Positions 1-64,000 of a stretch of DNA of 64,000 nt are shown here, in pieces. Below the pieces are notes generated by a model that was not told the origin of the DNA, did no database searches, and worked only from the letters and a program-made list of their open reading frames with translations. Each line of letters starts with the position of its first letter. Positions within the stretch are counted from its first letter, which is position 1. This stretch comes from Chryseolinea soli. Its GTDB lineage: Bacteria > Bacteroidota > Bacteroidia > Cytophagales > Cyclobacteriaceae. A program made the position numbers and the translations under genes. The stretch is from assembly GCF_003589925.1 (NCBI RefSeq), contig NZ_CP032382.1:496001-560000 (forward strand), written 5' to 3'.

Positions 1-572
1 ATGATGAGGCCATCACCACGCCTACCGAAGAATCGGTTCGTCGCGCCATGGCCATCCAATTGATCATCAACAAAGAACTGGGCCTCGCCAAAAATGAGAA
101 CCCGATACAAGGATCCTTCGTCATCGAGGAACTCACGGACCTCGTGGAAGAAGCGGTGCTCACCGAATTTGACCGCATCACCGAACGCGGCGGTGTGCTG
201 GGTGCCATGGAAACCATGTATCAGCGCGGCAAGATCCAGGAAGAAAGTTTATACTATGAAACATTGAAACACACGGGAGAATATCCCATCATCGGCGTAA
301 ACACCTTCCTCAGCTCAAAAGGATCACCCACCATCATCCCCCGCGAAGTGATCCGCGCCACCTCGGAAGAAAAAGAATATCAAATCAACATGCTTCGCGC
401 CCTGCACGCCCAGCAGAAAGAAGGATCCCGAGCCTTGCATGACGTGCAAGACGCCGCCATCCAAAACAAAAACATCTTCGAAGCCCTCATGGAAGCCGGC
501 AAAACCTGCTCCCTGGGCCAAATCACCAAAGCCCTCTTCGAAGTAGGCGGCCAATACAGAAGAAATATGTAA
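1..572 (+). CDS. C-terminal part of fused acyl-CoA mutase (IcmF / methylmalonyl-CoA mutase family), cut by window edge
   Basis: The frame is open from the first bases of the window, so this is the end of a longer gene and the ATG at 48 is internal. About 189 residues are visible. They match from memory the C-terminal end of the large B12-dependent mutases of the IcmF (isobutyryl-CoA mutase fused) type: an [19 protein letters not shown] segment, then [19 protein letters not shown], and a terminal helix ending in GGQYRRNM. The family interconverts branched and linear acyl-CoAs using adenosylcobalamin and carries its own G-protein chaperone domain, but that part and the B12-binding domain lie outside the window. 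Propionyl/methylmalonyl-CoA mutase is the alternative name; the tail alone cannot decide substrate. Confidence 0.8.
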
Positions 573-603
573 TCGAAAAAGAAGACACTGGATTCTGAAT
601 ACT

Positions 604-655
604 AACTCCCAACTCCCAACTCCTGGCTCCTGGATTCTGGCTCCCGGCTCCTGAT
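604..655. repeat. GGAGCC-type dispersed repeat, copy 1
   Basis: Between the mutase and the universal stress gene lies a tract built of CTCCTGGCTCCTGGATTCTG-like words; on the minus strand it reads as AGGAGCC heptamers broken by AGAATCC. Further copies lie at 5911-5959, 6101-6180 and 42144-42196. Confidence 0.75.
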
Positions 656-1488
656 TACTTCCGCTTAATGGTATACGTCCACACCGGACAATCCACGTGA
701 TTCACCACATCTTCCGCCACGCTGCCACTCAGCATGTGCTGGATCCCATGGCGTCCGTGCGTGCCCATGGCGATCATACCTCCATGAATGCTGTGTGTAA
801 AGTTGATCACGCCCGAAGCTTCGTCCTTGTCGTTATAGACATGAAGCGAGAAATTTTTCAACATGTGGTAACGGGCAAAGTCCTGTAGCTGAACCTGTGT
901 CACATCGTCGCTGATGAAACGTTCCGGGGTGTTGATCCAGACCACGTGAAGGGTGGCGTCGAGAAAATGCTGGAGGGCTTTCACATGCAGCAGGAGATCC
1001 TCCTGGCCATCTTCCAGGGCGTTGGGAAAAACGATGTCGCGAAGGGATGCCAGGGTTTCATTTTTCTTCACGGCAATAACGGGACACGAAGCATTGCGCA
1101 CGATCTTCTCCGCATTCGATCCAATAAAAAATTCTTTCAAACCGCTCGCTCCCTTTGTGCCGGCGACCACCAGGTCGATGTCGTGATCGGTGATGTAGTT
1201 CATCATCACGCCCACCGGCGGACCGAAGTCAGTTTGTGTAATGAGTTTGTCGTCGCCGTACCGGGCCGTCAGTTGAGCAAAGCGTTCTTCGGATTGTTCG
1301 CCCAGGTCGCTCAGCAACGTGCTCTCAAACGTCAGCGAGGTGGCGATCAGGGTGTCGTGCATCACCGGCGGGTCCACTACATGCAAGAGGTATATCCGGC
1401 CGCCGGAGTGATGGGCTATATCAAGCGCCAGGGTCAACGCCTGGTAGGTCTGATCGGAAAAATCGCAAGGCACAAGAATTTTTTGCAT
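655..1488 (-). CDS. Universal stress protein with two Usp domains
   Basis: A 277-residue protein made of two tandem UspA folds. The first (about 1-142) starts with MQKILVPCDFSD and ends with the nucleotide-binding pattern G-2x-G-9x-G-S at residues 110-124 (GTKG...IGSN). The second (about 145-274) carries a matching GTHGRHG...LSGS pattern followed by CPVW. Both ATP-binding loops look intact. Tandem-Usp proteins are soluble cytoplasmic stress proteins of poorly defined function, common in Bacteroidota. The gene lies downstream of the typA-TPR pair on the same strand, but a gap of about 110 bases makes a separate transcript possible. Start chosen at the ATG giving the usual N-terminal beta strand. 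Confidence 0.9.
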   Translation of the reverse strand: MQKILVPCDFSDQTYQALTLALDIAHHSGGRIYLLHVVDPPVMHDTLIATSLTFESTLLSDLGEQSEERFAQLTARYGDDKLITQTDFGPPVGVMMNYITDHDIDLVVAGTKGASGLKEFFIGSNAEKIVRNASCPVIAVKKNETLASLRDIVFPNALEDGQEDLLLHVKALQHFLDATLHVVWINTPERFISDDVTQVQLQDFARYHMLKNFSLHVYNDKDEASGVINFTHSIHGGMIAMGTHGRHGIQHMLSGSVAEDVVNHVDCPVWTYTIKRK

Positions 1489-1597
1489 ACACTGATCCTT
1501 TTAGTTGCGAATGCGCGTATTGCTTTCTTCTGTGAACTTCCTTCTCCGAAGTTACGTCATCCTTTTCAAAAAAAACAGGAAAAAACGCGGTTTGCGA

Positions 1598-2452
1598 TCA
1601 GTTGTCGCCGTAGCAGTATTGCTTCAGATAGGCGGCCGCATCATCCTCCCCGGCCTCAAACGCTTTGGTGAGCCAGCGGCAGCCCTCGGTGGTGTTTTTC
1701 TTTTCTACGAGGGCGATGCCTTTGTAGAAGATCAACGTGCGGTTGGTGGGTTCTTGTTTCAAGCCCTTGTCGATATAGAACAGGGCGGCATCATATTGGT
1801 CTTCGTCCAAACACAGCGAGCCGGCATACAAATAGGTTTGTATAAACGCCGGGTCTGACGCGATCACCTCGTCGAAGATCACCAACGCGCTGTCGAGGTC
1901 GTCTTCATAAAAATAACACAGACCCAGATAAGATTTCACTTCCGGGCCGGGTTCATACACCAGCAATTGACGGATGTCTTTCTTTGCTGCCGCATAACGA
2001 TCGGCTTGCATCAAAACGGATGCGCGCCACCGCAGCAACTGGGTGCTGGCCGGGTTGGCCGCCATAAAAATATCGAGATCTTCCAACTGGGCAGCCGTGT
2101 CTCCCAATTCCTGGTTGATATAGAGCCTCAAGAGCCGGGCTTGTTCGTCGGGGACCTTATCGAGGTATTGATTTACATCTTTCAACGCATCCGCATATTG
2201 CGCCAGTCCATATTTGCAATAGGCGCGATTGTAAAACACCGCGTAGTCTTCGGGCGCTTTGAATTTGGTGGCTTGAATGATCTTATCATACAACACCAGG
2301 GCTCCGGCATAATCTTCGTGCGCCATCAGCGTGTCGGCCTGTGCCTTGAGCGACGGCCCTTTGTCTGTTTTGAGTTGGGCTGAAGCAAAAAAAGAACTCA
2401 TCGCCAAAATGACGATGAGCCCTGTAGAATATGCGCGAAAATGCTTTGGCAT
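1598..2452 (-). CDS. TPR-repeat periplasmic or secreted protein
   Basis: A 284-residue protein. The N-terminus has a hydrophobic signal segment (about residues 8-24, ending ASA-Q), so export is likely. The remainder is helical with repeated tetratricopeptide pattern (residues about 35-270: YDKIIQA, YAVFYNRAYCKYGLAQY, DALKDVNQYLDKVP, YLGLCYFYEDDLDSALVIFD, YAGSLCLDEDQYDAALFYID). TPR proteins bind partner peptides or scaffold complexes; the partner is unknown. It begins 11 bases after the typA stop and is probably co-transcribed with it, although no functional link to TypA is established. Confidence 0.8.
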   Translation of the reverse strand: MPKHFRAYSTGLIVILAMSSFFASAQLKTDKGPSLKAQADTLMAHEDYAGALVLYDKIIQATKFKAPEDYAVFYNRAYCKYGLAQYADALKDVNQYLDKVPDEQARLLRLYINQELGDTAAQLEDLDIFMAANPASTQLLRWRASVLMQADRYAAAKKDIRQLLVYEPGPEVKSYLGLCYFYEDDLDSALVIFDEVIASDPAFIQTYLYAGSLCLDEDQYDAALFYIDKGLKQEPTNRTLIFYKGIALVEKKNTTEGCRWLTKAFEAGEDDAAAYLKQYCYGDN

Positions 2453-2463
2453 TGCGCCGCGAT

Positions 2464-4269
2464 TTATTTGCTGTTTCTCTTCCGATCGGTTTCGTTGAGG
2501 TAGATCTTCCGCAAGCGGATGGATTTGGGGGTAACCTCTACGTATTCGTCCGACTGAATGTATTCCAATGCCTCTTCCAAAGAGAAGATGATGGGGGGTG
2601 CGATCCTCATTTTTTCGTCAGAACCGGAAGCCCGCATGTTGGTGAGCTTTTTGGTTTTGGTGACGTTGATCACGAGGTCGCCGCTGCGGCTGTGTTCGCC
2701 GATCACTTGTCCTTCGTATACGGCCTCGCCTTCGTTGATAAAGAACTTGCCGCGATCTTGCAGGTTGTGCAAGCTGTAGGCAATGGCTTCGCCTTGTTCC
2801 ATCACGATCAGTGAACCGTTGATCCGTCCGGGGATCTCGCCACGGAAGGCTTGATATTCTTTGAAGCGGTGGGTCACGATGGCTTCACCGGCTGTTACGT
2901 TCAATAAGTAATTTCTCAAACCGATGATACCGCGTGAAGGGATCATGAACTTCAGGATCATGCGATCGCCTTTCGGCTCCATGTTCAACATTTCACCCTT
3001 GCGTTGTGATACGGTCTCGATAGCCTTGCCGGCATCTGTTTCCGGAAGGTCGATGGTGAGCTCTTCCATAGGTTCGGATTTCACGCCGTCGATCTCCTTG
3101 AAGATCACCTGGGGTTGGCCGATCTGGAGTTCATAGCCTTCGCGGCGCATGGTCTCGATCAAAACCGACAAGTGGAGTACACCACGACCAAACACCATGA
3201 AGCTATCGGCAGAGCCGGTTTCTCCCAGGCGCAGGGCGAGGTTCTTTTCAAGTTCTTTCTCCAAACGGTCTTTGATGTGGCGCGAGGTCACAAACTTGCC
3301 TTCCTTACCATAGAAAGGCGAGTTGTTGATGGTGAAGAGCATACTCATGGTCGGCTCGTCGATCGAGATGGCTTTCATGCCTTCGGGCTTCTCGATGTCA
3401 GCAACGGTGTCGCCGATATCGAAACCTTCCAAACCTACCAGCGCGCAGATCTCGCCGGCCTTTACTTCTTCAACTTTCAGTTTATCGAAACCTTCGAATA
3501 CGTACAGGTCTTTGATGCGGGACTTCACCACGGCGCGTGATTCACGTTTCACCAGGGCGATGGGTTGACCGGTCTTGATCGAGCCTCTGTGTACACGGCC
3601 AATAGCCACGCGGCCGATGTAGGCTGAATATTCCAGGGAGGTAATCAACATTTGGGTCGATCCTTCCTCCACCGCGGGGGCAGGTATGTATTGGATGATG
3701 CCGTCCAATAACGGGGTGATGCTGTCGGTAGGCGTTTTCCAGTCGGTGCTCATCCAGCCTTGTTTAGCAGAGCCATAGAAGGTGGGGAAGTCCAATTGTT
3801 CTTCGGTACCGTCGAGTTGGAACATGAGGTCGAAAACCTGTTCGTGTACTTCGTCGGGGGTACAGTTCTTTTTGTCAACTTTATTGATCACCACGATGGG
3901 CTTCAGTCCCAGTTGAAGGGCTTTTTGAAGCACGAAACGGGTTTGGGGCATGGGGCCTTCAAAAGCGTCCACCAGCAGCAAACAGCCGTCGGCCATGTTC
4001 AATACGCGCTCTACTTCACCGCCAAAGTCGCTGTGGCCGGGGGTGTCGATGACGTTGATCTTATAGTCTTTGTATCGTACCGATACGTTTTTTGCCAAAA
4101 TGGTGATGCCGCGTTCGCGTTCCAGGTCATTGCTGTCCATGATGAGCTCACCAGGGGTTTCGTGGTCCTTGAAAAGCTTACCGGCCATGAGTAATTTGTC
4201 TACCAGGGTAGTTTTACCGTGATCGACGTGGGCAATGATAGCGATGTTCCTGATCTTGTTAACCTCCAT
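2464..4269 (-). CDS. typA: Ribosome-associated translational GTPase TypA/BipA
   Basis: A 601-residue protein of full family length. The G domain shows G1 [12 protein letters not shown] (about residues 14-25), the switch region ERERGITI, G3 [13 protein letters not shown] and G4 NKVDKK. EF-G-like domains II, III and V follow, then the BipA-specific C-terminal domain with [18 protein letters not shown] and [16 protein letters not shown]. The family binds 70S ribosomes as a GTPase and assists ribosome assembly and adaptation to cold or stress. A Bacteroidota -7 box lies upstream at 4309-4316. The downstream TPR gene is 11 bases away. Confidence 0.97.
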
Positions 4270-4308
4270 AAATCCTCAAAATCCTCTGTTTTTTTCTGAA
4301 TTGAGCCG

Positions 4309-4316
4309 CAAAGATA
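4309..4316 (-). promoter_or_regulatory. -7 promoter element of typA (TATCTTTG)
   Basis: On the minus strand the octamer TATCTTTG matches the Bacteroidota -7 consensus TAnnTTTG and lies 40 bases before the typA start. No clear -33 TTTG was seen at ideal spacing. Confidence 0.5.
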
Positions 4317-4376
4317 CGACTTTTCGCCGGGTAATGGTTATCCCATTGTAAAGGTTTCTGTGGTCGGGGATGAATC

Positions 4377-4905
4377 TTAGAATTCAAACGTGTGATTCCC
4401 CAGGAAGGCCGAATGAAGTTTGCCGTGGGCATATGCTGACATGGTATATTTTCCGTCTTTCAGGATAAAACTTACGGTTTCTTTGGTTTTTGGTGAGACC
4501 ATGTGATACTCCGGAATCTGAAACCGTTGATAAAGGACCCGTTTCCGGGCCTCATGAAAAGATTCGCGCGGAGAAAAAATCTCGATAATCATATCCGGCC
4601 GGCCATGGATTGCATCCTCTTTAATAATAGTCCGGTTGGCTTTGGCGATCACCATCAGGTCGGGAAGCAACACATTCGCTTTTCATCCAAAATAGATCAA
4701 GAGGAAGCATAAAGAGCAAATCCGCGTTTGTGCTCTCTTAATAAAGAGATTCAACGTCGTAAGCAGACGACCCCACGTGCTGACGATCAAGGGTTCGCGA
4801 CGCAAATGGAAAGAGTTTTCCTTCCATGAGCTCCACCAATGTTCCTTCCATCAGGTTTTTGAAGACCTTCATGCCCAGCGATACGGATGCATTTTCGGGG
4901 TGCAT
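4377..4905 (-). pseudogene. Broken Uma2-family (DUF820) endonuclease-like gene
   Basis: Two pieces on the minus strand together resemble one Uma2 protein of about 175 residues. The 5' piece (4905-4738, 55 codons) contains EGTLVELMEGKLFPFAS, like the family's N-terminal ELIDG segment, and then ends at TAA. The 3' piece (4673-4377, 98 codons from a GTG) contains LLPDLMVIAK and GRPDMIIEIFSP, the conserved PDL and DxxxEIlSPS-like active-site segments of the PD-(D/E)XK fold. Between them (4674-4737) the translation continues only by switching frame more than once (LPLDL in one frame, LDEKR in another). This pattern points to frameshift decay rather than two genes. It lies 38 bases downstream of the methyltransferase gene. 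Confidence 0.65.
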
Positions 4906-4943
4906 GCCTGAATATACAACTAAACCCCTAGAGCAAAATGAGG

Positions 4944-5840
4944 CTACGAGCGAAATCTCAAAAACGTCCCCATTGGCAGATCTTTTCCCTGGGCGGATTT
5001 CAGAAAAAATTCTCCGTATTCGGGCTCTCTCATCTCGGGAAAATGCGACTTCGCCACGTTCAATCCCACGATCGGGGAAAGCCCGGCAGCGTACATGCTC
5101 AGAATGTGGAAATGATTTTTCTTTTCCAACAGCGCACTGCTAAGCGCCAGGAGCTCGTCCAATTGTTCCTGCAACGTCCACTTCTCGCCTTCCGGTCCGC
5201 GACCGTACGGTGGCGGGTCCATGATCACACCGTTGTATTTGTTGCCACGTTTCACCTCACGCTTCACAAATTTAAAGGCATCCTCATACACCCAACGGAT
5301 GTCCTGGAGGCCATTCATCTGCATGTTCTGGCTGGCCCAATTTAAACCGGGGCGCGACGCATCGCAGTGCGTGACATCGGCGCCAGCCGAACGCGCCACC
5401 ACGGAAGCGGCACCCGTGTAGGCAAACAAATTCAGCACACGGGGGCGCTGCAATTGCCATTGCGTGAGGGTGTCGTAAATAAAATTCCAGTTGCTGCCTT
5501 GTTCCGGAAAAACGCCTACATGACCAAAGCCCGTCAATGCCAGGCGCAGCGTCAGGCGGAGGCCATTATAATTGTATTGCACGTTCCAACTTTCCGGCAT
5601 GGCGGGGTCTTTGGACCAGCCCCCTTTCACATCGTCGGTAAACCTGAACTTGTCCGTTTGCTCGCGCACAAATTTGGCGTGGGCTGTTTTCTTCCACACC
5701 TCGTCCGCCAGCGAGCGGCTCCAGAGCGCCTGGGGCTCGGGACGAATGAGCACGTACTTCCCAAAACGCTCCAGCTTTTCAAAGTTGCCGGAATCGAGGA
5801 GTTCATAGTCGTGCCAGGAGGCGGGGTGGAGCAGTTTCAT
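4944..5840 (-). CDS. Class I SAM-dependent rRNA methyltransferase, RlmI/RlmK-like
   Basis: A 298-residue protein. The SAM-binding motif I is VLNLFAYTGAASVVA (about residues 135-149), motif II has THCDASRPGLNWA, and the catalytic-loop motif is VIMDPPPYGRGP, as in 23S rRNA methyltransferases of the RlmI/RlmK C-terminal type (PF10672). The N-terminal PUA domain of long RlmI proteins is absent; the N-terminal 100 residues instead form the short substrate domain common in Bacteroidota homologues. It probably methylates RNA in the cytoplasm, but target base unknown. It is divergent from the TrmH-like gene at 6207, with a 366-base repeat-filled gap between. Confidence 0.8.
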   Translation of the reverse strand: MKLLHPASWHDYELLDSGNFEKLERFGKYVLIRPEPQALWSRSLADEVWKKTAHAKFVREQTDKFRFTDDVKGGWSKDPAMPESWNVQYNYNGLRLTLRLALTGFGHVGVFPEQGSNWNFIYDTLTQWQLQRPRVLNLFAYTGAASVVARSAGADVTHCDASRPGLNWASQNMQMNGLQDIRWVYEDAFKFVKREVKRGNKYNGVIMDPPPYGRGPEGEKWTLQEQLDELLALSSALLEKKNHFHILSMYAAGLSPIVGLNVAKSHFPEMREPEYGEFFLKSAQGKDLPMGTFLRFRS

Positions 5841-5910
5841 GGATGTGGGCTTTTATGCAATACGCAGCCTTATGCAGCCGCAAAACTATTAAAATTATCG
5901 GGGATCTTTT

Positions 5911-5959
5911 AGGAGCCAGAATCCAGGAGCCAGGAGCCAGAATCCAGTAGTCAGTAGCC
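5911..5959. repeat. GGAGCC-type dispersed repeat, copy 2 (left arm of an inverted pair)
   Basis: The tract AGGAGCCAGAATCCAGGAGC continues into CAGTAGTCAGTAGCC words. Its first 33 bases recur as the exact reverse complement within 6101-6180. Between the arms (5960-6100) no gene is evident. Confidence 0.8.
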
Positions 5960-6100
5960 ATTGTTTAGATGTTAGCTGTCAGGAGGTCATTGTTGGCCGA
6001 CGGGAAATCAATGGCTTGACAAGTCGATTGCTTCTGATATTGATTTTGGACAACATAATACTACAAATCCCTTCACTCACACTCACCCCCACTCCCGCAC

Positions 6101-6180
6101 TCTACTGGCTACTGGCTACTAGCTACTGATTCCCGCCTCCCAAATTCTGGCTCCTGGCTCCTGGATTCTGGCTCCTGATT
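6101..6180. repeat. GGAGCC-type dispersed repeat, copy 3 (right arm of an inverted pair)
   Basis: TACTGGCTACTGGCTACTAG leads into TGGCTCCTGGCTCCTGGATT; the last part is the reverse complement of copy 2 over 33 bases. It ends 26 bases before the TrmH-family start, so it lies in that gene's leader or promoter region. Confidence 0.8.
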
Positions 6181-6206
6181 GCTTAACATTACGCTTTCAT
6201 TTTTCC

Positions 6207-7001
6207 ATGCATCCCCTCATCACGAGCCCTCAGAATCCGAAAATAAAAAACGTGCTGGCCCTGGAGAAGGCCCGCGAGCGACGGGAGCAGAACGTTTTTA
6301 TCATCGAGGGTTTGAAAGAGCTTTCCCTGGCTGTGACCGGCGGATACGTGCTTAACAGTGTGTTCTTTTGTCCGGATATTATTGACACCGAAAAGGTCTT
6401 GTCCCTGGTTGGCGACGAGCACCTGCTCATTCCCGTTCAAAAAGCCGTATTCGAAAAAATTGCCTATCGTGAAAGCACCGGGGGTGTGCTGGCCGTTGCC
6501 CGGCAAAAGACCCATTTTCTGGGAGACCTCCAGCTTCGTCCAACGCCTTTGGTGTTGGTGCTGGAATCGGTTGAAAAGCCCGGTAACCTCGGGGCTGTCT
6601 TGCGCACAGCCGATGCTGCCGGGGTAGATGCCGTGATCATCTGCGACCCGCAAACCGATTTCTATAACGCCAATGTTATCCGCTCCAGCGTAGGCTGTGT
6701 GTTTACCACCCCCGTGGCGTCGGCTACTTCTGCCGAAACCATTGCCTGGCTCAAAAAAAATAACATCGCCATTCTGGCTACCTATCTTCAGGCATCCCGC
6801 CCCTATTACGACGTCGATTTCCGGAAGCCGTCCGCCATCGTTATGGGCACAGAATCTACCGGATTATCAGACCTTTGGGTGAAGCAGGCCGACCAAAACA
6901 TTATTATTCCCATGCAGGGGGCCATCGATTCCATGAACGTTTCCACGGCAGCGGCAGTTGTGGTGTTCGAAGCGGTGCGGCAGCGTGGTTTCCGGCGGTG
7001 A
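6207..7001 (+). CDS. TrmH/SpoU-family RNA 2'-O-methyltransferase
   Basis: A 264-residue protein with an N-terminal SpoU substrate-binding domain (about 1-95, containing FIIEGLKEL) and a C-terminal SPOUT knot domain (about 108-262). All three SPOUT motifs are visible: motif 1 ESVEKPGNLGAVLRTADAAG, motif 2 IVMGTESTGLS, motif 3 IPMQGAIDSMNVSTAAAV. These fit SAM-dependent 2'-O-methylation of tRNA or 23S rRNA; the arginine and NxxxxxRTA motif of 2'-O enzymes is present. The exact nucleotide cannot be told from sequence. The gene stands alone; a kinase gene follows after 78 bases. Confidence 0.92.
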   Translation: MHPLITSPQNPKIKNVLALEKARERREQNVFIIEGLKELSLAVTGGYVLNSVFFCPDIIDTEKVLSLVGDEHLLIPVQKAVFEKIAYRESTGGVLAVARQKTHFLGDLQLRPTPLVLVLESVEKPGNLGAVLRTADAAGVDAVIICDPQTDFYNANVIRSSVGCVFTTPVASATSAETIAWLKKNNIAILATYLQASRPYYDVDFRKPSAIVMGTESTGLSDLWVKQADQNIIIPMQGAIDSMNVSTAAAVVVFEAVRQRGFRR

Positions 7002-7079
7002 GAAACACAATTTTTTACAAACGTCCAACCTAACCTAAAGGCAAATCCCGTAACTTAGCCGCAGAGCCTAAGAGTGCAA

Positions 7080-9404
7080 ATGGAAAAAATTCCATTGAAA
7101 AAGAAACCTGCGTCAGACGATACCTTCCTAAACGCGCTAGCCGATGCTTATCGGCTCCAGGAGTCTATTATCAGCACTACCGAACTGGCCGTCATTTCCA
7201 CCACCCCCGAAGGCCTCATCACCAGCTTTAACAAAGCCGCGGAAACGCTTTCAGGCTACTCGGCCGACGAGATGATCGGCAAGGCAACGCCCGTGTTGCT
7301 GCACGACAACATCCAGCTTATTGAACGCGCCGACGAATTATCGAACGAACTCCACCAGGAGATCGAACCGAACTTTGAAGTACTGGCCACTAAAACGCGG
7401 CTGAAAAAAATTGCCGATCGCAAAGAGTGGACCTATATCCGCAAAGACGGCACCCGTTTCCCCGTGCTCGTTTCGTTCACGGGTCTGTGGGACGATAAAG
7501 GCACCCTCACCGGTTTTGCCAGCATCGCCACCGACATCACCGAAAGCAAACTGGCCGAAAAGAAACTCCGCGACTCCGAAGCCCATCTGCAGGCCCTCCT
7601 CAACTCCATCGACGACGTTGCTTTCGAGATCGGCCGCGATGGCGAGTACACCAACATCTGGACACGGAAAGATTATATGCTGTTCGCCAGCCCGCGCGAA
7701 CAATACGTGGGCAAAAAAATAACGGACGTGCTAAGCGGCGACCTGCTCAAGCAATACCAGGACGCCATCGAAAAAGTGTTGCGCACGCAAAATTCCGAAT
7801 CGCTGGAATATCCCGTGCCCCATCAAAAACGTTGGAGCTCTTGCAAGATCTCTTATATCAACGAGAATAAAGTGCTCATCCTCGTGCGCGATATCACCGC
7901 CAAGAAAAAAGCGGAGTTGTTGCTCGCACAAAGTGAACAAAAATTCAGGGCCCTCACGGAAAATATCCCCGGCGCCGTCTACCTCTGCAAAAAAGATGCA
8001 CGCCACGAGATGCTTTACATCAACCACCAGGTGAAAGAGATCGTGGGCTACGATCCCGCCGATTTTATTTCGGGTAAAGTGAGCATGACCGACCTCTATC
8101 ATCCCGAAGACCGCGAGCGCATTTTCGCCGTGGTGGAAAAGGCCGTGCAAACACACGAAAAGTTTCACCTCCGCTATCGCCTGCAAGATCGCAATGCCGA
8201 GTGGCGCTGGGTGGAAGAGATCGGAAGCGTGATCCTGCAACCCGGCGAACCTGCTATGATTGAGGGGTTCATCAGCGACATCACGTTCCAAAAGATCGCC
8301 GAAGAAGCGCTTGAAAAGATCGCCGAAGAAAACCACCGCATTTTCGCCAATGCCCTCAACCTGATCGCTATTGCCAGTTTCGATGGTTATTTTCTGAAAC
8401 TGAACCCCTACTGGACCCAACTGTTGGGCTGGACCGAAGAGGAATTGATGAATCATCGCTTCATTGAATTTGTTCACCCCGACGATATTGTCCCGACCAA
8501 AAATGCGGTGGGACACCTGCAAGTGGGGCGTCATATTCCGACCTTCGAAAACCGCTACCGCCACAAAGACGGAACCTACCGCTGGCTGTTGTGGACGTCG
8601 GCCAGCGATGTGAAGAACCAGTTGATCTATGCCAGCGCGGTGGACATCACCGAACGCAAAAAATCAGAAGACGAATTGCTCCGCTCCAAGCAAAGCATGG
8701 AGTCGTTTGCCGTGAAATTACAAGAGCAGAACCGGCAACTCGACGAATTTGCCCACATCATCTCTCACAACCTGCGCTCGCCCATCGGCAACATCAAAGC
8801 GCTCATCGGACTGTTGAGTCCTTCCAGCTCCATCACCGAGTATCAGCAGATCTTCGAAAAGCTCAAGAACGTAGCGCACAACCTGGGGGAAACCATGAAC
8901 GAGCTGATGGAGACGTTGAAGGCCAAAAAAGAAACCGACATCGAACGGGTGGATATCCGTTTTCACGAGATCTTCGACAAAGTGGTGCAGTCCCTGCAAG
9001 GAGAACTCATTCAGACCGGCGCCTCCATCACCTTTGACTTTAACGCCGCCCCGGTCATTCACTACTCGCGCACCTACCTGGAAAGTATTTTTCAAAATTT
9101 GCTCAGCAACGCCGTCAAATACCGTTCGCCTGACCGGGCGCCGGAAATTCATGTGCTCACCCGCATGCGCGATCATTCCGTGGAGCTGATCGTGCGCGAT
9201 AACGGACTGGGTATTGAAATGGATAAATTCGGCGATAAGCTATTTGGTCTTCACAAGACCTTTCACGATCACAAAGACGCGCGGGGCGTTGGGTTGTTTC
9301 TCATCAAAACCCAGATCGAAGCGTTGGGTGGAACCATTCATGCGGAAAGCAAGGTGGGCGAAGGCACGACATTCACCGTCGCGTTTGGTATTTCTCAGGA
9401 GTAA
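7080..9404 (+). CDS. Multi-PAS sensor histidine kinase, soluble
   Basis: About 775 residues from the ATG at 7080 (a GTG two codons upstream at 7074 is possible). No membrane segment is seen, so it is probably cytoplasmic. Four PAS/PAC modules can be followed: about 25-155 (ending FASIATDITESKLAE), 160-275, 280-410 (EIVGYDPADF, then WRWVEE) and 415-525 (LGWTEEELMNHRFIEFVHPDD, WLLWTS). A HisKA helix carries the phosphoacceptor in FAHIISHNLRSPIGNIKAL. The ATPase domain shows N box QNLLSNAVKY, G1 DNGLGI and G2 RGVGLFLIK. It has no receiver domain, and no regulator gene is adjacent, so it is an orphan kinase in this window. Confidence 0.93.
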   Translation: MEKIPLKKKPASDDTFLNALADAYRLQESIISTTELAVISTTPEGLITSFNKAAETLSGYSADEMIGKATPVLLHDNIQLIERADELSNELHQEIEPNFEVLATKTRLKKIADRKEWTYIRKDGTRFPVLVSFTGLWDDKGTLTGFASIATDITESKLAEKKLRDSEAHLQALLNSIDDVAFEIGRDGEYTNIWTRKDYMLFASPREQYVGKKITDVLSGDLLKQYQDAIEKVLRTQNSESLEYPVPHQKRWSSCKISYINENKVLILVRDITAKKKAELLLAQSEQKFRALTENIPGAVYLCKKDARHEMLYINHQVKEIVGYDPADFISGKVSMTDLYHPEDRERIFAVVEKAVQTHEKFHLRYRLQDRNAEWRWVEEIGSVILQPGEPAMIEGFISDITFQKIAEEALEKIAEENHRIFANALNLIAIASFDGYFLKLNPYWTQLLGWTEEELMNHRFIEFVHPDDIVPTKNAVGHLQVGRHIPTFENRYRHKDGTYRWLLWTSASDVKNQLIYASAVDITERKKSEDELLRSKQSMESFAVKLQEQNRQLDEFAHIISHNLRSPIGNIKALIGLLSPSSSITEYQQIFEKLKNVAHNLGETMNELMETLKAKKETDIERVDIRFHEIFDKVVQSLQGELIQTGASITFDFNAAPVIHYSRTYLESIFQNLLSNAVKYRSPDRAPEIHVLTRMRDHSVELIVRDNGLGIEMDKFGDKLFGLHKTFHDHKDARGVGLFLIKTQIEALGGTIHAESKVGEGTTFTVAFGISQE

Positions 9405-9886
9405 AAAAATCAATCAATTTTGCGAACGACCCGAAAGGGCATAAAAAAGGGTTCAACCGAAACCTTAACCTAAACCTATGAGTTAAAAAGCTGGCTGAAC
9501 CCCAAGGATCGGAAATGAAGAACCGTCTGTTCAGCATTTCCGGTATAAAAATGAGTTCAAACATCATGTTTATTAAGTCCTTTTACACGAATGGTGCCAG
9601 ACCGTGATATGCTAACGTGTGTTGGCTCATTCTCTTGAACACCGGGGTCGATACCCGGGTGCACCGGTTCGGCTTTCTCTTTCCTCCATCAAAAACATAT
9701 TCGTGCCGTTTGACCTCATTGAGGTGAAAACAACGGTAACCTATACGCCCGTTTATTTTAGCAAGTGTTACAAAAACATTTATGCGTCGCAAATTTTCGC
9801 TGGCGGTTATGAATGGTAAACAAGTTGCAACACCGGGGCTGAAGTTTTTCTTCATCAGCCCCACGCTGAAAGTTGCGAATGTCTCT
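9405..9886. other. Intergenic stretch without a supported gene
   Basis: About 480 bases between the converging kinase and VOC genes. It contains an imperfect inverted repeat (GGGTTCAACC at 9449-9458 and GGCTGAACCC at 9493-9502) around a CCTTAACCTAAACC word like the one at 37898-37918, and a stem GGGGCTGA/TCAGCCCC at about 9836-9863 that may help terminate transcription. No coding region here has family support. Confidence 0.5.
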
Positions 9887-10255
9887 CTAATCTTTGGGTT
9901 CCCAGAGTTCGATCTTGTTTCCTTCGGGATCGAGTATCCACCCGAATTTCCCATAGGGAAACTCCTGTACCTCGCCCACAATGGTTACGCCTTCCTCGCG
10001 AAGCACCGCCAGCAGGGCGTCCAGGTCGTGTACGCGGTAGTTGAACATGAACGGCTTTTCGCTGGGGGCAAAATAGGTGGTGTCTTTTTTAAAGGGACTC
10101 CAGACGGTTTGGGCTGGTTCTTTGGCATCGGGTTGGTTTGGGTCGATCCATTGGAATATTTCGCCTACCTCCAGGTGCTTTTGATACCATTCTTTCAGTT
10201 GCTTCGGATCTTCGGACTTGAAGAACACGCCGCCAATACCGGTGACTCGTTTCAT
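9887..10255 (-). CDS. VOC-family (glyoxalase/bleomycin-resistance fold) protein
   Basis: A 122-residue single-domain protein. It begins MKRVTGIGGVFFKSEDPKQL, the usual first beta-alpha unit, and ends GKFGWILDPEGNKIELWEP, in which the final E is the typical metal-ligand position. The middle segment NYRVHDLDALLAVLREEGV is the second beta-alpha-beta-beta module. Such proteins are metal-dependent lyases, dioxygenases or drug-binding proteins; the substrate is not predictable. The start ATG overlaps the stop of the TIGR03067-like gene by 4 bases (ATGA), implying translational coupling in a DUF4199 / TIGR03067-like / VOC operon. Confidence 0.88.
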   Translation of the reverse strand: MKRVTGIGGVFFKSEDPKQLKEWYQKHLEVGEIFQWIDPNQPDAKEPAQTVWSPFKKDTTYFAPSEKPFMFNYRVHDLDALLAVLREEGVTIVGEVQEFPYGKFGWILDPEGNKIELWEPKD

Positions 10256-10617
10256 TTCGATCTTTTTTTATAGGTGACAAAAAATAATTTGGTCCCTTGC
10301 GGGGAATGAAAGGCTGCCGGACGCGCTCCGGCCAGGTCAAGATTGTAGCAGATGATCAACGTGACGGCATCGGGTTGTTGATAGATGGCCTTTAGCGTAT
10401 TGCCCTTGCCCGGTCCTTCTGTGCTGGTGATGTCCAGTGCATCGCCATTCCCGTTCGCAAACAAAAGATTGCCGGCATCCACGCGTTTTTGCTGAACATA
10501 GACAACAAACCCGTTGCCGTCGTGGATCTCCAGGATGTAGTCGTGTAACGATGCCGTAATATCAGCACCTCCAAGTTCCGCTTTCTCGATCGACCATTGT
10601 CCGTAGGGCTGTGGCAT
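10252..10617 (-). CDS. TIGR03067-like small beta-rich protein
   Basis: About 121 residues from the ATG at 10617, chosen because it lies 4 bases after the upstream stop. The pattern GQWSIEKAELGGADIT, an ITSTEGPGKGNTLKAIYQ segment, TLIICYNLDLAGARPAAF and the closing LFFVTYKK resemble the TIGR03067 family (lipocalin-like small proteins, often tandem in planctomycetes and also in Bacteroidota). Its function is unknown and no signal peptide is seen. It is coupled to the genes on both sides. Confidence 0.65.
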   Translation of the reverse strand: MPQPYGQWSIEKAELGGADITASLHDYILEIHDGNGFVVYVQQKRVDAGNLLFANGNGDALDITSTEGPGKGNTLKAIYQQPDAVTLIICYNLDLAGARPAAFHSPQGTKLFFVTYKKRSK

Positions 10618-10621
10618 GGCG

Positions 10622-11158
10622 TCAGGCGTTTTGGGGAAGAATTTCTTTCCTGCGCAGCAGCGCGGCACAGATCAGCGTGATGAGGAGGCCCACCGGGAAG
10701 ATCTCCAGGAGGGTCATGCCAAACCGGATCACGGGATTCTTGTATAGCTCGGTAAAATCGGCCATTTCTTTTTGGGTGGCCTTGATCATTTCCTCCGTGG
10801 CACCGCCCTCTCGCTGTTTCTTTATTTGGTAGCTGGTGTACTGCTCCATAAAATCGCCGCCCGCGGTATTATAATAGATCTCCCAACTCACGGCATACAT
10901 CAGCGAAGCGATCAGCGTGATGAGAATTCCAATTTTGAAGGCCACTCCAAACGATATTTTTCCCTTGCCCTCCTGGTCGCGAAAGGTCTTGATGCCAAAG
11001 AACACCAATGACAAAGCGATGACCATGGACGTGTACCCGACAATCATGCTGTTGTCGTAGGTGATAATTCCCTGGCTCAGCAGGGGCTGAGAGATCACCA
11101 GCATGCCCGAAACAATGGCGCCGGCGATGAGACCGTAGATGAGGATGATTCTTTGCAT
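10622..11158 (-). CDS. DUF4199 family membrane protein
   Basis: About 178 residues from the ATG at 11158; longer in-frame starts lack the typical N-terminus. Four hydrophobic segments are seen (about residues 3-23, 35-55, 70-92 and 145-170), with a charged loop YQIKKQREGGATEEMIKATQ between helices 3 and 4. This layout is typical of the Bacteroidota DUF4199 family, inner-membrane proteins of unknown role. First gene of a tight three-gene run with the TIGR03067-like and VOC genes. The LuxR-type gene ends about 138 bases upstream on the same strand and could regulate or share transcription. Confidence 0.85.
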   Translation of the reverse strand: MQRIILIYGLIAGAIVSGMLVISQPLLSQGIITYDNSMIVGYTSMVIALSLVFFGIKTFRDQEGKGKISFGVAFKIGILITLIASLMYAVSWEIYYNTAGGDFMEQYTSYQIKKQREGGATEEMIKATQKEMADFTELYKNPVIRFGMTLLEIFPVGLLITLICAALLRRKEILPQNA

Positions 11159-11296
11159 AGTGTTTGATTTTTTTCGAAATGACGGTCCGGAACGGCAAAA
11201 TGCCTTCACCCGAAAGTATGATTCTGATGGAAAATAGGAAAATCACCCGAAAGAAGTACGAAGAATTGTCGGCTGGTGGAGATTTCCTTTCCGCCG

Positions 11297-11728
11297 CTAG
11301 GGGATCAGCCCGAGCGCTTTTGCTTTTTGGATCGCCTGGGTACGGCGGCGGGCTTCGAGCTTGAGAAAAAGATTGGAGGTGTGGGTCTTTACCGTGTTGA
11401 TCGACAGGAAAAGTTTATCGGCAATTTCCTGGTTGGAGAAGCCTTGCGCCATGCCCTCCAGCACTTCATACTCGCGGGGACTGATGCCGAATTGTTGCAG
11501 GGCGGATTCATTCGGGACGAAATTTCCACCCGCCGGTGGTGGAATGGGATTCTTTTTTCTGGTGAGCTTTAATCCAACCCAAATGCCGAGGCCTGTGAAA
11601 AGCAGGGAGACGACCCCGAGGTAAAATTCCAGAGAAAGGTCGCGGACGAAGAATTTGTATTCCAGCACTTTAAGCAGGAAGATCAGGAACGCAAGGAGCA
11701 GGGCATATAGGAGAATGGTTTTACGCAC
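11297..11728 (-). CDS. Membrane-anchored LuxR-type transcription regulator
   Basis: A 143-residue protein. Residues about 4-23 and 34-55 form two hydrophobic helices; a proline-rich linker (KKNPIPPPAGG) follows; residues 80-140 form a complete LuxR/FixJ helix-turn-helix (SPREYEVLEGMAQGFSNQEI, then KLFLSINTVKTHTSNLFLKL). There is no receiver or ligand domain, so the membrane part may be the sensor or merely an anchor. The gene precedes the DUF4199 operon on the same strand. DNA binding is expected from the intact HTH; what it senses is unknown. Confidence 0.85.
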   Translation of the reverse strand: MRKTILLYALLLAFLIFLLKVLEYKFFVRDLSLEFYLGVVSLLFTGLGIWVGLKLTRKKNPIPPPAGGNFVPNESALQQFGISPREYEVLEGMAQGFSNQEIADKLFLSINTVKTHTSNLFLKLEARRRTQAIQKAKALGLIP

Positions 11729-11739
11729 GGGTCAAATCT

Positions 11740-11767
11740 AACCGCTAAGGCGCTAAGGCGCAAAGGA
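11740..11767. repeat. GGCGCTAAGGCGC dispersed repeat
   Basis: ACCGCTAAGGCGCTAAGGCG stands between the LuxR-type and yifB genes. A close copy, ACCGCAAAGGCGCTAAGGCG, stands at 43804-43824 between creD and pruA. Confidence 0.6.
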
Positions 11768-11780
11768 AACGCCAGGGTAT

Positions 11781-13319
11781 TCACCCTGTCCACCCTTCGC
11801 GGTCAAGGCTCCTGTATTGAATAGCCTCGGCGAGGTGTTCTGTTTTTATGGTGTCGGAAGCGGCGAGGTCGGCGATGGTGCGCGACACTTTGAGGATGCG
11901 GTCGTAGGCGCGGGCCGAGAGGCCGATGCGTTCCATGGCCGATTTGAGCAAGGTTTTGCCGGCGTCGTCGATGGCGCAGATTCGTTTCACCATGTTGGAG
12001 GGCATCATGGCGTTGCAGTAGATCGACGGGTGGTCGGTGAAACGGTGGGCCTGGCGCTCGCGGGCTTTCACCACGCGTTCGCGGATGGCTTCGCTGGTTT
12101 CGGAGCGGCGGTTGGCCGTCATTTCGTCAAAGCTCACGGGCACCACTTCCACGTGCAGGTCGATGCGGTCCAGCAGCGGGCCGCTGATCTTGCTGAGATA
12201 GCGCTGCACAACGCCCGGGCCACACACGCATTCTTTTTCGGGGTGATTGAAATAACCACAGGGACAAGGATTCATGCTGGCGATGAGCATAAAGTTGGCG
12301 GGATACTCCATCGAAACTTTCGCCCGCGATATGGTGACGCGACGCTCTTCCATCGGTTGACGCATCACCTCCAGCACCGAGCGTTTGAACTCGGGCAATT
12401 CATCCAGGAACAAGACGCCGTTGTTGGCCAGCGATATTTCGCCCGGCTGGGGAATGCCACCTCCGCCAACGAGCGCGATGTCGGAAATGGTGTGGTGGGG
12501 CGCACGAAACGGGCGCGTGGTCAGCAGCGAAGCTTGCCGCGTCAACCTCCCGGCTACGGAATGGATCTTGGTGGTCTCCAAAGCTTCCTGTAGCGTGAGC
12601 GGTGGCAGGATCGTGGGCAAGCGTTTTGCCAACATCGTTTTTCCCGCGCCGGGCGGACCGATCATGATCACGTTGTGACCACCGGCCGCGGCAATTTCCA
12701 ATGCGCGTTTGATATTCTCCTGGCCTTGCACATCGCGGAAGTCGGTATCGTATCGATCCAACTGTGCGGCGAACGCTTCGCGGGCGTCGATGTGGACGGA
12801 GGGGATTTGTATTTTTTCTTCCAGGAAATCCACGGCCTCGCGCAGGTTGGCGACGGGATACACTTCGAGGTTGTTCACGATGGCCGCCTCGCCGGCGTTG
12901 TCGGTGGGCAGGATGAAACCTTTGAACCCTTCCTTGCGGGCCTGGATGGCGATGGGGAGCACACCGCGGATGGGACGCAACGTTCCGTCCAGGGCGAGCT
13001 CTCCCATGATCACGTACTGGTCCAGTTTGTCGGTGGTCAATTGGCCTGAAGCCTTCATCACGCAGAGGGCGATGGACAGGTCATAGGCGGCGCCTTCCTT
13101 GCGCAGGTCGGCCGGGGCGAGGTTGACAACGGTTTTGTTGCGGGGCATGAAGAAGCGTGCATGCTTCAACGCCGATTCAACACGGTGCTGGCTTTCTTTC
13201 ACGGCGTTGTCGGGCAAGCCGCTCATGAAAAATTTTGTACCCTGACCCACGTTCACTTCGATCATGATCGTGCGGGCATCCACACCGTGTACGGCACCGC
13301 CAAATGTTTTAGCGACCAT
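11781..13319 (-). CDS. YifB/ComM-family Mg-chelatase-like AAA+ ATPase
   Basis: A 512-residue protein of normal family length. The N-terminal Lon-protease-like S5 domain (about 1-170) is followed by the Mg_chelatase AAA+ core with Walker A GPPGAGKTML (about residue 220), Walker B GVLFLDELPEF, and a cysteine-bearing insert MNPCPCGYFNHPEKECVC. The C-terminal domain with SARAYDRILKVSRTIADL is present. ComM members are hexameric helicases that extend branch migration during natural transformation and recombination; that role is inferred by family. It is transcribed toward the LuxR gene; the small membrane-protein gene upstream ends 34 bases before it. Confidence 0.93.
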   Translation of the reverse strand: MVAKTFGGAVHGVDARTIMIEVNVGQGTKFFMSGLPDNAVKESQHRVESALKHARFFMPRNKTVVNLAPADLRKEGAAYDLSIALCVMKASGQLTTDKLDQYVIMGELALDGTLRPIRGVLPIAIQARKEGFKGFILPTDNAGEAAIVNNLEVYPVANLREAVDFLEEKIQIPSVHIDAREAFAAQLDRYDTDFRDVQGQENIKRALEIAAAGGHNVIMIGPPGAGKTMLAKRLPTILPPLTLQEALETTKIHSVAGRLTRQASLLTTRPFRAPHHTISDIALVGGGGIPQPGEISLANNGVLFLDELPEFKRSVLEVMRQPMEERRVTISRAKVSMEYPANFMLIASMNPCPCGYFNHPEKECVCGPGVVQRYLSKISGPLLDRIDLHVEVVPVSFDEMTANRRSETSEAIRERVVKARERQAHRFTDHPSIYCNAMMPSNMVKRICAIDDAGKTLLKSAMERIGLSARAYDRILKVSRTIADLAASDTIKTEHLAEAIQYRSLDREGWTG

Positions 13320-13353
13320 ACAGGTAACGGGTTAATGACTTCTGAACTCTTGT

Positions 13354-13668
13354 CTAGTTCTTGGGCGTGGTCTTTGCCGCGTTCGAATCTTTGGCGGTTT
13401 CCTGGAGATCAAAAAGCTTTGCCTTCAACATGTTCAGCTCGTGGGTGAGCGCGTCTTTTTCTTTTTTACCATCCCGGCTAACGATCCATGACCAAATAAC
13501 GTCGGCTACAATGAGCACGATGCCAAAAAAAGTAATGTACTTAAACAAACCAATATAACTGAATATCTTGGTCAGAAAGCTAAAATCCTGAATAAGGAGG
13601 GTGAAAATGAAAGCGCCGATATGAAACGCGCCAAAAACCAAATAAAAAATAATCCTCTTCTTATTCAT
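13354..13668 (-). CDS. Small membrane protein with C-terminal coiled coil, unknown function
   Basis: A 104-residue protein that I do not recognise. Two hydrophobic segments (about 8-27 and 40-63) are followed by a charged helical tail (KEKDALTHELNMLKAKLFDL) with a heptad pattern, then a polar end. This is the layout of a small inner-membrane protein with a cytoplasmic coiled coil. It sits 34 bases upstream of the yifB gene on the same strand and may be co-transcribed. Confidence 0.7.
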   Translation of the reverse strand: MNKKRIIFYLVFGAFHIGAFIFTLLIQDFSFLTKIFSYIGLFKYITFFGIVLIVADVIWSWIVSRDGKKEKDALTHELNMLKAKLFDLQETAKDSNAAKTTPKN

Positions 13669-13804
13669 GCGGGGTCTGGTTAAAACGAGCCGGCTACAAC
13701 GGGTTCGTTAATTAAAGGTAAATGAAAAAATCTGAAATGGACAATCCATGCATGGTAATTCCATAAAACGCAATATCTCAGCGGTTCAATCCGGGAGGTG
13801 AGCG

Positions 13805-15631
13805 CTAGTTCACTTTCTGTATCTCGATGAGCTTTTTGTAAAGTCCGTTACCCTGGATGAGCACGTCGTGAGGGCCCCGCTCCAGGATCTGTCCTTGCTG
13901 TATCACCACGATCTCGTCGGCATGCTGAATGGTGCTGAGGCGGTGGGCGATGACGATGGAAGTCCGGTTCTTCATCAAGTTGGTGAGCGCATCCTGCACC
14001 AGGCGTTCCGACTCCGAGTCGAGCGCGGAGGTGGCTTCGTCCAGGATGAGGATCGGGGGATTCTTAAGCACGGCGCGGGCAATGCTCAGGCGCTGCCGCT
14101 GTCCGCCGGAAAGTTTGGAGCCGCGTTCGCCGATCACGGTGCGGTAGCCGTGTTCGGTCTGTGTAATAAATTCATGCGCGTTGGCCACCTTGGCCGCGTT
14201 GATCACATCTTCTTCTCGCGCGTCGTCCATGCCAAACGCAATGTTGTTGAAGATGGTGTCGTTGAAAAGAATAGATTCCTGAGTGACCACGCCAATCTGT
14301 TTCCGGAGCGATTCAAGATCGTAGTCCCGCAAGGAAACGCCATCCAATTGTATGTCGCCACCGGTGGGGTCGTAAAAACGCGGGACGAGATCGGCCAGCG
14401 TCGACTTTCCTCCCCCCGAAGAACCGACCAATGCAATGGTCTTTCCTTTGGCGATGGTGAGGTTTATATTTTTTAATACAGGCTCGCGGTCATAGGCAAA
14501 CGTTACGTCGCGAAACACGATGTCGCGCTCAAAGGACGAAAGCATTTGAGCACCGGGTTTGTTCTTCACTGCAGGTTCTTCATCGATCAGCGCAAAAATT
14601 CTTTGGGCCGATACCGTGCCCTTTTGCAGCGATGTTATACCGTTGGAGAAATTCTTTGCAGGCTGAATGATGTTGGCAAAAATACCTATGAAGACCAAAA
14701 AGCTGCCGGCGTCCAGATCATACTCGCCCGACAACACCAGGGAACCACCAAAGTAAAGAATGGCCGCAACGATCATCACGCCCAGGATCTCCGACACGGG
14801 TGAGGCCAATTCGTTCTTCCGCGAGATGGAGAGATTCACCTTGCGATGGTGCGCCGTTTCGGCGTCGATCTTTTTTAAGATAAAATTGCGCGCATTAAAA
14901 GCCTGCACCACGCGCATGCCACCCAGCGTTTCATCCAAAATATTGACGATCCTGCCTAAAGACTCCTGGCTTTGGACAGCTTTGCGCTTCAAGCGCTTTA
15001 CGATCTCTGCCAGCAATCCACCCATGACGGGGAGCAGCAACAATGAAAAGAATGTCAACTGTGGCGATATGGCAAAAAGAGCAACAAACGAAAGGACAAT
15101 GGTGATGGGTTCTTTCAAAACGAATTTGAGACTGTTCACCACGGAGTTCTCTACCTCTGCCACATCGTTTGTAAAGCGTGATATCAGATCGCCTTTGCGC
15201 TGATCGTTAAAGTAGCCGATGTGCAACAGCGTGGCGTTTCTGAAAATGTGCATCCGCATGTTTCGTACTACATCCACTTTGATGCGCGATGCCGCCATGC
15301 GCTCCATATAAACAAAAAGGTTCCCGAGAAACCGGGTCGTCACGATGGCAACACAAACAAACAAAAGCGCCCGTGTGGGGCCCTGCTCATGAACAATGCT
15401 CAAAAAATAATAATTGAACACATCCGTAGCATAGTCGATGGTGAGCGAAAACGCCGGCATGGCCGTCACTTTAGCACTCTCTGCCTTGCCAAAGAGCGCA
15501 TTCAACAGGGGCGCCATCAGCGCCACACTCACCAGGTTCAAGATGCTTCCGGGTATGGAGTAAAGAAAAAATTCAATCAGTCGTCGCACGAGGTGCGGCG
15601 CATAATGAAGTATGCGGAAATAAATTTTCAT
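13805..15631 (-). CDS. MsbA-like ABC exporter (fused permease and ATPase)
   Basis: A 608-residue half-transporter. The N-terminal six-helix ABC membrane domain covers about 15-335. The nucleotide-binding domain follows, with Walker A VGSSGGGKSTL, Q-loop VTQES, signature LSGGQRQRLSIARAVL, Walker B ILILDEATSALD and H-loop IAHRLS. Dimers of this type flip lipids (MsbA), peptides or drugs; Bacteroidota homologues are usually annotated as lipid A/multidrug exporters. The gene starts 8 bases after the stop of the Wzi/RemB-like gene, suggesting one transcript and a link to cell-surface export. Confidence 0.92.
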   Translation of the reverse strand: MKIYFRILHYAPHLVRRLIEFFLYSIPGSILNLVSVALMAPLLNALFGKAESAKVTAMPAFSLTIDYATDVFNYYFLSIVHEQGPTRALLFVCVAIVTTRFLGNLFVYMERMAASRIKVDVVRNMRMHIFRNATLLHIGYFNDQRKGDLISRFTNDVAEVENSVVNSLKFVLKEPITIVLSFVALFAISPQLTFFSLLLLPVMGGLLAEIVKRLKRKAVQSQESLGRIVNILDETLGGMRVVQAFNARNFILKKIDAETAHHRKVNLSISRKNELASPVSEILGVMIVAAILYFGGSLVLSGEYDLDAGSFLVFIGIFANIIQPAKNFSNGITSLQKGTVSAQRIFALIDEEPAVKNKPGAQMLSSFERDIVFRDVTFAYDREPVLKNINLTIAKGKTIALVGSSGGGKSTLADLVPRFYDPTGGDIQLDGVSLRDYDLESLRKQIGVVTQESILFNDTIFNNIAFGMDDAREEDVINAAKVANAHEFITQTEHGYRTVIGERGSKLSGGQRQRLSIARAVLKNPPILILDEATSALDSESERLVQDALTNLMKNRTSIVIAHRLSTIQHADEIVVIQQGQILERGPHDVLIQGNGLYKKLIEIQKVN

Positions 15632-15639
15632 TTAACTGG

Positions 15640-17331
15640 TTAAAACTCGTAAAGTCGTTTCGGTATGTTCCATCGCAAAGCTAAGGAAGTTACGTTCGTA
15701 TTGTTATTATAAAAAGCAACGTCCGATTTGCTCCTGCGCACCACCACCGACGCATCGATAAATATGTTGTGCCGCAGCATCCACGTCGCCGTGAACGTGC
15801 CGTAAACGAGATCGTTGGCGATGCCCTGCCCGATCTTGTTGCCATATTCCTGCTGGCGTGTAGAGTTGTTCTTCAGCAAGTTGCTTCCCCAGTTCACGCC
15901 CGTAGTGTCGCGGCCGATCTTTGCCACGATGAGTTTGCCCACCAGGTTCAGCCGGCGCAGCGGCTGGTAGCGCAAGATGCCTACCACCTCGTTAAAGTTA
16001 GCCCCCAGGGGGTGTGCAATGGGCTGCCGGTAGCTGGTGTAGTTGCCATAGGTGGTGTTGTGCGAATAAGTATAGGGCCGCACAATGTTCACTTCCCCTT
16101 GCAGGTCAAGATTAGGGACGCCAAACGCGTCAATATATTTTGCGCCACCCTGGATGGCAAACTTGTTGGCCCACCAGCCATCGCCGGACTTGATGTGGTC
16201 CAGCACAAACTCATCCAGCACAAACTGGCCATAGAACGACAGCTTCCGCACCGCATTCCACTTGAAATCGAATCCCAACAACACGTTGTCGCTGCTGCCA
16301 TTCTGCTGCTCGATGGCGCGGTAGAAGATGATCGGGTTGAGGTAGTCGAGGCGGAAATTATCCGTGCCCACCGAATCGTCGACGCTAAACATGACCGACT
16401 CAAAAACGCCGATGTTCAGCTTCTTGCCAATGTTCAGGCTTAGGTGGTGCATGGCATTGAATTTATTGGGATAGCCCCCGGTCGCGGCCGTGAGTCCGCC
16501 CAGCGATCCGTTCACATCGGCGGTCATTTGGTTTAGCAAGAACATATAATTCAGTTTCCACACCTTCACTGTGCCTTTGAGGAACCAAGTGGGTGGCGAG
16601 AAATCCGAAAAAATGAGCGAGCGATAGCCGTTCCCGATAAAAATGCGGTCGTGGCCAAATTGTATGTTGATGTGCTTGGTAGCTTCGAAGGTGATGTAGC
16701 CCCGCGCCTGGAGAAAATCCACGCCCTTGCCATTTTTGTAGTCCTTCCAAAAACCCTCGTGGGGGATGACCGGGTTTTGCGACATCTGATCCCACACATA
16801 GGAAGGAAGCACCATTTGGTTGTCGGTGAGATAGGCATAGAAGCCCACCTTTTTATCCACCATCCCCCTGATCTCGGCCCCGCGGGTGTTGATGAACAAC
16901 CGCTCGTCGCGACGCGAATCGCTGCCCGCGCCAAGGTATGCCACCGGGTTCACGTGCAGATCGAAGGCCTCCTCGTCCACGTAGAACAGATCCGATTTCT
17001 TTTTGTAAAGTCCCTTCAAAATGGGCTTGCGGCTGTTGCTGCTTTCGGCCCGTGAGAACTCCCAGCTGTCGTTTTGAAGGTATTCGTAGTTAAACGCATC
17101 GGCCTTGGAGACAAACTGGCCCTGCGCATGGAGGGTATCGATAAAAGCCACGATGTCGGACCGTTTGTAGGGTTTCACGGCCGTGAAAATGTTGGGGAGC
17201 ACTTTGCCGGCCTTTACCTCATAGCGGTCGATGCTGTGGTAGTAATCTTCGTTGAGAGGGGCATAGCTGCTTTGGGCAAAAGCCGAGAGTTGTAAACCGG
17301 TGAGAAATAGAGCCAGTAGCCTTATTTTCAT
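15640..17331 (-). CDS. Wzi/RemB-like outer-membrane beta-barrel protein
   Basis: A 563-residue protein with a cleavable signal peptide (about 1-19, ending AFAQ). The rest is rich in alternating beta segments and aromatic residues, as in outer-membrane barrels. FGHDRIFIGNGYRSLIFSDF and the preceding ARGYITFEATKHINI match, from memory, the capsule-assembly Wzi family and the gliding-motility-associated RemB proteins of Bacteroidota. It ends with an aromatic residue (KRLYEF), typical for barrel insertion. Likely role: surface polysaccharide anchoring or motility-linked surface function. It is probably co-transcribed with the ABC exporter that starts 8 bases downstream. Confidence 0.75.
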   Translation of the reverse strand: MKIRLLALFLTGLQLSAFAQSSYAPLNEDYYHSIDRYEVKAGKVLPNIFTAVKPYKRSDIVAFIDTLHAQGQFVSKADAFNYEYLQNDSWEFSRAESSNSRKPILKGLYKKKSDLFYVDEEAFDLHVNPVAYLGAGSDSRRDERLFINTRGAEIRGMVDKKVGFYAYLTDNQMVLPSYVWDQMSQNPVIPHEGFWKDYKNGKGVDFLQARGYITFEATKHINIQFGHDRIFIGNGYRSLIFSDFSPPTWFLKGTVKVWKLNYMFLLNQMTADVNGSLGGLTAATGGYPNKFNAMHHLSLNIGKKLNIGVFESVMFSVDDSVGTDNFRLDYLNPIIFYRAIEQQNGSSDNVLLGFDFKWNAVRKLSFYGQFVLDEFVLDHIKSGDGWWANKFAIQGGAKYIDAFGVPNLDLQGEVNIVRPYTYSHNTTYGNYTSYRQPIAHPLGANFNEVVGILRYQPLRRLNLVGKLIVAKIGRDTTGVNWGSNLLKNNSTRQQEYGNKIGQGIANDLVYGTFTATWMLRHNIFIDASVVVRRSKSDVAFYNNNTNVTSLALRWNIPKRLYEF

Positions 17332-17486
17332 GCGTTGGGGAAGTTAAGGGGGTAAAAATACGGGATTTGGGGCAAACGCGTTTGCGGGGCATATTTTGGG
17401 GGACGCCAAGCTGCTATCCTGTCGGGTATATTTTGGCAATTCCGGCACCCTGCTCTTGTTTCTGTGCCAAATTTTGTTTCTCCAAG

Positions 17487-17517
17487 TTTGCTTATCCGTT
17501 CTATCCCCGTATATTTG
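17487..17517 (+). promoter_or_regulatory. Promoter of rpmE2
   Basis: TTTG (17487-17490), 19 bases, then TATATTTG (17510-17517) is a full match to the Bacteroidota -33/-7 promoter. The start codon follows at 17552, giving a leader of about 28 bases. Confidence 0.75.
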
Positions 17518-17551
17518 CAGTCCTTTTTAGAGGAAAAAACGCATAATTGAT

Positions 17552-17800
17552 ATGAAAAAAGGCATTCATCCGGAGTACAGAGAAGTTGTTTTCTGGGACA
17601 CTTCCAGCGACACCAAATTCATAAGCCGCTCGACTTCCAATACCAAAGAAACCATCAAAATGGAAAATGGTAAGGAATATCCTGTGATCAAGGTCGAAGT
17701 GAGCTCGGCATCTCATCCATTTTTCACCGGCAAAAAGCTGTTTGTCGACACCGCAGGCCGCGTGGAAAAATTCAAGAACAAGTATCAGAAGAAAGCTTAA
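17552..17800 (+). CDS. rpmE2: 50S ribosomal protein L31 type B
   Basis: An 82-residue protein beginning [20 protein letters not shown] and ending with a basic KNKYQKK tail, the usual type B L31. The zinc-binding CxxC pairs of type A L31 are absent, so this is the zinc-independent (C-minus) form. It sits on the 50S subunit near the central protuberance and bridges to 30S. Monocistronic: strong promoter 5', strong terminator 3'. Confidence 0.97.
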
Positions 17801-17826
17801 TACTTCTTTTTTCAAATGGGAGAGAA

Positions 17827-17853
17827 AAGCCTTTGGTAACAAAGGCTTTTTTT
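17827..17853 (+). terminator. Rho-independent terminator of rpmE2
   Basis: The stem AAGCCTTTG/CAAAGGCTT with loop GTAA is followed by a run of T, 26 bases after the rpmE2 stop. Confidence 0.9.
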
Positions 17854-17931
17854 ATGCCTTTTTTTTGGGGCGGGCCATCATAAATACCGCAATACCCTTT
17901 ATCATTAGCCATACGCCACTATTTTTGGAAC

Positions 17932-19110
17932 ATGAATTTGATCCTCTTCGATGACCCCTCCATCCGCATAGAACTCCTCCCCTTCACTTTCACACGCCCC
18001 ATTGGCGCCCTGCGCGTGGGAATCCTCACAATCGCCGAAAAATGGGAGAAATACCTGGGGACCACCGCCTCTTTCAAGACCGAACCGTACCTCCAAAAAA
18101 AATATCCCACCGTTTCCACGGCCGACAACCTGCTGGTGAACGGTGCCCTTTGCCCGGACGAGCTCCTGGCAGCCACCGTAAAATCGCTTCCCGAAGGGTA
18201 TTTCCTCGTGAAAGGCTCCCTGCTCCTGGCCGCGCGGAATCCGGTGCAGGAAATGAACCAGCAGAACACCATCGAATACCGCGAACCGCTCACGATCATC
18301 GACACGCCCTGGAAGATCTTTCGCGAGAATGGGGCACAGATCCGCGCCGACTTTAAAAAGGTCACGGCCGGCAGAACATCGGCGGGTATTGCCGACCGGC
18401 ACACGATCGTGTATGGCGCGGAGAATATTTTTGTGGAGGAAGGTGTTTCCATCCGTGCCGCAACCCTCAATGCCGAAAACGGACCTATCTACTTGGGAAA
18501 GAACAGCCAGCTTCATGAAGGCGCGCTCATTCGCGGGGCCTTTGCGCTGTGCGAAGGTTCCCAGATCAACATGGGCGCCAAGGTGCGGGGCGATGTAACG
18601 GTAGGCCCTTATTCCAAAGTGGGTGGCGAGATCAGCAACTCGGTCATCATCGCCTACAGCAACAAGGCCCACGACGGCTTCCTGGGCAATTCAGTGGTGG
18701 GCGAGTGGTGCAACATCGGGGCAGACTCCAACACCTCGAACCTCAAGAACAACTACGATCTCATCAAACTGTGGCGGCACAAAGAACAGGACTATGTGCA
18801 GACAGAATTATATTTTTGCGGGCTGATGATGGGCGACCACAGCAAGTGCTCCATCAACACCATGTTCAACACGGCCACGGTGGTCGATGTGAGCGCCAGC
18901 GTGTTTGGCGAGGGCTTTCCCCCCAATTATGTTCCATCCTTTTCCTGGGGTGGCGCTGCGGGACTCACCACCTACCAGCTTGACAAAGCCCTGGAGACCG
19001 CCGCACGCGTGGTGGGACGCCGGGACCAGGTGCTGAGCGACCTCGACAGAGAGATTCTTCTTCATGTGTACAACACCACGGCGCACAGTCGCACGTGGGA
19101 AAAAAAATGA
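17932..19110 (+). CDS. GlmU-family putative sugar-nucleotidyltransferase/acyltransferase-like protein
   Basis: A 392-residue protein. The N-terminal half (1-170) is a reduced nucleotidyltransferase-like domain (MNLILFDDPSIRIELLPFTF, then GNxxxxxK-poor); the C-terminal half (about 180-375) is a left-handed beta-helix of hexapeptide repeats (IYLGKNSQLHEGALIRGAF, INMGAKVRGDVTVGPYSKVG). Bacteroidota annotate this as GlmU family (PF13562). It lacks the classic LAAGxGTRM loop of true GlmU, so N-acetylglucosamine-1-phosphate uridylyltransferase activity is doubtful. TATTTTTG at 17920-17927 is only a few bases before the ATG, so the mRNA may be nearly leaderless. holB follows after 1 base. Confidence 0.82.
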   Translation: MNLILFDDPSIRIELLPFTFTRPIGALRVGILTIAEKWEKYLGTTASFKTEPYLQKKYPTVSTADNLLVNGALCPDELLAATVKSLPEGYFLVKGSLLLAARNPVQEMNQQNTIEYREPLTIIDTPWKIFRENGAQIRADFKKVTAGRTSAGIADRHTIVYGAENIFVEEGVSIRAATLNAENGPIYLGKNSQLHEGALIRGAFALCEGSQINMGAKVRGDVTVGPYSKVGGEISNSVIIAYSNKAHDGFLGNSVVGEWCNIGADSNTSNLKNNYDLIKLWRHKEQDYVQTELYFCGLMMGDHSKCSINTMFNTATVVDVSASVFGEGFPPNYVPSFSWGGAAGLTTYQLDKALETAARVVGRRDQVLSDLDREILLHVYNTTAHSRTWEKK

Positions 19111-19111
19111 T

Positions 19112-20230
19112 ATGCAGTTTTCATCCATCCCAGGCCTGCACGATGTAAAGGCGATGCTCACCGCGGCAGTGAAGAGCAATCACATTGCCCACGCCCAGCT
19201 TTTTGTGGGCAGCGCCGGCGCGTTGAATCTCCCCATGGCGCTGGCCTACGCCACCTACCTGCACTGCGAAAACCGCGGCGACGACTCCTGCGGTGTGTGT
19301 CCGGCCTGCTCCAAGAACAGCAAATTCATCCACCCCGATACGCATTTCGTTTTCCCCCTCAGCAACGTGAAGGGCGACAAAGACGAAGAACGTTTCAAGG
19401 CCGACATCATGAAATCATGGCGCGCCTTCCTGCTGGAGCAGCCCTACGGAAATCTCAATGACTGGACCAACTATTATGGCGGCGAAGACAAGCAGGCGCT
19501 CATTTCGCGCGAAGAAAGCCGCGAGATCATCAAAACGCTTTCGTTAAAGCCCTTTGAAAGCGCCAACAAAGTCATGATCATCTGGCAGCCGGAACTGATG
19601 CACCCCTCGGCAGCCAATGGCATTTTGAAAATATTGGAAGAGCCTGCGCCGCACACGTTCTTTATCCTGGTGACCAATGCCGCCGATAAATTGTTGCCCA
19701 CCATCATTTCGCGTACGCAGATCGTCACCGTGCCGCTGCTGCAGGATGAGGAGGTCGAATCGTATCTCACGGCACATAACGTGGAGGCTGCCCGTGCGAA
19801 GAAGATCACCCCGCTGGCCGAGGGCGATCTGAACTATGCACTGAAGCTCACCGAAAACGAAGAAGACGACAACACCAAACAATTCAGGGATTGGATGGGC
19901 CAGTGCTGGCAAAAAAGATACGGCTTGTTGGTAGCCACGGCTGAGCAATTTCATGCCAAGGACAAACTGAGTCAAAAGAATTTATTGGCCTACAGCATGC
20001 TCGTGATGCGCGAAGCCCTCCTCTTCATCTCGGGCGCCACCGCGATGAACCGGTCGAGGGGCGAAGAACTTGAATTTATTGGCCGTTTCAGCAAGCAGAT
20101 GACGGTGGAGAAAATCGAAAAATCGTTTACCTTGATCAACGACGCCAGTTATCACCTCGAGCGCAATGGAAGCGCCAAGATGATTTTCCTGGACCTTTCT
20201 TTAAAACTGGCAAAGATCATCAACCCGTAA
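19112..20230 (+). CDS. holB: DNA polymerase III subunit delta-prime
   Basis: About 372 residues from the ATG at 19112, one base after the previous stop. The N-terminal AAA+ region starts MQFSSIPGLHDVK and includes IAHAQLFVGSAGALNLPMAL in place of a clean Walker A, as expected for delta-prime. A four-cysteine zinc segment (C...CGVCPAC, about residues 50-65) and HPDTHFVFP follow; LKILEEPAPHTFFIL and a PTIISRTQIV (sensor-1/SRC-like) motif identify the clamp-loader family. It is a non-catalytic clamp-loader subunit that helps load the sliding clamp. Next to hemC with a 3-base gap in the same run. Confidence 0.9.
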   Translation: MQFSSIPGLHDVKAMLTAAVKSNHIAHAQLFVGSAGALNLPMALAYATYLHCENRGDDSCGVCPACSKNSKFIHPDTHFVFPLSNVKGDKDEERFKADIMKSWRAFLLEQPYGNLNDWTNYYGGEDKQALISREESREIIKTLSLKPFESANKVMIIWQPELMHPSAANGILKILEEPAPHTFFILVTNAADKLLPTIISRTQIVTVPLLQDEEVESYLTAHNVEAARAKKITPLAEGDLNYALKLTENEEDDNTKQFRDWMGQCWQKRYGLLVATAEQFHAKDKLSQKNLLAYSMLVMREALLFISGATAMNRSRGEELEFIGRFSKQMTVEKIEKSFTLINDASYHLERNGSAKMIFLDLSLKLAKIINP

Positions 20231-20233
20231 CCT

Positions 20234-21163
20234 ATGAATAAAGTCATTCGCATTGGTACCCGCGGAAGCAAATTGGCCTTGTGGCAGGCGGAACATGTCG
20301 CCAGCCTGATCAAACCATCGGGTTATCAAACCGAGATTGTTCCCATCGAAACCCGGGGTGACAAGATCCTGAACGTTTCCATCGCCAAGATCGGCAGCAA
20401 GGGCGTGTTCACGGAAGAGATCGAAGCCAAACTGCTGGACGGCTCCATCGACATTGCGGTGCACAGCGCCAAAGACCTGGCCTCCGAAATTCCGGACGAG
20501 TTGGAGCTGGTGGCTTTCACCGAGCGGGAGCTGGCCAACGATGTGATCGTGAGTCATAAAAAGAATATCAACCTGGCCACAGACACACTGCGGATTGGCA
20601 CCTCGGCCACGCGGCGGGTGGCGTTCCTCAAACATTTTTATCCACACCAGGAAGCGTTGACCATCCGTGGCAACCTCCAGACGCGCTTTGCCAAACTGGA
20701 GGCCGGCGACTACGATGCGTTGTTGCTCGCCTACGCCGGCGTTCACCGCATGGGATTCGATCATCTGATCGTGGAGAAGATCGAGACCAGCTATTTTGTT
20801 CCCGCCGTCGGGCAGGGAAGCATTGCCGTGGAGTGTCACAAGAAGCTGCCTTTCGACAAAAAAGATATCATCGAACGCTGGGTCAATCACCCCGAGACAG
20901 AAGATTGCATTCGCGCCGAGCGATCGTTCCTGAAAACCCTGCAAGGCGGCTGTAGCATTCCAGCGTTTGGCTATGCCCATCACGAAGGGGGAGCGATCAC
21001 CTTGAAAGGAGGCATCATCTCGCTCGACGGCCAACGCATCATCAAAGCAAAGCACTCCGCTTCACCCGCGGACGTGAAAGCCCTGGGCGAACGCGTAGCC
21101 AACGAGGTGCTCATCAACGGCGGCGCTACGCTGCTGAGCGAAATAAAGAATCTTGTTGCCTAA
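20234..21163 (+). CDS. hemC: Hydroxymethylbilane synthase (porphobilinogen deaminase)
   Basis: A 309-residue enzyme that joins four porphobilinogens into hydroxymethylbilane for haem and B12. It begins with the family signature IRIGTRGSKLALWQAEHV. The catalytic aspartate is in VHSAKDLA (about residue 81), arginines are in TSATRRVA and IRGNLQTR, and the cofactor-binding cysteine is in QGGCSIPAFGYA (about residue 240). The whole chain is of normal length. It follows holB by 3 bases and is probably in the same transcript. Confidence 0.97.
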   Translation: MNKVIRIGTRGSKLALWQAEHVASLIKPSGYQTEIVPIETRGDKILNVSIAKIGSKGVFTEEIEAKLLDGSIDIAVHSAKDLASEIPDELELVAFTERELANDVIVSHKKNINLATDTLRIGTSATRRVAFLKHFYPHQEALTIRGNLQTRFAKLEAGDYDALLLAYAGVHRMGFDHLIVEKIETSYFVPAVGQGSIAVECHKKLPFDKKDIIERWVNHPETEDCIRAERSFLKTLQGGCSIPAFGYAHHEGGAITLKGGIISLDGQRIIKAKHSASPADVKALGERVANEVLINGGATLLSEIKNLVA

Positions 21164-21214
21164 AAGGATATCGAGGCACAGCCATTTTCCATTTACTTTT
21201 TTTTAACGCCAGTT

Positions 21215-22078
21215 ATGAAACGAATTTCCATTCTTGTTACGCTGATTCTTTTAGTCATGGTTTCCGGGTGTGCTCAAAAGAAAGACTACGTGGTCACCAT
21301 TAAGACGCGCTATGGAAATATGGTCGCGATCTTATACGATGAAACGCCGCTTCACAAAGCCAACTTCATCAAGCTGGCGAAAGAGCATTACTATGACAGC
21401 ACCTTGTTTCACCGCGTCATCCAGGGGTTCATGATCCAGGGGGGCGATCCGGATTCGAAAAAAGCAACGCCTGGCCAGCACTTGGGTTTGGGTGGACCGG
21501 GTTATACCGTCAATGCAGAGTTCAACCCGAAGTTCTTCCACGAAAGGGGTGCGTTGTCGGCAGCACGGCTCGCAGACGCACAGAATCCATCCAAGGCCTC
21601 CAGCGGCAGCCAGTTCTATGTCGTGCAGGGCACGAAAATGACGGAGGGTGAATTGAAGACCGATTTCGAAAAGATGAATAACATGTTAGGGCAATTCTTT
21701 CAAAACCCCGCCAACCGGGGTGCCTACGATTCGCTGGCTGCAGCGTTCCAGGTGCAGGACATGAAACTGCTTCAGGAGCTGATGGTACAATTGAAACCCC
21801 GTGTAGAGAAAGAGTTGAATGTGAACCTCAGCAAGGAGATCTCGCCGGAGCGCCTGAAGGTCTACACCACGGTGGGCGGCACGCCGACTTTGGATGGAGG
21901 GTATACGGTGTTTGGCAAAGTCATCCAAGGGTTGGATGTGCTGGACAAGATCGCTGCCGTAACAAAAGATCCCGCGGACAGACCGACAGAAGACATCCGG
22001 ATGACCGTGACCGTAGAAGAGTTGCCGGTAAAGAAGATCGAGAAATTGTATGGGTATCATTACCCCGAGAAAAAATAA
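21215..22078 (+). CDS. Cyclophilin-type peptidyl-prolyl isomerase, lipoprotein
   Basis: A 287-residue protein with a lipoprotein signal (hydrophobic segment, then VSGC at about residue 19), so it is likely membrane-anchored in the periplasm. The cyclophilin fold shows KTRYGNMVAILYDETPLHKA, FHRVIQGFMIQGGDP and SGSQFYVVQG. The helical stretch between residues about 145 and 225 (MTEGELKTDFEKMNN to KEISPERLKVY) is an insertion relative to the simple fold and is common in Bacteroidota homologues. It folds proline-containing envelope proteins. Own promoter likely, as 51 bases separate it from hemC. Confidence 0.92.
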   Translation: MKRISILVTLILLVMVSGCAQKKDYVVTIKTRYGNMVAILYDETPLHKANFIKLAKEHYYDSTLFHRVIQGFMIQGGDPDSKKATPGQHLGLGGPGYTVNAEFNPKFFHERGALSAARLADAQNPSKASSGSQFYVVQGTKMTEGELKTDFEKMNNMLGQFFQNPANRGAYDSLAAAFQVQDMKLLQELMVQLKPRVEKELNVNLSKEISPERLKVYTTVGGTPTLDGGYTVFGKVIQGLDVLDKIAAVTKDPADRPTEDIRMTVTVEELPVKKIEKLYGYHYPEKK

Positions 22079-22125
22079 GTACAACAAAGTCGCCACACGA
22101 CGTTTATATAAAATTCTGATTCCTC

Positions 22126-23022
22126 ATGAAAATTCTGGTTACCGGGGCGAATGGATTGTTGGGCACCAAACTGGTGGAGTTGTTCCAACGCGACGCGTCA
22201 ATTGAATTATACGCCACGGCCCGGCGGGCGGCGATCGTTCCATTGCCTGCAGACCGATTCTTCCTGGCGGATCTAACCGACGCCGAAGCCGTCTTGAAGA
22301 TGGTGGCGGCGGTGCGACCGGACGTGATCATCCACACGGCGGCGATGACCCAGGTTGATCAATGCGAGCAGGATAAGGATGGATGCTGGAAAGCCAATGT
22401 GGATGCGGTGGGCTACCTGCTGGTGGCCTGTGAAAAATACAACATCCATTTCATCCACCTCTCTACCGATTTTATTTTCGACGGCAGCCATGGCCCATTA
22501 GATGAAACGGCTCAGCCTAATCCCGTGAATTTTTACGGCGAAAGTAAACTGGCAGCCGAACGATTGGTGCAGGAAAGCAACGTGGCGTGGACCATTATCC
22601 GCACCGTACTCGTCTACGGCATCACGCCCGACATGAGCCGCTCTAACATTATCGTTTGGGTAAAGAAGAATCTGGAAGAGGGCAAGACCCTGCAGGTGGT
22701 GAACGATCAATGGCGCACCCCCACGTTGGCCGAAGATCTGGCGCAAGGCTGTTATCTCGCGGCCGTTAAAAAAGCTACGGGCATTTTTCATGTGTCCGGT
22801 AAAGACGGGCTCACACCCTATCAGATGGCGTTGCACACGGTAGCCTTTTTTCAATTAGATGCTTCGCTGATCAAAGAGACCAATGCGAGCCAATTTACAC
22901 AGCCTGCCCGCCGTCCGCAGCGCACGGGCTTCATCATCGACAAAGCACGCACGGTATTGGGCTATGAGCCCCACTCCTTCCAGGAGGGATTGGCCGTGGT
23001 GGCGGGTCAGTTAAAAAGATAA
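22126..23022 (+). CDS. RmlD-like NAD(P)-dependent sugar-nucleotide reductase
   Basis: A 298-residue extended short-chain dehydrogenase. The nucleotide-binding motif is TGANGLLGTKLVE (about residues 5-17), the active-site signature is FIHLSTDFIFDG with YGESKLAAE (Y-x3-K), and AAMTQVDQCEQD is typical of dTDP-4-dehydrorhamnose reductases (RfbD/RmlD). No rhamnose pathway partners (rmlA, B, C) are in the window, so the substrate is open. It converges with the amino acid permease gene; stops are 2 bases apart. Confidence 0.85.
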   Translation: MKILVTGANGLLGTKLVELFQRDASIELYATARRAAIVPLPADRFFLADLTDAEAVLKMVAAVRPDVIIHTAAMTQVDQCEQDKDGCWKANVDAVGYLLVACEKYNIHFIHLSTDFIFDGSHGPLDETAQPNPVNFYGESKLAAERLVQESNVAWTIIRTVLVYGITPDMSRSNIIVWVKKNLEEGKTLQVVNDQWRTPTLAEDLAQGCYLAAVKKATGIFHVSGKDGLTPYQMALHTVAFFQLDASLIKETNASQFTQPARRPQRTGFIIDKARTVLGYEPHSFQEGLAVVAGQLKR

Positions 23023-23024
23023 GC

Positions 23025-24428
23025 TTATACCTTTTTCCGCTGCATAGCGAAATAATAGAGGGGCACGCCGCTCAGAGCAATGATCAGCCCAGGCCAGGTG
23101 TAAAGCGGTTTGTAGTAGATCAGCAGCGTGCAGAAGGTCGTCCCCATCAGGATGTAGATGAGGGGCAACACGGGATAACCAAAAGCTTTGTAGGGTCTCG
23201 GTGCGTCGGGTTGTTTCTTTCGCAAAATGAAGATACCGATGATGGTAAGCATATAAAACAAGACCACCACAAAAGAGACCATATCCAGCAAGTCGCCATA
23301 TTTTCCACTGAGACACCACAGGGAGGCGAGAATGCATTGCACCCACAACGCGCGCTGAGGAACGGCAAAGCGATTCAGTTCGCCGGCTTGTTTGAAGAAG
23401 ACCCCGTCCTTGGCCATCGTGTAGTACACACGGGCTCCCGCCAGGATCAACCCATTGTTGCAACCAAACGTCGACACCATGATCATGAGCGCGATGATGG
23501 TCGTGCCTTCGGCACCGAAGATGGCATGCGAGGCGGCCACCCCAACCCTGTCTTTTTCCGCGAAAGCAATGTCATGTAACGGCAACACGGCGGTATACAT
23601 CACGTTGGCACTCACATAAATAATGGTAACGATGAGCGTTCCAAGAAACAAGCTGAGCCCGATGTTGCGCTGTGGATTTTTCATTTCCCCGGCAATAAAC
23701 GTCACATTGTTCCAGGCATCGCTGCTGAAGATCGAGCCCACCATGGCAGCGGCAATGGCACCAACGGCGGCGATGGTGGTGTACGTTTCAATGGTGTTAT
23801 CGGCGTTGAGCTTGTGCAGATCCCAGGCGTCGGCGCTCCAATTGGCTTCCCACACGGAGCCATTCATCATGAAAAATCCAAAAACGATAAGCCCAAAGAG
23901 GCTGAGCAATTTGGTCACGGTGAACGTGGTCTGAATGGCTTTGCCTCCTTTCACCCCGCGGCTGTTAATGTAGGTCAACAACACGATGATGAAAATAGAA
24001 ACCAGTTGCGCCGGTGAAATGCGAAGGAAGCCCAGGTCCAGCAACACAATGTCTTCGCTGACGGCCGGAACTTTGTAGGCCATGAACTTTGAAAACGCGA
24101 CCCCCACGGCAGCGATGGTCCCCGTTTGAATGACGGCAAAGAAACTCCATCCGTACAGGAAAGCGATGAGGGGATTGTAGGCTTCTTTCAGATAAACGTA
24201 CTGGCCGCCCGCTTTGGGGAACATTCCGCTAAGTTCGCCGTAGCTAACCGCCGCCGTGATGGTCATAAAGCCGGTGATCAGCCAGACAGCGACTAGCCAT
24301 CCCGATCCTCCCACATTGCGAAGAATGTCGGAGCTTACGATAAAAATTCCCGAACCAATCATTGAACCGGCCACCAGCATGGTGCCGTCCCATAAGCCCA
24401 GCACGGGCTTGAACTTTGTCTCACTCAT
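23025..24428 (-). CDS. APC-superfamily amino acid permease
   Basis: A 467-residue inner-membrane protein with about 12 hydrophobic segments. The first helix carries the substrate-binding motif VAGSMIGSGIFIV, the hallmark of the amino acid/polyamine/organocation family, and helix 2-3 the SYGELSGMFPKAGGQYVYL signature. Closest in look to the serine/threonine or cationic amino acid exchange (LAT-like) group with a late cysteine-rich helix; the substrate is not predictable. Stops 2 bases from the reductase on the opposite strand. Confidence 0.9.
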   Translation of the reverse strand: MSETKFKPVLGLWDGTMLVAGSMIGSGIFIVSSDILRNVGGSGWLVAVWLITGFMTITAAVSYGELSGMFPKAGGQYVYLKEAYNPLIAFLYGWSFFAVIQTGTIAAVGVAFSKFMAYKVPAVSEDIVLLDLGFLRISPAQLVSIFIIVLLTYINSRGVKGGKAIQTTFTVTKLLSLFGLIVFGFFMMNGSVWEANWSADAWDLHKLNADNTIETYTTIAAVGAIAAAMVGSIFSSDAWNNVTFIAGEMKNPQRNIGLSLFLGTLIVTIIYVSANVMYTAVLPLHDIAFAEKDRVGVAASHAIFGAEGTTIIALMIMVSTFGCNNGLILAGARVYYTMAKDGVFFKQAGELNRFAVPQRALWVQCILASLWCLSGKYGDLLDMVSFVVVLFYMLTIIGIFILRKKQPDAPRPYKAFGYPVLPLIYILMGTTFCTLLIYYKPLYTWPGLIIALSGVPLYYFAMQRKKV

Positions 24429-24563
24429 TCAGCGATTCCATTACGAATAAGTTTTCAAGATATGGAAAAATCCGGGAAAAGAGGTGCCCGGCAAAGGGCT
24501 CAAAAGCCCCCGGAAAGTTCCCCGTGGATTTGCCTCATAACGCCGGCGATGTTTAAGATCCGT

Positions 24564-25706
24564 TTAGTCCAATTCGGCTGGTAAATGAATATTGGGGATT
24601 TCAAATTTGAAGGAAGTGCCCTGACCATACGTGGACTCGACGACGATGGTTCCTCTTAATTTCTCCACCGTCTCCTTCACGATATACAAACCCAACCCTG
24701 CGCCCTCACTCCGTTCGGTGGCCCGGAAGAACATATCGAATACCCTGGGAAGAAGATGTTCGGAAATACCGATGCCGTTGTCACGGAAATAAAAGGAGGC
24801 CTTGCGCTCGTCCACCGTGATCGCGAAGCGTACATAGGACTCATCTTTCTGGAGGTCGCGGTATTTAATGGCGTTGGAGAGGAGGTTATTAAAGATAACG
24901 GAAAGCCTGTACCCATCGGAGTACAGCGGCACCGTCTCATTGATCTGGATCTCTTTGATGATCTGGTCAGAACCCTCCATATAACGCAAGCGTTCGATGC
25001 TGTCGTTGACGATCTCGTGGAGGCTGACGCGTTTTATGTTGAGGTTGTTGCGGGCATTGCGCGAATAGTCCAGGATCTCTTTCAGGGTTTCGTCGAGCTT
25101 CTGGATGCTGTGTTCCATCATGGTGAAATATCGCTCCAGGACATTTTCGTTGTCCTGGTCGTTCATCTTGGCGAGGTTCAACAAACCGAGCACCGACATG
25201 AGAGGAGCCCTCAGGTTGTGCGACACGCTGTAGACAAAGCTGTCCAGTTCTTTATTGATCTTGACCAGCTCTTCATTTTGTTTGCGCAGCTCACCGTCGG
25301 ATTTTTTTCGTTCCCGTTCCAGCGCTTTTTGTTTCAAAGCGTTGATGATCGCCGTGGGCAGGCGGATGAGATTCGATTTCAACACGTAGTCGTCGGCCCC
25401 TTGTTTGAGACAGCTCACGGCAAATTCTTCGGAGACCGATCCGGTCACCAGGATAAACGGGATTTGCACTCCGGCGCGCCGGCAAAGCTTGAGCGCGTCG
25501 AAGGAGTTGAACTGTGGCAAGCGGTGATCGGAAAGGATCACATCGGCTTCATACGATCGCAGGGCCTCGACAAATTCCTGCCGGGTGTCTACGCGATTCG
25601 TTTCAAACAAAATGCCTTCCTTTTGCAGCACCCGGGCGATCAATCCCACGTCATCCTCAACATCCTCCAGCACAAGAATTCTCAACGGTTTTGTCTCCAT
25701 ACTCAC
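24564..25706 (-). CDS. Receiver-histidine kinase hybrid (REC-HisKA-HATPase)
   Basis: A 380-residue protein. The receiver domain (about 6-125) has acidic pocket residues in LVLEDVEDD, the phosphoacceptor in ILSDHRLPQ, and threonine/lysine in VTGS and YVLKS. A short coiled coil leads to HisKA (VYSVSHNLRAPLMSVLGLL) and the ATPase domain (FNNLLSNAIKY, DNGIGI, GAGLGLYIVKE). There is no membrane segment. Because the receiver is N-terminal, phosphate from another kinase probably controls this kinase. It is the last gene of a three-gene signalling set with the genes at 25754 and 26154. An ATG two codons later (25700) is an equally good start. Confidence 0.92.
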   Translation of the reverse strand: MSMETKPLRILVLEDVEDDVGLIARVLQKEGILFETNRVDTRQEFVEALRSYEADVILSDHRLPQFNSFDALKLCRRAGVQIPFILVTGSVSEEFAVSCLKQGADDYVLKSNLIRLPTAIINALKQKALERERKKSDGELRKQNEELVKINKELDSFVYSVSHNLRAPLMSVLGLLNLAKMNDQDNENVLERYFTMMEHSIQKLDETLKEILDYSRNARNNLNIKRVSLHEIVNDSIERLRYMEGSDQIIKEIQINETVPLYSDGYRLSVIFNNLLSNAIKYRDLQKDESYVRFAITVDERKASFYFRDNGIGISEHLLPRVFDMFFRATERSEGAGLGLYIVKETVEKLRGTIVVESTYGQGTSFKFEIPNIHLPAELD

Positions 25707-25753
25707 ATCAGTTTTACGATTGTCACTTCTCCATTTTCTTTGCTCACTTCATC

Positions 25754-26176
25754 TCACTTCGGAGACTGGTTCAGCAACAGCCAAAACAATCCGAGTTGCG
25801 CCACGGCTTCCATAAATTTGTCAAACTCCACGGGCTTCACCACGTAGGCATTCACACCCAATTTATACGATTCAATAATGTCGCGGTCCTCCTTGGAGGA
25901 GGTGAGCACGATCACCGGGATGATCTTCCGCGCCTCGTCCATTTTGATCTTCCGCAACACTTCGATGCCATCCACTTTCGGCATCTTGAGGTCCAGCAAG
26001 ATGATCTTAGGGATGTTCATGTCATTTTCGAACAGGAACTTCAGGGCCTCTTCGCCATCGTGAAGGTGGACGAGGTTGTTGGCCAGGTTGTGTTTTTTCA
26101 ACACCCGTATGGTCAGCTCCGCGTCATCCGGATTATCTTCTACTAAAAGGATCTCAACCGCTGATTTGTTTGTCAT
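25754..26176 (-). CDS. Single-domain response regulator (Rcp1-like)
   Basis: About 140 residues from the ATG at 26176, which lies inside the end of the kinase gene (overlap of about 23 bases). The receiver begins [20 protein letters not shown], has the phosphoacceptor in [13 protein letters not shown] and conserved T/S and K in VLTSS and YVVKPVEF. No output domain is present. It most resembles regulators that pair with phytochrome-type or CHASE-PAS kinases. The overlap points to translational coupling with the kinase, and it likely shuttles phosphate between that kinase and the receiver of the following hybrid. Confidence 0.93.
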
Positions 26177-27902
26177 GACGTACATTATTTGTTTCTGCAG
26201 GTATATAAAATGAAAAAGTTGCCCCTTTATTCACCTCCGACTCGGCCCAGATCTTGCCACCGTGACGGGAAATGATGCGATGCACCAACGCCAGCCCTAC
26301 CCCGGTGCCGTCAAATTCCTCGATCTTGTGAAGGCGTTGAAACACCCCAAAGAGCTTGTTGGCATACTTCATATCAAAACCGACGCCATTGTCACGGATG
26401 GAGTAGACGACTTTGCCGTTTTCGTGGCGACTGTCGATGGTGATCTCGGTCAGCAGATTTTTGCTGGTATATTTTAAAGCGTTCGAGATCAGGTTTGTCC
26501 ATACCTGTCGCATCAGGTTGTTATCGGCCTCCACGCTGGCCAGGGGCTGGATGTCAAAACGGATGTCGCGACCTTTCTCCTGGTCCACCAACTCCCGCCG
26601 GATACTGTCGACCATGATGTCCACATCGATGCGGTTGCGCGACAAATCCTTGCGGCCGACGCGGGAAAAATCCAACATATCGTCGATGAGCTTCCCCATG
26701 CGCCGGGCATTGCGCATGACCACATCCATCAGACGGTTGGCCTCTTTGTCCATGCCCGGCCCGAAATCTTCTTTCAGGATGCGGGCGTAGCCGTCGATGG
26801 AACGCAACGGCGCCCGCAGATCGTGAGACACCGAATACGTGAAGGCCTCCATCTCGTTGTTGAGAAGTTTTACTTTTTCCTCTGCTTTTTTCCTTTCGGT
26901 AATATCGAACACCGTGGAGCGGCTTCGGATGAACTGACCTTTCTCGTTTTTCATAGCCGCGGCGTTTACGATCACGGGGAATATTTCACCGTTTTTCCGG
27001 ATCATATCAAATTCCACGTTGTTGACATATCCCAGCACTTTGAATCGCGGAAATTCCTGTTGAAAAACAACCTGGCTTTGGGGCGTGAGCAATTCGGTAA
27101 AAGGCTTCACGTTCACGATCTCCTCGCGCGTATACCCCAGCCATTGCAAACCTGTGTTGTTCATTTCCGTGATCATGCCTTTGTGATCCAACGAATGATA
27201 TCCGCACGGTGCGTTGTTATACAGATCGCGGACTTCGGCGGAGGCTTCCTGCAATGACTGCTCAGCCAACATCCGCTTGCGGAACGAAAAGTTGATGGCA
27301 AAGAATCCCAGGATCAGGAGAATGCCGGACGCGAACTGCAGCAACGTGAACGTCGTCATCGCTTTGGATTCGTCTTCCCGGCTGGCTTCCACGTGCTGTT
27401 GACGTAATATTTTTTCACGGTCCTTCATCCGGGCGATCACGCCCGCGAGGAGATTACTGATGCGGGTGTTCTCTTCGGAGGGGATGAGCGTGCGCCGTTC
27501 CGCGACCGAGACCGTTCCCGCGGCGATCACTTTCTTGATGAGTCCCACTTTTTCGCGACCCAGCAGCCGCACGCTGTCCAGGCCCGAAAGCTGTGCCGGG
27601 TTGTCGTCGATGAGTTTTGCCAACATGCCGGCGTGGTGCGCAGCCGTTAGCAATTCCTTTTTATAAATAGAATTAAATGCGGTGTCGCCGGTAAGGGCGA
27701 ATTCATGCAGCTCTTTTTCGAGCCGCAACGCGGTGGAGTTAAGTTGTTCAATGTGGTACAACACTTCATTAGTGTGGGCAACCAGCAGTGTGGTAACCCG
27801 TGATTCTCTGTCATAACGATAGGTATACACTCCCAACAGGGCCAGGATGGCAAACGCAACGATAAAACCGACCAGTATTCTCCTTTCGAAATATACTTTC
27901 AT
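26154..27902 (-). CDS. CHASE3-PAS membrane sensor histidine kinase
   Basis: About 582 residues from the ATG at 27902 (27926 is a weaker alternative). A first membrane helix (about 7-27), a periplasmic helical CHASE3-like domain (30-185; [14 protein letters not shown]), and a second helix (195-215) are followed by one PAS domain (FELLTPQ region; [14 protein letters not shown]), HisKA ([19 protein letters not shown]) and an HATPase domain ([31 protein letters not shown]). It phosphorylates a histidine in response to an unknown periplasmic or PAS ligand. The next gene, a single-domain regulator, overlaps its end. Confidence 0.92.
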
Positions 27903-28193
27903 GTACTTCCAGATGGTTATAACCATTCACCGATGCCTAACGACATTCAGCTATTATTTCGGAATACATTACAAAATCAATGTATCCTTACCTGACTTAA
28001 TTTTAGACGAAGTGCGATGGTCAGGACTCCTTCAGCACTTCATGGATGGGCTCCGTAAAATTAAATATACGATGTAGAATCGAACGCCGGATTGTCGCGA
28101 ACAAGATTTTTTTAGAATGGCGTTTTCAAGGTTAAACGGCGAATGCATGCATTCAGCATCCATCCTAATCCAATACACCCGGTTCCGGGGGGC

Positions 28194-29858
28194 CTATTCG
28201 AAGATTTCCACTACCGGCTGTCCTGTGGCACCACTGGGAAATTTTATTTTTAACAAGGCTGAAATGGTCGGCGCAATATCGGTTATCGGATGATAGCGCA
28301 TGGAGGATCCTTTTTTAATGCCATAGCCATAAAACAAAATCGGCACATGCGTATCATATTTATAAGGCGACCCGTGCGTTGTACCCACCACCGCACCGGA
28401 CTCCAGCCACGCGGGTTCTAATGAAATCAGAATATCGCCAGAGCGCTTGGGATGAAAACCGCGGACGTACAATCCCCGGAGACCGCCTTCATCATAGCTG
28501 GCCTGGCGCAGTATGGATTCCGTATAGTAGTTGGCCACGCCATCCACGGTCATCAAATATTTTCCGATCAACTCCGTAACAATCAACATATCGATACCCG
28601 ACGTTTTCGGATCGCGTTGAAAGGCCTGCTGGTTGAGAAAAATTTGTTGGTTGCTAATGTTCTCGATGAAATCACGGCCGGGATAGTAAGTCGCCAAAAA
28701 TTCGGTGAGTTTTGCTTTCACAAACTCTTCGTTAAAATAACCCGCCGGCATTTTGCTGTCTTTCATATACTGCGGCACATCGGCCACCGCGTGATCGGCC
28801 GTGAGAAACACGGTGTAGTTTCCTGCACCGGCTTGTTGATCGAGATGCTTCAACAGGTCTTCCAGGTCGCGATCGAGACGAAGGTAAATGTCTTCAAGCT
28901 CAACAGCGTTGGGGCCCATCATGTGCCCTACTACATCGGGAGTGGAGAAAGAAATACAGAGGAAATCAGGGTCGTCGTGCTTGCCCATCTGTTCATTAGT
29001 GAGCGTAGCTTTGGCCATCTCGGTGAGATAGTCGTTGGCAAATGGCGTGGCCGGCAGCAATTCGAAGTTGTTGTTCTTGCCGCGTAGCTGACTGAGCGCA
29101 TAGGGAAACACCGGTCGATCTTTGCCGTTGATCTTGCGTTCATACGGGCTGTTGTCCGGACCACTCTCGGTATACTGTTCAATCGGAAGAAGTGTTTTCC
29201 ATTCCTCGTTCAGGTATTGATTGGGCAGATTTTGTGCGTTGAATTTGACCAGCCAATCCGGAAGCTTGGACATGTAGTAGGTGCTGGAAATAAATTTTCC
29301 GGAGAGCGCGTCATACCAATAGGCTGCATCGGCCATGTGTCCCGCAGGCAAAGCGGCACCGCGATCTTTGAAAGATATGCCGATCACTTTGGATCGCTTT
29401 TGTGTAAACAACTTCAACTCGTCGGTCACCGTGGAAGACAGCAGCCGCCATGGCGAAACATCACCATTACCGGCGTCGTTGCCGACCGGTTTTTGACGGG
29501 GATCCATCACACAGTTCACAATCTGCCTGGCCTGCTTGTCATAAAAATCATTTCCGATGATGCCGTGTATCGCAGGCGTAGAGCCGGTATAAACGGAAGC
29601 GTGTCCGGGGCCCGTAACCGTTGGCGCATAGTTGTAGTGCGCGTTGCGCAGCATGAAGCCGTCGTTCATGAGGCGCTTGAACCCGCCGGCGCCAAACTTG
29701 GAATAGTAGCGGTAAAGATACTCTTGCCGCATCTGGTCCACCACGATACCCACTACCAGTTTAGGGCGGTCGGGTGCTGCCGATTGCGCGCTTACCGCGG
29801 TCGATAACAGGGCAGCAAAAAAGATAAGCAATATTCCAGAGATGTGACGCACTTGCAT
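28194..29858 (-). CDS. PafA-type alkaline phosphatase, secreted
   Basis: About 554 residues from the ATG at 29858. A signal peptide (about 1-24, ending VSAQ) directs it to the periplasm. Metal-binding IVVDQMRQEYLYRYY and the nucleophile threonine in NYAPTVTGPGHASVYTGSTP are as in PafA, the Bacteroidota phosphate-irrepressible alkaline phosphatase. The active-site lysine/arginine pair appears in SFKDRGAALPAGH, and TADHAVADVP with the late THGSPYKYDTHVP supplies the metal ligands. It hydrolyses phosphate monoesters (the K-x-R form favours monoesters over diesters). Single gene. Confidence 0.9.
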   Translation of the reverse strand: MQVRHISGILLIFFAALLSTAVSAQSAAPDRPKLVVGIVVDQMRQEYLYRYYSKFGAGGFKRLMNDGFMLRNAHYNYAPTVTGPGHASVYTGSTPAIHGIIGNDFYDKQARQIVNCVMDPRQKPVGNDAGNGDVSPWRLLSSTVTDELKLFTQKRSKVIGISFKDRGAALPAGHMADAAYWYDALSGKFISSTYYMSKLPDWLVKFNAQNLPNQYLNEEWKTLLPIEQYTESGPDNSPYERKINGKDRPVFPYALSQLRGKNNNFELLPATPFANDYLTEMAKATLTNEQMGKHDDPDFLCISFSTPDVVGHMMGPNAVELEDIYLRLDRDLEDLLKHLDQQAGAGNYTVFLTADHAVADVPQYMKDSKMPAGYFNEEFVKAKLTEFLATYYPGRDFIENISNQQIFLNQQAFQRDPKTSGIDMLIVTELIGKYLMTVDGVANYYTESILRQASYDEGGLRGLYVRGFHPKRSGDILISLEPAWLESGAVVGTTHGSPYKYDTHVPILFYGYGIKKGSSMRYHPITDIAPTISALLKIKFPSGATGQPVVEIFE

Positions 29859-29926
29859 AGTCCAGTGTTTGAGCCGCAAGTTACGGATTAGGGTGAATAG
29901 AAAATGAATTCTTGCTGAACGGTATG

Positions 29927-32506
29927 TTAATTATCTGAGCAATAGATCCGGTCGTAGTCGTCTTGCTCATACACCTCTTTCCGGAGCATTTTGCCGTCGG
30001 CGGTGTAATAGATCACCACAAAAATAGACGCCTCCTCGACATGCTTTTCCGTGAAATAGAGGGGCTCCCCGGGCGATCCCACATTGATGATATCACTGAA
30101 CGTCATCGGGATCACCGTCCCCTTCCGGCTGTTGATCACCCCGTAGCGGCGGTCCCGCTGCACGATGGCAAGCTTTTCGCCGGGGTTGTCCTGTATCAAT
30201 TTATACGCACTGACCTTATCCAAAAGGACTTGCTTACTGCCGATCTCATAGACCATCCATAGTCCGCCCTTTTTTACAAAAGCCGCCGTGTCGTTCCAAT
30301 AGCGCACTTCCGTGAACTCGAGGGGATCGAGCGGTTTACCATCCCAAGCCACAAATCCGTACGCTCCATTTTTATAGGCCACCACCACCTTGTCATTGTA
30401 CGGCACCAGGTTTTTGCTGTACCCTGGGGCGATCAGCTTCTTGCGCTTGCAATCGAACAGTCCAAATTTCATGGCCTTTAACAGCGATACCACGCCCCGG
30501 CTCACCGAGCCAATGGCGTCGTACTCCACGGGCAAGACGGGCTTGCCATCGATGCTCAGCAGTCCTTTTTTATCGCGCTTGTGCACCACAAAAAAACCTT
30601 CGCCCGCATATTGGATCTTTTCCAGGGGCGTGGTGAAAAGCTTTTGGCCCAACCGGTTATAAATGGTTTTTTTATCGCCCTGCTCCACCATTAAAAAACT
30701 GGAGGAGTCCTGGCCGGGAACAAACTCGGTACGCAAAGGCTGAGGCAACGTGATGTAACGGCGAGGTGAAAAATAAATGCGAAGACTGTCCTTCTTCATG
30801 CCCAGGGCAAAGGGTCCGGCGAAGGCGATCGAATCAAATGCCGGACTTTGGTGGGTCATTGTTGCAGGGGCAAACAACTGCCACGCCGTCCCGTCGTGTA
30901 CCGCCGTCCAGGGATCCTGCATGATCACCCGGCGAAACGGGGCTGAGACCTCGCCGGAAGCGTTAACGGTACGGGTACCGGCCTCGTTTGCAAGGGTGGC
31001 ACCAAAGTAGGCCGGTGTCAATACCTGTCTGGCAGGTCGTATATAATTATGGAGCGACTGATCAACGACCCCCGGCCCCTCCGTGGTGGTGACGGCGATC
31101 TTGTCGCCGGGCCAGGGCTTCACCTCCTGGTATTCGTTTCCGGCAACCGGCTGTTGTTGCTCAGCGCATGTAGCGATATGGTCGATGGTCACCAGCGTAA
31201 AAGTGGCTTGCTTCTTCAGGACGATCACGTCTTTCAGGGCATGGATCTCGTCCCACGCATAGGGCATCAGTCTCCGCCCTGTCAACGTCCATGTTGACCA
31301 CTGATTATCCTGCTGTAGGGCCAGTAACTTTCCATTGAGAATTTTCGCGTCGTCAAGGCAGCCGTCGCCCACGGTAAACCCGGTTTTGTGGATCACCCGG
31401 GAGCAGCCTTCCTGTTCCATCAACAAGAAGCCCACACCGATGTCTTCGACTGAAACCACTGTTTCGTTGGCAATGATCGCGCCGTTCAGGGCCACCACGT
31501 TGTGAGGAAGCACCAGCACGTCGTCGGTCACGTTGCCACAGCGGTAGTCGTTGGCCAATTCATCCATGGCGGCGGAAATGATCTCGCGGCCATCCTTGTC
31601 CATGAACCCGAACTGACCGGCGTGCAAAAACGGCACCAGGTAATTATGTTCCAGGTCGATCACAGCGCGAAGGGAATCGCTCTTGAATTTTCCCTGGCGT
31701 TGTTCTTCGGGGAGCAGGTGAAAAAGTATGTTCCGGGCCCTTCCGGCAAAGGTGCTCTCGGGGTAATTCCGGAGAAAGTTTTCATAGCTTTCGACCGATC
31801 CGGCGGCGGTGCTTAACTGAAAAATATTTTGTTCGGCCTCCCTCCGGTGGGGCGTGTCGGGGTGCTCTTTGAGAAAGGTTTCGTAGCTGGCCAGGCGTTG
31901 GTCTTGCGTGGCGCTTTCGAAGAACAAACGGTCATACCGGGCGCGGGCCTCGCGGGCCCTGGACGACTCGGGATACCGGTCGAGATAGGCGGCAAACGCC
32001 TGATGTGTATTCAGTAAAAGCGCATCCTGATAGGCCACTTCATCGCGAAGGCCCGCGGCTTGGTCGCGTTGTTGGGCCGTGGTGAAATGAGCAATGAATT
32101 CCACATAGGCCCGCTCGGTGTGAAGGGTCCTGGCCCGCACAAAGGCGGCGCTGTCGATCTGCTGCCGCAGGCGGATCAGGACCAGGCTGTCCAGGGGAAA
32201 ACGTTTCAATCGTTCCCGCTGCTTGACGGTAGTCTTCTGAAAATCAACGAGTGAGTGCTGAACATACTCGTAGGCCGAGTCGAGTTGGTGTGCGGGATTG
32301 GAGGGGGTGAAAAAGTACTGTGCCATCACATAGGCGGCAGCGGTGTTGAGACTGTCCTTGGTCATCGCCTTTCGAAGCTGCCCGTAAGCTTTATCCCACT
32401 TTTGCTTTCGGATATTGCTCTTCGCCTGGTCCACGCCCTGTGCCACAACCCCGGCGGTGATGAGAAGCGCTGTGATGCATGGTAAAAATTTGTAGATCGA
32501 CCGCAT
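29927..32506 (-). CDS. Large exported TPR-like and WG-repeat protein
   Basis: An 859-residue protein with an N-terminal signal (about 1-22, ending VVAQ). Residues about 25-270 are helical, TPR/Sel1-like, with YMAQYFFTPSN and repeated xxxYE(S/T)FLKEHPD units. From about 280 the chain has WG repeats: FMDKDGREIISAAMDEL, LLSIDGKPVLPVEYDAIG, LFDCKRKKLIAPGYS, YGFVAWDGKPLDPLEF, YGVINSRKGTVIPMTFSDI. WG repeats form beta-propeller-like structures of unknown ligand. The size and signal suggest a periplasmic or surface protein; function unknown. Single gene, divergent from the 32625 gene. Confidence 0.8.
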   Translation of the reverse strand: MRSIYKFLPCITALLITAGVVAQGVDQAKSNIRKQKWDKAYGQLRKAMTKDSLNTAAAYVMAQYFFTPSNPAHQLDSAYEYVQHSLVDFQKTTVKQRERLKRFPLDSLVLIRLRQQIDSAAFVRARTLHTERAYVEFIAHFTTAQQRDQAAGLRDEVAYQDALLLNTHQAFAAYLDRYPESSRAREARARYDRLFFESATQDQRLASYETFLKEHPDTPHRREAEQNIFQLSTAAGSVESYENFLRNYPESTFAGRARNILFHLLPEEQRQGKFKSDSLRAVIDLEHNYLVPFLHAGQFGFMDKDGREIISAAMDELANDYRCGNVTDDVLVLPHNVVALNGAIIANETVVSVEDIGVGFLLMEQEGCSRVIHKTGFTVGDGCLDDAKILNGKLLALQQDNQWSTWTLTGRRLMPYAWDEIHALKDVIVLKKQATFTLVTIDHIATCAEQQQPVAGNEYQEVKPWPGDKIAVTTTEGPGVVDQSLHNYIRPARQVLTPAYFGATLANEAGTRTVNASGEVSAPFRRVIMQDPWTAVHDGTAWQLFAPATMTHQSPAFDSIAFAGPFALGMKKDSLRIYFSPRRYITLPQPLRTEFVPGQDSSSFLMVEQGDKKTIYNRLGQKLFTTPLEKIQYAGEGFFVVHKRDKKGLLSIDGKPVLPVEYDAIGSVSRGVVSLLKAMKFGLFDCKRKKLIAPGYSKNLVPYNDKVVVAYKNGAYGFVAWDGKPLDPLEFTEVRYWNDTAAFVKKGGLWMVYEIGSKQVLLDKVSAYKLIQDNPGEKLAIVQRDRRYGVINSRKGTVIPMTFSDIINVGSPGEPLYFTEKHVEEASIFVVIYYTADGKMLRKEVYEQDDYDRIYCSDN

Positions 32507-32624
32507 TACCTTTGGGTGGCTGTAAAACTACAAACTTCACAATAAGATTTAGCCTTAACTATGGCTAAGCCTGTTGGATGATGTAATAAATTTTGTAAAT
32601 TTTCAGATTGTTAACAGCGTACAC

Positions 32625-34070
32625 ATGGCAAAGCTTAAGAACATTATAAAGCAACTTTCGGAAAAAGATTTCAAGGCTATCTACGACTCGCTGATCGAGA
32701 GCAACGCCGAGAAATCCGCTTATCTGCTCCGTTCCTTGCGGGAACGCCAGCTTTCGGACAACAAAATCATGACCGAACTGGACGTCAACGCCAACGCTTA
32801 CTACACCCTCCGGTCGCGCCTCAACCTCAAGATCGAGGAGTACCTGATGGGTCAATTGGAGAGCCCCCGCACCGATGTACTGCGTAAAGTGGCCAACATT
32901 AATGAGGTACTTTTTACCAAAAAGAAAGCAATTTCCGTGGCCACCCTCAAGAAGCTCGAGAAGGAGCTGCTGGACTACGACCTGGCCAACGAGCTGACCA
33001 TCATCTACAAATCGCTCAAGAAGCTCAATATCAACTCCCCGGATTATTTCCAATACTCCCAGCTCTATAACCGCCACGTGGCCTACATGCTGGCCGTGGA
33101 CAAGGCCGAAGACCTGCTGGCCGACTATTTCAAAAAATACGGCGACTACCTCCTCAACGGCGGCGAAGTGGAAAAACTCGGCCTGGGCCTCCTCATGAAG
33201 GAGATGCTGAATGTGGCCAAGCTCTACGAGTCACACCGCCTCTACGTATACCAAAGCTGTATGTACATCTTCCACCGCCTCTTCGTGGAAGTGGACGATA
33301 ACATGCAACAGGATGGCGAGTCCATCGAAGACATCTTCGACAAGGTGCAGAAGATCTTCGAAAGCTATCACCTCGACTCCATCTACTATCACATGAACCT
33401 GGTGTTCGAGTTCCTGAAACTCGAATATTATAATCACTACAAAGTGTACCGCCAGGCCGAAAAATATTTCGAGGAAGTGAACGACGCTTGCGCGAATTTG
33501 CTGGTGAACTATTCCACCTTCACCTTCCCCACGCAGTTCCTCATCTCCAAGATCGAACGCCACCTGCGCAACGGGACCGAAGTCGAATTGTATGCCGAAA
33601 ATGAAAGCATCTTCTTGGACTATGAAGTCGACATGATGGACGTGCCCAAGCACATCGTCTACGTCATCTACCGCGCCATCTCCTGCTACTACAGCGGGAA
33701 GTTTGAAGAGGCGGCCAAGCTCATCAACGGCCTGCTGAACGATGTGAGCCTGAAGAAGTATCCCTACGCCCAGTTGGAAATCAAATCATTGCTGGCCCTG
33801 CAATACACGCTCCTGCGCGACTTCGAATTGTTCAACCAACTTTCCAACAGCATCCAACGCCAGATCCGCTTGTCGGGAAAAGACAACTGCGAGAACATCC
33901 AGCTCTTCCTGAAGATCCTGAAGATCGCCACCAGCGAAGCCAAGAAAGAAAAAGCCAAAAAGATCCAGAGCGTGATCCCGCGCCTGTCCGGCATGAAAAT
34001 GGACTACTTCGCCCCTACCATGCTCATTAAATTGGATGAGAAGTTTGTAGATCTGCTGACAGACTTTTAG
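32625..34070 (+). CDS. Large all-helical protein, unknown function
   Basis: About 481 residues from the ATG at 32625, chosen over 32574 because MAKLKNIIKQLSEKDF looks like a clean N-terminus. I do not recognise a family. The chain appears entirely alpha-helical and soluble, without signal peptide or membrane segments. Repeated aromatic-rich pairs (YFQYSQLYNRHVAYMLAV, LYVYQSCMYIFHRLFVEV, YYHMNLVFEFLKLEYYNHY, HIVYVIYRAISCYYSGKFEEA) suggest a degenerate helical-repeat scaffold of TPR type. Codon use and base composition match neighbouring core genes, so it is probably long resident. Convergent with the response regulator gene. Confidence 0.8.
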   Translation: MAKLKNIIKQLSEKDFKAIYDSLIESNAEKSAYLLRSLRERQLSDNKIMTELDVNANAYYTLRSRLNLKIEEYLMGQLESPRTDVLRKVANINEVLFTKKKAISVATLKKLEKELLDYDLANELTIIYKSLKKLNINSPDYFQYSQLYNRHVAYMLAVDKAEDLLADYFKKYGDYLLNGGEVEKLGLGLLMKEMLNVAKLYESHRLYVYQSCMYIFHRLFVEVDDNMQQDGESIEDIFDKVQKIFESYHLDSIYYHMNLVFEFLKLEYYNHYKVYRQAEKYFEEVNDACANLLVNYSTFTFPTQFLISKIERHLRNGTEVELYAENESIFLDYEVDMMDVPKHIVYVIYRAISCYYSGKFEEAAKLINGLLNDVSLKKYPYAQLEIKSLLALQYTLLRDFELFNQLSNSIQRQIRLSGKDNCENIQLFLKILKIATSEAKKEKAKKIQSVIPRLSGMKMDYFAPTMLIKLDEKFVDLLTDF

Positions 34071-34076
34071 CAGCGT

Positions 34077-34100
34077 CCTGATCTGACAGAACAGATCAGG
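34077..34100. terminator. Hairpin between converging genes
   Basis: The perfect stem CCTGATCTG/CAGATCAGG with loop ACAGAA starts 7 bases after the 34070 stop. The T-run is weak on both strands, so termination is likely but not certain. Confidence 0.6.
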
Positions 34101-34134
34101 AATTTCAAATCACGATTATTATTCGATTGTCCGC

Positions 34135-34542
34135 TCAGACTTCCAGCTTCACGATGCTCTCGTGCGACAGCGGTTTGTTGAGGTAAAGCCGCACGTTCTC
34201 GTATTTCTTCGAACGGTTGAAATCCTGGGGATTGATGGAAGACGTGAGCATCACGATCTTGCATTTTTTCTTGGCGATGTTGGTGAGTTTTTCGAATTCG
34301 TCCAGGAACTGAAAACCGTCCATCAACGGCATGTCGATATCGAGGAAGATCACGTCCGGCAATACCTGGTCAGCCACATCCAGCTTTTCCATGTTCTTCA
34401 AAAATTCGATCGCGCTCTTTGCGCCGGTGTGCGTGTAGATGTTGTCGGTAACGGCAGCCGCTTCGATCATCTTCTGGTTGATAAGGTTGTCAATTTCATT
34501 GTCGTCAATGAGCATGACAGTTCTGTACTTTCTTGCGGCCAT
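34135..34542 (-). CDS. Single-domain response regulator
   Basis: A 135-residue receiver domain. It begins RTVMLIDDNEIDNLINQKMI; the phosphoacceptor aspartate is in VIFLDIDMPLMDGFQF; threonine and lysine are in VMLTSS and YLNKPLS. There is no output domain, so it probably acts by protein contact in a phosphorelay, as many such proteins do in Bacteroidota. No kinase is adjacent; the nearest kinases are at 24.5-27.9 kb. Single gene. Confidence 0.92.
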   Translation of the reverse strand: MAARKYRTVMLIDDNEIDNLINQKMIEAAAVTDNIYTHTGAKSAIEFLKNMEKLDVADQVLPDVIFLDIDMPLMDGFQFLDEFEKLTNIAKKKCKIVMLTSSINPQDFNRSKKYENVRLYLNKPLSHESIVKLEV

Positions 34543-34602
34543 AGTTAAATTTTGGTATGAATGCTGTATAAAAATAAGCCTTTGATCCTTATTTGCAAAT
34601 CC

Positions 34603-36144
34603 CTAAATATCAAATTTTATCCCTTGCGCCAACGGCAGGTTGTCGCCGAAGTTGATGGTGTTTGTCTGACGCCGCATATATGCCTTCCAAGCATCCGAAC
34701 CCGACTCGCGTCCACCGCCGGTCTCTTTCTCACCGCCAAACGCACCACCGATCTCCGCACCCGACGTGCCGATGTTCACGTTCGCAATGCCGCAGTCCGA
34801 TCCGGCCGCCGACAAGAAACGCTCCATCTCCTGCATGTTCGTGGTCATGATCGATGACGACAGGCCTTGCTTCACGCCATTTTGTTTTTGTATCGCTTCG
34901 GCCAGGCTCTTATAACGGATCAGGTACAAGATCGGCGCGAAGGTTTCTTGCTGCACGATCTCGTATTCATTTTCCACGACGGCTACGGCCGGTTTCACAT
35001 AACATTCCGATTCATAACCTTTCCCCTGCAACACACCACCCTTTACAACAAATTCTCCGCCGGCTTGTTTTACTTTCCGCAACGCATCCTGGTATTGCTT
35101 CACCGCCGTCTTGTCGATGAGCGGGCCCACATGATTTCCGGTATCCAACGGGTTGCCGATGCTCAGGTGGGCATAGGCATTTTTCAACCGGTCTTTCACT
35201 TCATCAAAAATACTGTCGTGAATGATGAGCCTTCGGGTGGTCGTACAACGCTGGCCCGCCGTGCCCACCGCACCAAACAGCGCGCCGCGGATCGCCATGT
35301 CGAGGTTGGCGTGCTCGGTGATGATGATGGCATTGTTTCCCCCCAATTCCAGCAACGCCCGGCCCAACCGCTCGCTCACCGTCCGCGCCACAGCCTTGCC
35401 CATGCGCGTGGATCCCGTGGCCGACACCAGCGGTATGCGCTCATCCCGGGCCATCAGTTGTCCAATCGTTGCATCGCCGTTCACCAGGCACGATACGCCC
35501 TCGGGGACGCCGTTCTTTTCAAAAACTCTTGTCGTGATCAATTGACAGGCAACACTGCACAAAGGCGTCTTTTCGGAGGGCTTCCACACACAAACATCCC
35601 CGCATACCCAGGCCAGCATGGAATTCCATGACCACACGGCTACCGGAAAATTGAAAGCCGAAATAATACCGATCGTGCCGATGGGATGCCACTGCTCGTA
35701 CATGCGGTGGTTGGGACGCTCCGAGTGCATGGTGAGACCGTGCAATTGCCGGGAAAGGCCCACGGCAAAATCGCAAATGTCGATCATCTCCTGCACCTCG
35801 CCGAGCCCTTCCTGGAGGGACTTGCCCATCTCATAGGAAACCAGCTTGCCCAGCGGTTCTTTATATTTTCGCAAGGCCACACCCACCTGGCGCACCACTT
35901 CGCCGCGCTTTGGCGCCGGCCACGTACGCCATTCCTGGAAAGCTGCCTCCGATTGCTTTACTACTTTGTCAAAAGTCTTCTCGTCAGCGCCATGCACCGA
36001 GCCGATCAGTTTTCCGTCGGCCGGCGAATAGGACTCGATGAGACCGCCGGTGGAGCGATACCATTTCGAGCCTGTGGAAACACCCGGATTGTTTTTCTTG
36101 AGGCCCAATTCGGCCAACGCTTCTTTTATACCAAAGTTTTTCAT
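34603..36144 (-). CDS. ALDH7-type aldehyde dehydrogenase (piperideine-6-carboxylate/aminoadipate-semialdehyde type)
   Basis: About 513 residues from the ATG at 36144. The catalytic cysteine is in GAVGTAGQRCTTTRRL, the general base glutamate in ALLELGGNNAII, and the NAD-binding SATGSTRMGKAV is intact. FNFPVAVWSWNSMLAWVCGD and the whole pattern match family 7 (ALDH7/antiquitin, AmaB), which oxidises alpha-aminoadipate semialdehyde in lysine breakdown. No lysine-degradation partner is nearby, so the substrate is inferred. In-frame codons upstream of 36144 lack conservation expected of the family start. Transcribed after htrA-like gene; a GGACCC/GGGTCC hairpin sits between. Confidence 0.88.
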   Translation of the reverse strand: MKNFGIKEALAELGLKKNNPGVSTGSKWYRSTGGLIESYSPADGKLIGSVHGADEKTFDKVVKQSEAAFQEWRTWPAPKRGEVVRQVGVALRKYKEPLGKLVSYEMGKSLQEGLGEVQEMIDICDFAVGLSRQLHGLTMHSERPNHRMYEQWHPIGTIGIISAFNFPVAVWSWNSMLAWVCGDVCVWKPSEKTPLCSVACQLITTRVFEKNGVPEGVSCLVNGDATIGQLMARDERIPLVSATGSTRMGKAVARTVSERLGRALLELGGNNAIIITEHANLDMAIRGALFGAVGTAGQRCTTTRRLIIHDSIFDEVKDRLKNAYAHLSIGNPLDTGNHVGPLIDKTAVKQYQDALRKVKQAGGEFVVKGGVLQGKGYESECYVKPAVAVVENEYEIVQQETFAPILYLIRYKSLAEAIQKQNGVKQGLSSSIMTTNMQEMERFLSAAGSDCGIANVNIGTSGAEIGGAFGGEKETGGGRESGSDAWKAYMRRQTNTINFGDNLPLAQGIKFDI

Positions 36145-36232
36145 GCGAAAGAGATCGTTTAAGGACCCCGCAAAGGGTCCAAAGTCCAAAAGTGCGTAAA
36201 GCTAAGAAAATGTTAGGACGTTATCGCGCGGC

Positions 36233-37666
36233 TCACCAGTCTACGCCATAGGTGCCCTTTTGGCCTCCCGGATAGAAGCCCTCGATGAGAATACCGCCTT
36301 TTTTAAAATCGAGAATGCGGTTGAGGTCCTCCACGTTGTCGACGGGTATTTTGTCGATGTAGGCAATGACAAAACCTTTTTTGATGCCCGTATCTTTCCA
36401 TTTATCAGTGGCGACGGACGTAACGCGCACACCACCTTCCAACTGCAGGGCTGCCAATTCTTTATAGGGAACGTCCTCGATCTGCACGCCGCTGAGGTCG
36501 AACTTCACTTCTTTTTTCTTCACCGTTTCGTTGCCCTCGTTGTTGCGCAGACGGGCCTTCACTTCGCGGCGATCGCCTTCGCGCAAAAAAGCCACCTTTA
36601 TTTCTTTACCCGGGCGGTTGCGAGCAACCCATTCCTGCAGTTCGGAGACTGAGTTCACCGAGTGGTCGTCGATGCCCACAATAACATCACCGTTGGACAA
36701 ACCGGATTGTTCGGCGGCGCTGCCGCTGTTCACACGGTTGATCAGCACACCCTGGTTCACTTTCAGATGAAGGTCCTCAGCAATCGAGGCGTTCACGTCG
36801 GTGATCTGAATGCCCAACAACCCGCGCTGCACTTGCCCGAATTCCAGCAGATCGTCCATCACCTTTTTCACGAGGCTCACGGGAATGGCAAACGAATATC
36901 CCTGATAACTGCCAGACGACGTGGCAATGGCCGAGTTGATGCCAATGAGTTCACCCTGCAAATTCACCAACGCACCTCCGCTATTGCCGGGATTTACGGC
37001 AGCATCGGTTTGAATAAAAGCTTCCACCTGCAAATTGTTACGGTCTCTCAGGATGCCGATGTTGCGGGCCTTCGCACTGACAATGCCGGCCGTCACGGTG
37101 GAGTTGAGATCAAACGGATTGCCCACCGCCAGCACCCACTCGCCGGGGGTGATACGGTCGGAATTGCCATAACGCAAAAAGGGCAGATGACTGGCGTGGA
37201 TCTTCAGCAACGCCAGGTCTGTGGTGGGGTCGGTGCCGACAAGCTTTGCATAGAAGCGCTGGTTGTTGTTCATCACCACTTCGATGTTGTTAGCATCCTC
37301 CACGACGTGATTGTTGGTCACGATGTAGCCGTCGTCGGAAATGATCACGCCCGAGCCGGACGATCGCGCGGGGGCATCCATATAAAACTCCAAAGGATTG
37401 ACACTGAAGTCGCCGGGGCCATACGAGGTCCGGATGTGCACCACCCCGGCAGTAACCTGCTTGGCAGTGCTGAGAAAATCCATTCCCTCGGGGACTTTGT
37501 AAGAAGTGTCCGGCGCGTAAGCGGCCAGCACCGATTGCTGCCTGTCGGCAATGGAAGGATAGGCCGGTCCGGCAAGGTTGAAAAATTTTAGCGTGAAGAT
37601 GGAACCGAGGACGCCCCCGATACACGCCGTCAACATGACGATAAGGATTAGAATTGATCGCTTCAT
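36233..37666 (-). CDS. HtrA/DegP-family serine protease with PDZ domains
   Basis: A 477-residue periplasmic protease with an N-terminal membrane/signal segment (about 5-28). The trypsin-like domain (80-280) has the full triad: histidine in IVTNNHVVEDA, aspartate in TTDLALLKI, serine in NPGNSGGALVN. Two PDZ domains follow: the first (about 285-380) with GVLINRVNSGSAAEQSGLSNGDVIVG, and a second, more divergent one (about 395-475) with GVRVTSVATDKWKDTGIKKGF. It degrades or refolds damaged envelope proteins. It neighbours hsp20, consistent with a stress-handling locus, though the two are separated by about 250 bases. Confidence 0.95.
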   Translation of the reverse strand: MKRSILILIVMLTACIGGVLGSIFTLKFFNLAGPAYPSIADRQQSVLAAYAPDTSYKVPEGMDFLSTAKQVTAGVVHIRTSYGPGDFSVNPLEFYMDAPARSSGSGVIISDDGYIVTNNHVVEDANNIEVVMNNNQRFYAKLVGTDPTTDLALLKIHASHLPFLRYGNSDRITPGEWVLAVGNPFDLNSTVTAGIVSAKARNIGILRDRNNLQVEAFIQTDAAVNPGNSGGALVNLQGELIGINSAIATSSGSYQGYSFAIPVSLVKKVMDDLLEFGQVQRGLLGIQITDVNASIAEDLHLKVNQGVLINRVNSGSAAEQSGLSNGDVIVGIDDHSVNSVSELQEWVARNRPGKEIKVAFLREGDRREVKARLRNNEGNETVKKKEVKFDLSGVQIEDVPYKELAALQLEGGVRVTSVATDKWKDTGIKKGFVIAYIDKIPVDNVEDLNRILDFKKGGILIEGFYPGGQKGTYGVDW

Positions 37667-37866
37667 ACCGGGCCCTTTTTTCTGTCTCTGAAAACTTCTG
37701 CGGAGAGAGTAAGAAAGTTAACGTTTCTTTTTCAAAAACGATGGGAACGTCCATCCTTAACCAAAGATTTTCTTTGAGCTGAATTTTTCCCCCGTTAATC
37801 ACTCAACCCAGGTTACCGGCGGTAAAAGGTGACGGCCTCACGAAAGTGGTACAACTGTCCGGAAAC

Positions 37867-37893
37867 AAAAAAAGGCGCTCCTTTCGGAGCGCC
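37867..37893 (-). terminator. Rho-independent terminator of the hsp20 gene
   Basis: Read on the minus strand: stem GGCGCTCC/GGAGCGCC with a GAAA loop followed by seven T, 27 bases after the hsp20 stop. A CCTAACCTAAACC word lies between stop and hairpin. Confidence 0.88.
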
Positions 37894-37919
37894 TAACCAC
37901 CTAACCTAAACCCTTACCC

Positions 37920-38357
37920 TTAGTTAACCTTGATGGTTGTCTTCACGGCCTTTTTCTCGTCCTTGGGGATAGCGATCTCGAGGATGCCGTTGTTATATTT
38001 TGCTTCGATCTTCGCAGCGTCGATGTTTTCAGGCAAAGAGAACGAGCGGCGGAAATTGCCATACTGGGTTTCTACCACGTGAACGTTGGCTTCTTTTCTC
38101 TCCTTGGAAAACTTGCGCTCTCCGCTGATGGTTAAATGATTCTCGTTCAAATCGATCTTGAAGTCTTCCTTGGCAAGACCGGGAACGGCCACTTGCACTT
38201 CATATGCCTTATCGGTTTCCACGATGTCGACCTTGGGCACGAAAGAATAAGAAGAGCCACCACTGCGGGCCACAGAATCGCCGAAGAAACGGTCGATCAA
38301 ATTGCTGAATGATGTCGGTGTGTAATCATTAGCGGTGCTATAGCGTACGATACTCAT
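37920..38357 (-). CDS. Small heat-shock protein Hsp20 / alpha-crystallin
   Basis: A 145-residue ATP-independent holdase. The short N-terminal arm (LIDRFFGDSVARSGG) precedes the alpha-crystallin domain (about 40-135): VDIVETDKAYEVQVAVPGLA, then LTISGERKFS and FRRSFSLPENIDAAKIEAKYNNGILEIAIPK. The A-x-x-x-n-G-[IV]-L signature is intact and the chain ends with a short extension (KAVKTTIKVN). It binds unfolding proteins under stress. Single gene with its own terminator. Confidence 0.96.
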   Translation of the reverse strand: MSIVRYSTANDYTPTSFSNLIDRFFGDSVARSGGSSYSFVPKVDIVETDKAYEVQVAVPGLAKEDFKIDLNENHLTISGERKFSKERKEANVHVVETQYGNFRRSFSLPENIDAAKIEAKYNNGILEIAIPKDEKKAVKTTIKVN

Positions 38358-38674
38358 AGAATTATTTTTTTTGGTTTGACATTCGTTTTTGAATCACTGA
38401 CCTGGTATTAGGGAAAAGTGTGCCGGAGCGATTTTAGGGCATTTTTAATGCCATTATGTCTATTTTAGGCGTTTTTAAGCAATAAAAACAAGTCATAATG
38501 ACACAAATCCACCTTAGGAGAATGCTTAAAAGGTGGGAATGACGTCAAATCCCATGTGATGCAAAATGTCGGGAGGGGCGCAAATACGGGTTGGTGGGTT
38601 TTAACCGTGAAGAAAGGAGGAAAAGGAGCGTCTCTGAGCGATCAATAGGCATACCGTTGCGGGAACGGAAGTCC
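38358..38674. other. Intergenic stretch without a supported gene
   Basis: Between hsp20 and the tRNA-Asn terminator lie about 320 bases with repeated GGCATTTTTAATGCC-like and TTTTTAAGC words (38437-38485) and no coding region I can support. It should contain the hsp20 promoter, but no clear -33/-7 pair was found. Confidence 0.5.
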
Positions 38675-38710
38675 ATAAAAAAAGCCACCTGCTGTTGGCG
38701 CGGGTGGCTG
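38675..38710 (-). terminator. Terminator downstream of tRNA-Asn
   Basis: On the minus strand: AGCCACC, a 17-base loop region, GGTGGCT and seven T, beginning 9 bases after the tRNA end. Confidence 0.8.
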
Positions 38711-38718
38711 ACCTTTTG

Positions 38719-38792
38719 CTCCTCCTCTTGGACTTGAACCAAGGACCCTCTGATTAACAGTCAGATGCTCTAACCAGCTGAGCTAAGGAGGA
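38719..38792 (-). tRNA. tRNA-Asn (anticodon GTT)
   Basis: The minus strand folds as a normal 74-base tRNA: acceptor stem TCCTCCT/AGGAGGA, D arm GCTC...GAGC, anticodon stem TCTGA/TCAGA with loop CTGTTAA (anticodon GTT), T arm CTTGG/CCAAG with loop TTCAAGT, discriminator G. The CCA end is not encoded. Own promoter upstream and terminator downstream. Confidence 0.96.
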
Positions 38793-38809
38793 ATGCTTAA
38801 AAAGGAGTG

Positions 38810-38841
38810 CAATATTAAGGACTTGTGTGGGAAACTTCCAA
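38810..38841 (-). promoter_or_regulatory. Promoter of tRNA-Asn
   Basis: On the minus strand, TTG (38841-38839), 21 bases, then TAATATTG (38817-38810), one mismatch from TAnnTTTG. The tRNA begins 18 bases further. Confidence 0.6.
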
Positions 38842-38910
38842 CCCCGGTGTGAAAATATTTTGCCAGGGTTCCTTCAAGGCAAAAATACTTGTTCCTGAGG
38901 GTGCGAAACC

Positions 38911-38951
38911 TTGTAGAAGTGGTTCCGTTCATTAACTTTGTAACTCAAAGT
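38911..38951 (+). promoter_or_regulatory. Promoter with overlapping palindromic operator, copy 1
   Basis: TTG (38911-38913), 19 bases and TAACTTTG (38933-38940) form a Bacteroidota promoter. The perfect inverted repeat ACTTTG-TAACT-CAAAGT (38935-38951) overlaps its -7 box, the placement of a repressor site. The same motif, with the following ACTTTTA, recurs at 39897-39913. The encoded winged-helix regulator at 39580 is the obvious candidate to bind it. Confidence 0.65.
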
Positions 38952-38959
38952 ACTTTTAG

Positions 38960-39583
38960 ATGAAAGAGATCCAGGAATACGAAAAAGACATCGCCTCCAT
39001 CCGTGACATGATGGAGCGATCGGCCAAATTCATCTCCCTCACCGGCCTTTCCGGTGTTTTAGCCGGTCTGTACGCGCTGGCAGGGGCCACGGCGGCCTAT
39101 TTCACGGTACATTACCCGATTTCGCCCCTCAAATTCCGGATCTACTCCGTCCGCGAGCCCGACACCCTGCTGAGACTCATCCTCATCGCCACCCTGGTGA
39201 TCATCGCCTCGCTGGCCACCGGCCTTTTCCTGAGCTCCAAAAAAGCAAAAAAACAAGGCGTCAAACTCTGGTCGGCCGCCAGCCAGCGGATGCTGCTCAA
39301 TGTGTCTGTCCCGCTCGTTTCGGGGGGCATTTTTATACTCATCATGTTGGCCACCGATCACTTCGGATTGGCAGCTCCGGCCAGCCTCATCTTCTATGGC
39401 CTGGCCCTCATCCAGGGAAGCGCCAACACCTTCGATGAGATCCGTTACCTGGGGTATTCCCAGATCATCCTCGGTCTCGTTTCGGCGATGCTCCCGGGCT
39501 ATGGATTAATTTTCTGGTCGCTGGGCTTCGGGGTGCTGCACATCGTGTACGGCGCCATCATGCATAACAAGTACGACAAGTGA
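38960..39583 (+). CDS. Membrane protein of unknown function, coupled to a winged-helix regulator
   Basis: A 207-residue protein. A short cytoplasmic N-terminus (EYEKDIASIRDMMERSAKF) is followed by about six hydrophobic segments (residues 28-48, 68-90, 112-132, 137-155, 165-183, 186-203). No enzyme motif is visible. I recognise only that such membrane proteins commonly precede winged-helix regulators in Bacteroidota. Its stop overlaps the regulator's GTG start by 4 bases, so the two are translationally coupled; the protein may be the sensor or target of that regulator. It starts 9 bases after the operator palindrome. Confidence 0.82.
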   Translation: MKEIQEYEKDIASIRDMMERSAKFISLTGLSGVLAGLYALAGATAAYFTVHYPISPLKFRIYSVREPDTLLRLILIATLVIIASLATGLFLSSKKAKKQGVKLWSAASQRMLLNVSVPLVSGGIFILIMLATDHFGLAAPASLIFYGLALIQGSANTFDEIRYLGYSQIILGLVSAMLPGYGLIFWSLGFGVLHIVYGAIMHNKYDK

Positions 39584-39879
39584 AGAACCCTTTCGAAAAT
39601 CTGGATAAAGCTTTAGAACACCGCGTCCGCCTGCAGATCATGTCGGTGCTGGTCACGCACGACGGCTATGAATTCAACGCACTGAAAGAAGTGCTGAGCA
39701 TAACCGATGGCAACCTGGCCTCGCACATCAAGGCTCTGGAGCGCGAAAAATACCTGACCGTGTCTAAGTCCTTTGTCGAGAAAAAGCCCAACACCAAATA
39801 CAAGATCACCGAGCGCGGCCGAACGGCCTTTAAGAAACACCTCGATGCCCTGGAGGCCGTGGTGAAACAACAGAAATAA
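39580..39879 (+). CDS. Winged-helix transcriptional regulator (ArsR/MarR-like, PF13601 type)
   Basis: A 99-residue protein started by a GTG inside the preceding stop (GTGA). One winged-helix domain: NPFENLDKALEHRVRLQIMS, recognition helix in LSITDGNLASHIKALEREKY, wing with KSFVEKKPNTKYKITERGRT, then a C-terminal helix. It lacks metal-binding cysteines, so it is not a typical metal sensor. Probable local repressor of the 38960-43770 genes, acting on the two matching palindromes at 38935 and 39897. Confidence 0.9.
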   Translation: MKNPFENLDKALEHRVRLQIMSVLVTHDGYEFNALKEVLSITDGNLASHIKALEREKYLTVSKSFVEKKPNTKYKITERGRTAFKKHLDALEAVVKQQK

Positions 39880-39896
39880 AATTTTTTTAGGTAGTT

Positions 39897-39913
39897 ACTT
39901 TGAAATTGAAAGT
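39897..39913 (+). promoter_or_regulatory. Palindromic operator, copy 2, before the repeat-built membrane protein
   Basis: ACTTTG-AAATT-GAAAGT is the copy-1 palindrome with one arm mismatch; both are followed by ACTTTTA and then the start codon within 10-13 bases. Placed between the regulator and the next gene, so the second half of the operon may have its own regulated start. Confidence 0.6.
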
Positions 39914-39922
39914 ACTTTTAAA

Positions 39923-40756
39923 ATGACAAAGAAATTAAACACTCGCCTGCACGCCCTAAAGGCTTTGTTGTTCTGGAGCATCCGGCTCCTGGCGATACAC
40001 TTCCTGTTGCTGTGGATGAAGGTCATGGACAGCCTGGCCGCACTGAAAGATCGTGTCCTTGCCATCGCTTCTGAGTTTTTCGTCCGTGTAAAAAGCAAAC
40101 TTCCCAGTGTCAGCCTCTTCGCGATAAAAGCGCTGTTGGTCTGGATGAAATTCAAGAGCCGTGTGACTACACTAAAGGAACGTCCACACACCATGGTTTC
40201 TCAACTTCTCTCAAAAGTAAAAACCAAACTCCCCAGTGCCCGCCTCGCCGGCATGAAGGCTTTGTTGATGTGGATGAAATTCACACAAAAAATGAGGGGA
40301 TTGAAAGCTTACTTATCTTCAATCTTCCCCCGGCTTCTTGCAAGGCTCAAACGCATTTCTCTCCGCGGTTTTTTTAAAAGCCTGCTCTCCCGCTACTTGT
40401 TGTATTTGATACTCATCAACGCCGTCCCGCTTTTCGCCCTGGGTTGGATTTACTTTGGCACCCTCGTCGTTCCGGCCAGTGTTCACTCCATTCATTCCTC
40501 TTCGTGGTGGATTATTTTTCAATGGGTGGTGATCGTTTTGTCGGTCGTGCACGGCGTGTTCTCGGTGGTTCTTTTGCGGATGAAAAAAATTACACAAGGC
40601 TACTTCTTTTCCCTGCTCGTCACAGTTTCTCCTTTCCTGTATGCCTACGTAGGATATGCCCGGCACGTGAATGGCTTTAGCGTCTCCGGCACGCTGCAGG
40701 CCTTCATCCCTTTTCTGATTGCCTATTCTAAAATTATTCTCGGCATGATCTCCTGA
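39923..40756 (+). CDS. Membrane protein built from three 43-residue repeats plus a C-terminal membrane domain, unknown family
   Basis: A 277-residue protein that I do not recognise. Residues 24-66, 67-109 and 110-151 are three tandem copies of a 43-residue unit with the core LLxWMK, then LK, then VKxKLPS; a partial copy (ALKALLFW) precedes them. Each unit is an amphipathic, strongly basic helix pair. Residues about 155-277 form four hydrophobic helices with conserved-looking SLRGFFKSLLSRYLLYLILI. The repeats are also visible in the DNA (129-base period), showing recent duplication. The gene lies 43 bases after the regulator, behind its own copy of the operator, and 28 bases before the radical SAM gene. 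Confidence 0.8.
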   Translation: MTKKLNTRLHALKALLFWSIRLLAIHFLLLWMKVMDSLAALKDRVLAIASEFFVRVKSKLPSVSLFAIKALLVWMKFKSRVTTLKERPHTMVSQLLSKVKTKLPSARLAGMKALLMWMKFTQKMRGLKAYLSSIFPRLLARLKRISLRGFFKSLLSRYLLYLILINAVPLFALGWIYFGTLVVPASVHSIHSSSWWIIFQWVVIVLSVVHGVFSVVLLRMKKITQGYFFSLLVTVSPFLYAYVGYARHVNGFSVSGTLQAFIPFLIAYSKIILGMIS

Positions 40757-40784
40757 AATAACGTCCTCCTTAATCCGTATCACG

Positions 40785-42293
40785 ATGAAAGTAAAAATGA
40801 TCTTACCCGCACTCACCGAAGCCGAAAGTCCTTTCTGGCGGCCGATAAAATATTCCCTTTTCCCTCCGCTGGGTCTGGCCACGCTGGCGGCCTATCTCTC
40901 GCCCGACGATGAGATCGATCTGCAAGATCAGCATGTCGAAAAAGTCAACCTCAACGACACGCCCGACCTGGTGGTGATACAGGTGTACATCACCAATGCC
41001 TATCGCGCGTATTCATTTGCCGATCACTACCGGTCCCGCGGCATTTATGTCGTGCTCGGTGGGCTGCACGTTACTTCTTTGCCGGAAGAAGCCGCGCCAC
41101 ATGCCGATACCATTTTTCTGGGACCTGGTGAAGAAACTTTTCCAGCGTTTCTCAAAGACTTCAAAGCAAAGCGACCAAAGAAACAATACGCCTCTGCTGT
41201 CCGGTCGCTGGTGAACATACCGCCGATCCGCAGGGACCTGATCAAGCGCCACCTCTACCTCGTGCCCAATTCCATTGTAGTCACGCGCGGTTGCCCGCAT
41301 CACTGTGACTTTTGTTATAAGGATGCTTTTTTCGAAGGGGGCAAAACATTCTATACGCAAGTGGTCGACGATGCCCTGGCGGAGATCGACCGCTTGCCGG
41401 GGCGTCACCTGTATTTTCTCGACGATCATTTGCTGGGCAACGCCAAATTCGCGTCGGCCCTTTTCGAAGGAATGAAGGGCATGAACCGCGTCTTTCAATC
41501 CGCCGCCACGGTCGATTCCATTTTGCGCGGCGATCTCATCGAAAAAGCCGCCGACGCGGGGATGCGCAGCTTGTTTGTGGGGTTTGAAACCTTCTCGCCT
41601 CAAAACCTGAAGCAAAGCAACAAGAAACAGAATCTTCAAAAAGACTATCGCAAGGCCGTGGACCGCCTCCATGCGCTGGGCATCATGATCAACGGCTCGT
41701 TTGTTTTTGGTTTGGATGATGATGACCGCGACGTGTTCAAGCGCACCGTGGAATGGGGTGTTCAAAATGGGATCACCACCTCGACCTATCACATCCTCAC
41801 ACCCTATCCCGGCACGGCACTCTACGCCAACATGAAACGGGAAGACCGGATCGCCTCCGATAATTGGGATCTGTACGACACACGCCATGTCGTCTACAAA
41901 ACAAAAAAATTATCCGCCGAAGAATTGGAGGAAGGCTACCACTGGGCCTATAAAGAATTTTACACCTGGTCCAACATTGCGAGCGCCAGCCTCACACACG
42001 ATTCGGCCAAGCATATGCTGAAACATTTCCTGTATAGCGGGGGTTGGAAAAAATTTGAGCCCGTCTGGAATTTTGTCATCAAATCAAAAAACCTCGGCGC
42101 GATGTTGCCGCTGCTGGAGTCGATCTTGTCGAAGGTGAAGAAGTCGGGAGCGAGGAGTCAGGAGCCGGGAGCCAGAATCCAGGAGCCAGGAGCCATACGG
42201 GAAAGAACTGAAGCAACTGGTGAGATGCGGGAGGCCACTCCCGAGGTTGCTTCGCCTTTAGCCCGCGCGGGTGAGATCCTTTCTTTCAAATAA
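40785..42293 (+). CDS. B12-binding-domain radical SAM protein
   Basis: A 502-residue enzyme. Residues 1-140 form a cobalamin-binding-like Rossmann domain (YSLFPPLGLATLAAYL, VVIQVYITNAYRA, GGLHVTSLPEEA); the DxHxxG B12 ligand motif is not evident, so B12 may bind base-off without histidine or not at all. The radical SAM core (about 160-370) carries the 4Fe-4S triad in RGCPHHCDFCYKDAFF, with GFETFSPQNL and ITPYPGTALY typical of the family. Substrate unknown. The last about 48 residues (GARSQEPGARIQEPGA...) come from a captured GGAGCC-type repeat and are probably not part of the fold. It ends 44 bases before creD. Confidence 0.88.
   Translation: MKVKMILPALTEAESPFWRPIKYSLFPPLGLATLAAYLSPDDEIDLQDQHVEKVNLNDTPDLVVIQVYITNAYRAYSFADHYRSRGIYVVLGGLHVTSLPEEAAPHADTIFLGPGEETFPAFLKDFKAKRPKKQYASAVRSLVNIPPIRRDLIKRHLYLVPNSIVVTRGCPHHCDFCYKDAFFEGGKTFYTQVVDDALAEIDRLPGRHLYFLDDHLLGNAKFASALFEGMKGMNRVFQSAATVDSILRGDLIEKAADAGMRSLFVGFETFSPQNLKQSNKKQNLQKDYRKAVDRLHALGIMINGSFVFGLDDDDRDVFKRTVEWGVQNGITTSTYHILTPYPGTALYANMKREDRIASDNWDLYDTRHVVYKTKKLSAEELEEGYHWAYKEFYTWSNIASASLTHDSAKHMLKHFLYSGGWKKFEPVWNFVIKSKNLGAMLPLLESILSKVKKSGARSQEPGARIQEPGAIRERTEATGEMREATPEVASPLARAGEILSFK
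42144..42196 (+). repeat. GGAGCC-type dispersed repeat, copy 4, inside a coding region
   Basis: The words GAGTCAGGAGCCGGGAGCCA, GAATCC and AGGAGCC occur in frame near the 3' end of the radical SAM gene and encode GARSQEPGARIQEPGA. The other copies are intergenic. Confidence 0.8.
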
Positions 42294-42336
42294 TAAACAA
42301 CAGGTCTTCTTATCCTTTAACCAAAATCATAATACC

Positions 42337-43770
42337 ATGGACACACTACCCACAACCGTGACCCTTAACATTTTCGAACGCATCAACCGGTGGATCCAGG
42401 AATCCATCATGGTGAAACTTTTCTCGATTGGCTTTCTCATCCTGGTGCTGCTCCTCCCCTCGCATTTGATCGAGGAAATGATCTATGAACGCGAACAGCG
42501 TGCCGACAGGGTGATCGACGAAGTGTCAGACAAATGGTCAGGGCCGCAAACCGTATACGGCCCGCTGCTGGTCATCCCCTACCGTTGGATCGAAACTTTC
42601 GATGTTGGAAAAGACGGCAAAGAGGCCAAGGAGATCGTGGAACATGTCGACAAAGCATTCTTCTTACCCGAGCAACTCAAGATCGACGGCAAAGTATCGC
42701 CCGAGGTCCGGAACCGTGGCATATTCGATGTGAGTGTCTACAAATCCGACATGTCGATCAAGTCCACCTTTGCCAAACCCGATTTCAAGAGTCTGGCCAT
42801 TGCCGACGACATGGTGTTGTGGGATCAGGCCTACCTGGTCTTCGGCCTGTCTGACTTGCGCGGCATCAGCGACAATCCTGTATTTTCAGTAGGCGGCGTT
42901 TCTTTGGCCGCCGAGCCCTCCGACAACATCGGCGTTTACCATCGCGCCACACGCAAATCCGCAGACACAGAGCGCTACGTCCCCGACAACGAAAACGAGG
43001 GCTCCAAGACCTTGGGCGTCACCACGAAGCTGAACTGGACATCGGCCGAGTCGTTCAACGGCGATGTGGATATCAAGCTTCACCTGAACGGCAGTTCACA
43101 CCTCGATTTTCTTCCTGTTGGAAAAACTACCCATGTGACGCTGAGCAGTACCTGGAAAGATCCCAGCTTTGAAGGCGAATTTTTACCGGAACCGCGCACG
43201 GTCACAGAAGATGGTTTTACTGCGAATTGGAAAATATTACACTTCAACCGCGCCTTCGCCCAACAATGGAAAGGCACCGACCAGCAGCTAAAAGGCGGTA
43301 GCTTCGGAGTGAAGTTGCTGATTCCGGTGGACCAATATCAGAAGAGCATGCGCACGTCGAAATATAGTATACTCATCATCCTGCTCACGTTCGTGGCGTT
43401 GTTCCTGGTGGAGATCACACAAAAAATCCGCATCCATCCGTTTCAATATATTTTGATCGGGTCGGCACTCATCATTTATTACACGTTGTTGTTAAGTTTC
43501 TCGGAGCACATTGGGTACAACATGGCCTATGGCGTATCCTCTGTGCTCACGGTTGTGTTGATCACGTTGTATTCGACTTCCTTCTTGCAGAGCCGGAAGC
43601 TGAGCGTGTTGTTGTCGCTCGTGTTGGCGATTTTCTATACGTTTATTTTTGTGATCATTTTGCAACAGGATTTCTCGTTGCTGTTGGGTAGCCTGGGGCT
43701 CTTCTGTATCGTGGGTGTGTTGATGTACTTCTCGCGTAACGTGAATTGGTATAAGAAGGCTGTGGAGTAG
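42337..43770 (+). CDS. creD: Inner-membrane protein CreD
   Basis: About 477 residues from the ATG at 42337. A first membrane helix (about 22-42: MVKLFSIGFLILVLLLPSHL) is followed by a large periplasmic beta-rich domain (45-340; IYEREQRADRVIDEVSDKWS, GPLLVIPYR, FFLPEQLKIDGKVSPEVRNR) and five C-terminal helices (345-470). This is the CreD/YjbE-type architecture; in other bacteria CreD is induced by the CreBC system or by beta-lactam/cell-wall stress and preserves envelope integrity. Here a winged-helix regulator stands upstream in the same run rather than CreBC. Confidence 0.93.
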   Translation: MDTLPTTVTLNIFERINRWIQESIMVKLFSIGFLILVLLLPSHLIEEMIYEREQRADRVIDEVSDKWSGPQTVYGPLLVIPYRWIETFDVGKDGKEAKEIVEHVDKAFFLPEQLKIDGKVSPEVRNRGIFDVSVYKSDMSIKSTFAKPDFKSLAIADDMVLWDQAYLVFGLSDLRGISDNPVFSVGGVSLAAEPSDNIGVYHRATRKSADTERYVPDNENEGSKTLGVTTKLNWTSAESFNGDVDIKLHLNGSSHLDFLPVGKTTHVTLSSTWKDPSFEGEFLPEPRTVTEDGFTANWKILHFNRAFAQQWKGTDQQLKGGSFGVKLLIPVDQYQKSMRTSKYSILIILLTFVALFLVEITQKIRIHPFQYILIGSALIIYYTLLLSFSEHIGYNMAYGVSSVLTVVLITLYSTSFLQSRKLSVLLSLVLAIFYTFIFVIILQQDFSLLLGSLGLFCIVGVLMYFSRNVNWYKKAVE

Positions 43771-43803
43771 TGTCTGCGCTGGTGCGCCTTTGCGGAAATA
43801 TTT

Positions 43804-43856
43804 CACCGCAAAGGCGCTAAGGCGCCCTCCTTCGCTAAAGCTTCGGCGGGCAGGCG
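43804..43856. repeat. GGCGCTAAGGCGC repeat and GCCC...GGGC hairpin
   Basis: ACCGCAAAGGCGCTAAGGCG runs into CCCTCCTTCGCTAAAGCTTC, GGCGGGC, a hairpin with GAAGC/GCTTC arms. Related GCCCGCC-AAGC words stand at 52782-52925 and the first part at 11740-11767. It separates converging creD and pruA. Confidence 0.55.
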
Positions 43857-43868
43857 CAAAAGAAAATG

Positions 43869-45500
43869 CTATTCTTTGTCGAGGAAGGGATAGCGATAGT
43901 CGGTTGGGGTGACGAAGGTTTCTTTGATGGTGCGCAGGGACGTCCAACGGAGGAGGTTCACTTTTGCACCGGCCTTGTCGTTGGTTCCGGAGCCGCGGGC
44001 GCCACCAAAGGGTTGTTGGCCTACAACGGCCCCCGTAGGTTTGTCGTTGATGTAGAAGTTGCCGGCGGAGTTCGTCAGCTTCTTCGTGGCGAGTTCTATA
44101 GCGTAGCGGTCCTTGGAGAAAATGGAACCGGTGAGCGCATACGGTGATGTGCTGTCTACCAGCTCCAGGGTTTGTTCAAAGTTCTCTTCGTGATAAACAT
44201 AGATCGTGATCACCGGTCCGAAAATTTCTTCACACATGGTGATGGACAGCGGGTCTTTTGAAACGATCACGGTGGGCTCGATAAAATAGCCTTTCGATTT
44301 ATCGGATTTGCCTCCGGCAATGATCTCGTTCAACGGATTCTGGCGTGCCTTTTCGATATAGCCCGTGATGGAGTTGAACGCTTTTTCGTCGATCACGGCA
44401 TTGACGAAGTTGCCGAAATCTTCGGTGCCTCCCATTTTGAAGGTCTTCAGATCCTCCAACAAATATTTCTTTACGTCTTCCCACAAATTGGAGGGAATAT
44501 AGCAGCGCGATGCAGCAGAACACTTCTGTCCTTGAAACTCAAACGCCCCGCGTGAAATGGCGGTCGACACTTCTTTGGCGTTGGCGCTTTTGTGCACCAT
44601 GATAAAATCCTTGCCTCCGGTTTCGCCGACGATGCGTGGATACGATTTGTATTTATGTATGTTCTGTCCAATGGTCTTCCACATACCCTGGAACACGGCC
44701 GTGCTTCCGGTGAAATGCAATCCGCCGAAATCGCGGTGGTTGAAGATGATGTTGCCCACGGTGGGGCCATCGGCATAGATCAGGTTGATGACGCCGTCGG
44801 GCAGACCGGCTTCTTTCAATACTTGCATGATCACGTTGGCGGCATAGATCTGCGTGTAGGCGGGCTTCCACACCACCGTGTTGCCCATCATGGCCATACA
44901 GGTGGGCAAGTTGCCGGCAATGGCGGTGAAGTTGAACGGCGTCAAGGCAAAGGTGAAGCCTTCCAGCGGGCGATACTCCATCCGGTTCCAGACGCCGGGC
45001 GAAGAGGCGGGTTGTTCGCGGTAGATCTCCGTCATGAAATAGACATTGAACCGCAGGAAGTCGATCAGCTCACAAGCCGAATCAATTTCCGCCTGGTAAG
45101 CATTCTTGGATTGCCCCAACATGGTTGCCGCGTTGATCACGGGGCGATACGGTCCCGCCAACAGGTCGGCGGCCCTCAGGAAGATGCTCGCGCGGTATTC
45201 CCAGCTCAACTCCGACCACAGGGCCTTGGCGCCCATGGCGGCATTGATGGCCTGTTCTACGTGGGTGGCATCGCCTTCATGGAAATTGGCGAGCAGGTGT
45301 TTATGATCGTGTGGGGGTGTCAGGGGGCGGGTGTTCCCGGTCCGCACTTCGTCGCCGCCGATGTACATGGGGATGTCCAGTACTTTGCTGCGGGCGTCTT
45401 CGAGGGCACGCTTCAAGACAGCGCGCTCTTTGCTGCCAGGGGCATAGCTCAGCACGGGCTCGTTGCGCGGGTGGGGAACGTCGAAAAATCCATTTGACAT
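43869..45500 (-). CDS. pruA: L-glutamate gamma-semialdehyde dehydrogenase
   Basis: A 543-residue enzyme of normal family length that oxidises delta-1-pyrroline-5-carboxylate/glutamate semialdehyde to glutamate in proline catabolism. The catalytic cysteine is in EFQGQKCSAASRCYI, the glutamate in IVGETGGKDFIMVH, the NAD site in FTGSTAVFQGMW, and KPTGAVVGQQPFGGARGSGTND is the typical C-terminal clamp. The proline dehydrogenase partner (PutA part) is not in the window. Strong promoter upstream (45543-45574). Confidence 0.96.
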   Translation of the reverse strand: MSNGFFDVPHPRNEPVLSYAPGSKERAVLKRALEDARSKVLDIPMYIGGDEVRTGNTRPLTPPHDHKHLLANFHEGDATHVEQAINAAMGAKALWSELSWEYRASIFLRAADLLAGPYRPVINAATMLGQSKNAYQAEIDSACELIDFLRFNVYFMTEIYREQPASSPGVWNRMEYRPLEGFTFALTPFNFTAIAGNLPTCMAMMGNTVVWKPAYTQIYAANVIMQVLKEAGLPDGVINLIYADGPTVGNIIFNHRDFGGLHFTGSTAVFQGMWKTIGQNIHKYKSYPRIVGETGGKDFIMVHKSANAKEVSTAISRGAFEFQGQKCSAASRCYIPSNLWEDVKKYLLEDLKTFKMGGTEDFGNFVNAVIDEKAFNSITGYIEKARQNPLNEIIAGGKSDKSKGYFIEPTVIVSKDPLSITMCEEIFGPVITIYVYHEENFEQTLELVDSTSPYALTGSIFSKDRYAIELATKKLTNSAGNFYINDKPTGAVVGQQPFGGARGSGTNDKAGAKVNLLRWTSLRTIKETFVTPTDYRYPFLDKE

Positions 45501-45542
45501 ATAGCTGTTTGGTTAATGAGTTTCCAGATTTAAACTAAAAAG

Positions 45543-45574
45543 CAAAGATAACGGTTCGTCTTCTCTTCAATCAA
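45543..45574 (-). promoter_or_regulatory. Promoter of pruA
   Basis: On the minus strand, TTG (45574-45572), 21 bases, then TATCTTTG (45550-45543), a full TAnnTTTG match. The start codon is 43 bases further. Confidence 0.7.
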
Positions 45575-45584
45575 GGGTTTGATA

Positions 45585-46304
45585 TCAGAGAATGTCGTAC
45601 AATTCGTGCAGGTCCTCGATCTCGAAGTCCAGCGTCTGGTCGTGGGGGATCTTTTCGGGATTGAAAAAAACGGCGTCGATAGCCGCATTGCGCGCCCCGC
45701 CGATGTCGGTCACCAGGTTGTCGCCGATCATGATGGCTTCGTGGCTATCGATGCCGTTGAGGCCCAGCGCATAATGGAAAATCTCCGGGGCAGGTTTCTT
45801 GTGCCCTGCCTTTTGCGAGGTGACGATGTGATCGAAAAAACCCTGCAGGTTGCCCGAAGCGAGTTTCAGGTGTTGGATCTCTTCAAAACCGTTGGTGATC
45901 ACGCTGAGGGCATAGTGTTCTTTCAAATAGGCCAACACCTCGTAGGCATTCGGCATCAGGTTTCCTTTTTTGGGGCAGGTGTTCAGGTATTCGTGCGAGA
46001 TCTCGTAGCAAAGTTTTTCCTCGTAGGCGCCAAACGGCGTCAGCACTTTCTTGAAACGTTCTTTGCGAATGACTTCGCTGTCGATCAGCCCCTGGTCGTA
46101 GAGCACCCACAACGCGGCGTTGACTTCGCGAAATTCTTTCAGGAAATGCTCGTGGCTGGTCACCCCCTTGGCCTGGAGGTCGTATTGCGTGTAGAGTTCT
46201 TTCAACGTTTCGCTGCTGTTGGTCTCATAATCCCACAGCGTGTGGTCGAGGTCGAAAAAAATAACTTTGTATTTTTTGTTCGGTAAAACTTTTTCCGGCG
46301 TCAT
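45585..46304 (-). CDS. YjjG-family HAD phosphatase (noncanonical pyrimidine nucleotidase)
   Basis: A 239-residue haloacid-dehalogenase protein. Motif I is VIFFDLDHTLWDY (nucleophile aspartate about residue 17), the cap domain covers about 25-95, motif II is SVITNGFEEIQ, motif III lysine is in GHKKPAPEIFHYAL, and motif IV is MIGDNLVTDIGGARNA. Best match by memory is the YjjG group, which dephosphorylates noncanonical pyrimidine nucleotides. It is 4 bases from the ArsR-type gene upstream and may share its transcript. Confidence 0.92.
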   Translation of the reverse strand: MTPEKVLPNKKYKVIFFDLDHTLWDYETNSSETLKELYTQYDLQAKGVTSHEHFLKEFREVNAALWVLYDQGLIDSEVIRKERFKKVLTPFGAYEEKLCYEISHEYLNTCPKKGNLMPNAYEVLAYLKEHYALSVITNGFEEIQHLKLASGNLQGFFDHIVTSQKAGHKKPAPEIFHYALGLNGIDSHEAIMIGDNLVTDIGGARNAAIDAVFFNPEKIPHDQTLDFEIEDLHELYDIL

Positions 46305-46308
46305 CGCA

Positions 46309-46719
46309 TCAAGGTCTTTTAGGGTCGCTAAGTCTTTCTCTTTGCCATTCCTGGATCTGCAATTTGTTTACGGCCAGCTCGCGGTTGGTGAACAGCGTTT
46401 GGTAGGTCTGCTGGTCGCTTTGCAATTGCGGATCCTTGCGGAGAAATTGAAAGACTTGTTTGATGATGTCCTCCACGCCGTCTTTGATCTGGTAGAACAC
46501 CCAGTGATTGTAGCGGCGGGTGTTGAGAATACCTGAGTTTTTCAGGTAGATCAGGTGGCGTGAGGTTTTGGCTTGGGTGAAATCCAGGATTTTTTCCAGA
46601 TCAGAAATACACATTTCGCCATTCATCACAATCAGGCTCAGGATGCGCAGTCGAGATTCGTCGGCGCAAGCCTTGAAAATCTGCGAACCCAGCGTTAGAT
46701 TAAAATTTTTCAGCCGCAT
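46309..46719 (-). CDS. ArsR/SmtB-family transcriptional regulator
   Basis: A 136-residue winged-helix protein. KACADESRLRILSLIVMNGE leads into the HTH EKILDFTQAKTSRHLIYLKN and the wing RRYNHWVFYQIKDG. It retains a C-I-S-D-L type first helix like metalloregulators (MCISDLEKIL), with one cysteine near the classical ELCVCDL site, so metal sensing is uncertain. It is divergent from the gene at 46812, whose -7 box is 30 bases away, and upstream of the nucleotidase on its own strand. Confidence 0.9.
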   Translation of the reverse strand: MRLKNFNLTLGSQIFKACADESRLRILSLIVMNGEMCISDLEKILDFTQAKTSRHLIYLKNSGILNTRRYNHWVFYQIKDGVEDIIKQVFQFLRKDPQLQSDQQTYQTLFTNRELAVNKLQIQEWQRERLSDPKRP

Positions 46720-46741
46720 CGGGGCACGATTTGTGTCGGCC

Positions 46742-46787
46742 CAAAGGTATGGAAATTAGGCTGGTAAATGCCTTATCTTTATATTTG
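46742..46787. promoter_or_regulatory. Divergent promoter region: arsR-type (-) and CarboxypepD_reg gene (+)
   Basis: TACCTTTG on the minus strand (46749-46742) and TATATTTG on the plus strand (46780-46787) both match TAnnTTTG and fire apart. The plus box lies inside the longer open frame that begins at 46731, so translation of that gene must start downstream of it; hence the GTG at 46812. Confidence 0.55.
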
Positions 46788-46811
46788 AAAGTGACTATTA
46801 AACCTATTTTA

Positions 46812-47468
46812 GTGAAGTTGACAATTAAGAACGCCGCCGGAATTGCCCTCGTCATCGCATGTGTATTCGGGGCCCTGGACACCGCTTTTGCCCAGGCGCA
46901 GAAGAGGCGTGTGATACAGCTTTCGGGCGTTGTTTTGGAAGAAGATTCAGCCGCTAATAATAGCCGCCCCCTGGCGGGTGTGCACGTGTATGTGCCCAAA
47001 GCCGGTCGCGGTACCACCACCAACAACATGGGCTTTTTCTCGATGCCCGTGCTGGAGAAGGACGAGATCGTGGTGAGCATCGTGGGTTTTGAAAAACACA
47101 CCTTCACGGTGCCGGAAGGCTCTCCCGAATATCAAACCCTCGTGATCACGATGACCTTGGACACGACGTATTTGCCAGAAGTGGTCTTTATGCCCTTTCC
47201 CACCGAAGAAGTCTTCAAACAAGCCGTGCTGGCCATGAACATGCCCGTGGACAACAACGGCATCGACAAACGGAATTTTAACCAGGAATTGATGGCCCTC
47301 ATGCTGAAAACCACCCCCATGGATGGCTATCAGAACCAGCGCTATTACCTGGACCAATGGGCAGGATCGGCCAACAACCGCTTTCAACCCGTTTCAAACC
47401 CCTTCCTGAACCCTTTCAACTGGGCCAAGTTCTTCAGTTCCCTGAAGAAGGATAAGAAAAAGAAATAA
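46812..47468 (+). CDS. Exported protein with CarboxypepD_reg-like domain
   Basis: About 218 residues from the GTG at 46812, chosen because it starts a good signal peptide (KLTIKNAAGIALVIACVFGA, cleavage near TAFAQ) and because the promoter -7 box lies upstream of it. Residues about 30-115 form a carboxypeptidase-regulatory-like beta sandwich (PLAGVHVYVPKAGRGTTTNN, GFFSMPVLEKDEIVVSIVGF). The C-terminal part is helical with a basic tail (KKDKKKK). Such domains are usual in SusC/TonB-linked and surface proteins. Function unknown; convergent with a second protein of the same domain type. Confidence 0.75.
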   Translation: MKLTIKNAAGIALVIACVFGALDTAFAQAQKRRVIQLSGVVLEEDSAANNSRPLAGVHVYVPKAGRGTTTNNMGFFSMPVLEKDEIVVSIVGFEKHTFTVPEGSPEYQTLVITMTLDTTYLPEVVFMPFPTEEVFKQAVLAMNMPVDNNGIDKRNFNQELMALMLKTTPMDGYQNQRYYLDQWAGSANNRFQPVSNPFLNPFNWAKFFSSLKKDKKKK

Positions 47469-47472
47469 GCTT

Positions 47473-47892
47473 TTAGAGGTACATGCTGGCCACTTTGCGC
47501 TTGCGCCACAGCGCAGCGCCAAACAGGCGGCGGGGGATCTTATTGAGATTGAGCTGCCCCAGGCTGGTCGACGACGTGTGCACCTGGAACATGGGCGTCA
47601 CCTCGGTTTGATAGCCAATGAGCTTCACATGGACCGAATACATGCCCTGTGGCACATGGTCGAGCTTGAAATGCCCCGCGCTGTCGCTGGCCACGCCGCC
47701 CAGCAACGTGGAATCGTTGTATAGCAGCACATAGGCCTTAACAGGCTTTCCCGATTGAAAATCACTGATTTGACCGATTATAGCGCCCTGCGATTGGGCT
47801 TTCACAGTCGATAGCGATGCTATCACCATACCAACGAGCAACCCCACATTCCGTAATTTGCCCGTCTTGTGTTGAATTTTTTTTGCCTTCAT
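47473..47892 (-). CDS. Small exported protein with CarboxypepD_reg-like domain
   Basis: About 139 residues from the ATG at 47892. A signal peptide (about 1-28; LLVGMVIASLSTVKAQ) precedes a single beta-sandwich domain: GAIIGQISDFQSGKPVKAYV, then SAGHFKLDHVPQGMYSVHVK and a C-terminal basic segment (RRLFGAALWRKRKVAS). The two CarboxypepD_reg proteins converge, with stops 4 bases apart. Function unknown. Confidence 0.75.
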   Translation of the reverse strand: MKAKKIQHKTGKLRNVGLLVGMVIASLSTVKAQSQGAIIGQISDFQSGKPVKAYVLLYNDSTLLGGVASDSAGHFKLDHVPQGMYSVHVKLIGYQTEVTPMFQVHTSSTSLGQLNLNKIPRRLFGAALWRKRKVASMYL

Positions 47893-48160
47893 TATTTTTT
47901 TTAAACGCAATGGTCGGAGCACTACCGGCTGTTCTTGCTTCTTTCAGTTGTGATGGCGGTAACCGAAAAAAGAAAAACAGGTCCGGCGGTGTCCGTTAAA
48001 CCAAATACCAAAACTTAAAATATAAGGGAGTTACCGCTCCCATGACCCAAAAGTAGGTACTCGAAGCTGGTTTTAAAAAAAAGTTAGACCAAGCCGGGAG
48101 ATTGTGAGATGAAACCGGGACCAAAAAAGATGAATGCGGGCTCCAAACGGCCAAAACTTA

Positions 48161-48874
48161 TCAGATCAGATTTTTCGGATCGATGAACCGGTGAAGATTT
48201 TCCTTGTAGTGCTCGCTGATGGGCACCTGCACGTTGCCAATGCTGATCTTTCCCTTCCGGATCGACACCATTTTGTCGATCGACACGATAAAAGACTTAT
48301 GCACACGAATGAACTTATCCCCCGGCAGCTTTTCGTCGATGGACTTCAGGCTCATGCGCGTGATGATGGGGCGCGACACATTGACGAGGAAGATCTTGAT
48401 ATAATCCTTCAACCCTTCGATGTAGACAATGTCGCGGATATTGACTTTCACCAGGTTGTATTCCGCGTTCACAAATAGATATTCGGCCACAGAAACCGCA
48501 GCGGGCGGTTGATTCTTCAGGTTGAAAAGCTCGTGCGCTTTGTTGGCAGCCTTCAGGAAGCGCTCAAACGAGACGGGTTTCAACAAATAGTCCACCACAT
48601 CCAGGTTAAAGCCTTCCAGCGCAAAATGCTCATAGGCTGTGATGAAGATGACCATGGGCGGCGCCTTCACGGTCTGGAGGAATTGTATGCCGCTGATGCC
48701 CGGCATCTGCACGTCCAGGAAAATAAGGTCCACCTGTTCCTTCATCAGGACTTCGTGGGCCTCGAAGGCGTTTTTGCAACGCTTCACCAGGGTGAGGAAG
48801 GGCACTTTCGAAATGTTGTCTTCCAAAAGGTCGAGAGCCAGGGGCTCGTCATCTACGGCAATACAGCGCATCAT
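48161..48874 (-). CDS. LytTR-type response regulator
   Basis: A 237-residue regulator. The receiver (1-120) has MRCIAVDDEPLAL, phosphoacceptor in LIFLDVQMPGISG, threonine in FITAYE and lysine in YLLKPVSFERF. The LytTR DNA-binding domain (about 140-232) has YLFVNAEYNLVKVNIRDI, IKIFLV and FIRVHKSFIVSIDKM. It pairs with the LytS-type kinase whose stop it overlaps by 4 bases (ATGA). Regulated genes are not evident from sequence. Confidence 0.95.
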   Translation of the reverse strand: MMRCIAVDDEPLALDLLEDNISKVPFLTLVKRCKNAFEAHEVLMKEQVDLIFLDVQMPGISGIQFLQTVKAPPMVIFITAYEHFALEGFNLDVVDYLLKPVSFERFLKAANKAHELFNLKNQPPAAVSVAEYLFVNAEYNLVKVNIRDIVYIEGLKDYIKIFLVNVSRPIITRMSLKSIDEKLPGDKFIRVHKSFIVSIDKMVSIRKGKISIGNVQVPISEHYKENLHRFIDPKNLI

Positions 48875-49965
48875 TGTAAGATCAGTTTCAACTCCACCAC
48901 ATACCAGGGATCCGATTCATAGATATGCAATTCGTGCAAATCCTTATACAAAAGATCCAGCCGGCGGCGCACGTTCTGTATGCCGATGCCCGAGCTGGCG
49001 TCTTTAGTTTCCGATACCGTTCCATTGAATTTATTCCGCACACTAAACAGTAAGTTCTCGCCTTCGGTGGTCAGCGTGATCAGGATCATGGGATCTTTCA
49101 TCATGCCGATGCCGTGCTTGAAGGCGTTCTCTACGAACGGGATCAGCAACATGGGCTCCACCGGCAGGTCGCCGCGTGTCGTCTTCACCTCGAAGCTCAC
49201 GGGAAAATCCTTGCCGAAGCGCAGGCGTTGCAAATCGATATAGCTTTCCAGGTATTCGATCTCCTTGTCGAGCGTCACGCGCTTTTCGCTGCTCTCATAG
49301 AGCATATAACGCATGAGGTGCGAGAGTTGGATGATCACCGACTCCAGTTGGTCCGATTTCTTCCGCGCCAACGACGCCAGGTTGTTCAACACGTTGAACA
49401 TAAAATGCGGGCTCACCTGCGAACGGAGCAAGCTCAATTCCGACTTCAGCGTTTCATTCTCGCGTTCTTTGCGCTCGCGCTCAAACTGCACACGGTCGCT
49501 GGTCAGCCGCAGCGCGGTGCTCAGGCCAAACACCAGCAGGAAATTCAACAATGTAAAATAAAAAGGCCGGCCGGGCCGGAAGGCATTGCCCAACACAAAA
49601 TCGTTCACCAATTCGCTGGCCATGATCACCCCGACAAAACACAACACGATCGAAATCATGTAATGCACCCAGCTCTTGCGGGTGAGCACCCGGGGAATGA
49701 GCACGTACATGTTGAGGTAAAAGAAGGCCACCAAAAACACATTGAACACCAGCGTGTGTAGCCGCATGCTGTGCATATCGAACTCCCCGGGTAGAGGTCC
49801 GCCGCTGCCCGGTGTGTGGAGCCTGATGCGTTCAGGGTGCCGCAAGCGATTGCCGCGGGGGGCGCCCATAAAAAGAAACGGCAACAGGACAAACGTGACC
49901 CATCCCACCACGTGAAGGGAGATGATGAGCAAGCGGTTGAGCACTTGATTTTTCACGTTTACCAT
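48871..49965 (-). CDS. LytS/YehU-like sensor histidine kinase
   Basis: About 364 residues from the ATG at 49965; the frame can open five codons earlier only at a GTG. Four hydrophobic segments (about 13-33, 70-92, 102-122, 130-150) are followed by a coiled coil (RERKERENETLKSELSLL) and the His_kinase domain with LRSQVSPHFMFNVLNNLA, the histidine acceptor in SPHFMFN, then an HATPase part (VENAFKHGI, GIGIQNVRRRLDLLY). Typical partner of LytTR regulators; the signal is unknown. Translationally coupled to the 48161 gene. Confidence 0.94.
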   Translation of the reverse strand: MVNVKNQVLNRLLIISLHVVGWVTFVLLPFLFMGAPRGNRLRHPERIRLHTPGSGGPLPGEFDMHSMRLHTLVFNVFLVAFFYLNMYVLIPRVLTRKSWVHYMISIVLCFVGVIMASELVNDFVLGNAFRPGRPFYFTLLNFLLVFGLSTALRLTSDRVQFERERKERENETLKSELSLLRSQVSPHFMFNVLNNLASLARKKSDQLESVIIQLSHLMRYMLYESSEKRVTLDKEIEYLESYIDLQRLRFGKDFPVSFEVKTTRGDLPVEPMLLIPFVENAFKHGIGMMKDPMILITLTTEGENLLFSVRNKFNGTVSETKDASSGIGIQNVRRRLDLLYKDLHELHIYESDPWYVVELKLILQ

Positions 49966-50006
49966 GCTGCCATTTCGCACAAAGTACTAATTTTTTAGCC
50001 GCCGGC

Positions 50007-51062
50007 TCAGTCCACATCGACGGCCGTGGGATCGAACATCCACAGGTCATCGAAACGGAGACTGGAGCTGCGGCCCGTGGCTACGTAGCCATAGTCGCCC
50101 AAGGCAAATCCTACGGCCGAATCGCGCACGGAACCTTCAAAGGAATTCTTTTGCGTCCAGGTGTCGGTCGAGGGGTTGTATTCCCACACACCGGCATCCA
50201 GTGTAGCGCGTGTGCCCAGCAGCACATAGCCTTTGCCGTTGATGACGAAGGTGACGCCCAACTGCCGTGCGATGGTGTAGCCCGAGTCGTTGGTGTCGGT
50301 GTCTACTGCATCATCCTGCAAGTCGTTCTTCACATTCCAGATGTCGTTCAGGGGATCGTATTCCCAGAACTGCTGGTTCAACACGCCGTTGTTCATACCG
50401 CCGCCCACATAACCCTTGCCGTCGATGGCAAAAGCAAAGGCGTTCACGAGCTTGTCGCCGCTGTAGCTGGCTTTCTGCGACCATTCGCCCGAGACGGCAT
50501 TGTAGGCATACATATCTTTCAAATAGTTTCCGCTGGTACCTGCATCGGCACCGCCGTAGCCGGAGGTGACGTAGCCCACGTTGTCGATCGCGAAGGCGGC
50601 GGCTTCATAACGCGGCAAACCGGGGAAGTCGGCGATCTGTGTCCAGGTGTCGCCAACCGGATCGTACTCATAAAAATCTTTCAGGAAGGTCGTGCCATCG
50701 GAGCCGGTGCCCACATAGCCCTTGCCATTCGCGGCGAAGGCCACGGCCGCATTTCGCGCAACACCGGGGAAGTCAGCACGCTTGAACCAGTTGTTCTTGT
50801 CGGCGTCGTACATATAAAAATCTTTCAGCCACTTGTCGCCATCATAGCCCGTGCCCACATAAGCCTTGCCATCGATCACGAACGACACGGCGCCACTCCG
50901 TGCCACTCCTTCATAAGAAGATTTTTTGTACCACTCCCCCAGGTAAGTGGTGTCGGTTGAGGAGCTGCCGCACCCCATCAGGGACATACAGATGCGCAGG
51001 ACCACGAGCAACGTAGCCCCCGTTTTCAGCACTCTTGGAAATTCTACACGTTTACGATTCAT
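50007..51062 (-). CDS. Kelch-repeat lipoprotein
   Basis: A 351-residue protein. A signal segment ends in LMGC (about residue 31), a lipobox, so it is a membrane-anchored envelope lipoprotein. From about 40 on it consists of six or more Kelch blades, each with W-x-x-x-(A/S)xF..., GKGYVGTG and (F/L)(Y/W)xYD (for example GVARNAAVAFAANGKGYVGT, FLKDFYEYDPVGDTWTQ). They predict a beta-propeller. Ligand unknown. It is 22 bases downstream of the DUF4270 gene; the pairing is commonly seen in Bacteroidota. Confidence 0.9.
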   Translation of the reverse strand: MNRKRVEFPRVLKTGATLLVVLRICMSLMGCGSSSTDTTYLGEWYKKSSYEGVARSGAVSFVIDGKAYVGTGYDGDKWLKDFYMYDADKNNWFKRADFPGVARNAAVAFAANGKGYVGTGSDGTTFLKDFYEYDPVGDTWTQIADFPGLPRYEAAAFAIDNVGYVTSGYGGADAGTSGNYLKDMYAYNAVSGEWSQKASYSGDKLVNAFAFAIDGKGYVGGGMNNGVLNQQFWEYDPLNDIWNVKNDLQDDAVDTDTNDSGYTIARQLGVTFVINGKGYVLLGTRATLDAGVWEYNPSTDTWTQKNSFEGSVRDSAVGFALGDYGYVATGRSSSLRFDDLWMFDPTAVDVD

Positions 51063-51084
51063 GATATGAAAAATTTGGATTTGG

Positions 51085-52455
51085 TTATTGTTCTGTACTC
51101 TTGCGCGTATACCATATCTTGAGCTTGACGCGGTACTTCGTACCGCTGTTGTTCACACCGAGATAGATCTTGTTCACTTTGGTGGTGAGTTCCGTTCCGG
51201 GAGGCATGAGCAGCAAACCGTTGTCGGTATTGCCTTCCGTGCCCACCAGGTTTTGCACGTACTGCGTGATGTTGAAGGTGTAGCCGCTGGAAGTCTGATA
51301 TTCTTTATCCTCTGTGTAAGATGCCGACTGTCCCGCGCTCGGATTGTAGTCGGCCGAGAGTTGTGCAAGCGGCAAGTTGCTGCGATCGGTTTTAAAGATG
51401 GTCAGCGTTTTCGGATAGGGACGGTTTTTATCAAACGAATCTTTCACCGGCTCGATCAACAGCTGGGCCTGGTTCACCAACAAGGTCCCTTTGCCGTCGA
51501 TGGTTTTGTGCACGTGGGGAAACCGGATCTTGGTCACTAAACCCGTGCCCGCCTGCACATACACCTGATCGTCGGAGGCGGTCGAGATCACCTCACCGGT
51601 AGTGGCAATGTCTTTCAATTTGGTGGCCGACCGGTCGGCCGTGATGCTCGAGTAGTTGAACAGCGACGAACTGAAAGCAAAGTCCTGGTATTTCTGCGTG
51701 AGCTTGTCCGCCGAATATTCTTTATAGTACAACCGGATCTTCATCCCATCGGTATTCAACCCTACCACGACCGCTGGCTGAGCCGAGGCGTTCTCGATAG
51801 AGACACCCTTGAAGTAGGTCAGGAACCGGGCGGTTTCCACTAAATCCGGAGCTTGCGCTTGCGCGCTCGTGAGCCATTCCTTGCCCAAGGCGTCGCTGAG
51901 GCGAATGGTGAGTGTGTCTTTTGCGTTGGGCCGAAAGATCACCTGGCGGCTTCCCAAGGGGGTAGATTCCACCGGCGTCTTCGTGGTGTTGTATAAGCTG
52001 GCTGCCTTATATAAAGCAGAGTACTGTCCTTCGTTGTACCAGTAGAAGGGCAAAGCATAGGTCTTGAAATCTTTCGTCACACGGTGCACCTCGATGGTCT
52101 GGGCCTGTGTGGTGTCGCCATAGTAGTAGCCGGAATGCGCTATCCTCAAGACCAGTGAATCGAAGAAGGCCACGGTGGCCGGCGTCCAGGTGGGATTCGT
52201 TACCTGGATGTATCCTTTGGCCGTGAGGTTGCCCAGTTTCGGATCGGAGTAGCCTCCCATCAACAGGGAACCGGTAGAGGAGGTGGGAATGGAATCCAGC
52301 AACACGGTCGATACCTGGACGGTCGTGGTGTCAACCACCATCATTCCAAAATCGCTGCTGAAATTGCTGCCTAAACCAAGCACACCCGGATCGTGGTCGC
52401 ACCCAAGGCAAATGACCAGCAAACCGATAAAGAAAATATGAAGTCGCCACCGCAT
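51085..52455 (-). CDS. DUF4270 family lipoprotein
   Basis: A 456-residue protein beginning with a lipoprotein signal (hydrophobic core, then VICLGC at about residue 19). It opens DHDPGVLGLG, and has GGYSDPKLGNLTAKGYIQ and TQAQTIEVHRVTKDFKTY, with IQLLIEPVKDSF-like segments later; these are the pattern of DUF4270, an exported Bacteroidota family of unknown function. It is the first gene of the Kelch pair. The upstream region (52456-52641) separates it from tRNA-Pro. Confidence 0.88.
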   Translation of the reverse strand: MRWRLHIFFIGLLVICLGCDHDPGVLGLGSNFSSDFGMMVVDTTTVQVSTVLLDSIPTSSTGSLLMGGYSDPKLGNLTAKGYIQVTNPTWTPATVAFFDSLVLRIAHSGYYYGDTTQAQTIEVHRVTKDFKTYALPFYWYNEGQYSALYKAASLYNTTKTPVESTPLGSRQVIFRPNAKDTLTIRLSDALGKEWLTSAQAQAPDLVETARFLTYFKGVSIENASAQPAVVVGLNTDGMKIRLYYKEYSADKLTQKYQDFAFSSSLFNYSSITADRSATKLKDIATTGEVISTASDDQVYVQAGTGLVTKIRFPHVHKTIDGKGTLLVNQAQLLIEPVKDSFDKNRPYPKTLTIFKTDRSNLPLAQLSADYNPSAGQSASYTEDKEYQTSSGYTFNITQYVQNLVGTEGNTDNGLLLMPPGTELTTKVNKIYLGVNNSGTKYRVKLKIWYTRKSTEQ

Positions 52456-52580
52456 AATACAGATTGAACCACGAACTTGGGGGTTTCAGGGTAACCGACG
52501 AAAAGGAATAGATAACGGGACCGGATGTGTAGACCAAGGTAGAAAATGACACGACCGAAATTTTTCTGTTGCCCTACCCT

Positions 52581-52612
52581 TTTGGCGGTTAAAATCTTAT
52601 TCCCTATTATTG
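52581..52612 (+). promoter_or_regulatory. Promoter of tRNA-Pro
   Basis: TTTG (52581-52584), 20 bases, then TATTATTG (52605-52612), one mismatch from TAnnTTTG. The tRNA starts 29 bases later. Confidence 0.6.
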
Positions 52613-52641
52613 CAGCCCTGATTTGAAGATCAGGAAAAATT

Positions 52642-52716
52642 CGGGGCGTAGCGCAGCCCGGTTAGCGCACCACGTTAGGGACGTGGGGGTCGGAAGTTCG
52701 AATCTTCTCGCCCCGA
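52642..52716 (+). tRNA. tRNA-Pro with anticodon AGG
   Basis: A 75-base cloverleaf: acceptor CGGGGCG/CGCCCCG, D arm GCGC...GCGC, anticodon stem CCACG/CGTGG with loop TTAGGGA, T arm GGAAG/CTTCT with loop TTCGAAT, discriminator A; CCA not encoded. Positions 34-36 read AGG, matching proline CCU (and, if A34 becomes inosine, other CCN). Bacterial tRNA-Pro normally has TGG, GGG or CGG, so AGG is odd. Flanked by its own promoter and a terminator. Confidence 0.9.
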
Positions 52717-52720
52717 CTTC

Positions 52721-52759
52721 GCCCGCTTTTCCTTAAAGGGATGAGCGGGCGTTTTTTTT
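52721..52759 (+). terminator. Terminator of tRNA-Pro
   Basis: GCCCGCT...AGCGGGC stem followed by eight T, 4 bases after the tRNA end. Confidence 0.9.
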
Positions 52760-52779
52760 ATATACCCTTTCTGGCCAGC

Positions 52780-53030
52780 CTCTTGCCACGACGGCTTCGT
52801 CGGGCAAGCCCGACTTTAATCCCAAAAAAATTGTACGGAGACGACCTCGTCAGCCAATCTCACTTTCTTAGATGTATAGGCGGGCTCGCCCGCCAAAGCT
52901 CCGCTTCGGAGCGACGGCGGGCTTAAATCCCAAAAATTGTAATGAGACGACCTCGTCACTCGGTCCAGCCTTCTTAAATGTATAGGCGCACTCGCCATTA
53001 TAGCTCCGATTCGGAGGACGGTAAGACCAA
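52780..53030. repeat. Two-and-a-part tandem intergenic repeat, about 100-110 bases per unit
   Basis: Units near 52822-52928 and 52929-53028 share in order AAATCCCAAAAA, AGACGACCTCGTCA, a CTTTCTTAGATGTATAGGCG-like word and a TAGCTCCGNTTCGGAG stem; the tail of another unit is at 52782-52821. Internal GCCCGCC/GGCGGGC arms make each unit a hairpin. No gene is supported up to 53400. Confidence 0.7.
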
Positions 53031-53403
53031 CAAAATTTTTCTATTCCCACCCCACCCAAAATATTCGTCGACACATTTCGCTCATTCATCCATTTATCAC
53101 AACCATGCGCCGATTATACAGAATAAAAACCGTCCTGATTTGAGAGCGAGTGATTTAAGCCATCCCGAATTGCTTTTTTTTAACCCCGATCAACCCAATC
53201 CTAATTTTCTGCGGCATTTGCCGGCATGGGCAAAACTTTATAGGAGTCCGGATGACTATATGCTGTACATGTTACAACAATCACTTTTCTCAAAATAAGA
53301 ATTTGGCTCAACATGGAACTGCTGAAACAGCCTAAATAAGGCATTTTGACCGTTGGCATTGGTTTGGCAATACTGCAACTCAGAAAACAGTAACAAAACA
53401 AAA

Positions 53404-53763
53404 ATGAAAACGCTTAAAACTCTTGTCCTTCTTGTAGCCCTGATCACCGGTTCGCAACTCGTTCAAGCCAAAGATAACACGTGTTCCTGCATCGAGGTGC
53501 TCTCCATAAAACGCGACATCTTCTATTTCAAATCCACCGAAGATTTCACGGGCGCCACCATCGAAGTATACTCCTTCGGCAAACTGATCTTCACCGACAC
53601 GTTAGTGCATCGCAAAACCCTGATCGACTTTTATTTCGAAAAACCCGGCGAATACACCATCAAGATCATTAAAGGATCGAAGGTTGAAGAATTTAATTAT
53701 CTAAAGCACTCTCCCTCACCTTACCCTGATTCCGAAACCGAGCACCACGTACAAATTGGATAA
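53404..53763 (+). CDS. Small exported beta-rich protein, unknown function
   Basis: About 119 residues from the ATG at 53404, the first that opens a signal peptide (MKTLKTLVLLVALITGSQL, cleavage near VQA-K). The mature part is about 95 residues, with CSCIEVLSIKRDIFYF, FTGATIEVYSFGKLIFTDT and GEYTIKIIKGSKVEEF, suggesting a small beta sandwich; two cysteines at its start could form a disulphide. No family recognised. It stands alone among repeats. Confidence 0.72.
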   Translation: MKTLKTLVLLVALITGSQLVQAKDNTCSCIEVLSIKRDIFYFKSTEDFTGATIEVYSFGKLIFTDTLVHRKTLIDFYFEKPGEYTIKIIKGSKVEEFNYLKHSPSPYPDSETEHHVQIG

Positions 53764-54641
53764 TAATATTTCGTGAAGTAGCCCATCCACCATACCCGGA
53801 CCACACACGGTCCACCCAAAAGCGTAAAATCCTTTACGCTTTTTCCCGTTAGCAAAAACCACCAAGCCTCTCACACTTCATCCCCCACTGGCAATACCTC
53901 CCATCGTCCAATCCGGTCATGATGCAGGCCCTTGATAAAAGTTTATACAGCACCGAATCAATGCCCATTTGGCGGCCCCCCTCGGAGACCTCGGGGCCGG
54001 GCTATCCGTTCCAAGTCCGTCCACGCGCACAACCCCACGACGAAAAGCCACTCCTTCATCAAGCATCACCCCCACCGACAAAATCCCCCCATGTTCCCCA
54101 CCCACTTCGGGCTTTCCACTCCTATCCCTGGCCGAAGCCCCATTGATGCCCACCGCCACTGTTGTTGGTGTCCCACCAACAACATCATTCCCTTTACCAA
54201 CCCTCTATCATACCTCCACCAAGAATTGACTTGCCGCGATTGTTTAATATTTCACCAACGAGAAGATCAAAAAGAAGCACGACAAAGCAACACACTATCA
54301 TCACAGAGAGACCTGCTGCCAAATACAACAAGAGAAAGTCCACCAGCTGAAAACACAACAACGAAAAAAAGAGAAACACCAAGCGTAGAAAGCCAGACAA
54401 ACACCACCGAAAAAAAGAATCAAAAGTCCGTAAAGCCATTCGAAAAAAACGCGTTCGCAAAGCAGTCCTCAAGGGTAAAAAGCGACTCTAAAAACGACCT
54501 GTTTCTTCCCGCTTCCCGGGGGAAAATGAAAAAAAAGTAAATTATTTTATCGTCATAAAAATCCACTGTCATAGGGTTGTCAGTACGTGTGAGTTTCTTT
54601 GTATAACAAACAACAAAAACCGAAATTAACCCCTAACGCAT
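53764..54641. other. Long non-coding stretch with a possible structured RNA and a T-poor, A-rich tract
   Basis: About 880 bases without a supported gene. On the minus strand about 53940-54150 is G-rich, has strong pairing potential (for example CGGCCCC/GGGGCCG around 53972-53998) and words GTGGAAAGCCCG and GATAGCCCGGCCCC that recall conserved intergenic RNAs of Bacteroidota. The open frame at 53932-54540 lacks any family support. The part 54240-54540 is rich in A and poor in T on the plus strand, unlike its neighbours. Confidence 0.35.
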
Positions 54642-55184
54642 ATGACAACCGAAATGGAAACTCCCACGCAAACCAAGATCCTGTCAACGCTCGTGCACGA
54701 CATGGCCGTCTACAACCAATGGGCCAACCAAACCCTGGTAGACTATCTGCGTCAAAAGCCTGAGGAACTTCTTTATCAGGAAGTAGCCTCCAGCTTCCCC
54801 GGTCTCAAGGCAACGATAGAGCACATCTGGGACACCCAACGTTTCTGGCTCTGCGTGATCCAAAAAACCACCCCTCCCACCTCGTTCCGCTTCGAGCCCT
54901 TCCAAGGCACGGCAGAAGAAGCATTCGAAGGCCTCATGGAAAACTCCAAAGCACTCACCACGTTCATCCAATCGCTCGATGATGCAGGTCTGCAGGAAGC
55001 GGTCAACTTCGACTCTCCCTGGGTGAAGGGCACCCAAGCCCGCTTCGAATTCATCCACCAGGTTCTCAACCACAGCACATATCACAGAGGCCAAGTCGTG
55101 ACCATCGGGCGCCAACTCGGCTTCACAGATGCGCCGATGACGGATTTTAACTTCTACTTGATGATGGTGAAAGGGAAGCACTGA
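54642..55184 (+). CDS. DinB-family protein
   Basis: A 180-residue four-helix-bundle protein. HDMAVYNQWANQTLVDYL is the typical first helix; a metal-binding histidine lies in ATIEHIWDTQRFWL and two more in FIHQVLNHSTYHRGQVVTIG. The DinB/YfiT fold usually binds a metal and covers bacillithiol-, mycothiol- or glutathione-dependent transferases as well as proteins of unknown role. Function not predictable here. Flanked by repeat-rich, gene-poor DNA. Confidence 0.9.
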   Translation: MTTEMETPTQTKILSTLVHDMAVYNQWANQTLVDYLRQKPEELLYQEVASSFPGLKATIEHIWDTQRFWLCVIQKTTPPTSFRFEPFQGTAEEAFEGLMENSKALTTFIQSLDDAGLQEAVNFDSPWVKGTQARFEFIHQVLNHSTYHRGQVVTIGRQLGFTDAPMTDFNFYLMMVKGKH

Positions 55185-55322
55185 GAAGCGTTTTTGCTTC
55201 CCGGATGGTACTCACACAAAAAGGTGTGCACTTCGGGACTTCGTTTTGAACGGTTTCGCGCCATGAGCGCGTGCACTTTGTAGATAGCCCGAGCTTGGCG
55301 CGAGCGCGCGTTGTGATCTTAA

Positions 55323-55344
55323 ACCCCAGGCTAAAGCCTGGGGT
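55323..55344. repeat. REP-like palindrome, orientation 1 (TAAA centre)
   Basis: Perfect palindrome ACCCCAGGCT-AA-AGCCTGGGGT. Its inverted partner, with a TTTA centre, lies at 55522-55543, making a REP doublet about 221 bases long. Confidence 0.85.
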
Positions 55345-55521
55345 TATTCGTTTGCGGCCTAGTGCAGAAGTTAAGGGCCATGGCCCGAGGGTTTCGATAA
55401 TAACCAAGGCTCGACGCTAAAATCAAACAAGAAAATCCTCGACATCAAACGAATCGGTAATTCGCCGTCAAGTAGAATATCCGAGGGGTTAACTTTATGT
55501 TGATTTTGCATTTCATACTAA

Positions 55522-55543
55522 CCCCAGGCTTTAGCCTGGGGTA
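55522..55543. repeat. REP-like palindrome, orientation 2 (TTTA centre)
   Basis: Exact reverse complement of the 55323 palindrome; outer arms identical, only the two centre bases differ. Confidence 0.85.
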
Positions 55544-55562
55544 AAGCAAACCGCCAACACAA

Positions 55563-55750
55563 CGTGCCGCGCTCGCACGGACTACAACGTGCGAACGCGC
55601 ACGGCACGAAACGCTCCAACTGCTTTCCAACGTGCGCACCCTCGCACGACCGGTCCCTGCTTGGGAAACCCTTTCAGGGTTCAACGCCGTGCGGGTCCAA
55701 TGTCCCGTCAGTTTCACTGACGGCCATTGTTCGAAAAGCCTTTCAGGCTT
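55563..55750. repeat. Cluster of six short hairpins
   Basis: Three CGTGC(G)/(C)GCACG hairpins (55563-55579, 55588-55603, 55631-55648) and three with TTTC-type loops: AACCCTTTCAGGGTT (55667-55681), CCGTCAGTTTCACTGACGG (55705-55723), AAGCCTTTCAGGCTT (55736-55750), spaced about 30-40 bases. No gene lies here. Together with the doublet they fill the gap before the permease gene. Confidence 0.75.
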
Positions 55751-55837
55751 CAATACAAAAAAATCCCCGATTGTGAATTCATCCACTCGAGACTCAATGG
55801 CAATGTTCATCCGATGGGATCGCGTTGGCCAGCGTTC

Positions 55838-58453
55838 CTACTCACTCCTCAACGACTCGACCGGATTGGCCAACGCTGCTTTCACCGCCCGGAACCCTGT
55901 GGTGAGTACAACGATAAACGCAGCCAACGTCGTCGCCAGAATAAAAGGCATGGTACCGATGGATGTTCTGTAGGTAAACTCCTGGATCCAGCCATTCAGG
56001 AAGTAGTAGGTAACAGGCCATGCCACCGCACTGGCAATAAGGAGTAACACGACAAACTCCCGGATGAGCAGGAAAGAAACATGGCCCACGGACGCTCCCA
56101 ACACTTTTCGAATTCCGATTTCCTTTGATTTGCGTTCGGCCGAGAACGAGATCAATCCAAAAGTGCCGAGGCACGCGATGATGATGGCGAGACCCGTGAA
56201 TACGCTAAACACTTCTGTGAATTTCTGTTCGGCCACATACTGTTTTTCAATATCATCATTGAGGAAGGTGAAGGAAAATTCGCGATTGGTAACATACTTC
56301 CCATAGATCTTCTCAACATGTGCCAGTGCCGACGTCAGGTCTGCTTTATCTACCTTCAGATAGATCCAATTAAACGCTCTTGGATTAAACACGAAGATGA
56401 TCGGCGGTATCTTGCGATGGAGCGACTCGAAGTGAAAATCATTCACTACACCCACCACCGTATACTTGGTATTGCCGAGCTGCATCCACTTGCCAACGGC
56501 CCCTTTCCATCCCAACTGCGTCACGGCCGATTCATTCAGAATGATCGAAGAAAGGGTGTCGGACGGAAAGTTTCTTGAAAAGTTTCGGCCTTCCACGATC
56601 TTTGCTTCTATGGTCGTCAGAAAATCATAGTCGATGCGAATGATCTTCATGGACTTGTTCACCTCTTCGTCGGCATTCACATCCTGGGCCGTGTAGCCGG
56701 TGCTGTTTCCGATCCACCCGGGCATTCTCATGTTGGAGAGTCCTGCCTTCCTGATCGCCGGGTTCGCGAGAAGCTCTTGGGTGAACACATCGATCCGGCG
56801 TCTATCCATCGTTTGTAAGGGGACGGATATCAGCATGTCATCATTAATGCCCAACGATTTGTTTTTCATAAACGTCCACTGCTTGAGCACGATGGCAGAC
56901 GAGGCGATGAGGCCAATCGAGATCACAAATTGCAACAATACAAGCCCCTTCCTGAACACCAGGCCAAAGTTTCCGCCACCACCACTGTTCTTCATATTGT
57001 TCAAGGGCTTGAAGGAAGACAAGACCAGGGCGGGATAGAATCCGGAAACCAACGCGATGATCGCGAGGGAAATCAAAAGACCTGAAATTATCCCGGGGCT
57101 AAACAAGACATTCCGGGATATTTCCTTCCCGGCAAACTGGTTGAACTGCGGCAGGAGCAGGAACGAAAACAAGATGGCGAGCAAGATCGCGATGGCCGTC
57201 ATCACAAAAGATTCTGCGAAAAACTGACCCATAAGATCCGGTCTTTTTGCACCGAGCACTTTGCGCATCCCCACTTCTTTTGCTCTGCGCATCGACCTTG
57301 CCGTAGTGAGGTTCATGTAATTGACACACGCGATGATCAGGATGAATACCGCCACCACCGAGAAGGTATAGATGCGGGTGAGACTTCCGTTGGCTTCGAA
57401 TTCGCGCCCGATGTTCGATTGAAGGTGAATCGATCGAAGGGGCTGGAGAAACATCTTGAAGGTCGTTGACTTCCAGAAGTCGAGGTTCTTGTTGATGAAC
57501 TCCGGAAAAGTAGCCTCTATCCTCGCGGGATCGGCACCGGGTGCCAGCCGGGCGTAGAGGTATTGAGAGTCCCAGCCGACGTTGGTGAAAAGTCCCTCGC
57601 CAACCACCTGCCTCAGCGTTTCGCCGGAGATCAGAAAGTCGAAATGAAAATGTGCGTTGGAAGGCATATCCTTCATCACCCCGCTCACCTGCAACTCGAT
57701 GGGGTAATCGCTTAGTTTAAAGATCTTGCCCATGGGATTTTCGGTCCCAAAGTATTTGCCCGCGATCGACTCCGAGATCACCACTTTATTGGGGCCTTTC
57801 AAGGCTTCCGCTGTATTTCCCTGGATCAGGGGGAAGCTGAACAGTTTGAAAAAATTATCATCCACCCAGGCCAACCGCTCTTCTACAATTTTTTTGTCGC
57901 CATACTCGAATAAGGTATTATTATCCGGCATGATCCGGACGAGCTCTTCCACTTCGCCATAGTTATTCTTGATGAGCTCGGCGGTCTTCCAGGCATTGGA
58001 GGCGTAAGGCTCCCATACGCCCTGTCGCATGTAGGCGGCAGAAACCCGGTAGATGCGATCGCCATCGCTGTGGAACCTGTCGTAACTCAGCTCATCGGAA
58101 ATAAAAAGATAGATCAGGAGACAGCAGGTGAACCCCAAGGCCAGCCCCGAGACATTGATGAGGCTATAGAGTCGCTCCCGGTTGAAGACCCTGAAGGTTA
58201 TGGTCAGATAATTTTTATACATACCCATTCGGTTTAAATCTTGAAACCCCTGCGGCTGACGGACGATACCCGGTCTGAAAAGCAGCAGTATGTCGACGAG
58301 AAATTTGAAGTCTGCTTTTCGCTTTGACATTCTCGTCAAACGCTTTCGATAGACTTCAATCAGATCGCCTTCGATCGTATCCACCAGGGCGGGACGGCAA
58401 TAGCCCCGGAAAAAACTCAGGAAGACGCGCGGCGGCAGTGGTTTCATTTTCAA
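55838..58453 (-). CDS. FtsX-like ABC transporter permease with PadR-linked prefix domain
   Basis: An 871-residue inner-membrane protein. The first about 75 residues (RVFLSFFRGYCRPALVDTIE, GDLIEVYRKRL) form the permease prefix domain of the PadR-coupled type. Then come two copies of MacB-like periplasmic core plus FtsX domain: helix near 96-116, periplasmic 120-360, FtsX helices 380-510 (AKEVGMRKVLGAKRPDL), second periplasmic part 540-740, second FtsX set 755-870 (SKEIGIRKVLGASVGHVSFL). No ATPase is encoded beside it. MacB/FtsX-type permeases transduce ATP-driven conformational change, often for export or signalling. The 58450 PadR gene overlaps its start by 4 bases. Confidence 0.92.
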   Translation of the reverse strand: MKMKPLPPRVFLSFFRGYCRPALVDTIEGDLIEVYRKRLTRMSKRKADFKFLVDILLLFRPGIVRQPQGFQDLNRMGMYKNYLTITFRVFNRERLYSLINVSGLALGFTCCLLIYLFISDELSYDRFHSDGDRIYRVSAAYMRQGVWEPYASNAWKTAELIKNNYGEVEELVRIMPDNNTLFEYGDKKIVEERLAWVDDNFFKLFSFPLIQGNTAEALKGPNKVVISESIAGKYFGTENPMGKIFKLSDYPIELQVSGVMKDMPSNAHFHFDFLISGETLRQVVGEGLFTNVGWDSQYLYARLAPGADPARIEATFPEFINKNLDFWKSTTFKMFLQPLRSIHLQSNIGREFEANGSLTRIYTFSVVAVFILIIACVNYMNLTTARSMRRAKEVGMRKVLGAKRPDLMGQFFAESFVMTAIAILLAILFSFLLLPQFNQFAGKEISRNVLFSPGIISGLLISLAIIALVSGFYPALVLSSFKPLNNMKNSGGGGNFGLVFRKGLVLLQFVISIGLIASSAIVLKQWTFMKNKSLGINDDMLISVPLQTMDRRRIDVFTQELLANPAIRKAGLSNMRMPGWIGNSTGYTAQDVNADEEVNKSMKIIRIDYDFLTTIEAKIVEGRNFSRNFPSDTLSSIILNESAVTQLGWKGAVGKWMQLGNTKYTVVGVVNDFHFESLHRKIPPIIFVFNPRAFNWIYLKVDKADLTSALAHVEKIYGKYVTNREFSFTFLNDDIEKQYVAEQKFTEVFSVFTGLAIIIACLGTFGLISFSAERKSKEIGIRKVLGASVGHVSFLLIREFVVLLLIASAVAWPVTYYFLNGWIQEFTYRTSIGTMPFILATTLAAFIVVLTTGFRAVKAALANPVESLRSE

Positions 58454-58791
58454 AAAAGACCGCTGAGTTCAAACACCACCTTTGGAATTGCCTTCCACAT
58501 TTTCTCGCGGCTTTCCTTGGCGTATGCGATCGCCTTTTTTCCCATGGCCGTGATCTCGTAATATTTCCGGGGTCGACCCGCCCGTTCCTCGGTGGCCTCT
58601 CCGTTCGCGGACCGGATATAACCTTTTTCCTCCAACCGCAGGAGCGCCGCATGCAGCGCGCCCATACTCACCTCGCGATCGAGTTGCGCCTCAATCTCCT
58701 CCTTGATGGAAACACCATAGGCGGACTTGTGCAGTATGGCGGTAGCCAGCAAAACGATCTCCTCAAACTCGCCGAGAAAGTATTTCCGCAT
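58450..58791 (-). CDS. PadR-family transcriptional regulator
   Basis: A 113-residue winged-helix protein: FLGEFEEIVLLATAILHKSA, then YGVSIKEEIEAQLDREVSMG with the recognition helix, ALLRLEEKGYIRSANGEATE wing and GRPRKYYEITAMGKKAI. This is the PadR-like pattern. Its stop overlaps the permease start by 4 bases (ATGA), so the two are coupled; in Cytophagales such PadR/permease pairs are frequent and the regulator probably represses its own operon. No operator could be assigned. Confidence 0.93.
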   Translation of the reverse strand: MRKYFLGEFEEIVLLATAILHKSAYGVSIKEEIEAQLDREVSMGALHAALLRLEEKGYIRSANGEATEERAGRPRKYYEITAMGKKAIAYAKESREKMWKAIPKVVFELSGLF

Positions 58792-58980
58792 AAACAGGAA
58801 TAATATTTTCTAAAAGAAGGAATAATAATGATGCCAAATCTAAAGCATGAGAATTTGAGGGCAGGAAGGCGGTTTATCAACCCCGCTGCTGTTCAGAACT
58901 GAACGATTCTTTATCGGAAATGAAACGATGTCTGCAACGTCGGGATAGGACGCGGGCCTTACGATCAGAAATCTTGAATA

Positions 58981-59145
58981 ACCCCGGACTTTAGTCCAGG
59001 GTACAGACACCTACTTATGACGGGCTTTAGCCCTGACTTTCCTCTCCGTATGTATCGCCGTCAGCCCAATCATCGGCGTGGTCAGTCCGCCAGTTGGCGG
59101 ACCTTGATAGGATCTGGCTTATGTACCCCGGACTAAAGTCCGGGT
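58981..59145. repeat. Second REP-like cluster: inverted palindrome pair and extra hairpins
   Basis: ACCCCGGACT-TT-AGTCCAGGGT (58981-59002, TTTA centre, one mismatch) and ACCCCGGACTAAAGTCCGGG (59125-59145, TAAA centre) form an inverted doublet. Between them lie GGGCTTTAGCCC near 59022 and the perfect GTCCGCCAGTTGGCGGAC near 59086; a degenerate relative, AAGGCTTTAGACCCGGGGTT, is at 59194-59213. Same family as the 55323/55522 palindromes on the other side of the permease/PadR pair. Confidence 0.75.
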
Positions 59146-59496
59146 TTTTCTTTTCATTTATGCTATCATCTTCGAAAGAGGCGTACATAGACTAAGGCTT
59201 TAGACCCGGGGTTAACCGACTCATCGACGAGCGTGCGCCGCGAACCGATATTTATTGAGCGTATGGCGATGTTCATCAATAACCATGAAAAGGTTTCCCT
59301 GTACGCTATCGTAGACCACCACACTGCGATCTTGTTGATACACGATCGAAACCGAAAACAAAATTCTGTACATTTGAAAACTATCCCACAATTACCGATG
59401 AATGTCAAACTGAGGTGTCGGATCATTTCATCGTTACGGAGAAGGGTTATGTGAGTTTTGCGAATGAAAACTGTGAATTATCCCGAGTTTTAAATC

Positions 59497-59724
59497 ATGT
59501 ATTGGATTAAAATTGTTGTCTGCCTATTTTCCATAGTCTGGGGTACCGTACATCTCGTAGATGGGGTTAGGAATAAAAAGTTTAGAGGCATCGCCAGGCC
59601 AGGACCACTGAAGTTAATCATGGGGGCCGGGCCTTATTATGAAAAAGCCTTAAACTTTTCTGTTGGTGGTATTTTGGTGCTTGTGGGGATAGTCTTATCA
59701 CTCGAATTATTAAGAATAATTTGA
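59497..59724 (+). CDS. Small membrane protein, unknown
   Basis: A 75-residue protein with two hydrophobic helices (about 4-24 and 52-73) and a basic loop between (NKKFRGIARPGPLKLIM). I recognise no family. The composition around it is AT-richer than in the core genes, suggesting acquired DNA. Start at the first ATG; a clean signal for expression was not found. Confidence 0.5.
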   Translation: MYWIKIVVCLFSIVWGTVHLVDGVRNKKFRGIARPGPLKLIMGAGPYYEKALNFSVGGILVLVGIVLSLELLRII

Positions 59725-59851
59725 ATTTTCCACCAACCCTAATATCCTCTGTGAGAATATCTTGCGGCCTTTCGATGAAAAAAGCAAAGAAATTTGCTCA
59801 TTATCAAATTAGTCATACATTGGTCTGTTTCTGATTTTCACTAAGAAAGGA

Positions 59852-60088
59852 ATGCATATGGTAGATGAAAACAATGCTATAAACCTTACAGCAAATGAAG
59901 TCATGACCCTTCAATCTGATCGATATAATGGATATATATATCGTACTATACCCGGAGAAGATGTTTTACGCGGAGGACGAATGTATACTCCTATAGGCAC
60001 TCCTCTAGAGATACAATATGAGAGATTCAAAAGCATCTATAAAATAACATTAGCAACAGGTACGTATAAACAAACCACTGAAATTTAA
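59852..60088 (+). CDS. Small soluble protein, unknown
   Basis: A 78-residue protein, polar, rich in Y and T, without signal or membrane segment (ENNAINLTANEVMTLQSDRY, LATGTYKQTTEI). No family recognised. An ATG two codons downstream is an alternative start. It lies in the AT-rich accessory stretch. Confidence 0.45.
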   Translation: MHMVDENNAINLTANEVMTLQSDRYNGYIYRTIPGEDVLRGGRMYTPIGTPLEIQYERFKSIYKITLATGTYKQTTEI

Positions 60089-60418
60089 TTCCTAAAAGAT
60101 CAGCCTGATAATCGGGTTGTGCGATAGAATCCATTCTCTCATCTACTGAATATTCAAAAAAGTTCTAATTGAGGATGCCGTAAGGCAAACCCCTTATTGT
60201 GCATTTCCAGCAATTGAAATGTTGGCTCGCGAAATGAAGTGATCAACGATGCCTGAATTTTCAATTTAGGGAACTTCAATTCGAATTAATCTCCAAATTT
60301 TAAAAGTAAAGCGAATCGCTCGATATCGACAAAGATCGAGGAGATGAATGGTACAATTGTACTACGTCGGAATCCCGGTCTATGTAGATTTTTGTTCATA
60401 GTTTAACAAAAAAAACTT
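60089..60418. other. AT-rich intergenic stretch, nothing supported
   Basis: About 330 bases between two small orphan genes, clearly AT-rich, without a frame, repeat or RNA I can support. Confidence 0.5.
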
Positions 60419-60943
60419 ATGAAGAAAGCCATACTCATTACCGGATTTAATAACTGGGGAAAAACAAGAATTATCAATCATGCAAATCTATTCAATGGAA
60501 GAAACTATAAATGGGGTCAGACCTGCCGCATCAACGGTATAAACTCAGAATTTATCGTGGAGAATCACTCTAATGACGACTATGTTGGGAAGAATTGGAT
60601 TAAACAATTGCAAGCCAGAATTAAGGAGGTAGAGAAAAACCAACACAATGAAAATTGGAATTTGTTCACAGCCTTATGTCCATCTCTGGAAAACAACAAT
60701 AATTTCATCCATTTACTAAATGATGAAATGTTTGCTGACTATGAAAAGCATTTATTTCTCATCAAGTATAAATGGGAAAATCACGCAGAACTTATCATCA
60801 AAAACATTCAAAGCAAACTACATCTCATACCCAATGCCTCTAGTTATGTAATAGATCAAGATGCCAATATTGCCAATCCGGATGACAGGACGGACGCCAA
60901 AACCCTTGCGATATACAATATCCTTCGAACAATATTTCCATAA
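60419..60943 (+). CDS. Orphan P-loop-type protein
   Basis: A 174-residue soluble protein beginning MKKAILITGFNNWGKTRIIN. GFNNWGKT fits the Walker A pattern GxxxxGK(S/T), directly after a hydrophobic beta strand, as in small nucleotide-binding or kinase-like proteins. No clear Walker B is seen; the C-terminal part (VIDQDANIANPDDRTDAKTL) is acidic. I recognise no family. AT-rich, isolated, probably horizontally acquired; it converges with the 60980 gene. Confidence 0.65.
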   Translation: MKKAILITGFNNWGKTRIINHANLFNGRNYKWGQTCRINGINSEFIVENHSNDDYVGKNWIKQLQARIKEVEKNQHNENWNLFTALCPSLENNNNFIHLLNDEMFADYEKHLFLIKYKWENHAELIIKNIQSKLHLIPNASSYVIDQDANIANPDDRTDAKTLAIYNILRTIFP

Positions 60944-60979
60944 AACACTAATTTGAACTACAGGCCACAAACAATTGCA

Positions 60980-61798
60980 TCAAAACAATTCTAGCTGTGA
61001 AATTGCCTTAGGATGAAAAGTTCCAATGATAACGAACGGATTTGGCATGTTCCTAGCGTGAAACTCAAGAGTAGTTCCCAGAAATAGGTGCAAATCTTTG
61101 GTCCTGGCAAAGTCATCAAGATACTTTGCCCTAACATCCGCCTTTGCCAACGCCTCGTCACCGTGATGATGATCCAATTGACGCCAGTACAAGGCTCCTA
61201 TTTCCCAGTCCTCTATCATCAAGGTACTTTCTCTACCGTCGTTATCTTCAAATGTATACGAAAACTTATAGGGAAGTTTCTTCACAACTTCGGCCTCGGT
61301 GGTCGTTGCTGTAGCAAAAATATTGAGCTGCCGGAGGCTTGCCAATTTATCTCCATCCCAATTGCGCTCGACTTCCTCAATGAGAAAATCTTTGATGATC
61401 GCAGGTTTGAATACGGCCAGCGATGTACTGATGCCTTTTATTTTAGCCTCCGCAATTAGTTCAGTGAGATTGTAATAAACTTTACGAAGCACCAATTTCC
61501 TTCGCTCCATCCAAGCGCCACCGTCAGCTGGCACTTTGACGATTGGTTTTACCTCGGTTTCAAGAGATTGTGGCCTGAAGCTCTCGGGGCGAAAATCCTT
61601 TTCGTTCTTCACCAAGTCCAGCTCTATCCATTGATATTTCTTGTACTGCTGAGCGTATGGCCGTTGACGAAATTGAATGGGGTAAATTCTAATCCAAGTG
61701 CCATCTTCACGGAAACCCGCAGTGCAGACGAGCTCTTCGTATTTTGTTGATAGGGTTGGATATGTTTTAACGGCAATAAGAACCCGGGTAACGGCCAT
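60980..61798 (-). CDS. Unnamed partner of the DUF488 gene
   Basis: A 272-residue soluble protein. The N-terminus TRVLIAVKTYPTLSTKYEEL and CTAGFREDGTWIRIYPIQFR is a pattern I recall beside DUF488 genes in diverse bacteria, but I know of no named function. The centre has basic and aromatic runs (ERRKLVLRKVYYNLTELIAE) and YKFSYTFEDNDGRESTLMIE, which suggests a beta-barrel-like domain; the C-terminus has LFLGTTLEFHARNMPNPFVI and IGTFHPKAISQ. No catalytic motif is obvious. It starts 7 bases after the DUF488 stop, so it is in the same transcript and probably the same process. Confidence 0.7.
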   Translation of the reverse strand: MAVTRVLIAVKTYPTLSTKYEELVCTAGFREDGTWIRIYPIQFRQRPYAQQYKKYQWIELDLVKNEKDFRPESFRPQSLETEVKPIVKVPADGGAWMERRKLVLRKVYYNLTELIAEAKIKGISTSLAVFKPAIIKDFLIEEVERNWDGDKLASLRQLNIFATATTTEAEVVKKLPYKFSYTFEDNDGRESTLMIEDWEIGALYWRQLDHHHGDEALAKADVRAKYLDDFARTKDLHLFLGTTLEFHARNMPNPFVIIGTFHPKAISQLELF

Positions 61799-61805
61799 AT
61801 GTTTT

Positions 61806-62690
61806 TTAAATATGTTTCAATTCATATTCAAAGCCAGAACGTTTTGCAATGGCCTCCGCCAACGGTTTACGATGACACTGACAAATATTGGCTTCAAAAC
61901 ATGTGAGGGCTATTCGCTTATGTTGTTTTAAAAGTTCGAGAATGTTGTCCTGGAATTTGCCGGTTTGTGGAAGGTCGTCGCATCTATAGGCAGCAAACAG
62001 CTTATCATAATCGGCTTGCGAATTGAGCGTCTGCCTTTTGGCGGATTTAATGCCGACTTCCGGCACATGGACATATAGAATACCCAGATTCTCACAACTC
62101 CTCTTCAATTGGCTTTTGGAAAACCCGAACTTCATGCTGATGGGATTGTTTCGCACGTCTACCAACACCTTCACATCGTTTTGCACCAGGCGCATGAGGT
62201 AATTTTCAAATGAAATCCCTTCGTACCCAATCGTGAATAGCGTGGTGCCATGTCCCATGGGGCGGGACGATTCAACCCGGCCATATTCTTGCTTCGTTAA
62301 AAGCTCCGGGGCCTTTGTGCTGTTGATGGCATAAAGGGGATGCGTAAGGTATATGTGCCGCATGAGGTCATCGCTATTGAAATGACCATAAGCATTTTTG
62401 ACACGCATCAAAAACGCTTTGTCGTCGGCTTTGAGCTCACTTAGATAATCTATTTCATCAATCTTTGAAATATGCGTCTTGTCTTCGGCCACCTGTCCAC
62501 GTCTTGCCATGGCGGCGATGTCGGCGGTGAGGGAGTATGAATAGCAGCCGTATTTAAAGGGAACAAATTCAAATACGGGGTTCTTCTGCTCCAGCGTGAC
62601 GAGGAACACCAGCTTCTGAACGCTGATCTTGTCTAACCGGTTCTTATACAACTGGAGTAACCCTAAAACGATCTTTCTCCGATAAAACAT
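61806..62690 (-). CDS. DUF488 protein with SocA/Panacea-like N-terminal domain
   Basis: A 294-residue protein in two parts. Residues about 1-135 (VLGLLQLYKNRLDKISVQKL, VFEFVPFKYGCYSYSLTADI) resemble the SocA/YwgA/Panacea winged-helix-like domain found in antitoxins and phage-linked proteins. Residues about 148-294 are the DUF488 domain: TLFTIGYEGISFENYLMRL, VLVDVRNNPISMKFGFSKSQ, and the closing CFEANICQCHRKPLAEAI with the family's CHR motif. DUF488 function is unknown. The fusion, and the tight coupling to the gene at 60980, suggest one system that may act on nucleic acid or in defence; that last point is inference. Confidence 0.8.
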   Translation of the reverse strand: MFYRRKIVLGLLQLYKNRLDKISVQKLVFLVTLEQKNPVFEFVPFKYGCYSYSLTADIAAMARRGQVAEDKTHISKIDEIDYLSELKADDKAFLMRVKNAYGHFNSDDLMRHIYLTHPLYAINSTKAPELLTKQEYGRVESSRPMGHGTTLFTIGYEGISFENYLMRLVQNDVKVLVDVRNNPISMKFGFSKSQLKRSCENLGILYVHVPEVGIKSAKRQTLNSQADYDKLFAAYRCDDLPQTGKFQDNILELLKQHKRIALTCFEANICQCHRKPLAEAIAKRSGFEYELKHI

Positions 62691-62790
62691 GTCACAAAGT
62701 TAATCAAGTTTTTCCCTATCCAAAAAGGATCATCGCCGCAGGAGGTCCTTATGCTGGCCTGTATCCTATTCAAGAAAGACCACTAAGGCT

Positions 62791-63081
62791 CTACCATACG
62801 ACAGTAACCGTCACTACTGCAACAGCAACACTTTCAGTCACACCAGCGCGCCCTACCATGACAGTAGCAACCGCTGCAGAAACGATAGCAACGTTCTCGG
62901 TAGCCACAACAATGCCTGCAGTCGCGTCGGCAATTCTTTCCATCGTGCCAGCAATTCCCTCGGTCGCGTCAGCAATGCCTTCAATCACGCCGGCAATTCT
63001 TTCAGTAAGCGCAGCAACCGCTACACAGACGTCAGCAACACTTTCACCTTCAGCTTGATATTTTTTCTGGCACGATTCCAT
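62791..63081 (-). CDS. Possible heptad-repeat protein from a 21-bp minisatellite
   Basis: An open frame of about 96 residues from the ATG at 63081 (63192 possible). Most of it is a perfect 7-residue period: ERIAGVI, EGIADAT, EGIAGTM, ERIADAT, AGIVVAT, ENVAIVS, AAVATVM. This would be an amphipathic coiled helix. The opposite strand is also open in phase, as expected of a repeat whose length is a multiple of three, so coding is unproven. The 63083-63129 palindrome lies at its likely start. Confidence 0.35.
   Translation of the reverse strand: MESCQKKYQAEGESVADVCVAVAALTERIAGVIEGIADATEGIAGTMERIADATAGIVVATENVAIVSAAVATVMVGRAGVTESVAVAVVTVTVVW
62815..63055. repeat. Minisatellite: eleven units of exactly 21 bases
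   Basis: A (G/A)CAA or GCGC core recurs at 62825, 62846, 62867, 62888, 62909, 62930, 62951, 62972, 62993, 63014 and 63035, always 21 bases apart, within a unit close to GCGTCAGCAATNCCTTCAGT. Degenerate but without length change. Confidence 0.85.
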
Positions 63082-63082
63082 C

Positions 63083-63129
63083 CCCAGCCAACGATATATC
63101 GTCGCTGCGACGAAATATCGTTGGCTGGG
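63083..63129. repeat. Long near-perfect palindrome
   Basis: Arms of 23 bases (63083-63105 and 63107-63129) pair with one mismatch around a single central T (63106); the core reads GTCGC-T-GCGAC and the outer part CCCAGCCAACGATAT. It has no T-run, so it is not an obvious terminator. Confidence 0.9.
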
Positions 63130-63241
63130 TAGGGATGAGTAGGCCTTGCTGGGGGTAAAAAGGCGGTTTTGTTTTGGCCTGGACCTTGCCATAGGGATTT
63201 GAAATTTTCTAAATCATTACCAAAACAAAAACAAGGTCGTT

Positions 63242-64000
63242 ATGAAAAATTCCAAAGAATACGGTCACGAAAAGAACGTTGCCAATTTCAATCTGCTCAT
63301 CTCCGAATGCAAAAGCCTGGGAGCACTCTATGTTCCCTCCAACGGCGACCTCACCGTGGACAAGCTCACCGAACTTGCCACACGCGCCAAGTCCACACTG
63401 TTGGCGCAAGGCACGGCCAAGTCGGAGCTTGACATGGCGGTCAACATGAGGACCACACTGTTTGAGGGTCTGCCCAAGCTCATCACCCGCATTTTCAGAG
63501 CGGCGCGTTCGGCTAAATTTTCGGACAAAGATCTGAAGGATATGCAGGAGCATATTCGCAAGATCAGGGGTACGCGGGCCAACAGCAAAGTGACCAAAGC
63601 AAAAAAAGAAGCCAAGCTTTCCACCACCCCGCCCGACGGCGAACCGGTGGCCGCACCGGCGACGGTCTCTGTTTCTCAAAAGGGTTTCGACAACCAAATC
63701 AAACACTTCCGCGAACTGGTGGACGGTCTCAAGATCAATCCCCTCTATAAACCCAACGAAGAAAAACTAAAGGTCGAGACCCTCACCAAGCTGGTCGACG
63801 ACATGGACGCTCAAAACCAAAGATCGAAAGAAGCCTACGTCACGCTCTCTAACCTGCGCCAGCAGCGCGATGCGTTGCTGTATAAAAACGGTGCGGGTTT
63901 GTATGATATCGTGATGGCTGTAAAGGATTATATCATGTCGACTGAAGACACTCCGCAGAGCGCGATCACGCGCATAAGGAACATTTCATTCAGGCGATTG
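63242..64000 (+). CDS. Hypothetical protein, cut by the right window edge
   Basis: The frame is open from the ATG at 63242 to the window end (253 codons visible). It begins MKNSKEYGHEKNVANFNLLI; soluble, rich in K, A and T, with predicted helices and a proline/alanine linker near residues 123-140 (STTPPDGEPVAAPAT). A second helical part follows (SQKGFDNQIKHFRELVDGLK). Looks like a coiled or helical-bundle protein. I recognise no family. The stop is outside the window. Confidence 0.75.
   Translation, partial: MKNSKEYGHEKNVANFNLLISECKSLGALYVPSNGDLTVDKLTELATRAKSTLLAQGTAKSELDMAVNMRTTLFEGLPKLITRIFRAARSAKFSDKDLKDMQEHIRKIRGTRANSKVTKAKKEAKLSTTPPDGEPVAAPATVSVSQKGFDNQIKHFRELVDGLKINPLYKPNEEKLKVETLTKLVDDMDAQNQRSKEAYVTLSNLRQQRDALLYKNGAGLYDIVMAVKDYIMSTEDTPQSAITRIRNISFRRL

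Follow-up and report, generated by a model that had tools for sequence, protein, structure and literature searches.

A Panacea-type DUF488 gene and a predicted tandem OB-fold gene form a two-gene candidate defence unit in Chryseolinea soli

The described systems closest to the locus analysed here are the catalogued PADLOC candidate PDC-M19, DarTG, PanAT (Panacea/DUF4065) and the archaeal ParB-CTPase-DUF488 fusions. According to the accessible sections of PMC12988326 and PMC11811056, PADLOC PDCs are unpublished or unvalidated candidates derived from guilt-by-embedding; a literature search returned no paper containing 'PDC-M19', none containing both 'DUF488' and 'Panacea', and no relevant title for 'DuOB'. 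GPV is given as the signature motif of Panacea antitoxins in the accessible part of PMC8832971, and neither PMC8832971 nor PMC10440598 uses the term DUF488 in its main text. An archaeal DUF488-HTH ParB fusion is reported to bind CTP in the accessible part of PMC12704722, which mentions no partner gene for such fusions.

The window, a 64,000-nucleotide stretch of the C. soli genome, contains two adjacent genes, here termed A and B (Table 1). The initial annotation had described a DUF488 fusion gene separated by 7 bases from a gene for a 272-residue partner, and this arrangement was confirmed. Its suggestion that the system was undescribed did not hold, since the pair is PADLOC PDC-M19 and Pfam has families near both proteins, DUF488-N3a and DuOB. 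In PADLOC-DB 2.0.0, both proteins match PDC-M19 over their full length and lie side by side in a two-gene unit, A matching PDLC04505 (PDC-M19A; E 3.1e-120, covering residues 1-294 of 294) and B matching PDLC04508 (PDC-M19B; E 9e-121, full length). The PDC-M19A models matched (294 and 234 positions) cover the Panacea-type protein only, and a third PDC-M19B model (PDLC04507) finds B in 7/7 non-Bacteroidota records tried. A and B also match the phage families phrog_14939 and phrog_25907, which have no assigned function, and the source genome (one contig, 8.24 Mb) contains one match for each gene. The DUF488 part of A additionally matches PDC-M45B (4.8e-15) and PDC-M45C (1.4e-9) of another PADLOC candidate; PDC-M45 was considered as a name for the branch with stand-alone DUF488, but PDC-M45A had no match in the same 7 non-Bacteroidota records or in any control genome.

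Table 1. Positions of the A-B unit and its parts in the window
Feature	Position	Strand	Description
Gene B (PDC-M19B)	60980-61798	minus	272 aa, predicted tandem OB-fold protein
B first OB fold, about residues 1-95	61514..61798	minus	conserved C25, R37, P40, D68, R70
B second OB fold, about residues 103-267	60998..61492	minus	conserved D197-W198-E199, G241
Codon of B C25	61724..61726	minus	Cys in 127/127 ungapped relatives
Gap between A stop and B start	61799..61805	.	7 bases
Gene A (PDC-M19A)	61806-62690	minus	294 aa; DarG/Panacea-like domain + DUF488
A residues 1-138	62277..62690	minus	DarG C-terminal-domain-like (SocA/YwgA/Panacea-type) domain
A residues 147-294	61809..62252	minus	DUF488 domain
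A residues 264-274, C-x-E-x5-C-H-R	61869..61901	minus	putative active site, inferred

Protein A passes the DUF488 profile (PF04343) with 83 bits (gathering score 22.2), and in the structure model of A (m800b381049b8, pLDDT 96.1) the DUF488 part is predicted to adopt a Rossmann-like fold near the tetrapyrrole-methylase/diphthine-synthase and dual-specificity-phosphatase folds. Residues C264, E266, C272, H273 and R274 are each present in 126/126 ungapped alignment rows; in the model, strand 259-264 closes at C264 and helix 274-282 opens at R274. The motif C-x-E-x5-C-H-R is the probable active site. Structure comparison gave residues 1-138 the fold of the DarG C-terminal domain, in keeping with the SocA/YwgA/Panacea-like N-terminus proposed earlier, though the SocA_Panacea profile (PF13274) scored 14.2 bits, below its gathering score of 25.7. 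Residues 48-51 are GCYS in place of Panacea's GPV, and GP was found in 3/96 aligned relatives. The DUF488-N3a profile (PF22751) reached 21.3 bits, below its cut-off of 27, and a macrodomain was absent among the Pfam matches of A. A PDB sequence search with A or B alone gave no match, and a PDB profile search gave weak matches only, including one DarG chain at E 0.13.

The structure model of B (ma4b3b5fea293, pLDDT 89.8) has matches to tandem-OB proteins spanning residues 1-267, with W96 and R99 at the junction between the two OB folds, and comparison of this predicted structure points to a resemblance to telomere-end binders, RPA and SSB. The nucleic-acid link suspected at the outset is thus strengthened by the modelled fold, from which we infer that B may bind ssDNA or DNA ends. 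B had no Pfam match, DuOB (PF22557) included, and neither Pfam nor the model identifies it as a DarT ADP-ribosyltransferase. The first organism-named relative among the B matches listed belongs to a Chryseolinea MAG (74%). A divergent relative of B (L216:5757-6581, minus strand) has no adjoining DUF488 gene; it lacks C25 (Phe instead), W198 and E199 and keeps R37, D68, R70, W96 and R99, and a copper-ATPase-like gene lies nearby by our reading of the sequence. A dependence of C25 on a DUF488 neighbour would come from this one orphan, and the Sulfolobus plasmid pSOG2 retains C25 without an adjoining DUF488.

The two genes are tightly linked. B is immediately preceded on its own strand by A, or by the DUF488 part of A, in 80/80 genome loci (the best 80 of 382), the set including contig-end cuts or copies without the N-terminal part (L050, L053, L067, L082, L086 and L092), and the A-B gap is -4 to +9 in 84/89 co-directional relatives measured. 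Full-length A occurs in 14/198 Bacteroidota genomes, with B adjoining in 14/14; clear B occurs in 15/198, with DUF488 adjoining in 15/15, once as a stand-alone gene placed tail-to-tail (G050), and B is broken in one genome (G162). The exact test for co-occurrence (14/0/1/183) gave P 1.5e-20, a sixteenth B row (G057, E 3.8e-4) having been dropped for want of a tblastn match. The initial annotation associated B only with DUF488 neighbours and called for a neighbourhood survey, which found B almost exclusively in that setting. The commonest neighbour cluster after A and B was found in 9/80 genome loci, and a three-gene system was rejected because no third gene recurs more often than this. Mirror-tree correlations cannot tell interaction from linkage. 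Tandem stand-alone DUF488 twins were seen at five loci (L154, L156, L159, L162 and L165) in Bacteroidota genomes where no B was found.

Gene decay, as a test for toxin asymmetry, was followed in 98 loci, of which 85 have both genes open and 3 are cut by contig ends. B is short or startless with A open in 6/98, although in L090 this seems due to a missed start codon; five genomes (L003, L012, L013, which is of the genus of L012, L016 and L169) have a disrupted B beside an open A, representing about four events. A is short or startless with B open in 4/98: L015 simply has DUF488 as a separate gene, L086 is close to the end of its contig, and L067 and L092, both possibly assembly joins, have A without its N-terminal part.

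Outside the Bacteroidota chromosomes, B has partners of several architectures: 1) Among plasmids (17 of 23 records examined), DUF488 adjoins B in 15/17, with nine pairs tail-to-tail, four DUF488 first and two B first; the exceptions are Sulfolobus pSOG2 and a truncated Gloeocapsa copy, and in another plasmid (L214) B is truncated with an IS element adjoining. 2) In Gordonia phages, B and DUF488 matches adjoin on opposite strands in 7/7 records, and in the annotation of one record B overlaps the immunity repressor gene. 3) One set of viral contigs (L098-L109) has Panacea-type A in 11/12 loci (L109 cut), and another (L119-L131) has tail-to-tail DUF488 in 12/13 (L130 cut), B matching in two pieces in L131. 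4) An XRE-type HTH is fused to DUF488 in two Streptomyces plasmids. 5) In the Saccharolobus shibatae plasmid pBEU9E1, a ParB_N-HTH_ParB-DUF488 gene directly precedes the B homologue. Partners without the Panacea part thus occur in Proteobacteria, Actinomycetes, phages, Cyanobacteria and Sulfolobales, and five stand-alone or HTH-fused ones (L112, L121, L132, L209 and L212) pass the DUF488-N3a cut-off. In B of Gordonia phages, Streptomyces and Sulfolobales, DuOB matched within the N-terminal half, with 20.4 bits at best and always below the cut-off of 27. The gene after B looks PD-(D/E)XK-like in pSOG2, and two Sulfolobales plasmids (L116:10846-11352 and L211:4858-5349) encode a small protein with such motifs directly after B, in each case by motif reading and with no Pfam support.

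On midpoint-rooted FastTree trees, with the shortened copies L050, L086 and L092 counted as Panacea-type, the Panacea-type forms group together for both B (support 0.995) and DUF488 (0.951). Since B also pairs with DUF488 lacking the Panacea part across lineages, this part is not core, and the architectures and trees together suggest that the constant part is B plus DUF488, with an exchangeable N-terminal module. The earlier definition of the unit as a SocA/Panacea-DUF488 fusion plus partner therefore describes the locus in the window but not the many B partners without that domain.

Matches to B were found in 1/6 genomes of the genus, 7/60 of the family and 16/198 of the phylum (15 clear), those of the family being full length in G000 (the source genome), G206, G226 and G227, partial in G230, a fragment in G205 and a divergent orphan in G221. 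The pair is carried on plasmids and phages and is sporadic in chromosomes. A housekeeping reading was rejected on the patchy presence in genus and family. The initial view of A and B as one two-gene accessory unit was borne out.

The surroundings are AT-rich and repeat-filled, as first described: G+C is 45.4% in A, 44.8% in B and 41.2% at positions 58454-60979 vs 51.1% in the whole window, and dispersed repeats lie around the unit. A near-perfect REP-like palindrome with 29-nt arms and a 1-nt loop occupies positions 63077-63135; with both strands of one place tallied separately, its region had 7 matches in the source genome (itself included) and 18 in a sister genome (G256). A MITE-like dispersed repeat of ~230 bases (about 58970-59210) has many copies in another sister (G257) and several in the source genome. 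The 133-aa ORF at 62791-63192 (minus strand) consists mostly of low-complexity ~21-base repeats and is probably no gene, and no RNA family was found within 58000-64000 up to E 0.1. By our reading of the sequence, ABC-permease-like genes flank the island at window positions 55838-58791, adjoining a PadR regulator gene, and beyond the window at L135:4490-6874 (G000:C1 560490-562874); these paralogues might have helped insertion by recombination.

A survey for defence genes, one of the checks proposed in the initial annotation, took the closest ORF of 150 aa or more to the left and right of the pair at loci L018-L097 (127 of 145 scanned); the controls were 127 of 291 ORFs in 20 arbitrarily placed 20-kb segments, drawn from 14 Bacteroidota genomes that include the pair-carrying G000 and G226. 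At E 1e-20, 82 PADLOC families were matched beside the pair vs 37 in the controls; among the matches listed, hand counts gave about 10 to 14 defence proteins vs 3 to 6, with P from 0.025 to 0.44 depending on row counting. Defence genes near chromosomal copies, among the matches listed, comprise type I and IIG restriction, PD-T7-4, PD-Lambda-4, CapP and other PDCs. Viral contigs were scanned with PADLOC for 100 of 116 selected neighbours in 22 loci, where 129 families matched in all, those listed including type I and III restriction parts, DrmD, HmaA and UzuA. The gene before B, within about 50 nt, encodes GmrSD in L122, ResIII with a TnsA-like part in L123 and HsdR in L125; in L126 about 550 nt separate the end of an SNF2 helicase gene from the B that follows, and an ORF is called on the opposite strand within this interval. 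L102 runs N6/N4 methylase, A, B and ResIII helicase, with 4-nt overlaps at the methylase-A and A-B junctions and a gap of about 12 nt between B and the helicase (coordinates without stop codons). The viral-contig Pfam scan favours restriction genes, since its 10 ORFs (nine of the 116 selected neighbours plus that of L122) were selected by how large they are and where they lie; those not yet described gave phage tail or terminase (L101, L107), the L102 methylase, a weak fn3 match (L103) and a histidine kinase (L105), five ORFs in all. Metal-resistance genes (copper, chromate, P-type ATPases) were seen near the pair on Pseudomonas, Arthrobacter and Massilia plasmids (L115, L117 and L118).

We tentatively propose, as a reading that falls just short of an even call, that A and B act together on DNA as a defence or conflict system, with an OB-fold B and a DUF488 enzyme. 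B would bind ssDNA or DNA ends, for instance those that become accessible when a phage replicates, a plasmid enters or a restriction enzyme cuts, and would bring along the DUF488 domain of A. This Rossmann-like enzyme, with its phosphatase/rhodanese-like Cys...Cys-His-Arg site, could then modify or strip the end or nucleotide, making the invading DNA unusable. The DarG-like N-terminal domain of A may be an input or safety module that keeps the pair inactive until triggered, a role that an XRE-type HTH, a ParB module or nothing at all would fill in other lineages. A link to restriction genes would be in keeping with action on infection-made ends or ssDNA. The analysis itself establishes the two genes, how they are linked, which residues are conserved, the range of domain architectures and the patchy, mobile occurrence; both folds are predictions, and DNA binding by B, end chemistry by DUF488, gating by the N-terminal domain and an antiviral effect are what the proposal adds. 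A broader version, in which bacteria, archaea and phages share a widespread DNA-end surveillance family whose telomere-end/RPA-like dual-OB protein presents ends or ssDNA to a Cys-based DUF488 enzyme for chemical modification, with fused, swapped modules (DarG-like, XRE-type HTH, ParB) setting the moment of firing and the Panacea-type PDC-M19 being one branch, appears doubtful.

The main rival is a toxin-antitoxin pair of the PanAT kind, in which B would be a DNA-binding, growth-inhibiting toxin that A neutralises through its DarG/Panacea-like domain, and abortive infection may follow. The N-terminal domain of A shares its fold with the DarG domain whose crystal structure was solved in the presence of the DarT toxin, antitoxin-first is the commoner order of PanAT in the accessible part of PMC8832971, HTH fusions occur on the Streptomyces plasmids, and B is the disrupted gene in the five genomes named above. 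However, B partners in several phyla lack the Panacea domain and are often tail-to-tail, hence not co-transcribed, the GPV motif is missing, the two possible assembly joins keep B open beside an A without its N-terminal part, and the DUF488 domain keeps an invariant enzyme-like site. On balance we consider this rival rather unlikely.

An accessory for DNA repair or end maintenance of plasmids, prophages and islands, where B shields ssDNA ends, DUF488 cleans them and the element is helped, is less probable again. The telomere-end, RPA and SSB-like fold predicted for B, the carriage on plasmids and phages and an SSB gene adjoining the pair in Sulfitobacter (L212) are consistent with it, but the pair is sporadic in chromosomes, no third gene recurs beyond the level given above, and restriction genes adjoin some viral-contig copies. 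The invariant C25 of B and C264/C272 of A would also suit a pair that has nothing to do with DNA ends and serves regulation or the stress response (e.g. in thiol or metal sensing), in which DUF488 senses through its cysteines and B provides an OB-fold scaffold or binds RNA. The metal-resistance neighbours on the three plasmids point the same way, but such genes are ordinary plasmid cargo, no single neighbour predominates among the genome loci, and viral contigs show restriction neighbours; this explanation seems quite improbable.

DUF488 is an old family, and its near-exclusive tandem-OB partner gives a direct handle on its role. If the DNA-targeting reading is true, a two-gene unit of plasmids, phages and islands, with a range that reaches from Bacteroidota as far as Sulfolobales, employs an end chemistry that, to our knowledge, is new to immunity, and the swapped input modules would show one effector core wired to different triggers. 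Burroughs and Aravind's 2023 survey of the rhodanese-phosphatase superfamily is said to predict DNA-end processing for DUF488-related conflict enzymes, and may already describe the pairing of DUF488 with B.

Compared with the described systems, the pair shares with DarTG the fold of the DarG C-terminal domain, but A lacks DarG's macrodomain and B, a tandem OB protein by its model, lacks DarT identity, and an assignment to DarTG was rejected on these grounds. With PanAT it has in common a two-gene locus, a SocA/Panacea-like domain and the A gene in first place; it differs in that A falls below the Pfam cut-off, has no GPV motif and carries an attached, conserved enzyme-like domain, and in that relatives of the pair exist without the Panacea domain. 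Pfam DuOB resembles B in having two OB folds in one protein, as predicted for B, though its profile score is not reached, and DUF488-N3a lies near A, which stays under a cut-off that five partners of relatives exceed. The archaeal ParB-CTPase-DUF488 fusions (PMC12704722) have a counterpart in the pBEU9E1 fusion preceding B, with an input module different from that of A. The pair is, by catalogue, a candidate anti-phage system, and what the present analysis contributes is a reading of the folds and a view of how widely the partner architectures vary; as a member of a catalogued candidate defence system, it has a function that this structural and comparative reading makes testable.
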